Below are positions 1-32,764 of a stretch of DNA of 32,764 nt, piece by piece. The notes beneath the pieces were generated by a model, which was given only the letters and a program-made list of their open reading frames with translations, searched no databases and was not told where the DNA came from. The stretch spans positions 1 to 32,764 of the forward strand of contig JADZCI010000097.1 of the NCBI GenBank assembly GCA_020851655.1, written 5' to 3'. A program made the position numbers and the translations under genes. The stretch comes from Bryobacterales bacterium. Lineage in GTDB: Bacteria > Acidobacteriota > Terriglobia > Bryobacterales > Bryobacteraceae. Position 1 is the first letter of the stretch. Each line of letters begins with the position of its first letter.

Positions 1-298
1 CGGAGTGGCCGCAGATCACGACATGTTCGACGCCGAGGGCGGCGACCGCGTACTCGATGGATGCGACGGTTCCGCCTTCGACGGTACCGGCGGGCGGAAC
101 GATGTTACCCGCGTTGCGAATCAGGAACAGGTCGCCCGGATCGGCCTGCGTGAACAGGTTGGGAACCACGCGTGAATCCGAACAGGTTACGAACACAGCC
201 GCGGGATTCTGATTGCGGGCGAGCCGGGCGAACAGGCCCCGGTGCCGAGGGTACGCCTCCCGGTAAAATTTCGCTACGCCTTCAAGAAGTTTGAGCAT
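1..298 (-). CDS. Beta-carbonic anhydrase, 3' part outside window
   Basis: Interconverts CO2 and bicarbonate with a zinc ion, probably in the cytoplasm since no signal peptide is seen. The 99 visible residues start MLKLLEGVAKFYRE and contain the beta-class zinc motif CSDSR (C39, D41, R43), the RNAGN motif (61-65) and the GHS motif (97-99). The second zinc cysteine, expected just after GHS, lies beyond base 1. The ATG at 298 is chosen because a good ribosome binding site, AAGGA, sits about 7 nt upstream and overlaps the TAA stop of the preceding decarboxylase gene. The 9-nt gap and this overlap indicate one operon and coupled translation, so the enzyme may handle CO2 released by the decarboxylase. 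The family call is firm; the partnership is inference. Confidence 0.93.
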   Translation of the reverse strand, partial: MLKLLEGVAKFYREAYPRHRGLFARLARNQNPAAVFVTCSDSRVVPNLFTQADPGDLFLIRNAGNIVPPAGTVEGGTVASIEYAVAALGVEHVVICGHS

Positions 299-307
299 TG
301 CAGTTCC

Positions 308-1696
308 TTATACGGCTTTCCTGACCGCATCCCAGACCCTCAGTACATCGTCGTGAGTAGTGGCAATATTGCCGATGGCGATGCGCAGGATGTAGCGTCC
401 ATTGATGACGGAGCCGCCCAGGAACGCCGTTCCCGACTCATTCACTCTGTCGACGATGCGCTGGTTGTCCTCGTCGGTTCCTTTGTATCGCAGGCACACG
501 AGCGAGAGAGTCACGGGCGCGCTGAGTTCGAAGCGGCTGTCCTCGCTAATGAGTCCGGCCAATTGGCGGGCCCACAAATTGTGGCGGCGGATGATGGTGG
601 AAACGCCCTCACGCCCGAAGTAGCGCATGACAAACCAGAGCTTGAGCGCGCGGAACCGCCTGCCCAGTGCGATGCCGTAGTCCATGTAATTGACGGCCCG
701 CGAATCTTTTTCCGTCCGGAGGTAGGGCGGCACCAGCGAGAATGCTTCGCGCAAAGCTCCGGGTCTCCGGCAGAAGAAGGCGCTGCAATCAATCGGAGTG
801 AACAGCCACTTGTGAGGGTTGAAGACCAGGGAGTCGGCGCGTTCGGCGCCCTGGAGCATCCAGCGCATTTCCGGCAGAATCGCCGCTGCGCCGCCATAGG
901 CCGCGTCGACGTGGTGCCACAGGCCCTCACTCTCGGCGATAGCCTGAATTTCGGCGACCGGGTCAATGGCCGTGACCGCCGTCGTTCCCACGGTTGACAC
1001 AATGCAGCAGGGACGCAGTCCGGCGGCGCGGTCGTGCTGAATCGCCTTGGCCAACTTTGCCGGGATCATTCGGAACGCGGCGTCAGCCGCGATCTTTCGC
1101 ACCTGCTCCAAGCCCATGCCGAGAGACATGGCGCCCTTTTCGACGGAGCTGTGCGCCTGCTCCGAGGTGTAGACGATCAAGTCGCGAGGGGCTCCCTTCA
1201 ACCGGGTTTCCGGCGCCGCTGAGACGCGTGCGGCGGCAATCGCTTGCAGTGTGCTGGTCGAGGCAGTGTCCAGAATTTCGCCGAAGAAAGCTTCCGGCAG
1301 TCCAAGCCACTGCCGCAGCCACGACATCACCACTTGCTCCAATTCGACATGCCCGGGACACGACTTCCAGAGCATGCCGTTGGTGTTGATGGCGGATGCG
1401 AGGATTTCCGCCAGAATGCCGGGCTTCGACGCCGAGACCGAGAAATAGGCGTTGAAGCGGGGATGATTCCAGTGATTCAGCGCCGGGACGATGATCTCTT
1501 TGAAGTCGTCCAGGATGTCTTCCATCGGTTCACCATGGACGGGCGCCGCATCCGGCAACGCGTCGACGACATCGCCGGGTTTGACTTGTGGAAAGACCGG
1601 CAAGTCGCTCATTTCATCGAGGTAGTCTTCCACCCAGTCGATCACCTGGGTGCTGAATCGCCGGAATTCCTCCGGCGGCATATCGTTGGGTCGCAT
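308..1696 (-). CDS. PLP-dependent group II decarboxylase (aromatic-amino-acid decarboxylase family)
   Basis: Predicted to remove CO2 from an amino acid, probably aromatic, using pyridoxal phosphate in the cytoplasm. The 462-residue protein has the family features in order: an N-terminal segment with HPRFNAYF (78-85), the cofactor-stacking His in SEQAHSSVEK (H182), the Asp that binds the pyridine nitrogen in HHVDAAYGG (D264), and the Schiff-base Lys in FNPHKWLFT (K296). These match His192, Asp271 and Lys303 of mammalian aromatic-L-amino-acid decarboxylase. The open frame extends upstream to 1969, but the homologous region begins with MRPNDMPPEEF at 1696. A longer start would run into the divergent gene at 1775. 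The substrate (aromatic amino acid, glutamate or other) cannot be decided from sequence alone. It is followed immediately by a carbonic anhydrase gene. Confidence 0.9.
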   Translation of the reverse strand: MRPNDMPPEEFRRFSTQVIDWVEDYLDEMSDLPVFPQVKPGDVVDALPDAAPVHGEPMEDILDDFKEIIVPALNHWNHPRFNAYFSVSASKPGILAEILASAINTNGMLWKSCPGHVELEQVVMSWLRQWLGLPEAFFGEILDTASTSTLQAIAAARVSAAPETRLKGAPRDLIVYTSEQAHSSVEKGAMSLGMGLEQVRKIAADAAFRMIPAKLAKAIQHDRAAGLRPCCIVSTVGTTAVTAIDPVAEIQAIAESEGLWHHVDAAYGGAAAILPEMRWMLQGAERADSLVFNPHKWLFTPIDCSAFFCRRPGALREAFSLVPPYLRTEKDSRAVNYMDYGIALGRRFRALKLWFVMRYFGREGVSTIIRRHNLWARQLAGLISEDSRFELSAPVTLSLVCLRYKGTDEDNQRIVDRVNESGTAFLGGSVINGRYILRIAIGNIATTHDDVLRVWDAVRKAV

Positions 1697-1743
1697 GATT
1701 TGTGGCTCGCGCGCGGAGAGGCGGCGAAACGTCACTCTAAGGG

Positions 1744-1749
1744 TATACA
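1744..1749 (+). promoter_or_regulatory. Possible -10 element for the 1775 gene
   Basis: TATACA lies 26 nt before the ATG at 1775 in the 78-bp gap between two divergent genes. No convincing -35 hexamer is found at the usual distance, so this is a weak prediction based on one hexamer and its position. Confidence 0.3.
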
Positions 1750-1774
1750 ATGACAGCGACTGAGGTCGAAACCA

Positions 1775-3052
1775 ATGCAAAACCCAGAAAGCAAATCCTC
1801 CAGAAGATCTTTCCTCTCCGGCGCCGGAGTTGCGGGCGCTACCACATTCACGATTATCCGGCCTGAGCTGGTGAGTGGATTCGCACCCGCAAAGCTGAAG
1901 GCCGGACTCATTGGCTGCGGCGGACGAGGCACGCAAGCGGTCGTCGACATGATGAAGGGCGACCCGCATGTCGACCTTGTGTCAATGGGCGACCTCTTTG
2001 AAGACAAGCTTGAGGGCAGCTTGCGAACGCTTAAGACACGCCAGGACATGGCGCCTTTCCAGGAGCGCCTCAAAGTCGAGCCCAACAAGCGCTTCACCGG
2101 CTTTGATTCGTACAGGAAGGTGATCGCCAGCGACGTGGATGTCATCATGCTGGCCGCGCCTCCCGGATGGCGCCCGTTGCACCTGGAAGCGGCCGTCCAG
2201 GCCGGCAAGCACGTCTTTTGCGAAAAGCCTCTGGGGACAGACCCGGTGGGCGTCCGCAAATCGATGGCGGCGGCGCGCCTGGCCGACGAAAAGAAACTCA
2301 CCATTGTTTGCGGCGCCCAGCGCCGGTCCGATCCGTTCTATTTGGAGAAGGTCGATCAGATCAAGAACGGCGCCATTGGCGATGTCGTGGGCCTGTATGT
2401 CTATTGGGTCGGCACCCCGGTGGTTCAGAACCCGAACGGCAACACGAAGGGCTGGGGCGAGATGGAGTGGCAGCACCGCAACTGGTACTCCAACCTCTGG
2501 CTTTGCGGCGACCAGGTTGTGGAACAACACCTGCACAACATCGATGTTGGCTGCTGGGTGATGGGAACCCACCCGGTAAAAGTCGTCGCCTCGGGCGGTG
2601 CGGTGTGGCGTCCGAAGAACAACGACATTTACGGCAACATCTACGATCATCTGTCCTCCGATTTCGAGTTTGCCAACGGCGTCCGCATGTCGAGCTATTG
2701 CCGCCAGTATCCTCGCGGCTGCTACCAGCGAGTGGACGAGATTGTGGCCGGCAGCAAGGGACGTTGGGGATTGAACCAGACCAAGGGCGGTCCGGGCTAC
2801 GTCAACGAGCACACCAAGCTGATGAAGAGCATTCGCGGCGAGGGCCCCCGCCTCAACGAGGCACACGCGCTGGCAGAGAGCACCATGACGTGTATCATGG
2901 CGCGTGAATCGGCGTACTCCGGACTCGAAATCACCTGGGACATGATCATGGCCTCGCAGCAGGACCTGATGCCCAAGGAAAACGAGTGGAAGCTGGACGC
3001 GAAACACGATAACGGTCCGGCGCCGGTTCCAGGCATTTACAAGTTCATCTAG
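1775..3052 (+). CDS. Gfo/Idh/MocA family oxidoreductase, Tat-exported
   Basis: NAD(P)-dependent sugar or cyclitol oxidoreductase family, 425 residues. The N-terminus carries a twin-arginine signal, SRRSFLSGAG (RR at 10-11), followed by a hydrophobic stretch, so the folded, cofactor-loaded enzyme is probably exported. The Rossmann fold begins at about residue 42 with GLIGCGGRG, and the family motif CEKPLGT (about 149-155) supplies the catalytic Lys. Exported members of this family are common in Acidobacteria and Planctomycetes, and their substrates are mostly unknown. The TAG stop shares its last base with the GTG start of the next gene, a P-loop kinase, so the two are almost certainly co-translated. 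The family is certain; the substrate is not known. Confidence 0.92.
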   Translation: MQNPESKSSRRSFLSGAGVAGATTFTIIRPELVSGFAPAKLKAGLIGCGGRGTQAVVDMMKGDPHVDLVSMGDLFEDKLEGSLRTLKTRQDMAPFQERLKVEPNKRFTGFDSYRKVIASDVDVIMLAAPPGWRPLHLEAAVQAGKHVFCEKPLGTDPVGVRKSMAAARLADEKKLTIVCGAQRRSDPFYLEKVDQIKNGAIGDVVGLYVYWVGTPVVQNPNGNTKGWGEMEWQHRNWYSNLWLCGDQVVEQHLHNIDVGCWVMGTHPVKVVASGGAVWRPKNNDIYGNIYDHLSSDFEFANGVRMSSYCRQYPRGCYQRVDEIVAGSKGRWGLNQTKGGPGYVNEHTKLMKSIRGEGPRLNEAHALAESTMTCIMARESAYSGLEITWDMIMASQQDLMPKENEWKLDAKHDNGPAPVPGIYKFI

Positions 3053-3570
3053 TGATTGTGCTGATGGCCGGGTTGCCCGGTACCGGCAAAACCACCATCG
3101 CTCAAGAACTAGCCACGAGAACGGGCGGCGCAATCCTGAGCAAGGAACGGGTTCGCGCCGCTCTTTTTGAACCCGGCTTTGTCGAGTATTCGACCCGGCA
3201 GGACGACTTGGTGCAGGAAGTGCTGATGTGCGCCGCCGGGCACCTGCTGAAGCATCGGCCTGAGTTGGTGATCCTGATCGATGGCAGGACGTTTTCCCGG
3301 CGCGATCAGATCGATCATGCCCTGATGTCCGCCCAGAGAATGCACTCTCCGTGGCGCATCATCGAGTGCATTTGCTCAGATGAGACGGCGCGGAAGCGCA
3401 TCGAAGCGGATCAGGCATCGGGAGCGCATCCCGCGCGGAATCGCAACTTCCAGCTTTACCTGACGATTAAAGCCTACTTTGAGCCGATCATCCTGCCCAG
3501 ACTCGTTCTCGACACGGACCAGGCTCAATTAGATGCCTGCGTCGGGCGGGCCCTGGCATACCTGGCCTGA
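3052..3570 (+). CDS. Small P-loop kinase (AAA_33-like)
   Basis: A 172-residue P-loop NTPase/kinase of the AAA_33 type (predicted kinases related to gluconate kinase and zeta-toxin folds). The Walker A motif GLPGTGKTT is at residues 7-15, immediately after the first beta strand. A strand ending in LVILIDGRTF (about 72-81) resembles the Walker B or substrate-carrying strand, and an Arg-rich lid follows (ARKRIEADQ). The start is a GTG that overlaps the stop of the oxidoreductase by one base (TAGTG), which indicates translational coupling. It probably phosphorylates a small molecule, perhaps a sugar linked to the upstream enzyme, but that is inference. There is no sign of an antitoxin partner, so a toxin role is unlikely. 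The 3' end overlaps the convergent PilZ gene. Confidence 0.8.
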   Translation: MIVLMAGLPGTGKTTIAQELATRTGGAILSKERVRAALFEPGFVEYSTRQDDLVQEVLMCAAGHLLKHRPELVILIDGRTFSRRDQIDHALMSAQRMHSPWRIIECICSDETARKRIEADQASGAHPARNRNFQLYLTIKAYFEPIILPRLVLDTDQAQLDACVGRALAYLA

Positions 3571-3939
3571 ATTGCCGTTTGCCGCCCCCGTCGCGCGGTT
3601 GGCGGACCCGGCGGGCAGCAGACTAGTGGGGTCCAGCATGTGAAGGGGCTTGAACCGGGTGCGAGACCATTTGCTCCCTGGCTCAAACTGGACTCCGACA
3701 AAATAGCCGATTTCACGGTAGTGACAGTACTTGACGACTCCGGCGAGTTCCCCTTTGGGGTAGCGGATGACGACTCTGGTGGTCACGGGAAGCGGAACAT
3801 CCAACTGAAGACAACTGCCATGGATGGAGATGTCTTCGAGATTCGCCACCGCCTTTCGCGAGCGGCCTGTCTTGTCGCGCCAGTGCACGTCAAGCAGGTC
3901 TGCGCAGAGCAGTCTCAAATCCTTACGGCGGTTGACCAT
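3529..3939 (-). CDS. PilZ domain protein
   Basis: A 136-residue cytoplasmic protein with a PilZ domain, which binds cyclic di-GMP in many bacteria. Both binding motifs are visible: RxxxR as RRKDLR near the N-terminus (R5 and R9) and D/NxSxxG as DISIHG (36-41). The beta-barrel core runs to about residue 105 (YFVGVQFEPGS). The last 30 residues are low in complexity and probably disordered. There is no partner domain, so it would act as a single-domain c-di-GMP adaptor. The gene points toward the P-loop kinase gene and overlaps its last 42 bases. The start ATG at 3939 is the first in frame and fits the domain edge. Confidence 0.85.
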   Translation of the reverse strand: MVNRRKDLRLLCADLLDVHWRDKTGRSRKAVANLEDISIHGSCLQLDVPLPVTTRVVIRYPKGELAGVVKYCHYREIGYFVGVQFEPGSKWSRTRFKPLHMLDPTSLLPAGSANRATGAANGNSGQVCQGPPDAGI

Positions 3940-4048
3940 ACGCTTGTACTATCGGCAGTTTTCAAGACCGAAATAGGCGTACAGAATACGAATCCACCTT
4001 AGCGGCCGGAAAACTCCTTTCGATAAGCGGGCTTGGATTCCCCGGCTC

Positions 4049-4062
4049 CGGCCGAAAGGCCG
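4049..4062 (+). other. GNRA-loop hairpin before the amidohydrolase gene
   Basis: CGGCC-GAAA-GGCCG forms a 5-bp stem with a GAAA tetraloop, 21 nt before the ATG at 4084. It is preceded by CCCCGGCTCC, a string also found before the sulfatase gene at 20503. It could be a leader RNA element or a REP-like remnant. The base pairing is plain; the function is unknown. Confidence 0.4.
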
Positions 4063-4083
4063 TACCCTAAGAAACAGTCAGCC

Positions 4084-5208
4084 ATGAACCGCAGAGCATT
4101 CTCTTTGACTTCCGCCGTGGGCGCCCTGCCGCTCATGGCTCAGCAAACCCGCAAAGGCACGCCTTTGGATCTTCAGGATTACCGGCCGAAAAGCATGCTC
4201 AACGTACCGGAAACCGCCGTTGAGAAGGCGCGCTTCCCGGTCATCGATTTCCACACCCATCTCACCTGGGAGAAGGCGGCGACGCCGGAACAACTGCTCC
4301 AGGTGATGGACCGGCGCAATATCAGGACCCTGGTGAACGTCACCGGCGGGTTTGGAGATAAGTTGCGGCAAGCGATCGCGAAATTCGATCGCGCGCATTC
4401 CGGGCGCTTCCTGACATTCACGGAACCCGCCTGGAAGCGCGCCAACGAACCTGGATACGCCAGGATGCAGGCGGACATGGTCGGCGAGGCCAAGCGCGAC
4501 GGAGCGCGCGGGCTGAAGGTGCTGAAGACCCTCGGACTCTTCTTGCGGGACAGCGCGGGCAAGTTAGTCACCGTCGATGACCCTCGTTTCGATCCGATGT
4601 GGGACGCCTGCGGCCAGTTGAACCTGCCGGTTGCCATCCACGTTTCCGACCCGGCCGCTTTCTTCAAGCCGGTTGACCGGTTCAACGAGCGTTTCGAAGA
4701 GTTGAACAACCATCCGGACTGGTCCTTCCACGGTAAGGACTTTCCTTCGAATGAACAGATCCTGGCGGCCCGGGACCGGGTGTTCGCCCGCCACCCCAAG
4801 ACCACCTTTGTGGCCTTGCACGGCGGCAATTTCTCCGAAGATCTGGGCCACGTGGGACGGGCGCTGGACCGCTTTCCGAACATGCACGTCGACATTGCGG
4901 CGCGGATCGGGGAGTTCGGACGCCAGCCGTACACCTCAGGAAAATTCTTCGACAAGTATCAGGACCGCATCCTGTTCGGCACCGACGCCACGCCAAACGG
5001 CGTCGAGTACCCGCAACAACTTTACGGCGACTTGCTGTACCAGATTTATTACCGCTTTCTCGAGACCAGCGACGAGTATTTCGATTACGCTCCCGCCGCC
5101 GTGCCGCCGCAGGGGCGGTGGCGCATTTACGGCATCGGTCTATCTGAATCCGTGTTGCGGAAGGTCTACCACGGCAACGCCGCCCGGATCTTGAGTTTTC
5201 AGGTGTAA
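4084..5208 (+). CDS. Exported amidohydrolase-2 family metal-dependent hydrolase
   Basis: A 374-residue TIM-barrel hydrolase of the amidohydrolase-2 type (COG2159-like). Metal ligands are visible: DFHTHL (H57 and H59), VAIHVSDP (H186), VALHGGN (H246) and FGTDA (D301). Members hydrolyse or decarboxylate small cyclic or aromatic carboxylates; the substrate here cannot be told. The frame is open from 4033, but the start at 4084 (MNRRAFSLTS) is preferred because it gives an N-terminal RRAFSL Tat-like motif and a short hydrophobic stretch ending in LPLMAQQ, a plausible cleavage site. The ribosome binding site is weak. The gene stands alone, 105 bases before the receptor gene and 144 bases after the PilZ gene start. 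Confidence 0.85.
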   Translation: MNRRAFSLTSAVGALPLMAQQTRKGTPLDLQDYRPKSMLNVPETAVEKARFPVIDFHTHLTWEKAATPEQLLQVMDRRNIRTLVNVTGGFGDKLRQAIAKFDRAHSGRFLTFTEPAWKRANEPGYARMQADMVGEAKRDGARGLKVLKTLGLFLRDSAGKLVTVDDPRFDPMWDACGQLNLPVAIHVSDPAAFFKPVDRFNERFEELNNHPDWSFHGKDFPSNEQILAARDRVFARHPKTTFVALHGGNFSEDLGHVGRALDRFPNMHVDIAARIGEFGRQPYTSGKFFDKYQDRILFGTDATPNGVEYPQQLYGDLLYQIYYRFLETSDEYFDYAPAAVPPQGRWRIYGIGLSESVLRKVYHGNAARILSFQV

Positions 5209-5252
5209 CCAGGCGCTTTTTGGGCTTCCCCTGTCTGGAAATTTGTGGTAAC

Positions 5253-5292
5253 TTCCTGACTGGCCTGAAAGAGCCCACGGCTCAGTCAGGAA
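5253..5292 (+). promoter_or_regulatory. Structured leader of the receptor gene
   Basis: TTCCTGACT (5253-5261) pairs with AGTCAGGAA (5284-5292). Inside it GAGCC (5271-5275) pairs with GGCTC (5279-5283) around a CAC loop, leaving a 9-nt bulge on the 5' side. The two stems stack without a gap on the 3' side. The structure ends 10 nt before the Shine-Dalgarno sequence of the 5314 gene, so it could be a leader RNA or an operator. Confidence 0.5.
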
Positions 5293-5302
5293 TCGTCCGC
5301 TT

Positions 5303-5308
5303 CAGGAG
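5303..5308 (+). promoter_or_regulatory. Strong Shine-Dalgarno site for the 5314 receptor
   Basis: AGGAGG, a near-perfect ribosome binding site, lies 5 nt before the ATG at 5314 and fixes that start. It is one of the strongest sites in the window, in keeping with high expression of an outer-membrane receptor. Confidence 0.8.
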
Positions 5309-5313
5309 GTTTC

Positions 5314-8300
5314 ATGCGCCACCTGCTCATGCTCATAGTCTGTTCGGGGTTGCCTTCCTGCGGTTTACTGTGGGGGCAGGGAACAGACCTGGCCACCATT
5401 AGGGGTACCGTTACGGATCCAACAGGCAGCGTCGTACCCAACGCCACAGTCACGATCACCGACTTGGGAACTCTTGCGGCCCGAGCCATTACCACCAACA
5501 TGGCCGGCGAGTACGAAGCCAGTGGCTTGAAGTCGGGAACCTACAAAGTGGCGTTCGCGATGTCAGGCTTCAACACGCTGGAAATCAACAACGTCCTGCT
5601 GCGGCCGAGCGAGACGGCCCGGATCGACGGGCGGCTGGAGGTGGGACGGACGAGCGAATCGGTGGTGGTTAGAGAAGACGCCCCCGTCGTCCAGACCGAC
5701 AATCCAACAGTTAGTGAAACCCTCACTAACCAGCAGGTGACGGTATTGCCGCGTGACAGCCGGGACTACCTGTCGTTTCTGTACCTGAATCCAAACGTGA
5801 CGCAATCGGCCAGCAGCGGTTCGTTCAAGTTCATTGGTTCGCAAAGCTACGGCGCCAGTTTCTCGGTGGACGGGCAGCGCACCAACGGCGGTGTGTTCGG
5901 GCAGCCGACGTCCAGCCAGCCGTCGCTGGAGAGCCTGGGCGAGTTGACCGTGTTGTCCAGCACGTTTACCGCCGAGTATGCGGGGATCGCCAACATCCGG
6001 GTGACGACCCGGCGCGGGACCTCGGAGTATCACGGATCCCTCTTCTACGACAACAAGAACTCGGCTCTGGCGGCGTGGGACATCCGTGACAAGCAGGCCC
6101 TGGCCGACTTTGTACCCTCTCCGGCGCGACCCAACTACCCCAACCCCTACTTCAACCTGAATGAGTTCGGCGGATCGTTCGGAGGACCCATCCCGGGCGT
6201 CAGGAAGACTTACTTTTTTGCCGCCTATGAACGCCAGTTTCTCAACAGTCCGGTGTATGTGCGCAACACCCGCCTCCCGCATCCCTCCCTTCTGGCCGGG
6301 GACTTCACCAAGGTGAACGATTCGATCAAGCCCGCGGTGCCGGCCAGCATCGTGTTGACGCCCGAGGAGATCGCGCAAAACACGCTCAACGGGCTGGGCA
6401 GGCAGTTTACAGTCATTCCACAGCGGCTGATGAATCCCTCGGTTGCCAAACTCGTCCAGATGTACTTTCCGCCGGCGAGCACATCAGCGGCGATCAACCC
6501 CGGCAACGGCAGGCTTGTGGACTTTGCCACCAACCAGCCGGGTACGTCACGGCGGAACCTGGGAACGCTCCGCGTGGACCACGATTTTAGCGAGAAAGAC
6601 CGGCTCTATGGCGTCTACAACGTTCAGACGCGGACATTTGCCAACGCGTTTGTGGCGAGCCCCTTCACGCCGCTGGGGCTGACCCGGAACGACCAGCGGA
6701 ACGACACGCTTTCGATTTCCGAGATCCACATGTTTACCCCGACGCTCATCAATGAAGCGCGCGGCGGATTCAACCGCGTCCCGCTGTTGCGGCACAGCAA
6801 CACCACGCTGCGCGGATTCCTCCAGAGCGTCGGTTTCGACGACTCCGACATCAAGGCTTGGGGTGACGTGATCACACCCTCGGCGCTCGATACGTTCGGC
6901 CACCCCGCCATTAATATCGGGTCCGCGTTTCAAGGGTTGGGCAACGGCGGCCGAAACACGTACCGGCCGCTGGATCAAAACCTGATCACTTTCGGAAACA
7001 CGCTGACTTGGATTCACGGCAAACACTCACTGAAGGCCGGCGCCGATTGGGTGCGCAACGCGGCTCAGGACGGGTTCACCAGCGGACGGGGCAACCCGCG
7101 GGGGTTGGTGAACTACAGCGGCGCCGGCACCGACCCGCTGGCCCGCTTCATCATGGGGCTGCCCGCCAACACCGTCAGCTTCGTTAACCAGTTCCGGCCG
7201 CCGATGGACGTTCACAACTGGGAGCAGGGCTATTTCATCCAGGACGACTTCAAGGTACATCCCAGGCTGACACTGAACCTGGGCCTGCGGTACGAGATCG
7301 TCACGCCTTTTACGGAGAACAACGACCTGATGGTGAACTTCGACCCGCTCTATGTGGGCGCGGGCGGCAAGAAAGGCCAGTTTGTCGTGCCGTCGCAGAG
7401 GACCCTGCAGTATGTCGACCCACGCTTCCTGGCGTACGGAGTGACGACGGCTGGCTCGATTGGAGTTCCGCGTCCCCTGGTCCGGACCGACTACGGCAAC
7501 TTTGCGCCCCGCGTGGGCGTGGCGTGGCGCGTGACGGACAAGATGGCCGTGCGGGGCGGATACGGAATGTTCTATCCGACTTCGGCCGCGCAGGGAATTC
7601 GCGACCCGCTGGCCACCAACTCATTTCAAGTGGGGTTGACGAAGAACGCCAATACGGCGCCGTTGCTCGGGTGGCCGGGGTTCTCCCACGGCTTCAGTCC
7701 GATGTCGGGCGGCACGGTCAACGCTCTGAGCGGGATCATTTCAGGCAATTGGGTTCCCTTCAACCTCCGGCAGCCCAGGATTCATCAGTTCAACGTGACG
7801 GTCGAACGGGAAATCGGATGGCAGACCGGCGTGCGTGTCTCCTACCTGGGGACCGTGATGCAGCGGCTGATTTCCGGTGTCGATTACAACATGATCTCGC
7901 CGAGCGATATCGGCATGGCGACTACGACGGGTGACGGTGTGACGCCGTGTACCCCGGATGACGGCGATTGCGACTACTCGGCCGCGGACCTGGCCCGGCT
8001 CCCATACCCGGGGCTGGGAAGCTACCTGACCGCCTTCCAGAACTTCGGGCATGGACGCAGCCACGCCTTTCAAACGGAAGTGAACCGCCGTTTCTCCAAC
8101 GGGGTTACCTTCAACGCCAGCTACACCTACCTCGACCAGAAGTCGACATCGCCGGACACGGGCAATGCGAGCCTGGGCGGCACGGCGTACAACCAGTTTG
8201 ATCCGTCGTCCGACTACGGAATGGATGCCTTCACGTCACGGCACCGCTTTGTCACCTATGGCATTGTGCAAGCACCTTTCGGCCATGGCATGACGTACGG

Positions 8301-8916
8301 CGCCTCGGCGCCGAAGTGGCTGGATGCCATCGCCGGAGGCTGGCAGCTCTCGTGGCAGATGTTTGCCAAGTCGGGGACCGGATTCTCGCCGTTTTGGATC
8401 TGCGACAACTGTGATCCGATCATGCCCGGAAACGTAGCGTCTGGCTCCCTGGACGCCACCGGAGGCTTCTACGGGACCACCTTCCGCCCGGTGGTCACCG
8501 GCGATCCAAACGTTCAGAGGGGCGACCGGATTTGGAACCCGGAGGCATTTGGTCTCATGCCGCTCGGCGCGGACCTGTTCAGCAATCCGAAGGTCGCGGT
8601 GCGAAACCTGCTCAGCGGCCCGGGAACGTATGGTTTGAACGCCGGGATTCGCAAGTCCTTCCTGTTTGGCGAGCGGCTGCGGCTGGAGGTGGGAGCGGAT
8701 ATGAACAACATCCTGAACCACCCCCTGAAATCGCCGGACAACTACGATATTGGTTCGCTCGGCAATTTCACATTGAAGGTCAATCCAGCGACCCTCAGAC
8801 CGGAGATCCAAGACGTTCAACCCAATCCGGACTTCGGCCGTCTGATTACCAGCTACCAGCAGGAAGGCGTGGATAGCCGCAGAACGATTCGGCTGCGGGC
8901 CCGCCTGACTTTCTGA
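5314..8916 (+). CDS. Oar-like TonB-dependent receptor
   Basis: A 1200-residue outer-membrane protein. A Sec signal peptide (about 1-22, ending LLWGQG) is followed by a carboxypeptidase-regulatory-like beta-sandwich (about 27-112: IRGTVTDPTGSVVPNATV through RIDGRLEVG). Next is a plug domain (about 113-240) with TVLPRDSRDYLSF and a SFSVDGQRTNGG segment. A long beta-barrel follows, with typical strands such as FIQDDFKVHPRLTLNLGLRY and FAPRVGVAWRVT, and the protein ends in aromatic RLRARLTF, as expected for barrel assembly. Such receptors, first known from Oar of Myxococcus, are expanded in soil Acidobacteria and are thought to import oligomeric nutrients through TonB energy; the ligand here is unknown. 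The gene is intact, unlike the convergent homolog at 8980-12434. The start is fixed by AGGAGG 5 nt upstream. Confidence 0.92.
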   Translation: MRHLLMLIVCSGLPSCGLLWGQGTDLATIRGTVTDPTGSVVPNATVTITDLGTLAARAITTNMAGEYEASGLKSGTYKVAFAMSGFNTLEINNVLLRPSETARIDGRLEVGRTSESVVVREDAPVVQTDNPTVSETLTNQQVTVLPRDSRDYLSFLYLNPNVTQSASSGSFKFIGSQSYGASFSVDGQRTNGGVFGQPTSSQPSLESLGELTVLSSTFTAEYAGIANIRVTTRRGTSEYHGSLFYDNKNSALAAWDIRDKQALADFVPSPARPNYPNPYFNLNEFGGSFGGPIPGVRKTYFFAAYERQFLNSPVYVRNTRLPHPSLLAGDFTKVNDSIKPAVPASIVLTPEEIAQNTLNGLGRQFTVIPQRLMNPSVAKLVQMYFPPASTSAAINPGNGRLVDFATNQPGTSRRNLGTLRVDHDFSEKDRLYGVYNVQTRTFANAFVASPFTPLGLTRNDQRNDTLSISEIHMFTPTLINEARGGFNRVPLLRHSNTTLRGFLQSVGFDDSDIKAWGDVITPSALDTFGHPAINIGSAFQGLGNGGRNTYRPLDQNLITFGNTLTWIHGKHSLKAGADWVRNAAQDGFTSGRGNPRGLVNYSGAGTDPLARFIMGLPANTVSFVNQFRPPMDVHNWEQGYFIQDDFKVHPRLTLNLGLRYEIVTPFTENNDLMVNFDPLYVGAGGKKGQFVVPSQRTLQYVDPRFLAYGVTTAGSIGVPRPLVRTDYGNFAPRVGVAWRVTDKMAVRGGYGMFYPTSAAQGIRDPLATNSFQVGLTKNANTAPLLGWPGFSHGFSPMSGGTVNALSGIISGNWVPFNLRQPRIHQFNVTVEREIGWQTGVRVSYLGTVMQRLISGVDYNMISPSDIGMATTTGDGVTPCTPDDGDCDYSAADLARLPYPGLGSYLTAFQNFGHGRSHAFQTEVNRRFSNGVTFNASYTYLDQKSTSPDTGNASLGGTAYNQFDPSSDYGMDAFTSRHRFVTYGIVQAPFGHGMTYGASAPKWLDAIAGGWQLSWQMFAKSGTGFSPFWICDNCDPIMPGNVASGSLDATGGFYGTTFRPVVTGDPNVQRGDRIWNPEAFGLMPLGADLFSNPKVAVRNLLSGPGTYGLNAGIRKSFLFGERLRLEVGADMNNILNHPLKSPDNYDIGSLGNFTLKVNPATLRPEIQDVQPNPDFGRLITSYQQEGVDSRRTIRLRARLTF

Positions 8917-8930
8917 CAGGCGGGATGGAA

Positions 8931-8970
8931 AGGAAGAAGGCGCGTGGCTTTGGGAACGCGCCTTCTTCCT
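8931..8970. terminator. Bidirectional terminator-like hairpin between convergent receptors
   Basis: A perfect 14-bp inverted repeat (8931-8944 and 8957-8970, AGGAAGAAGGCGCG and its complement) with a 12-nt loop fills most of the 63-bp gap between the two convergent receptor genes. It can fold on either strand. No long U-tract follows on either side, so it may stop RNA polymerase with a factor or protect both 3' ends. Confidence 0.75.
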
Positions 8971-8979
8971 GTGCTCCGG

Positions 8980-11900
8980 TCAAAAGTAGTACTTGAAGCC
9001 GAGCTGGACGTTGCGGGCGCTGACCTTCGTCCCCGTGATCTGGCCGAAACTCGTCGAGCCGAAGCTGCCGTTGGGGTCGGAGAAGATCGGGTGATTGAAG
9101 GCGTTCTGCGCTTCCAGCCGGAATTCGAAACGCTGCTGTTCGGTGACTCGGAAGCTCTTCAGCAAGGCCGCATCGAAGGTCTTGATGCCCGGACCGCGGA
9201 AGTTGAGGTTGCGCGGGGCGGAGCCAGGGACGTCGATGGGCGGCTTGGCGAATGCGGCCGGATTGAACCAGTTGTTCAGCCGGTCCTGAACCCTGCCGCT
9301 GGTCGACGGATCGCCGGTCAGGTTGGGGCGCTGCGTGCCGTCCCAAATCTGGCCGCCGGATTGGGTGACCTGAAGAGGCATGCCCGATTGCATGTTGGCC
9401 ATGCCGCTGATTTCCCACCCGCCGCAGATCAGGTCCGTCGCCTTATTCCAATTCGAGCCGAAGGCGCGACCCTTGCCGAACGGAAGCTGCCAGTCGCCGG
9501 TGATGACGACGCGATGCGTAATGTCATGGGAGGACAGCGCGCGCTCGTTCCGGAGGTTCCAGATGTTCTGAAGCGAGGAGTTCCCGCCCAGCCATCCGTA
9601 GTTGCCGGAGCCATAGGAGGCGTCGTCGATCATCTTGCCCCAGGTGTAGTGGGTCATGACCGTCACGCCCTTGGAGAAGCGCTTTTCCCACTTCAACTGC
9701 ATGGCGTGATAGTTGGAGTCGGCGCGCGGCGGTTCCGCGGTGCCAACGCTGGTTCCGTCGAACTGGGGCATGGGCCGGAGCAGGCGGTACAACTGGACCG
9801 TCTGGCGGTTCAGGTTGGTCGCCTTCGGATCGGTGATCAGGCCGTAGAACGGGTTCGGGACCGCCGAGGTAAGCGCCGAGCGGCCCATCGGCCAATACTG
9901 GGGCGCGAGCGGCGACAGAGTGGTGACGGGCAGGAAGAGGTGAGTGCCGCGGCTGCCGGTGTAATTGACTTCAAACACCGACTGCCAGGGCAACTCGTGC
10001 TGGATCGAGAGGTTCCACGAATGATACTCGGGGTTGCGGCTGTTGGAGCCGAGGATTGTGCCGGCTCCGAGACCGATGAACGTGGAGTCTCCCAGGGCGC
10101 TGCCAGGAGGCAGCAGCATGCCGTCCGGGTAGGGGTTGTTGAGCCGGGCGTAGAGCGTGGCATGGGAGTCGAGCGACGGATTGGACGTGGAGTTGACGTT
10201 GAAGCCCGCGCCCGTATGTCCGAACACCGTCGCGCGGCTCAACTGGTAAAACAGGCCGTAGCCGCCGCGCACGGCTGTCTTGGGTGTCACGGCATAGGCG
10301 AAGCCGACGCGCGGCTGCCAGTTGTTCATGTCCTTGTTGAAGGGGGAACGCTTGTCGGCGTTGTTGAACTTGATGACGCCGCGCGTGTCATAACCCGTGA
10401 CCTTGATGGGTGATTGGGCGCTTAGGTCCCAGTAGCTCTGGCGGTTTTCGGTCTCCCAACGCGGCACGTCGAAGTCGTAGCGGAGACCGAGGTTGATGGT
10501 CAGCTTGCTGGTGACCCTCCAGTCGTCCTGGAAGTAGAAACCCCAGTAAGCCGACCGGGTAAACACTTTGGGATCGATGTGGAACTGGTTTCCCGTCCAC
10601 CAGCCGATCAACATGCTTGCCGCGCCGTTGCCTTCGTTGCCGGGGCAGGAGAAGCGGTCCTTGCAGGTGACGCCCCGGCCGAAAGAATATTGCCCGGAAG
10701 GATATCAGGCTGCGCATAGTCGAGGAAGTTGAAGCGAGTCTCGCCGCCAGCCTTGATGTTGTGACCGCCGAGGATCTTGGTGTATGACCCGGAGACGTGA
10801 TGTACGCCTTCCTGCCGGTCCATGATCAGCCAGCCTTCGGTGCCGATGTCGGTGTAGCCCTCGGGCGCGATAGTCGGGAACACCTTGAACGTGGCTTGAT
10901 CCAGCATGTACTTCGGGAAGCCCAACTGCGTGAGGTCGAAGCTCTGCATTGGATTCCGCGCGTAGGTCGAGTAGGTGAAGCCGTAACGGAACGTGAAGAT
11001 CGATGTCGCGCTCTGGAGCCGGGTATAGTCGGCCACCATGGCGTGCGAACTCCCGCTGTTCGGCCCGTCGTTATATGTGTAAGCCGGCGCCAACTGTTCT
11101 CCGAAGAGGTTTACCGGAGTGCCTTGGTTCTTCTGGTAGCTGTACCGCCCGGAGAGGCGGTCGTTGGACGTGAAGTTGTGGTCGCCCTTGGCGTTCAACT
11201 GGTGGCTCGATGACTGGTTGACGCCTTCCTTGAACCAGTTGTTGGTCTCAGTAAACGGACTGCCCGGCTGATTCGGCGTTGGGAAGTATGCCAGCGCTTT
11301 GAGGGCGACCGGGTCCATCATCCCTTTCGGAACGAGGTTGCCGGCAAATGGCCGGCGCTCGATGTTGCCGCCGGCGTTGGTGAACGTGTCAAACGGGTTG
11401 TAGATCGTCATCAACTGGCCGGAGCCGTTGAACGTCTTGGAAAAATCGCCATCCCTTTGCAGCAACGTCGGGAAACTGTAGGTCTGAGAGAACGGGCTCT
11501 TGGACCGCGTGTACTCGTAGGTGCCGAAGAAGAATGTCTTGTTCTTAATGACAGGACCGCCCAACACGCCGCCGAGTTGATCGCGGCGGAAGTACGGGCG
11601 GGGGCTCCTGTTCCGGTTCGAGAACCAGCTATTGGCGTTCAAGTCGGCATGACGCAGGAAGTAATAGCCGGTGCCATGAAAGTCGTTGGTGCCCGACTTG
11701 GTGACCATGTTCACGACCGCTCCGCCGGTCTGGCCGTACTCGGCGCTAAAAAAGTTGGTCTGCATCTTGAATTCCTGCACCGCGTCGATGGACGGCGAAA
11801 ACTTCAAGTCGGTGATGCCGGAGTTCTGTTCGACGGTGACGACTGTGACGCCGTCCAACAGGACGTCCGAGGTCGAGTTGCGCGAACCGTTGGCCACGAA

Positions 11901-12434
11901 ATTGGTGCTGGCGTCCGCTCCGGGGTTGCGCCCTCCGGAGCCCACCACTCCAGGGGTCAGATACGTGAGGCTCATCGCGTTGCGCGCGATATTGGGCAAC
12001 GAAATGATGTACTTGTTTTCGATAACCTGTCCGAGATTGGATTGCGTGGTGTTGACCAGGGCGGCCGCCCCTTCAACCTCGACGCTGGTCGCGATGTCGC
12101 CCACCTGAAGTTGAGCGTCCACCGTTGCTTGCTGCTGAACGACGAGCGTGATTCTGCCGCTAATGAACTTCTTGAAGCCGGGTGCTTCCACGGTGATGAT
12201 GTAGGTGCTCGGCTGCAGAGCCGAAACCACATAACGGCCAGCCTCATCAGAGACGGTCGAGTGTGTGGTGCCGCGGCCGGCATCGGTCGCGGTCACTTTG
12301 GCCGCCGCGATGGCGCCGCCGCTGGGGTCGCCGACGGTTCCGCGAATGCTGGCGGTGAAGGACTGGGCGGAAAGCCCAGCCGCCAGAAGAACGAACAACA
12401 GCGCGATCAGAATCGGCCGAAGACGCAGGTTCAT
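8980..12434 (-). pseudogene. Oar-like TonB-dependent receptor split by a single-base frameshift
   Basis: A second receptor of the same architecture, read in two frames. The first part (12434 to about 10673, MNLRLRPILIALL onward) has a signal peptide, a carboxypeptidase-regulatory-like domain (IRGTVGDPSGGAIAAAKV) and a plug (LLDGVTVVTVEQNSG). The second part (about 10673 to 8980, including MLIGWWTGNQF) holds the rest of the barrel, ending NVQLGFKYYF. Both parts are well conserved with no other stop. Adding one C to the CCCC run at 10673-10676 on the plus strand (G on the coding strand) joins them smoothly, reading LSAGGVTCKDRFSCPGNEG, and gives about 1151 residues. No slippery heptamer is present, so this is either a sequencing or assembly error in a homopolymer or a recent mutation. 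The start ATG at 12434 has a GGGAGG site about 9 nt upstream. Confidence 0.85.
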
Positions 12435-12470
12435 ACTGAACTAACCTCCCTAACCTGAATACATTAGACA

Positions 12471-12486
12471 CAGATCAGAAGATCTG
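12471..12486 (-). other. Small palindromic stem-loop in receptor leader
   Basis: CAGATC and GATCTG form a 6-bp stem with a 4-nt loop, 36 nt before the receptor ATG at 12434. It lies downstream of the predicted promoter, so it would be part of the mRNA leader. A regulatory role is possible but unproven. Confidence 0.4.
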
Positions 12487-12499
12487 AAACTCTCCAGAG

Positions 12500-12528
12500 A
12501 TCATTTCATGGGTTGCTGTCTAAGTCAA
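12500..12528 (-). promoter_or_regulatory. Predicted sigma-70 promoter of the second receptor gene
   Basis: On the minus strand, TTGACT (12528-12523, -35, 5 of 6 consensus bases) is followed after exactly 17 nt by AATGAT (12505-12500, -10, 4 of 6). Transcription would start near 12493, about 60 nt before the ATG at 12434. It is the best promoter match noticed in the window. Confidence 0.5.
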
Positions 12529-12704
12529 GAATGAAGAGCGCTTGCAGTTCAGTCATACTCGCGCCCCCACCGGCTTGCTCTGTGGCTCTGGAGAGGGATA
12601 GAGTGTTCCTTGGTCCCAGCGCTTGCTGAAGAACCTTGCCGGTGGCTGCTTCCTTGCGGCCGCGGCTCGGCAGGCTGCAATTCGAGGATCGAAGGACGAA
12701 ACGA

Positions 12705-13856
12705 ATGCGAAAACTGAAAGCAGCAGTCATTGGAGCCGGATTTATGGGGCGGACGCACGTGGAGGCGATTCGCCGGCTCGGCAGTGTGGACGTGGTCGCT
12801 GTGGTGGCCGCCACCGAGGAGGAAGCGCAGGGGTTTGCCAGCAAGGCCGGAATCGACTTTGCAACAGCCGATGTGGATGCCGTGCTGGCCAACAAGGAGA
12901 TCGACGGCGTTCATATCTGTACGCCGAATAACACGCACGCACCCATTTCGCTGAAGGCGCTCGAAGCGGGCAAGCATGTCCTGTGCGAGAAACCCCTGTC
13001 GCTATCGGCCGCCGAAGCAGCCACAATGCTGGACCTCGCCGAGAAGAAGGGGCTTTGCCACGCCACAAACCATAACCTCCGCTACTATCCAGCCGTCCAG
13101 CAGCTTCGCCGCATGATCGAGGCGGGTGAGTTGGGTGAAATCCTGGTCGTCCAGGGCACCTACTCCCAGGACTGGCTGCTTTACGACACGGACTTCAACT
13201 GGCGGATTCTTCGTTCCGCCAACGGACCGCTGCGGGTTGTTGGCGATATCGGTTCGCACTGGATGGATATGATCCAGCACGTGACTGGCCTGCCCATCAC
13301 TTCACTCTGCGCCGACCTGAGCATCATCCACAAGGTCCGTAAGCAGCCGAAGGTGGCGATTCAGACCTTTGCCGGCAAGACGCTCAAGCCGGAAGACTAC
13401 ACCGAGGTTCCCATCGACACCGAAGATTTCGGCATGGTGCTGTTGCACATGGGCGACCGGTGCCGTGGCGCCTACACTGTCAGCCAGGTGAGCGCTGGTT
13501 GCAAGAACCGGTTCGAAATCGCTGTCTTCGGGACCAAGTGCGGGGCCAGTTGGAATCAGGAGCGTCCCGACGAGTTATGGATCGGGCATCGCAACGAGCC
13601 CAACCGCCTGATACTCAAAGATCCGTCGTTGCTGTACCCTGCCGCGGCATCGTATGCCGATTTTCCGGGCGGGCACAGCGAAGGGTACGACGACACGCAC
13701 AAGATGCTGTTCCGGCGCTTCTGGGCCAGAGTCGCCGACCGGAACCAACCGGTCGAGTATCCGACTTTTGCCGATGGATTGCGGGGCATGCGCCTGCTCG
13801 AAAAGGTGATCGAGAGCAACGCAAAGAGGGGCTGGGTCGACTGCGCGCCCCAGTAA
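12705..13856 (+). CDS. Gfo/Idh/MocA family oxidoreductase, cytoplasmic
   Basis: A 383-residue NAD(P)-dependent oxidoreductase. The dinucleotide-binding motif GAGFMG is at residues 10-15, CEKPLS at 94-99 supplies the catalytic Lys, and GDIGSHWMDM carries the usual His/Asp active-site pair. The alpha/beta C-terminal domain is complete. No signal peptide is present, unlike the Tat-exported paralog at 1775. The open frame reaches back to 12636, but the Rossmann fold begins at MRKLKAAVIG. AAGGA 8 nt before the ATG at 12705 supports that start. It probably oxidises a sugar or inositol derivative; the substrate is not identifiable. Its neighbours are a divergent receptor gene and a convergent protease gene 12 nt beyond its stop, so it appears to be a single-gene unit. 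Confidence 0.92.
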   Translation: MRKLKAAVIGAGFMGRTHVEAIRRLGSVDVVAVVAATEEEAQGFASKAGIDFATADVDAVLANKEIDGVHICTPNNTHAPISLKALEAGKHVLCEKPLSLSAAEAATMLDLAEKKGLCHATNHNLRYYPAVQQLRRMIEAGELGEILVVQGTYSQDWLLYDTDFNWRILRSANGPLRVVGDIGSHWMDMIQHVTGLPITSLCADLSIIHKVRKQPKVAIQTFAGKTLKPEDYTEVPIDTEDFGMVLLHMGDRCRGAYTVSQVSAGCKNRFEIAVFGTKCGASWNQERPDELWIGHRNEPNRLILKDPSLLYPAAASYADFPGGHSEGYDDTHKMLFRRFWARVADRNQPVEYPTFADGLRGMRLLEKVIESNAKRGWVDCAPQ

Positions 13857-13868
13857 GCCAACGCAAGT

Positions 13869-16286
13869 TTATCGTCCAATGATGGTGACGTCCCGGACGA
13901 CGCCGCCAGCTTGGATGCGAAACGTATTGACGGCGGACAGGAAGTCGAGTGTCACGTCGAGCCCGAACAGGCCGGGCACATCGCTGTCGTAGGAAACCAC
14001 CTTGTTAACCGATCCCCCTCCGGAGGCGACGGTTGCTTCCGGCGCCACTGAGGGCAGCGCAACGCCAGATGAATCTGTGACACGGAACAGGACCGCTTCA
14101 GAAAGAAACGATCCGCGCTGTGCGGAGGTCTTGGCGTCCAGGATCGTGATTTGAGCCGGCGTCGACGTCACCGCGTACCAGAAAGGAACGCGGACAGAGC
14201 CGCCGGTGGTGGAAGTTGCGATCACGAACCCCTGGTGCGGACCAGGCGCGAGACCCGTGGCGCTCCATTGCAGGGGTACTTCTACGGACGCGCCGGGCGC
14301 AGCGTCCACGGTGGACGTTGCGATCAGCGGGACGATGCCCGTCTCGTCCGATGCGGCTGTAATCGTGAAGGTGTCCTGTTGCGCGCTGATGTTGGTCAGC
14401 GTCAGGGTTTGGGTGGCGTTCAAGTCAGCGCCTCCGGCGCCCAGCGCAAAGGACACCGGACGCGCCGTCAGGGGTGAGTGCAGCGCTGCCAGGGCATCAA
14501 CCGCTCCCGCGCCGGATTGCTGGACACCGGGTTTGCCGCCGGTGAGCGTCCGGGCATCGGCCGCCGTGTTGATGATCAAAGAGCGGTACTGATCGACGCT
14601 CAACCCGGGGCGCGCGGACTTGACCACGGCCGCGATGCCGGCGACCACAGGAGTGGAAAAGCTGGTGCCATCGGCGAGAATGTAACCGGAAGGATCGTAC
14701 ATGACGCTGCCGGAGTCGAGAGTCTCCGTGGCGGTATAGAAGTTCTGCCCGACGGCGACCACATCGGGCTTGATCGAGAGATCGACATTGGGGCCGGCGG
14801 CCGAAAAATCGGTGAGCCTCAAGTCCGGCGTGGGTATCGGCGCCAATTCAAAATGGAGTGTCCCGTCGGGCGTGGCCCCGCCGGCCAGTGCTTGCTTGAT
14901 CGCCGTCCCGTCGGCGTTGCTCACCATTTCAGCCGGAAGCGTGGCGAATCCAACACTCATGTAGATCGGGCTGGGGGAGTCGGCGGCCGCATAGACAACA
15001 GCGCCAACCGCGCCCGCATTCTGCGCGTTGTTCAGCTTGGTTTCAAAAGCGCAGGCGCCGCGCAGAATCAGGGCCACTTTTCCGGTCAGGCTGCCGGCCT
15101 GAAGCGCTGAGCATGCCCTGCCGTCGCTATCGAGCGCCGAGACGTCGGAGATGGGCCCAGTGACGCCCGCCGCGGGTTGCGGCCCGTTTCCGGGATAGGC
15201 CGGAAACGTCGTCAGCCCCGACACCTCCACTCCGGTGGCGAAGGTGCGCTGGTTTGAGGTGGCGCCAACGGTAATGGCTGACGGCGCGGTGGCGGGCGAG
15301 GAAATCGTGTTCAGATCGTTGCCGTTGTTGCCGGCGGCCACGACGACGATGACACCCGCCCGAACGGCGCGTTCAAGCGCCTCCACTTCGAGATCGTCAG
15401 CCAGGCGTGGCGCAAGGTCGCTTCCGAGACTGAGACTGATGATGTCCATGCCGTCTGAGACCGCATCGTCGATGGCCTTGATGATCGCCGACTCGGTGGA
15501 GTAGCTATTCCATCCAGGGGTTCCGAAGACTTTGTAATTGCCCAGGTAGGCGGCCGGCGCCATGCCGCTGATGCGCGCCAGTGGCGCCGCCGTGGGGACG
15601 CCGGCCACCGCGGTTCCCAGCGCGGTGCCATGGCCGACGTGATCCCGCGGGGTGATGTCGGGATCCGGATAGCGCAACAAGTAGACATAGCTGCGCGCGG
15701 CGATGATCTTGCTATTGGTGTACATCGAATCGGACTGGACGCCGACCTTTGGATACCCGTCCGGCACTGTGAGCGTGGCCTGAAATGCGGGATGGCTGTC
15801 TTCCATGCCGGTATCGATCACGCCCACTTTGATCCCGGCGCCGCTGTTGGCTTCTCCCAACTCTTTCCATGCTTGATCCACTTTGTGGACCACCGCCGTC
15901 CGGTCCAACAGCAACTTGACCTGGCGCTCGGGGAGCACACGCTTAACGCCAGGGAGATTCGCCAGGCGTTGGGCGCCGGCTTCGGACGCCTCAACGAACA
16001 TCGCGTTCGCCACCGTATTGACGGTTCCCAGGACGCGGCTGCCGCCAGCCTCCACCGACGACCGGAAGCGCCTTTGCTCGTCCATCAGCCGGGCGCGATG
16101 CTGCCCGGCGCGCTGGCTTTCCAAACCGGCGCCCATGCGCGCTGGTTCGCTGGAACGGGCTACATACTCGGCCACTGGCTCAGTGGAAAATTCCACAATG
16201 TAGCGCCCCGGAATCGTTTGGGCTGGTAGGAAGGAAACTGCGGAAAAAAACGCAACAGAAAGATATAGATAACGATCGTGTGCCAT
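13869..16286 (-). CDS. Secreted subtilisin-like serine protease (S8) with PA domain
   Basis: An 805-residue exported protease. The signal peptide is about 1-22 (hydrophobic, ending FLPAQ). A propeptide of the inhibitor I9 type follows (GRYIVEFSTEP, about 27-125). The S8 domain has Asp158 in VIDTGMEDSHP, His219 in VGHGTALGTAVAG, the oxyanion Asn320 in VVAAGNNGND and Ser542 in DGTSFSTPVVAG. A protease-associated domain is inserted at about 380-470 (LTGKVALILRGACAFETKL). The C-terminus (about 600-805) is made of beta-sandwich segments that may help anchoring or substrate binding. The usual HGTHVAG motif reads HGTALGTAVAG, but the catalytic His is kept. The gene lies 122 nt downstream of a two-component system on the same strand and may belong to its regulon. 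Confidence 0.92.
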   Translation of the reverse strand: MAHDRYLYLSVAFFSAVSFLPAQTIPGRYIVEFSTEPVAEYVARSSEPARMGAGLESQRAGQHRARLMDEQRRFRSSVEAGGSRVLGTVNTVANAMFVEASEAGAQRLANLPGVKRVLPERQVKLLLDRTAVVHKVDQAWKELGEANSGAGIKVGVIDTGMEDSHPAFQATLTVPDGYPKVGVQSDSMYTNSKIIAARSYVYLLRYPDPDITPRDHVGHGTALGTAVAGVPTAAPLARISGMAPAAYLGNYKVFGTPGWNSYSTESAIIKAIDDAVSDGMDIISLSLGSDLAPRLADDLEVEALERAVRAGVIVVVAAGNNGNDLNTISSPATAPSAITVGATSNQRTFATGVEVSGLTTFPAYPGNGPQPAAGVTGPISDVSALDSDGRACSALQAGSLTGKVALILRGACAFETKLNNAQNAGAVGAVVYAAADSPSPIYMSVGFATLPAEMVSNADGTAIKQALAGGATPDGTLHFELAPIPTPDLRLTDFSAAGPNVDLSIKPDVVAVGQNFYTATETLDSGSVMYDPSGYILADGTSFSTPVVAGIAAVVKSARPGLSVDQYRSLIINTAADARTLTGGKPGVQQSGAGAVDALAALHSPLTARPVSFALGAGGADLNATQTLTLTNISAQQDTFTITAASDETGIVPLIATSTVDAAPGASVEVPLQWSATGLAPGPHQGFVIATSTTGGSVRVPFWYAVTSTPAQITILDAKTSAQRGSFLSEAVLFRVTDSSGVALPSVAPEATVASGGGSVNKVVSYDSDVPGLFGLDVTLDFLSAVNTFRIQAGGVVRDVTIIGR

Positions 16287-16356
16287 TCGTATTGCCTGCC
16301 ATGGACTACCTTGTCAGACGGCTTTCGACCCGGGCAAGGTGACAGCTTTCTTCAGG

Positions 16357-16393
16357 GTACTCGTAACATCAGGTAAGCGGGAGAGTACGTAAC
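16357..16393 (-). promoter_or_regulatory. Pair of direct repeats upstream of the protease gene
   Basis: On the minus strand GTTACGTAC (16393-16385) is repeated as GTTACGAGTAC (16367-16357), with starts 26 nt apart, in the gap between the kinase stop and the protease start. It could be a binding site for the neighbouring OmpR-type regulator. The similarity is short and could be chance. Confidence 0.25.
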
Positions 16394-16408
16394 CCTTAGA
16401 TAGGTACT

Positions 16409-17836
16409 TTAGGCCGCCGCGGGAAGGACTACCGTTACCGTAGTACCTTTTCCGACATCGCTGGCAATCTGTACGTCGCCGCCATGAAGATAGATGATCT
16501 GCTGCACAATGGCCAAGCCAAGGCCAGAGCCGCCTGAATCGCGGCTGCGCGCCGGGTCGCCACGGTAGAAGCGGTCGAAGATGCGGGGCAGCGCTTCCGG
16601 GGTGATGCCCGAGCCCGTGTCGCGAACCTGGACCCTGATATGCTTGTCCTGCCGCTCCGCGCTGAGCGCGATCCGGCCACCTTTTTGACTGTGCGAGAGC
16701 GCGTTCGACACCAGGTTGCTGAGCGCGCGCTGAATCAACTTGCGGTCCACTTCGGCAATGACGCCTTGGCCGCTTTGCACAGTCAAGGCGACGCCGTTGT
16801 CCGATGCGGTGGCCTCGAAGTAGTCCTGCAATCCGGCCAGCAACACGCCCAGGTCTTCGCGGGTGCGCTTGAGGTGATCTCCAGGACTTTCCGAGCGCGC
16901 CAGGAACAGGAGCGACTCGATTAACTCTGAAAGCCGGACGGCTTCTTCCAGGCACGAGCCTAGCACGTCACGGTATTCTTCCGGGGTTCGCGTCCGCGCC
17001 AGTGCCACCTCGGACTCGCCGCGAATGTTGTTCACCGGAGTCCGGAGTTCGTGGGCTATATCGGCCGAAAACCGGGACAAGCGCGCGAAAGACTCCTCCA
17101 GACGCTCCAACATGTCGTTGAAGGTGTGGGCGAGCGCGGCGATCTCCTCAGGGTAGCCTTCCGTCCTGATGCGCTCATTCAGCGTAGTTGAACTGATGTG
17201 GCGCGCTGTCTCCGCCACTTGGCGGAGAGGCTTGATGCCCCTTCTGGCGATGATGAAACCGATCCACGGACAAAAGACCAGGGCGGCCGCCAGGATGATC
17301 GCAATCCAGGTGCGATGGTGTCCCAGGACATCCTGTTCTTCGGTCAGATCGACGGCCACCTGAAGCGTCCAAAGCTCTTTGCCTTGGGGATCGCGGGGCA
17401 CTTTGGCGACGATTGCCCGGTAGGGAACCCCATGCGGCGACTCCAGCCAGAAAACCGTGTTCATCCGGCCGGCCTGCGCATGCTCCAGATAAGCGGCCGA
17501 CATCGCTTCATCCATCCCTGGGGTTGTGGCGAGCGCTTTGCCGTTCGGGTCTAAGACGCGGACCATGAATTGCTGGTATTTGCGGATGGCGGAGTCAACC
17601 TCGACTTCCTCGCGCAACGCATGGTTGTCGCCGCCGCGAACTTTCACCAGGGCGCGGCACACATCGAGCTCGTCAATCAGCATCTGCTCGGAGATCTGGC
17701 GGATGTTGTCCGCCAGGCCGAGGTACAGCAGCATGGTGGCGAGCGCGACAAGCAGAAACGAAGCCGTGGAGTACCACGCCGTCAACTGCACGGCCAGCGG
17801 CCAGCCTCGGCCTTCAGTCCGGAGTTTCGAGAACAT
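16409..17836 (-). CDS. Sensor histidine kinase (CusS-like)
   Basis: A 475-residue inner-membrane sensor kinase. Transmembrane helices at about 13-40 and 177-198 flank a periplasmic domain of about 135 residues with no recognised ligand motif. A HAMP domain follows (about 199-250), then the dimerisation domain with the H-box FSADIAHELRTPVNN (phospho-acceptor H262), the N-box NLVSNALSHS, and the G boxes DTGSGI and GGSGLGLAI. The open frame begins at 17884, but the ATG at 17836 has GAGGTG 6 nt upstream and places the first helix at the N-terminus. It overlaps the response regulator gene by 23 nt, so the two are co-translated. The layout resembles heavy-metal sensors such as CusS, but no metal-resistance genes are nearby. 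Confidence 0.92.
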   Translation of the reverse strand: MFSKLRTEGRGWPLAVQLTAWYSTASFLLVALATMLLYLGLADNIRQISEQMLIDELDVCRALVKVRGGDNHALREEVEVDSAIRKYQQFMVRVLDPNGKALATTPGMDEAMSAAYLEHAQAGRMNTVFWLESPHGVPYRAIVAKVPRDPQGKELWTLQVAVDLTEEQDVLGHHRTWIAIILAAALVFCPWIGFIIARRGIKPLRQVAETARHISSTTLNERIRTEGYPEEIAALAHTFNDMLERLEESFARLSRFSADIAHELRTPVNNIRGESEVALARTRTPEEYRDVLGSCLEEAVRLSELIESLLFLARSESPGDHLKRTREDLGVLLAGLQDYFEATASDNGVALTVQSGQGVIAEVDRKLIQRALSNLVSNALSHSQKGGRIALSAERQDKHIRVQVRDTGSGITPEALPRIFDRFYRGDPARSRDSGGSGLGLAIVQQIIYLHGGDVQIASDVGKGTTVTVVLPAAA

Positions 17837-18488
17837 AACCCACACCTCGAACGGTTCGAAGAAGTTTCGTTGGGAACGGATCATCCACTTTGCTGCGCAG
17901 GCGGCGCATGCTCACGTCCACCACGTTGGTTTCGCCTTGCAGGTTCATGTTCCACACCGATTGCGCGATCATGGTGCGCGTCAGAACCTCGCCGGCGCGG
18001 CGCACCAGAAGCGAGAGGAGAATGAACTCGCGCGCGGTGAGGTCGAGCCGCTGCCCGGCCCGGGTGGCGCGATGCGCCGTCAAGTCCAGTTCAAGGTCAG
18101 CGACGCGGAGCGTGGAAGGTTCGCGCACCGGCGGGCGCCGCAGGATGGTCCGCGCGCGGGCAAGCAATTCAGAGAAAGCAAAGGGCTTGACCAGGTAATC
18201 GTCCGCTCCGATTTCCAGCCCGGCGACGCGTTCGGCGACGGCGTCGCGCGCCGTCAACACCAGGACCGGAGTCTGCACGCCCGCGCCGCGCAGCCAGGCC
18301 AGCAACTGCATGCCATCCATGCCGGGAAGCATGATGTCCAGCACGATCAGGTCGTAGCGGCCTTGTTCGATGAGCCGCCGGCCTTCCAAGCCGTCGTGGG
18401 CCGAACTGACCACGAAGCCTTCCTCGCTAAACCCGCGCTTCAAAAAATTGGCAGTCTTCGGGTCATCTTCCACGATGAGAAGTTGCAT
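17814..18488 (-). CDS. OmpR-family response regulator
   Basis: A 224-residue cytoplasmic transcription regulator. The receiver domain (1-115) has the acidic pocket at EDD (7-9), phospho-acceptor D51 in VLDIMLPGMDG and K101 in YLVKPF. The C-terminal winged-helix DNA-binding domain (about 125-222) contains DLTAREFILLSLLVRRAGEV and RRLRSKVDDP, as in CusR/OmpR proteins. It is the first gene of a unit with the kinase at 16409-17836. It is divergent from the sulfotransferase-family gene across a 190-bp region holding a dyad around its likely -10 box, which suggests autoregulation. Targets may include the protease downstream or the divergent gene; this is inference. Confidence 0.94.
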   Translation of the reverse strand: MQLLIVEDDPKTANFLKRGFSEEGFVVSSAHDGLEGRRLIEQGRYDLIVLDIMLPGMDGMQLLAWLRGAGVQTPVLVLTARDAVAERVAGLEIGADDYLVKPFAFSELLARARTILRRPPVREPSTLRVADLELDLTAHRATRAGQRLDLTAREFILLSLLVRRAGEVLTRTMIAQSVWNMNLQGETNVVDVSMRRLRSKVDDPFPTKLLRTVRGVGYVLETPD

Positions 18489-18499
18489 GAATAGGTAAC

Positions 18500-18525
18500 G
18501 CCGTAATTGTACAGAGGAATACGGC
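18500..18525 (-). promoter_or_regulatory. Dyad around the likely -10 box of the regulator gene
   Basis: GCCGTA (18500-18505) and TACGGC (18520-18525) form an inverted repeat with a 14-bp centre. The centre contains TACAAT on the minus strand (18511-18506), a 5-of-6 match to a -10 element, about 18 nt before the ATG at 18488. The -35 region is weak. An activator or autorepressor site is possible. Confidence 0.35.
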
Positions 18526-18678
18526 GGGCGGGAAAGTAGAACCGCGGTACTGGACGGTTCCCGGACTGGCGCGAATTGGGGAAGCGCGGGGTTTACAAAT
18601 TCAAGGTTCTGAACGGGTAACCCCCACGTGAGGCGCCGTCGTCCCTAATAAGCATGGAGTGTCCAAACCACAAAGAAT

Positions 18679-20448
18679 ATGAACAGGACGTCGCTCACTC
18701 TGGCATTTGCTTCGTTTACCACGCTCATCGCATTTTCCGCCGCTGCGATGGACGTGACGCTGCAACCTTCCGTGCAATCGCCCGCTCCGCTGGCAACCAA
18801 GATTACCTGGACCGCTGCCGTCACCGGCGCCGAGGGTAACGTTCTCTGGTACCGGTTCCGGTCCAGGGCGTTGGGGTCGCCATTTCAGACCATTCGTGAC
18901 TTCGGCCCCGAACCCGCCCTGGAGTGGACTGCCGCCGGCAGCGAGGGGCTCTACGAAGTGCAAGTCACTGTTCGCAACCTCACCACCGGTGAAGCGGTGA
19001 CGAACTCCGGCTTTTTTAACATGACCTCGCGCGTCACCGATGGAACGCCGGTTGTGAACACCACTTCGCACCAACTGGTATTCCTCTACAGTGCCGCGCC
19101 GTGCGCTTTTCCAGGGAGGATGCGGGTCCAGTTTCAGCCCGCCGATGGTTCGGCGAGCACCCTGACGCCGTTCAAGGACTGCACGCCCAACGCGAGCATG
19201 AACTTCTACCTGGCCGGCTTGAAGCCGCAGACCGATTACGTGGCGCGGCACTTCCTGGACACCGGCACGGATTTCGTCCGGGGACCGGATGTGACCTTCA
19301 CGACGCCGCCGAGCCCAGTGCATTTTGCGGCACGGACCGTTTTGCACGCCCGCGAGTCGCCCGCTACGACCGGTGTGTGGCTTCAAAGCCCGTTGTCGGA
19401 GATGATCATGGCGACCGACCTGTCCGGTGTAGTGCTTTGGTATTACGCCGGCGGTGTGACCTCGCTGACCCGCCCCGAAGGCGGAGGCAGGTTTTTCGGC
19501 CTCTACCAGCAACCCTTGGCTGACCCCTCTCTCCAAATCGTCCGTGAGTTTGACTTGGCTGGGTTCACTCTCCGGGAGACCAATGCCTCGCGCGTGAGCG
19601 AGCAACTGGTCGCCCTGGGTATGCATCCCATAACCGCCTTCCACCATGATGCGAGGCGGCTGACGGACGGAAATATCGTTGTGCTCGCCAGCACGGAGCG
19701 CATTGTCACGGACATTCAAGGTCCGGGAAATGTCAACGTCCTGGGCGATGACATCATCGTGTTGAACGATGACCTGGAGGTGGTATGGGCCTGGGATTCG
19801 TTCGAGCACCTGGATGTGCACAGGATGGCGACCCTCAACGAGACTTGCGGGCAGGTGGGCGGCGGGTGTCCAGCCTTCTTTGGTTCGGACGTCGCCAACG
19901 ACTGGCTGCATGGCAACTCGATCCAGGAGACTCCCGACGGCGACTTGCTGTATTCGGCCCGGCACCAGGATTGGCTGATGAAGATTGACTACAGGTACGG
20001 TGAAGGATCCGGGGATGTGCTCTGGCGGTTGGGCAAGGATGGCGACTTCCGGATCATCTCCGATGACCTGTTCCCGTGGTTTTCGCACCAGCACGATGCC
20101 GGGTTTACGCCCGACGGCAAGCTGACGGTCTTTGACAACGGCAATGTGCGTGCTTATGCCGACCCGAACGCCCATAGCCGCGGACAGGTCTGGGAGTTGG
20201 ACGAGGTGAACCGGACGGCGACACAGGTTCTCAACGCGGACCTGGGCGTCTACTCTTTTGCCCTCGGCTCCGCGTACCAGTTGCCGGACGGGGGGTACCA
20301 TTTCAACGCGGGCTGGATACTAGGACTTGACCGGGCCCTGGCGGTAGACCTTGACACTACGGGTAAACTGATCTTTTCAGTCGAGGCGGCGACGCCGCTG
20401 TATCGCAGTTTCCGTTTGCCCGATCTATACACGGCGCCCTCGTACTGA
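18679..20448 (+). CDS. Arylsulfotransferase (ASST) family protein, exported
   Basis: A 589-residue exported protein (signal peptide about 1-23, ending SAAAM). An N-terminal beta-sandwich (about 25-210, fibronectin-like) precedes a beta-propeller typical of bacterial aryl-sulfate sulfotransferases, which move sulfate between phenolic compounds without PAPS. Conserved positions include FHHDARRL (H322/H323), DWLHGNSI (H411), SARHQDWLMKID (R428, H429) and FSHQHDAGF (H470, H472). These probably correspond to the catalytic His/Arg set of E. coli AssT, where one His carries the sulfate; which of H470 or H472 does so here is uncertain. The gene is followed 54 nt later by a sulfatase gene on the same strand, which supports a role in sulfate-ester chemistry. 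Some family members may have other activities. Confidence 0.85.
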   Translation: MNRTSLTLAFASFTTLIAFSAAAMDVTLQPSVQSPAPLATKITWTAAVTGAEGNVLWYRFRSRALGSPFQTIRDFGPEPALEWTAAGSEGLYEVQVTVRNLTTGEAVTNSGFFNMTSRVTDGTPVVNTTSHQLVFLYSAAPCAFPGRMRVQFQPADGSASTLTPFKDCTPNASMNFYLAGLKPQTDYVARHFLDTGTDFVRGPDVTFTTPPSPVHFAARTVLHARESPATTGVWLQSPLSEMIMATDLSGVVLWYYAGGVTSLTRPEGGGRFFGLYQQPLADPSLQIVREFDLAGFTLRETNASRVSEQLVALGMHPITAFHHDARRLTDGNIVVLASTERIVTDIQGPGNVNVLGDDIIVLNDDLEVVWAWDSFEHLDVHRMATLNETCGQVGGGCPAFFGSDVANDWLHGNSIQETPDGDLLYSARHQDWLMKIDYRYGEGSGDVLWRLGKDGDFRIISDDLFPWFSHQHDAGFTPDGKLTVFDNGNVRAYADPNAHSRGQVWELDEVNRTATQVLNADLGVYSFALGSAYQLPDGGYHFNAGWILGLDRALAVDLDTTGKLIFSVEAATPLYRSFRLPDLYTAPSY

Positions 20449-20453
20449 AAACC

Positions 20454-20482
20454 CCGGCTCCACGAGCCGGCGGTAAGGCCGG
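20454..20482 (+). other. Two overlapping, mutually exclusive hairpins between ASST and sulfatase genes
   Basis: Hairpin 1 pairs CCGGCTC (20454-20460) with GAGCCGG (20464-20470) around CAC. Hairpin 2 pairs CCGGC (20467-20471) with GCCGG (20478-20482). They share bases 20467-20470, so only one can form at a time. There is no U-tract. The element may set the ratio of the two gene products, or it may be a REP-like repeat. Confidence 0.4.
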
Positions 20483-20502
20483 AACGGTAGGGGCGGGGAG
20501 AA

Positions 20503-21888
20503 ATGGATCGGCGTGGATTCTTACGAACAGCGGCGGGCGCGGCCGCGGGTCAACTTCTCAGTCGTGTTTGCGGACAGAGTGTTTCACCACCCAACATCGT
20601 GCTGCTATTGGCGGACGATCTAGGCTACGGAGACGTGGGATCGTACGGGTCCCGGTTGCCCACGCCGAATCTGGACCGCATGGCCGGCGAGGGTGTCCGG
20701 TTCACGCAGTGCTATTCGGCTAGCGGGTTGTGCTCGCCTTCGCGCGCCGCCCTGCTGACCGGCAGGTACCCGACCCGGGTTGGCATCCACACCGTGTTGT
20801 TTCCGGGCGGGGACAACGGCCTATCGCCCAGCGAAACCTCGATGGCGCGGTTGCTAAAGCCGCTGAATTATGACACGACGTGCATCGGAAAATGGCACCT
20901 TGGGTCCGCACCGCAATACGCCCCGGCCAATCACGGTTTTGACCGTTTCTTCGGTGTTCCGTACAGCAACGACATGACGCCGTTGCCGCTCATGGAGGGC
21001 GCGGCTGTGTTGGAGACGAACACCTCGAACGCGATGCTGACGCAGCGCTATACTCAACGCGCGGTCGAGACCATCGCCAATTCCGGCGATCGTCCCTTTT
21101 TCATGTATGTGGGCTACAACACCCCGCACATCCCCGTCGGCGTATCGGCCCCGTTTCGGGGCAAGTCGGGGAGGGGGCCTTATGGCGACGCGGTCATGGA
21201 AATGGATTGGAGCGTGGGCCAGATTCTCGACGCCCTCGCCGCGCGGGGCGTCGAAAATAACACGCTGGTGATTTTCACCAGCGACAACGGCCCATGGTAT
21301 CAAGGCAGCCCCGGACGGCTGAGGGGACGCAAGGGGGAAACCTACGAAGGTGGAATGCGGGAGCCGTTTTTGGCGCGGTTTCCCGGACGGATTCCCGGCG
21401 GTTCAGTCTCCAACGGAGTTCTATCGCTGATGGACCTGGTTCCTACGATTGCCGGGTTGACCGGCGCGGGAAGCACGGCCAACCCAGTGGACGGGATCGA
21501 CGCCTGGCCGCTCTTTACAGGCGAGAAGAGCTCCTTGGACCGCAACGCTCTCCTGTTCTTCGATTCCTGGGATATCCAATGCGCCCGCCTGGGCCAATGG
21601 AAACTGCACTTCGCACGCGACAACTCCCCACCCTGGATCGAGGATCCAGCCTCCGGAAGATACAATCTTCCGCTGGACCCGATGGAACTCTACGACATCG
21701 AGAGCGACCCGGATGAATCCTATGAGTGCAGCGCCCAGAATCCCGGTGTGGTGGCGGGCATCCTGGCTCAAGTTCAGTCGCAGATCAGCACGTTTCCAAT
21801 TCAAGTCCAAACCGCCTGGAACGACACTCGAACGCGCAAAGCGGCTTGTGCGGCCACCGGCGCCCGGCCTGTCTTAAGGAAGCCGTAA
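20503..21888 (+). CDS. Tat-exported sulfatase (type I, formylglycine)
   Basis: A 461-residue alkaline-phosphatase-fold sulfatase that hydrolyses sulfate esters. The N-terminus has a twin-arginine motif (DRRGFLRTAAGA) and a hydrophobic stretch, so it is probably exported folded. The sulfatase signature LCSPSRAALLTGRYP contains C77, the Cys converted to formylglycine by a maturase encoded elsewhere. Metal-binding LLADDLGYGD (D38, D39) is at the start, followed by GKWHLG and the second metal site in TSDNGPW. The closest general group is the arylsulfatase A type, acting on aryl or carbohydrate sulfates. Start: ATG at 20503 with GGGGAG a few nt upstream. It follows the ASST gene by 54 nt, probably one transcript, so the pair may make and cleave, or exchange and cleave, sulfate esters in the periplasm. 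Confidence 0.93.
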   Translation: MDRRGFLRTAAGAAAGQLLSRVCGQSVSPPNIVLLLADDLGYGDVGSYGSRLPTPNLDRMAGEGVRFTQCYSASGLCSPSRAALLTGRYPTRVGIHTVLFPGGDNGLSPSETSMARLLKPLNYDTTCIGKWHLGSAPQYAPANHGFDRFFGVPYSNDMTPLPLMEGAAVLETNTSNAMLTQRYTQRAVETIANSGDRPFFMYVGYNTPHIPVGVSAPFRGKSGRGPYGDAVMEMDWSVGQILDALAARGVENNTLVIFTSDNGPWYQGSPGRLRGRKGETYEGGMREPFLARFPGRIPGGSVSNGVLSLMDLVPTIAGLTGAGSTANPVDGIDAWPLFTGEKSSLDRNALLFFDSWDIQCARLGQWKLHFARDNSPPWIEDPASGRYNLPLDPMELYDIESDPDESYECSAQNPGVVAGILAQVQSQISTFPIQVQTAWNDTRTRKAACAATGARPVLRKP

Positions 21889-21930
21889 AGCAAACTCGCC
21901 TGTCCGTGGCCCTTCCGGACTTTTACGTAG

Positions 21931-21953
21931 CGGCGCGCCTGCCGGGCGCGCCG
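21931..21953 (+). terminator. GC-rich hairpin after the sulfatase gene
   Basis: CGGCGCGCC (21931-21939) and GGCGCGCCG (21945-21953) form a perfect 9-bp stem with a 5-nt loop, 43 nt after the sulfatase stop. No U-tract follows. TACAAT (21955-21960), directly downstream, could be a -10 box for the radical SAM gene, so the element may separate the two units. Confidence 0.5.
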
Positions 21954-21992
21954 GTACAATAGTCTTATTCGGCCGGAGCGGCTATTTCTGCG

Positions 21993-22967
21993 ATGAATGC
22001 TTTGCACGTGATGAGGGCTTGGGGAATGATCCTGCGGGGGCGAAAGCCAACGCTGTCGATTGAGATTACGAAGGAATGCCCGCTTCACTGCCCCGGATGC
22101 TATGCCTACGAGCCGAACCACCTGGGTGGTTCGACGCTGTTCCGCCAGTTGAACGATTACAAGGGCGAGCACCTCGTTTCGCGAATCCTCGCGCTAGCCG
22201 ACCTGTATAAACCGCTCCATCTTTCGATCGTCGGCGGGGACCCTTTGGTGCGCTACAGGGAGGTCGCCGAGGTGCTCCCGCCACTACTTGGGCGGGGGAT
22301 TCATGTACAGGTGGTCACCAGCGCCTTTCGTCCCATGCCCGCCGACTGGAAGACCTACTCGAACTTCACGCTTTCCGTGTCGGTGGACGGACTGCAGCCG
22401 GAACATGACCTTCGCCGCGCACCCGCTACCTACGAACGAATCCTGAAAAACATCGAGAACCAGACGGTGACCGTTCATTGCACGGTGACCGGCCAGATGA
22501 TGAAGCGCGAAAACTACCTGGAGGAGTTTGTGCGCTTCTGGAGCCAGATTCCGCAAGTCAAGCAGGTCTGGTTCAGCCTGTTCACTCCACAACGGGGAGA
22601 AGTCCTGCCGGAGATTCTCACTCCCGAGGAACGCCGGCGCGTTGTGGCGGAGGTTCACGCTATTCGTCAGCGCTTCCCGAAACTGGCCATGCCGGCGAGG
22701 CTGGTGGACCACTTCACCAACACGCCGTCGTCGCCCAAGGACTGCATCTTTTCCCAGGTAACCGAAACGATATCGGCGGATTTCCAGACGAAGATCACTC
22801 CCTGCCAGTTTGGCGGCGACCCCGACTGCTCGCAATGTGGGTGTATGGCATCGATGGCTCTGGCCGCGGTGGGCAGTTACAAGGTGGGCGGGCTGATTCC
22901 GGCATCGGCGCTGTACCGTGCCTCGTCCAAGATCGGCTCCCTGCTGGCCAAGCCGTTGCGCGGCTAG
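21993..22967 (+). CDS. Radical SAM protein with C-terminal cysteine cluster
   Basis: A 324-residue cytoplasmic radical SAM enzyme. The CxxxCxxC motif for the 4Fe-4S cluster is in ECPLHCPGCYAY (C29, C33, C36). A glycine-rich IVGGDPL (about 78-84) resembles the SAM-binding GGE motif, and VSVDGLQ follows (about 129-134). Near the C-terminus are C250, C270, C278, C281 and C283, which may hold an auxiliary iron-sulfur cluster as in SPASM-type enzymes, although the spacing is not classical. The substrate is unknown. The gene ends 14 nt before malQ, so they are probably co-transcribed, but no functional link is obvious. The start ATG at 21993 has only a distant GGAG site. I do not recognise the exact subfamily. 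Confidence 0.85.
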   Translation: MNALHVMRAWGMILRGRKPTLSIEITKECPLHCPGCYAYEPNHLGGSTLFRQLNDYKGEHLVSRILALADLYKPLHLSIVGGDPLVRYREVAEVLPPLLGRGIHVQVVTSAFRPMPADWKTYSNFTLSVSVDGLQPEHDLRRAPATYERILKNIENQTVTVHCTVTGQMMKRENYLEEFVRFWSQIPQVKQVWFSLFTPQRGEVLPEILTPEERRRVVAEVHAIRQRFPKLAMPARLVDHFTNTPSSPKDCIFSQVTETISADFQTKITPCQFGGDPDCSQCGCMASMALAAVGSYKVGGLIPASALYRASSKIGSLLAKPLRG

Positions 22968-22981
22968 TTGGCAAGACATTG

Positions 22982-24517
22982 ATGAAATTCCCCCGTTCCA
23001 GCGGAGTTCTTCTGCACGTCACGTCGCTTCCCGGCGGGCATGGAATCGGCGACTTGGGATCGAGCGCCCACGAGTTTGTGGAGTTCCTGGCCGAGGCGAA
23101 GCAGTCGCTTTGGCAAGTGTTGCCGCCGGGTCCGACAGGATATGGGGATTCACCGTACCAGTGCTTTTCGGCGTTTGCTGGAAACCCGATGCTGCTCGAC
23201 ATGGAAGACCTCGCGGCCAGAGGCTTGCTCGACCGGCGGGACCTGGCCGGAGCGCCGGAAAACAGCGCCACCACCAGCTTTCAGGAGGTGCAGCGCTTCA
23301 AGTGGCCGCTGATCGAGCGGGCGGCGCACAATTTCGCGGGTCACAAGGATTCCGGTTATGCCCGGTTCTGCGCTCACCACGCCCACTGGCTCGACGACTT
23401 CGTCCTATTTATGGCCGCCAAGGACGTTCACGGCGGTCTGCCGTTTTGGCATTGGGAAAGCGATTTGGCGGAACGCAAACCCGAAGCGCTGGCGCGCTGG
23501 AAGGAGAGCCTCGGCGGCCGCGCCGGGATGCACCGCTTTGCGCAATGGATGTTCTTCGAGCAATTCGCAAAGCTGCGGCGTGCCTGTCACGAGCGGAACA
23601 TACGGTTGATGGGCGATGTGCCGATCTATGCGGCCGCCGACAGCGCGGACGTCTGGAGCGGGCGGAATCTGTTCCTGTTGCGGGACTCCGGTGAGCCCGC
23701 CTGGCAGGCGGGCGTGCCGCCGGACTACTACAGTGAGACGGGACAGCTTTGGGGCAACCCAATCTACGACTGGACGGAGATGGAACGCCGCGGCTACGCA
23801 TGGTGGATCGAGCGATTCCGCTCAACGTTTGAGATGTTTGACGCTGTGCGGGTGGATCATTTCCGCGGCTTCTACGACTACTGGAGGGTCCCGGCGGGCG
23901 AGACTACCGCGGTGAACGGCGAATGGGCGCCCGGCCCGCGGGATAAGCTCTTTGAGGCAGTCGGGCGGGAACTCGGCGACCTCACCATCCTGGCAGAGAA
24001 CCTGGGAGAGATTACCAGCGAGGTCGAAGCCTTCCGGCGGCGGTTGGGTTTCCCGGGCATGGCGGTTCTGCAATTCGCGTTTGGCCGGGACCGGCAGGCC
24101 CGCGACTTCCGCCCGCATAACTACCCTCAAGACATCGTCGCCTACACCGGAACACACGACAACGATACGACCGCCGGCTGGTGGACGAGCACCGGAGGCG
24201 ACAGCACACGCACCGCCGCCGAAATCGGCGACGAGCGCCGTTATGCGCTGGAATACCTGGCGGCGGACGGCCAGGAAATCCACTGGTCGTTCATCCGGGC
24301 CTTGATGGCATCGGTCGCCAGTACCGTAATCTTTCCGGCGCAGGACCTGCTGGGACTCGGCAGCGAGGCGCGCATGAACATGCCATCGACGTTCGGGCGG
24401 AACTGGAAATGGCGCCTGAATGCGGGGGCGCTGGACAGCGCAGTCGCGTCGCGGCTGAGCCGTCTGGTGGAGTGCTATGAGCGCGTGGCGCCGATAGCGG
24501 CGTCCTTCTCAGACTGA
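22982..24517 (+). CDS. malQ: 4-alpha-glucanotransferase (amylomaltase, GH77)
   Basis: A 511-residue cytoplasmic enzyme, the usual MalQ length, that transfers alpha-1,4-glucan segments between maltodextrins. GH77 motifs occur in order: LPGGHGIGDLG (17-26), WQVLPPGPTGYGDSPYQ (44-60), GVPPDYYSETGQLWGNP (244-260), nucleophile D292 in VRVDHFRGF, acid/base E339 in LAENLGE, and D393 in TGTHDNDTT. The open frame runs upstream through the radical SAM gene in another register, but homology starts at MKFPRSSGVLL. The Shine-Dalgarno is weak, and translation may be helped by coupling to the gene 14 nt upstream. It probably serves glycogen or maltose turnover; no other glycogen genes are in the window. Confidence 0.95.
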   Translation: MKFPRSSGVLLHVTSLPGGHGIGDLGSSAHEFVEFLAEAKQSLWQVLPPGPTGYGDSPYQCFSAFAGNPMLLDMEDLAARGLLDRRDLAGAPENSATTSFQEVQRFKWPLIERAAHNFAGHKDSGYARFCAHHAHWLDDFVLFMAAKDVHGGLPFWHWESDLAERKPEALARWKESLGGRAGMHRFAQWMFFEQFAKLRRACHERNIRLMGDVPIYAAADSADVWSGRNLFLLRDSGEPAWQAGVPPDYYSETGQLWGNPIYDWTEMERRGYAWWIERFRSTFEMFDAVRVDHFRGFYDYWRVPAGETTAVNGEWAPGPRDKLFEAVGRELGDLTILAENLGEITSEVEAFRRRLGFPGMAVLQFAFGRDRQARDFRPHNYPQDIVAYTGTHDNDTTAGWWTSTGGDSTRTAAEIGDERRYALEYLAADGQEIHWSFIRALMASVASTVIFPAQDLLGLGSEARMNMPSTFGRNWKWRLNAGALDSAVASRLSRLVECYERVAPIAASFSD

Positions 24518-24521
24518 GAAG
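24505..24521 (+). terminator. Stem-loop over the malQ stop codon
   Basis: CTTCTCA (24505-24511) and TGAGAAG (24515-24521) form a 7-bp stem with a GAC loop; the second arm begins with the TGA stop codon of malQ. No U-tract follows, so the terminator role is tentative. Confidence 0.4.
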
Positions 24522-24570
24522 CTTGTCTCATCGGTTTGCGGGTAGCCAGCGCATCTGACACACTGTTGGG

Positions 24571-25308
24571 TTGGGAAGACTCTGGCCCTCGGGGCTCCTC
24601 GCCGTGGTGTTGGTGCTGATGGCGCCAGCCGAGGGGCAGCAGCCTGTCACCAGCAACGAGATTCTCACGTACGGTGCGGAATGGCGGTTTGTGCGTGCGG
24701 GAGAGGTGCGCCTCTTGCTGCAAGGCGCCAATCAGACTCGCCTGGATCTTCAGACAGCCGGCCTGGTGGCGCAACTTTACTCCGTCGACGACAAGTACCA
24801 GGTCAATTACAATTCGGGATATTGCGTGGCCGACTCGCTGTTGAACGCGCGCGAGGGACGCCGGCACCGGGAAACGCGGATCACATTCGACTCGGACCAC
24901 AAGCGCGCCAGCTATCTCGAGAAAGATCTGGTCAAGGACACAACTGTGCTGGCCAAGGAAATCGACACGGCTGCCTGCGTTCACGATGTTCTCGGCGCGA
25001 TGCAGAAGTTGCGATTACAACCGCTGCAGCCAGGACAAAACGCCACGTTTCCGCTGAGCGACGGAAAGAAGTTCGTCAATGCCCGCGTCGAGTGCCAAGC
25101 CAAAGAGCTGATCAAAACTCCGTTGGGAAACTTTCCGAGCGTCCGCTATGAGGCATTGATTTTTAATGGTGTGCTTTTTGGACGCAAAGGACGGGCCTTT
25201 CTGTGGCTGACGGACGACGAAAAGCGCCTCCCCGTCCAGTTCCGCATTCAACTGCCGTTTTATGTCGGAACTGTGACGCTGCAACTCGAGAAGCTGGAGC
25301 GTCCATGA
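24571..25308 (+). CDS. Exported DUF3108-like protein
   Basis: A 245-residue protein of the DUF3108 type, an exported beta-rich fold of unknown function. The signal peptide is about 1-22 (LLAVVLVLMAPAEG). The body begins ILTYGAEWRFVRAGEVRL, as in the family, where this segment describes an N-terminal beta strand pair. It ends QFRIQLPFYVGTVTLQLEKLE, the usual final strands. The start is a TTG at 24571, which gives the signal peptide directly; no ATG in frame would keep it. The TGA stop overlaps the ATG of the SGNH hydrolase gene (ATGA), so the two are co-translated. DUF3108 proteins have been suggested to bind lipids or to act at the envelope, but this is not established. Confidence 0.75.
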   Translation: MGRLWPSGLLAVVLVLMAPAEGQQPVTSNEILTYGAEWRFVRAGEVRLLLQGANQTRLDLQTAGLVAQLYSVDDKYQVNYNSGYCVADSLLNAREGRRHRETRITFDSDHKRASYLEKDLVKDTTVLAKEIDTAACVHDVLGAMQKLRLQPLQPGQNATFPLSDGKKFVNARVECQAKELIKTPLGNFPSVRYEALIFNGVLFGRKGRAFLWLTDDEKRLPVQFRIQLPFYVGTVTLQLEKLERP

Positions 25309-26387
25309 AGTTGATTCCAACCATTGCCTTTCTGTTGACGGGAGTTTCCGCCCAGAGTCCCGCGCCTCAGGGTACACTTACCGAGGCGCAGGCGGTCGCA
25401 GTCTACGAACGCGCGGTGCAACTGATGGAGTCGACGGGATTCGCCATCCCGAACCTGACGCAGCCCGCGGCGCCGCTGACCGAGTCGGCGCGCCAGTCGG
25501 TACTGTCGCTCAAGGGACTGGGCGGCGGCAACCCGGATGTGCATTACCAGTTTCTGACCAGCCTCCGCGCCTATTTGATGCTGGCCGATGCGGTCCGGAA
25601 ACCGAACCCGTTTCCTGTCGAAGCCAAACGCCAATTGGTTGAATTGCGTGATGCGCTCTCCACTTCCGAAACGTACTTTGAAGCTTTGATCGAGCGGGTT
25701 TACCGGGCTTCCCGCAGCTCGGACCGGGATAATCTGGCTCGCTACCAGGATTCCAATGCCCGCATCGGCGCGCCGGCTCCCAACCGCCCGCGAGTCGTAT
25801 TTCTCGGTGACTCCATCACGGATTCATGGCGGCTGAACGAATATTTTCCGGACAAGGACTTCATCAACCGGGGCATCGGCGGGCAAATCACCGGACAAAT
25901 GCTGGGCCGGTTCAACGCGGATGTCATCCGCCTGAAGCCGGCCGCAGTGCTGATTCTCGCGGGCACCAACGATATTGCGCGCGGCGTCTCGCTGTCTGCG
26001 ATTCAAGACAACCTGGCGATGATGGCGGACCTGGCCGTGGCGCACCAGATCAAGCCGATTTTCGCGACCCTGCTGCCGGTCAGCGATTATCACAAGAACA
26101 CCAATCCTTCCTACGAGCGCACCAAGGCGCGTCCGCTCGCGGTGATTCGCAATTTGAACCAGTGGCTGAACGAGTTTTGCCGCGTGCGGAATTTCACGTT
26201 TGTGAATTACTATTCCGTGCTGGCCGACCCGAGCGGCCAGTTCAAGTCCGACCTGGCGCAAGACGGGCTGCACCCCGACCCTCCGGGGTACCGTTTGATG
26301 GCTCCGTTGGCGCTGGAGGCCATCAACAAGACGATTGCCCCGGCTCCGGCGGCACAAACGCAAGGCAAGAAGCGGCGTCTATTCTAG
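25305..26387 (+). CDS. Exported SGNH/GDSL-type hydrolase
   Basis: A 360-residue exported esterase-type enzyme. The signal peptide is about 1-17 (IAFLLTGVSAQ). An alpha-helical segment (about 25-150) precedes the SGNH domain, where all blocks are visible: block I FLGDSITD with nucleophile S170, block II NRGIGGQ (G190), block III ILAGTND (N222) and block V DGLHPDPPGY (D320, H323). Such enzymes cleave acyl or acetyl groups from lipids, polysaccharides or peptidoglycan. The N-terminal extension is longer than in minimal SGNH proteins and is not recognised. It overlaps the upstream DUF3108-like gene by 4 nt and is followed 4 nt later by an unrecognised secreted protein, so the three form one operon. 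Confidence 0.9.
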   Translation: MKLIPTIAFLLTGVSAQSPAPQGTLTEAQAVAVYERAVQLMESTGFAIPNLTQPAAPLTESARQSVLSLKGLGGGNPDVHYQFLTSLRAYLMLADAVRKPNPFPVEAKRQLVELRDALSTSETYFEALIERVYRASRSSDRDNLARYQDSNARIGAPAPNRPRVVFLGDSITDSWRLNEYFPDKDFINRGIGGQITGQMLGRFNADVIRLKPAAVLILAGTNDIARGVSLSAIQDNLAMMADLAVAHQIKPIFATLLPVSDYHKNTNPSYERTKARPLAVIRNLNQWLNEFCRVRNFTFVNYYSVLADPSGQFKSDLAQDGLHPDPPGYRLMAPLALEAINKTIAPAPAAQTQGKKRRLF

Positions 26388-26391
26388 AGGT

Positions 26392-27462
26392 ATGCGGTTG
26401 TTGCGCCTCATGGCGCTCGCCCTGTTGGTGTTCGCCGCGCAGGCACAGGTCAAGCTGTCTGTTGCGCAGCTCAAGTCATTTTTGCGCTCCTCGATTCAAC
26501 TTCAACATCCGGACAAAAAAGTCGCCGAGTACTTGAAAAAGGTTGTGCTGACCGAGAGTCTGGATGACCGCACCATTGAGACTTTGCAGGGCGAGGGCAT
26601 CGGTCCAAAGACCGCCGAAGCGCTGCGCGGTTTGCGCGACGCCTCCGCAGCCTTGCCGAAGCCGGGCGTCGAACCACCAAAGCCCGCCGCACCTCCGCCG
26701 ATTCCGCCGCCCAGCGTCGAGCAGCAGAAGAAAGCCATCGATGAAGCCCGCGAGTTGGCGCTGAGTTTCAGCAAGCGTTTGCCGGACTTCATTTGTCTGC
26801 AAGTGACGCGGCGTTACGTGGATCCGTCGGGCCTCGAGTTCTTCCGCCTGGCTGATACAGTCGCCGCGCGCCTCAGCTATTTCGAGCAGAAGGAAGACTA
26901 CAAGGTCGTCTCCATCAATGGCAGCCTGGCCAATGTCGAGTACGACCGGTTGGGCGGCGCCACCTCCAGCGGCGAGTTCGGCACGATGTTGCGCGAGCTG
27001 TTCGAGCCCTCGACACAGGCCCAATTCTGGTGGGAACGCTGGGCCACTCTGCGCGGACGCCGGATGATGGTGTTCGGCTACAAGGTCCCTCAGGCGTATT
27101 CCAAGTGGCACCTGATATACGACAAGCAGCTGGACGTGGTGCCCGGCTACCACGGGCTAATTTACATCGACCGCGACGTGCCGGTTGTCATGCGCCTGAC
27201 GCTTGAAGCGACCGACGTGCCGCCGTCGTTTCCCATCCAGGAAGCCCGCACGATGATGGACTACGACTACACAACCATCGCGGACAAGGAGTTCCTGCTG
27301 CCGTTACGCGCCGAGATACGCATGCGGGAAGGGAAGTTCCTGGTCAAGAACCAGGTGGAGTTCCGCAGTTACCGCAAGTTCGGCGCTGAAGCGACCATCA
27401 CGTTCGAGACGCCCGAACCGCTTTCCGACGACAAGATCAACGAAAAGCCCCCACAAGAATAG
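26392..27462 (+). CDS. Secreted protein of unknown function with helix-hairpin-helix-like segment
   Basis: A 356-residue protein I do not recognise. It has a signal peptide (about 1-19, LMALALLVFAAQAQ), a helical segment with a helix-hairpin-helix-like motif (IETLQGEGIGPKTAEALRG, about 62-80), a proline-rich linker (about 89-108) and a C-terminal beta-rich domain (about 120-350). That domain begins LPDFICLQVTRRYVD, contains conserved-looking YDRLGG and FWWERWATLRGRRM, and ends in FRSYRKFG. Such a secreted domain with alternating strands could bind a lipid or glycan, but no function is assigned. The ATG at 26392 lies 4 nt after the SGNH hydrolase stop, with GAGG just upstream. Its TAG stop (27460-27462) abuts, with no spacer, the stop of the convergent methyltransferase gene. 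Confidence 0.7.
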   Translation: MRLLRLMALALLVFAAQAQVKLSVAQLKSFLRSSIQLQHPDKKVAEYLKKVVLTESLDDRTIETLQGEGIGPKTAEALRGLRDASAALPKPGVEPPKPAAPPPIPPPSVEQQKKAIDEARELALSFSKRLPDFICLQVTRRYVDPSGLEFFRLADTVAARLSYFEQKEDYKVVSINGSLANVEYDRLGGATSSGEFGTMLRELFEPSTQAQFWWERWATLRGRRMMVFGYKVPQAYSKWHLIYDKQLDVVPGYHGLIYIDRDVPVVMRLTLEATDVPPSFPIQEARTMMDYDYTTIADKEFLLPLRAEIRMREGKFLVKNQVEFRSYRKFGAEATITFETPEPLSDDKINEKPPQE

Positions 27463-28881
27463 TCAGCCGCGGAGGAGCCGCAGCATGCTCAGGTTGACGG
27501 AAAGGCGGCGGTCGTCGCCGGCTACCTGATAGGTGGGTGATGCGTGGACTTCGACCGTGTAGGTTGCCGTGTCGGCTACGGGAGTCTCCAGGACGAAGAG
27601 ACCGGGCCGGCTAATCTCCCACGCTCCCGCCTCGGCGCCGTTGACGACAATCCGGATTTGCTTTGGCTGGCTGTGGCGCAACCACGCTTCGCTCGCGTAA
27701 CCACGCACTCGCAGGATGTGTGTTCCTGGTGAGACGCGCTCCAGTTTCGCTGCCGCCGTGGCGCCGATCCAGCGGTACTTGTTGCCGTAGATGCCTTCCA
27801 ATTCGAAAAAGCCGCTGATCAGGCGGTCTTCGTGCGGCGCCTGGCTGAAATCGATGATGTCCGGCCGGTCACCCGGATACAGTTCGTTCTTGGTCGCGGT
27901 GGGAAGCAGGTTGTAAACGCCGTCTTCGTCGGGAGCGCGGTAGCGGCACCCGGTACACACGAGCGCGTCCGCATCCTTGACAAACGCGCTTCCACAGTCG
28001 GGGCACCGGAGCAGTTGGCTCCACTCGGCGCGCGCTTCAACCGGAGCGGTTCCCGCTTTCTTGCAGACCGCCGCCAGGGTTCCGCCCAGCAGGCGAGCGG
28101 GCAGCCAGTCCGATCCCAGACGGTCAAGGCGGCGTCCAGCCTGGCGCACGACCCGCTCGCCCCAGCCGCGTTCGGCGACGAAAAGGTGATGGCGGGATTC
28201 TGGAAAGTGCGTCTGAATCAGGTTGTGCCACTTGACCAGCGTCATCGTGTGGTTCTGCCGGATGCCAAAGCTCTCTTCCTGATGCGCCCCAATGACGTCC
28301 TGCACGAGGTAGCCCAGGAGTCCCCAGGCGTGCAGTTTGCGTTCCCAGGGCTTCATTTCGCGCTCGTAGGGCGCCCGATAGAGACGGAGCGAGAGGATGC
28401 GGCGGATGGGTTCTTCGGCGAACAGAAAAACACCTCCCGGCGCCAGAACCCGCTTCACCTCTACAAACACCGCTTCGATGTCCATAAACTGGCTCAACAT
28501 CTGAAAGGCCATGACGAGGCGCAGCGAATTGTCGGCAAACGGAAGGCGCAAGGCGTCTCCGGCGACCCGGACCGGCGCTTTTGTGAGCCCCCAGGCGGCC
28601 ATCAACGCCTTTCCGTACCGCAGGGAATCGGCGGAAATGTCCAACGCGAAGCCATCGGCGCCAAACTCATTGGCCAGCATGTAGCTGGAGTGGCCGGCAT
28701 TGGATCCGATTTCGAGGAACGGCGTCATGGGCCCAATGAAATCGAGATGCTGGCGAATGACCGCGCCCCGGCGTTCGTTCTCGGCGCGGTAGGCTGCCAT
28801 GGCGCGCTCGGGTTCGCCCAGCGACGCAAACTGGTGGAACTCGACCTCGGCGCGCTTGACCGCAAGGGACTGGGCTTCCAT
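27463..28881 (-). CDS. SAM-dependent methyltransferase with zinc ribbon and C-terminal beta-sandwich
   Basis: A 472-residue protein in three parts. Residues about 30-240 are a class I methyltransferase with SAM motif I LEIGSNAG (56-63), the acidic end of strand 2 in ALDIS and LAPGGVFLFAEEP. Residues about 288-330 are a Trm112-like zinc ribbon, CPDC (C293, C296) and CTGC (C309, C312), followed by DGVYNLLP. Residues about 350-472 look like a beta-sandwich (GFFELEGIYGNKYRWIG to SVNLSMLRLLRG) of a type seen in surface-glycan enzymes. This suggests modification of a surface polysaccharide or lipid, but no substrate is known. The start ATG at 28881 follows the lipoprotein gene stop by 4 nt. The stop abuts that of the convergent gene. 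Confidence 0.85.
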   Translation of the reverse strand: MEAQSLAVKRAEVEFHQFASLGEPERAMAAYRAENERRGAVIRQHLDFIGPMTPFLEIGSNAGHSSYMLANEFGADGFALDISADSLRYGKALMAAWGLTKAPVRVAGDALRLPFADNSLRLVMAFQMLSQFMDIEAVFVEVKRVLAPGGVFLFAEEPIRRILSLRLYRAPYEREMKPWERKLHAWGLLGYLVQDVIGAHQEESFGIRQNHTMTLVKWHNLIQTHFPESRHHLFVAERGWGERVVRQAGRRLDRLGSDWLPARLLGGTLAAVCKKAGTAPVEARAEWSQLLRCPDCGSAFVKDADALVCTGCRYRAPDEDGVYNLLPTATKNELYPGDRPDIIDFSQAPHEDRLISGFFELEGIYGNKYRWIGATAAAKLERVSPGTHILRVRGYASEAWLRHSQPKQIRIVVNGAEAGAWEISRPGLFVLETPVADTATYTVEVHASPTYQVAGDDRRLSVNLSMLRLLRG

Positions 28882-28885
28882 GGCG

Positions 28886-29257
28886 CTATTGCACCCAGCG
28901 TCCGCCGATCATACGGCGTTCTACTTTGTCGCGGAAAGCGGGGTCCAGTTCCGGATTGGCTGTCAGGATGAGGAGATCGGCGGGGTCACCCGCCTGGATC
29001 GTTTTGCCAGGCGTGTTGGAGGCGACGAATTTGCCCAGTCCGCTGATCTTGTCCGAATCGCGCGGCACCGGGACGCTGGCTTGAGGGCCGGCGGCTTCGA
29101 TCTTTCCGCCTTTGATGACGATAACGGAATAGGGTACCGAGACATGGTTCCGGGCATCCACCAACCCGGCGCCGACGATGACCTGCGCCGGCGCGTTGCC
29201 GGGTGGGCTACAAGCCGCAAGAAATACCACACAAGAGAGAAGACAGCGTTTCAACAA
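28886..29257 (-). CDS. Small lipoprotein resembling an amidohydrolase composite domain without the catalytic barrel
   Basis: A 123-residue lipoprotein: MLKRCLLSC, then a hydrophobic stretch and lipobox LAAC (C16). Residues about 25-77 (VIVGAGLVDARNHVSVPYS, KGGKIEAAGP) match the N-terminal beta-sandwich strands of imidazolonepropionase-type amidohydrolases. Residues about 78-123 (QAGDPADLLILTANPELDP, ERRMIGGRWV) match their C-terminal strands. The metal-binding TIM barrel of about 280 residues, which normally lies between them, is absent, so hydrolase activity is not expected. The frame is intact and placed tightly between two genes, so it is probably a functional remnant or binding module. 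The start is TTG at 29257 or TTG at 29254, the latter forming a TTGA overlap with the HAD stop. Confidence 0.75.
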   Translation of the reverse strand: MLKRCLLSCVVFLAACSPPGNAPAQVIVGAGLVDARNHVSVPYSVIVIKGGKIEAAGPQASVPVPRDSDKISGLGKFVASNTPGKTIQAGDPADLLILTANPELDPAFRDKVERRMIGGRWVQ

Positions 29258-29937
29258 ACAATTGACTCCACGGAAAGACTGCGCATATCGGGAACCACCA
29301 GGTCGGGCTGGTATGTCCGAAGCTCTTCGACATCGGCGAGGCCGGTTCCCACGGCAATCGACCGCAAGCCGTTGGCGCGGGCTGCGAGGATGTCGTTCGG
29401 GTGGTCGCCGATCAGCACGATGGGGCTCGATGACTCAATCCACCCGGCGCGGCGGGCTTCGGCCACGGCGAGTTTGGCCAACTGTGCCCGTGTTTGCGCG
29501 GACTCGGCGAAAGCGCCGAAACGGAAATGCCGGCGCAGGCCGGCTTGCTCCATTTTGCGCCAGCCAATGCGGCTGAGGTTGCCAGTAACAAGCCCCATGA
29601 CAGTCTGCCGGCGGCTCAAGCGATGCAGCAAGGAGCGCACACCGGGGCAAACGTAGCGCCGCAAGTCCGGGCAGCGCTTCACATACAGGCGCTGGGCGCG
29701 AGTGAAGATTTGGGGCAGCGAAGAACGGATCGCCGGCCTGGGAAGTCCGCAGCGTCTCAGCATCTGAGCCAGAATGTCGCCATCGAGCATCCCTTGCACC
29801 GGGATTCCATCGGTGGTCGCGGCCAATCCCGTCACCAGGCGCACAGCATCTTCGAGTACTTGACGGTGATGCGGACCCGCGCGGCGGATCAACGTGCCGT
29901 CGATATCGAACAGGACAAGAGCGGGGGGAAGCACCAA
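29251..29937 (-). CDS. HAD-superfamily phosphatase (phosphoglycolate phosphatase-like)
   Basis: A 228-residue cytoplasmic haloacid-dehalogenase hydrolase. Motif I is FDIDGT (D11, D13), motif II Thr is in GLVTGN (T118) and motif IV is IGDHPND (D178, D182). A helical cap lies between motifs I and II. Members dephosphorylate sugar phosphates, phosphoglycolate or similar small molecules; the substrate is not identifiable. The gene is the first of a three-gene unit, overlapping the barrel-less amidohydrolase lipoprotein gene by 4-7 nt, followed by a methyltransferase. It starts 61 bp from the divergent deacetylase gene, so both promoters must lie in that short gap. Confidence 0.88.
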   Translation of the reverse strand: MVLPPALVLFDIDGTLIRRAGPHHRQVLEDAVRLVTGLAATTDGIPVQGMLDGDILAQMLRRCGLPRPAIRSSLPQIFTRAQRLYVKRCPDLRRYVCPGVRSLLHRLSRRQTVMGLVTGNLSRIGWRKMEQAGLRRHFRFGAFAESAQTRAQLAKLAVAEARRAGWIESSSPIVLIGDHPNDILAARANGLRSIAVGTGLADVEELRTYQPDLVVPDMRSLSVESIVC

Positions 29938-29998
29938 TCTTTCATTCTAACTTTGGAACTCCTGTCCGAAGCCGTACGATAGAATGGCCGGAGAAATG

Positions 29999-30859
29999 AT
30001 GCGAAGAGTCTTGCTCGCCGCCGCGTTGGCCATGATTCCATGCGCCGCCCAACAGAAGCTCCGGGTGATTGCCTTTGGCGCCCATCCCGACGATTGCGAT
30101 ATCAAGTTTGGCGGCACGGCGGCCAAGTTTGCCAAACAGGGACACCTGGTCAAGTTCGTGTCCATCACCAACGGCGATGCGGGGCATCAGGAAATGGGCG
30201 GCGGCGCGCTCGCCCGGCGGCGGTACGCCGAGACTCAGGAATCGGCCCGGCGCCTCGGCATTGCGGAATACGAGGTCTTCGACAATCATGACGGCGAGTT
30301 GCTGCCGACCATCGAAGTTCGCCGCCAGGTGATCCGCGCGATTCGCCAGTGGAAAGCCGATATTGTCATCGCGCCCCGCCCGAATGACTACCATCCGGAT
30401 CATCGATACACGGGGGTCCTGATTCAGGATGCCGCCTACATGGTGGTGGTTCCGAACATTGTGCCCGACACGCCCGCGCTCGCGAACAACCCGGTGTTCC
30501 TTTACTACCAGGATGGATTCCAGAAGCCGTCTCCGTTCCGGCCGGATGTGGTGGTTCCGCTCGATGATATTTGGGACACCAAGATCAACGGGATGGACGC
30601 GCACACGTCGCAGTTTTATGAATGGCTGGCGTGGGTGGATCATAAGCTCGCCGAAGTGCCCAAGGATCCGGTTGAACGCAAGCGCTGGCTCTCGGGGATG
30701 CGGCTCCAGCCCATCGACGCGGCCGTAAAGGCGACGCTCGTCGACGAGCTTGGCGCGGAACGCGCGGCCAAGGTTGGGAAGGTGGAAGCGTTCGAGCTTT
30801 GCGAGTATGGCCGCCGCCCGTCGCTGGCGGAATTGAGGAAGATGTTTCCAATCCCGTGA
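29999..30859 (+). CDS. Exported PIG-L/LmbE family deacetylase
   Basis: A 286-residue zinc-dependent N-deacetylase family protein. A signal peptide (MRRVLLAAALAMIPCAAQQ) leads to the metal motif AHPDD (H29, D31, D32) and the third zinc ligand in RPNDYHPDHR (H135). Family members remove acetyl groups from GlcNAc-containing compounds such as GlcNAc-inositol or antibiotic precursors; exported acidobacterial members have unknown substrates. In-frame ATGs are at 29984, 29996 and 29999. The last is chosen because GGAG ends 5 nt before it and the signal peptide then starts cleanly. The stop overlaps the GTG start of selA (GTGA), so translation is coupled. No functional tie to selenocysteine synthesis is evident. 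Confidence 0.9.
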   Translation: MRRVLLAAALAMIPCAAQQKLRVIAFGAHPDDCDIKFGGTAAKFAKQGHLVKFVSITNGDAGHQEMGGGALARRRYAETQESARRLGIAEYEVFDNHDGELLPTIEVRRQVIRAIRQWKADIVIAPRPNDYHPDHRYTGVLIQDAAYMVVVPNIVPDTPALANNPVFLYYQDGFQKPSPFRPDVVVPLDDIWDTKINGMDAHTSQFYEWLAWVDHKLAEVPKDPVERKRWLSGMRLQPIDAAVKATLVDELGAERAAKVGKVEAFELCEYGRRPSLAELRKMFPIP

Positions 30860-32166
30860 ACGAGCGGCTTCGGACGCTGCCTTCGGTCGATGCGCTCGCT
30901 GGCATAACCCCCGAAGCGGCACGTTACCCTCACCGAGTGGTTGTGGCGGAGGCACGGCGCGTCATTGAAGCGGCGCGCCAGCAACTTCTCGCGGGAATCG
31001 ACCCGCCTTCGGATCTTTCCGCGGAACTGGCTCGCGCGCTCGAACGCCTCCGCAACCCTTCGCTGCGGCGGGTGATCAACGCCACCGGCGTCGTGCTTCA
31101 TACCAACCTGGGGCGCGCGCCGCTGCCGCCGGCTTCTCCTTTTGGGCTCTACTCGAATCTGGAGTACGACCTCGAAGAAGGCAAGCGGGGCAAGAGGGAT
31201 GCTCATTTCGCACCGCTTCTCGAACGGCTGCTGGGCTCGGCCGGAATCGCGGTGAACAATGGCGCCGCGGCCGTGTGGCTGGTGCTCAGGGAGTTCGCCG
31301 CCGGTCACGAAGTCATCGTTTCACGCGGCGAGCTGATTGAAATCGGCGACGGTTTCAGGATCCCCGACATTATGGCCGAATCCGGCGCCAAACTCGTCGA
31401 AGTCGGCGCCACCAACCGCACCCGGATCGAGGATTATCAAAGGGCCATTACCGCCAGGACCCGCCTCATTCTGAGGGTGCACCCGAGCAATTTCCGGATA
31501 GAGGGGTTCTCGGGAAGCCCGACTCTTGAAGAACTGGCCGCGCTCGCGTCGGAACGCGCGATTCCCTTGTACGAAGACCTTGGCAGCGGGAACCTCTGGG
31601 ATCTGTCCGCGTGGGGTATCGACGAGCCTACCGTGGCTGCCAGTCTCAAAGCTGGCGCCGGCTTGGTGTCTTTCAGCGGCGACAAGCTGCTGGGAGGTCC
31701 GCAAGCCGGAATTATTGCCGGCCGGGCGGAACTTGTCGAGCGGGTTCGAAGGAATCCCATGTACCGGGCGCTGCGTCTCGACAAACTGGCCGTGGCGGCG
31801 CTGGCACGAACGCTTCGCGCCACACTGCTCGAATCCTGGGATGAGCTTCCGGCGCTGGCGATGATCCGGCAGCCGCTCAAAGCCCTTTACGCCCGCGCGC
31901 AGCGCCTCGCCTCGGCTGTGAACGGGGAATTGATGGAAGGAGAATCCGTGATCGGCGGCGGATCGACTCCCGCGCAAACGCTGCCCGCATGGCTGGTGGC
32001 GTTGCCGGGTGATGCCATCCGGTTGGAATCGCGCCTGCGGCGAGGGGATCCCCCGGTCATCGCCAGAATCGAAAATGGGCGGCTTCTGATCGACCTCCGC
32101 ACCACCGGACCGGAGGAAGATCAAACGCTGTTGGAAGCGGTTCAGCGGGCGCTGCTCCCGGCTTAG
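30856..32166 (+). CDS. selA: L-seryl-tRNA(Sec) selenium transferase
   Basis: SelA converts seryl-tRNA(Sec) to selenocysteyl-tRNA using selenophosphate and PLP. The 436-residue protein keeps the family signatures [18 protein letters not shown] (71-88), [15 protein letters not shown] (98-112), [28 protein letters not shown] and [14 protein letters not shown] with the PLP Lys at K277. The N-terminal tRNA-binding segment ([12 protein letters not shown]) is present, so it is not a short SelA-like homolog. The GTG start at 30856 (GTGA overlap with the deacetylase stop) is preferred to upstream candidates because it begins at this conserved segment. Its presence implies selB, selD and tRNA-Sec elsewhere. 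The TAG stop overlaps the convergent efp stop by 4 bases. Confidence 0.93.
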
Positions 32167-32720
32167 GCGCGTTCCTGGTAGGTGCCTTCGGAGGTATTGA
32201 CGCGAATTTTCTCGCCCTGGCTGACGAATGGGGGAACCTGGACCACCAGGCCGGTTTCCATCTTGGCCGGTTTCATCACGTTCGACACGGTGGCGCCCTT
32301 CAGCGCCGGCTCGGTTTCGACGACCGTCAGGTCAACGGTTGGGGGCAGTTCGACGCTGATCGGTTTGCCCTCGTAATACTCGACGTGTACACGCAACTGC
32401 GGCACCAGGTAGTCGACGCCATCTCCCAGTTGATCCCTGGTCAGGTGAGTCTGCTCAAAGTTCTCCGTGTTCATGAAGTAGTAGAACTCGCCGTCGTCGT
32501 ACATGTACTCCATCTCAACTTCTTCGAGTACGGCGCGTTCCACGCGGTCTTCGGACGAAAACCGGTGCTCAAACATCGACCCGCTGCGCAAATTGCGCAT
32601 TTTGGCCTGGACGAACCCGCGAAGGTTGCCCGGCGTCCGGTGGGTCATGCTGAAGACGGTGTGCAGCTCGTTGTTGAACTTAATGACCATGCCCGGACGC
32701 AATTGGGTTGCCTGAATCAT
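32163..32720 (-). CDS. efp: Translation elongation factor P
   Basis: EF-P binds stalled ribosomes and promotes peptide-bond formation at consecutive prolines. The 185-residue protein has all three beta-barrel domains: KOW-like N-terminal domain (1-63), central domain ([19 protein letters not shown]) and OB domain ([19 protein letters not shown] through [18 protein letters not shown]). The domain I loop reads [10 protein letters not shown]. When the following FVQAKMRNL is aligned with FARVKLRRL of E. coli, N32 sits at the site of modified Lys34, so the usual lysylation target is missing; R34 lies two residues on. Start: ATG at 32720, no clear Shine-Dalgarno. It overlaps the selA stop by 4 nt on the opposite strand. 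Confidence 0.96.
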
Positions 32721-32764
32721 AATTGGGAAACTTTCAGTTTAACAGAGCCTCCAAACCGCCATGC

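Follow-up and report, generated by a model that had tools for sequence, protein, structure and literature searches.

The metal ligands of the amidohydrolase superfamily are an HxH motif, a lysine, two histidines and an aspartate. In the branch that holds prolidase (Xaa-Pro dipeptidase) and the molinate/phenylurea hydrolases (PF01979; PDB 2p9b, 4wgx, 4whb and 3mtw), a composite beta-sandwich is built from both ends of the chain, and the gene described here, called X, encodes a predicted sandwich of the same composite kind in a short putative lipoprotein, hereafter a mini. Unlike those enzymes, the mini has neither the barrel nor the metal site, and the copy in the window (the whole stretch of DNA analysed, 32,764 nucleotides) gave no match in Pfam and NCBIfam scans, with no curated model above the cut-off.

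Domain atrophy, as described by Prakash and Bateman (2015, PMC4432964), is the loss of core elements from a domain that was complete in its ancestor, in a protein that is apparently functional, and the examples in the sections of that paper drawn on here include TIM barrels such as LuxF. The process is rare, and the reasons for its fixation are still not clear, according to the cited portion of a further paper (PMC8250049). A literature search judged on titles and the first lines of abstracts found no description of a barrel-less amidohydrolase lipoprotein or of a free composite domain.

The window gene and its predicted fold

X lies between a HAD-family hydrolase gene and a methyltransferase gene (MT), and the features of this region are as follows.

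28886..29257, minus strand: mini lipoprotein X, an intact open reading frame of 123 aa from a TTG start (28886-28888 is the stop codon)
29254, minus strand: alternative TTG start of X, 3 bases on, giving 122 aa and a TTGA overlap with the HAD stop
Residues of X: signal peptide and lipobox-position Cys16; N-terminal strands, about 24-80; C-terminal strands, about 87-123
29000..29023 (approximate), minus strand: fusion point, a short linker of residues 79-86, placed by alignment with the full-length relatives L136, L132 and L134 and by linker lengths
29251..29937, minus strand: HAD-family hydrolase, phosphoglycolate-phosphatase-like (PF00702, E 2.6e-12), overlapping the start of X
27463..28881, minus strand: SAM methyltransferase (PF08241, E 6.1e-14), 4 nt after X

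The second TTG may be the true start of X. The hydrophobic N terminus, judged by eye and with a simple pattern, ends in LAAC, in which Cys16 stands at the position of a lipobox cysteine. After Cys16 the sequence runs 'IVGAGLVDAR...SVIVIKGGKIEAAGP...' and then 'AGDPADLLILTANPELD...RRMIGGRWVQ'. Judging from these sequence features, X would be exported, lipidated and anchored in a membrane. The base composition of X by codon position is about that of its neighbours, the third position being slightly lower. The preliminary description of this DNA had read X as an intact frame with a lipobox in front, flanked by HAD phosphatase and methyltransferase genes, and this reading was borne out by the LAAC motif with Cys16, by the frame, which spans exactly 28886-29257, and by the PF00702 and PF08241 neighbours on the same strand.

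The window MT also carries zinc-ribbon matches below the cut-off, and MT is matched at E <= 1e-80 in 131 of the 237 genomes of the window's family; one in-frame stop lies inside the MT match in each of the genomes G239, G028, G233 and G232. A Bryobacteraceae-type MT gene is present as well in MAG records labelled Bordetella parapertussis, Acidimicrobiia or Gammaproteobacteria (L289, L241, L296 and L301), and these labels may therefore be wrong. Beyond MT, the protein encoded at 26335-27462 on the plus strand shows a weak helix-hairpin-helix match (below the cut-off) and no NCBIfam family, and in L061, L071, L075 and L081 a homologue (51-59%) is encoded downstream of X. On the other side, a PIG-L-type deacetylase and a SelA-like gene (29984-32166, plus strand) are divergent from the HAD-X-MT operon.

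A profile of 58 minis linked both halves of the protein to solved amidohydrolases, the first half best at E 5.5e-13 (molinate hydrolase) and the second half through the C-terminal strands of other entries, such as LlADH at E 0.003. In the alignment with full-length relatives, one of which (L136) carries PF01979, a barrel of about 330 residues occupies the fusion point. AlphaFold2 predicts that, without this barrel, the two halves fold into a closed beta-sandwich with a pLDDT of 90 for the window mini (91-98 per ten-residue block from residue 21), as had been anticipated for a small composite domain, and the model superposes on the composite domain of the putative prolidase 2p9b with a Z of 16.5 over 100 residues at 1.9 A, drawing on both ends of that chain (10..431). 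AlphaFold2 may, for its part, draw such a sandwich even if the isolated domain is unstable, composite domains having been learned from full enzymes. A plain Foldseek search with the mini model returned weaker, one-sided matches (best E 7.5e-5 over 58 columns), which is expected because the domain is built from two distant segments. Taken together, the profile matches on both halves, the 58-row alignment and the sandwich model confirm the original proposal that X joins both ends of the amidohydrolase composite domain and that the catalytic barrel is missing.

Distribution, conservation and selection of the minis

As a single query, the window protein retrieved a junction-spanning protein of 39% identity from another genus (E 5e-18, query residues 13-123), and window X is therefore not a chance arrangement. 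With a search profile built from eight such short proteins, the window's included, minis of 103-137 aa with the same fusion point were found in 57 of 237 genomes of the window's family (window included), which belong to 16 genera of Bryobacteraceae-type Acidobacteriota. A further mini, 144 aa long, comes from a sister family of the same order (L140, genome G054) and brings the total to 58; its genome is of about 1.8 Mb, no HAD or MT was found near it, and its long branch makes its place in the tree unsure. Minis scored at least 99 bits against the profile, and the longer relatives listed scored below 92. Elsewhere in the order, each of the 20 genomes gave a match at E 1e-8, with a mini in G054 only. 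Among 396 genomes drawn from the phylum, E 1e-22 was reached by two, the window's own and one of the same family, and weaker minis are possible below this cut-off. The minis are common to many species of the genera g50, g53, g24 and g84. The 80 named loci from the MT scan are mostly from Bryobacteraceae/Solibacter-type Acidobacteriota, and a same-strand X of some length is present in 32 of them.

The alignment of the minis, from which two short frames near contig ends were excluded, as they were from the trees (L118 and L119, one apparently out of frame after the N-terminal strands), is invariant at the lipobox-position cysteine (C16), Ala93 and Gly119, and nearly so at Gly29, Gly57, Pro65, Leu95 and Trp121. 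The linker between the last N-terminal and the first C-terminal strand has 7 or 8 residues in 51 of the 58 and 4-12 in all. No mini has an internal stop, the (beta/alpha)8 barrel is absent from every one, and all six metal-ligand columns are empty in 58 of 58, which supports the earlier view that the protein is catalytically empty. Homologues of about 120 residues with the same fusion point, by which the preliminary description expected a real family to be recognised, thus exist, and the neighbours recur with them, with HAD in 36 of the 58 mini loci and MT within 35 nt downstream in 28.

Nearly all of the named records are MAGs, and partial domains in databases are mostly artefacts according to the cited part of one study (PMC4443539), so that an assembly or gene-calling error might be suspected. 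The same mini, however, occurs in many genomes, and the G129 mini is also found in AP025252.1, the nearly complete genome of Bryobacterales bacterium F-183, which is not marked as a MAG. Because of this recurrence and the F-183 genome, an artefact was rejected, and we give it practically no weight.

Selection was estimated as dN/dS by the simple NG86 method for the 59 mini pairs of at least 55% identity. The values lay at 0.06-0.41 in the 44 computable pairs, dS being saturated in the other 15, and the 14 pairs with dS below 1 spanned the same range. For shortened barrel-bearing pairs, dN/dS over the composite and barrel parts was 0.10-0.36 in seven of eight, with one saturated. As these values are well below 1, minis and half-barrel forms are maintained proteins where this can be tested. 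The window protein, whose best relative is 50% identical in a pairwise alignment, is in none of the pairs; it keeps its frame open, has the cysteine and every invariant or nearly invariant column, and reaches a top score with the profile, of which it is itself a part. A pseudogene was rejected for the minis on these dN/dS values and on their freedom from stops, and a deletion confined to the window copy, which had been named as the mark of a pseudogene, is at odds with minis in 16 genera under the same constraint.

Longer forms at the locus and the order of losses

The loci sampled numbered 161, namely 80 around X (57 with a mini and 23 with other or longer forms), 80 upstream of MT and the window itself. 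A HAD homologue was present in 94: in these loci X is a mini in 36, has 152-216 aa in 4 and 239-287 aa in 12, is missing from 41 and is unresolved in one; these proportions are not prevalences, because loci found through X and through MT are mixed. In the 41 loci there is no room for X between HAD and MT (40 have junctions of about -26 to 18 nt, and one has 131 nt with a broken HAD frame), and X is therefore dispensable.

The short junctions of HAD-X-MT loci, and in the window the overlap of X with HAD and its distance of 4 nt from MT, would also be compatible with a frame that stays open only to couple HAD translation to that of MT, with in-frame deletions tolerated and frameshifts not. However, HAD and MT are joined directly in the 40 loci just mentioned, 16 of the 17 g50 genomes have minis with neither HAD nor MT in the fetched stretch, and such a bridge would leave the amino-acid constraint and the conserved cysteine unexplained. 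We consider it very improbable.

X also varies in length within single genera. At the HAD-X-MT locus, three species of g23 have forms of 118, 158 and 216 aa, and g55 has forms of 131, 174 and 258 aa together with four species without X, while g24 (nine minis, four without X) and g27 (a 244-aa form, one without) are mixed. The three g55 forms have a C-terminal tail in common (PYAN, PYAN and PFVN), which is a direct sign that they are one lineage. Putative lipoproteins of 239-287 aa that lack the ligands and combine the composite domain with about half a TIM barrel occupy the same locus in L129 (3534-4262), L126, L124, L127, L153, L159, L171, L172, L189 and L196. For a 243-aa relative, an AlphaFold2 model from 14 aligned sequences (pLDDT 92.4) has the composite domain and about half of the barrel and matches 2p9b with a Z of 22.1 over 219 residues, which makes this form a candidate natural half-barrel protein. 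This model, too, comes from a program trained on complete enzymes.

Six full-length relatives with all six metal-ligand positions present were found, five of them beside an MT or DUF4097 gene: the order is X-MT-DUF4097 in G171, MT then X in G244 and G242, and X then a DUF4097 gene in G152 and G240, with neither gene nearby in G003. An eroded X stands before a DUF4097 gene in G019, G001 and G034, and in G026 HAD-X-MT is followed by a DUF4097 gene. In genus g50, a DUF4097 gene lies downstream of 14 of 17 minis (11 at 56-130 nt and 3 at 764-856 nt), and the fetched stretches hold HAD in none of the 17 and MT in one. These overlapping neighbourhoods suggest a single ancestral neighbourhood, which would have had the order HAD-X-MT-DUF4097. 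The DUF4097 ('toastrack') gene has a lipoprotein-like start and follows X on the same strand, mostly 56-190 nt on; in addition to the g50 loci (among L087-L114), this arrangement is seen in L125, L130, L131, L135 and L137.

The long relatives were sampled from the 23 non-mini loci and the loci upstream of MT, leaving out, for example, G159, G179 and G241. The shortened forms retain about half of the barrel, a helix remnant or nothing, and each of the 25 forms of 152-348 aa that were sampled keeps none or one of the six metal-ligand positions. Every one of these thus misses five or six of the ligands, yet 20 of them retain much of the barrel, which places the loss of the metal site before that of the barrel or together with it. 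A complete ancestral domain is evidenced by the full-length and half-barrel relatives, by the gene tree (whose root was not inferred) and by the shared neighbours. The internal deletion first suggested as the origin of X is likewise supported by fusion at the same point in many copies and by the existence of longer and full-length relatives.

On the HAD tree, from which L191 was omitted as no X was recognised between its HAD and MT, at least 14 changes are needed to account for where X is present and where it is absent. An X tree based on the composite domain only needs seven changes between mini and barrel-bearing forms, two of which are forced by well-supported branches. A single origin of the minis was rejected by the AU test, not strongly (X tree, p 0.032; HAD tree, p 0.012), with groups that were named by length and tested once the trees had been seen. 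Because the trees are quick ones based on few columns, it is safe to say only 'more than once', and the trees and alignments show the mini form as having apparently arisen more than once, closing at nearly the same linker.

A length continuum that runs down to complete absence, repeated inside single genera, together with the long end branches of several minis (the window's included), would suit a decaying gene whose minis are a functionless late stage of slow in-frame loss. Such decay is contradicted by the low dN/dS of the mini pairs, by open frames and a lipobox-position cysteine in 58 of 58, by deletions that end at nearly the same linker across lineages and by the spread of minis through many species of four genera, and we regard it as unlikely.

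No recent truncated duplicate was found in the window's own genome, in which the best full-length relative is an amidohydrolase 33% identical to L136. The retention of this enzyme bears on another explanation, a regulatory pseudo-subunit, in which the mini pairs through its composite domain with a full-length amidohydrolase paralogue and modulates it. In G022, likewise, an open frame of 444 aa that begins like X (G022:C12:3628-3879) accompanies the 118-aa mini, a possible paralogue pair, and Prakash and Bateman (PMC4432964, in the sections drawn on here) describe burial of the exposed face of an atrophied domain by dimerisation. However, of the 14 mini loci subjected to clustering, L109 alone has a nearby long protein that falls into the same similarity cluster, and surface hydropathy does not clearly favour either side. 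When 101 aligned mature positions are compared, hydrophobicity is slightly lower in the minis than in the eroded forms (Mann-Whitney p 6e-4, uncorrected for relatedness) and than in the full-length proteins (p 0.04); for the former barrel face there is no one-sided surface change, 20 of the 101 positions being more polar and 18 more hydrophobic in a comparison with only six full-length rows. Because the position-wise change is not one-sided, hydropathy was dropped as evidence. We hold a pseudo-subunit to be decidedly unlikely.

Proposed origin and comparison with known systems

The reading that we favour, with a probability of about 0.65, is repeated stepwise domain atrophy, by which the catalytic barrel was removed and the lipid-anchored composite domain was kept for a non-catalytic role. 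The ancestor of X would have been a putatively lipid-anchored amidohydrolase resembling prolidase or molinate hydrolase, and X would be a remnant of it that selection has kept in relatives. The mini would be exported, lipidated and held at the membrane, where its sandwich might bind or scaffold another envelope component, a job that the ancestral enzyme may already have done beside catalysis. Under this proposal, that job is the reason why the barrel could be done without and the composite domain could not. The role is probably one of binding or scaffolding, as the preliminary description had also supposed, and the DUF4097 neighbour is no more than a lead to the envelope partner.

A more specific version holds that from the outset the composite domain performed a separate function in the envelope on which selection could act, and that, once catalysis was lost, the barrel was trimmed in parallel lineages through stable half-barrels to the same minimal sandwich; we see its chances as evenly balanced. 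If this is true, living species would display the intermediates by which a TIM barrel is fully excised from an enzyme, and the free-standing composite-domain proteins would form a new family. Shared neighbours make it possible to follow one gene through related species: at one end it encodes an enzyme with all its ligands, then half-barrels that have lost them, and finally a sandwich without a barrel. Which event came first, and how stable each form is, can therefore be tested directly, and the barrel-free stage suggests that a composite domain can live alone.

Use of the amidohydrolase fold without catalysis has a parallel in the CRMPs (PDB 4b90 and others, which appeared among the structure-search matches). 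The CRMPs have no known catalytic activity and, unlike the minis, keep the full barrel. The short composite-domain model HUTI_composite_bact (PF22039) is weakly matched by one of six minis scanned (E 0.032, below the cut-off); by its Pfam name this domain is part of imidazolonepropionase-like enzymes, whereas the mini is a separate protein. As in domain atrophy as set out in the sections of PMC4432964 drawn on here, X derives from a complete ancestor by the loss of core elements. In the cases described there, some strands and helices are lost, whereas X has lost a whole inserted barrel while the host domain stays, and, unlike in those cases, sister species still carry its intermediates at a single locus.
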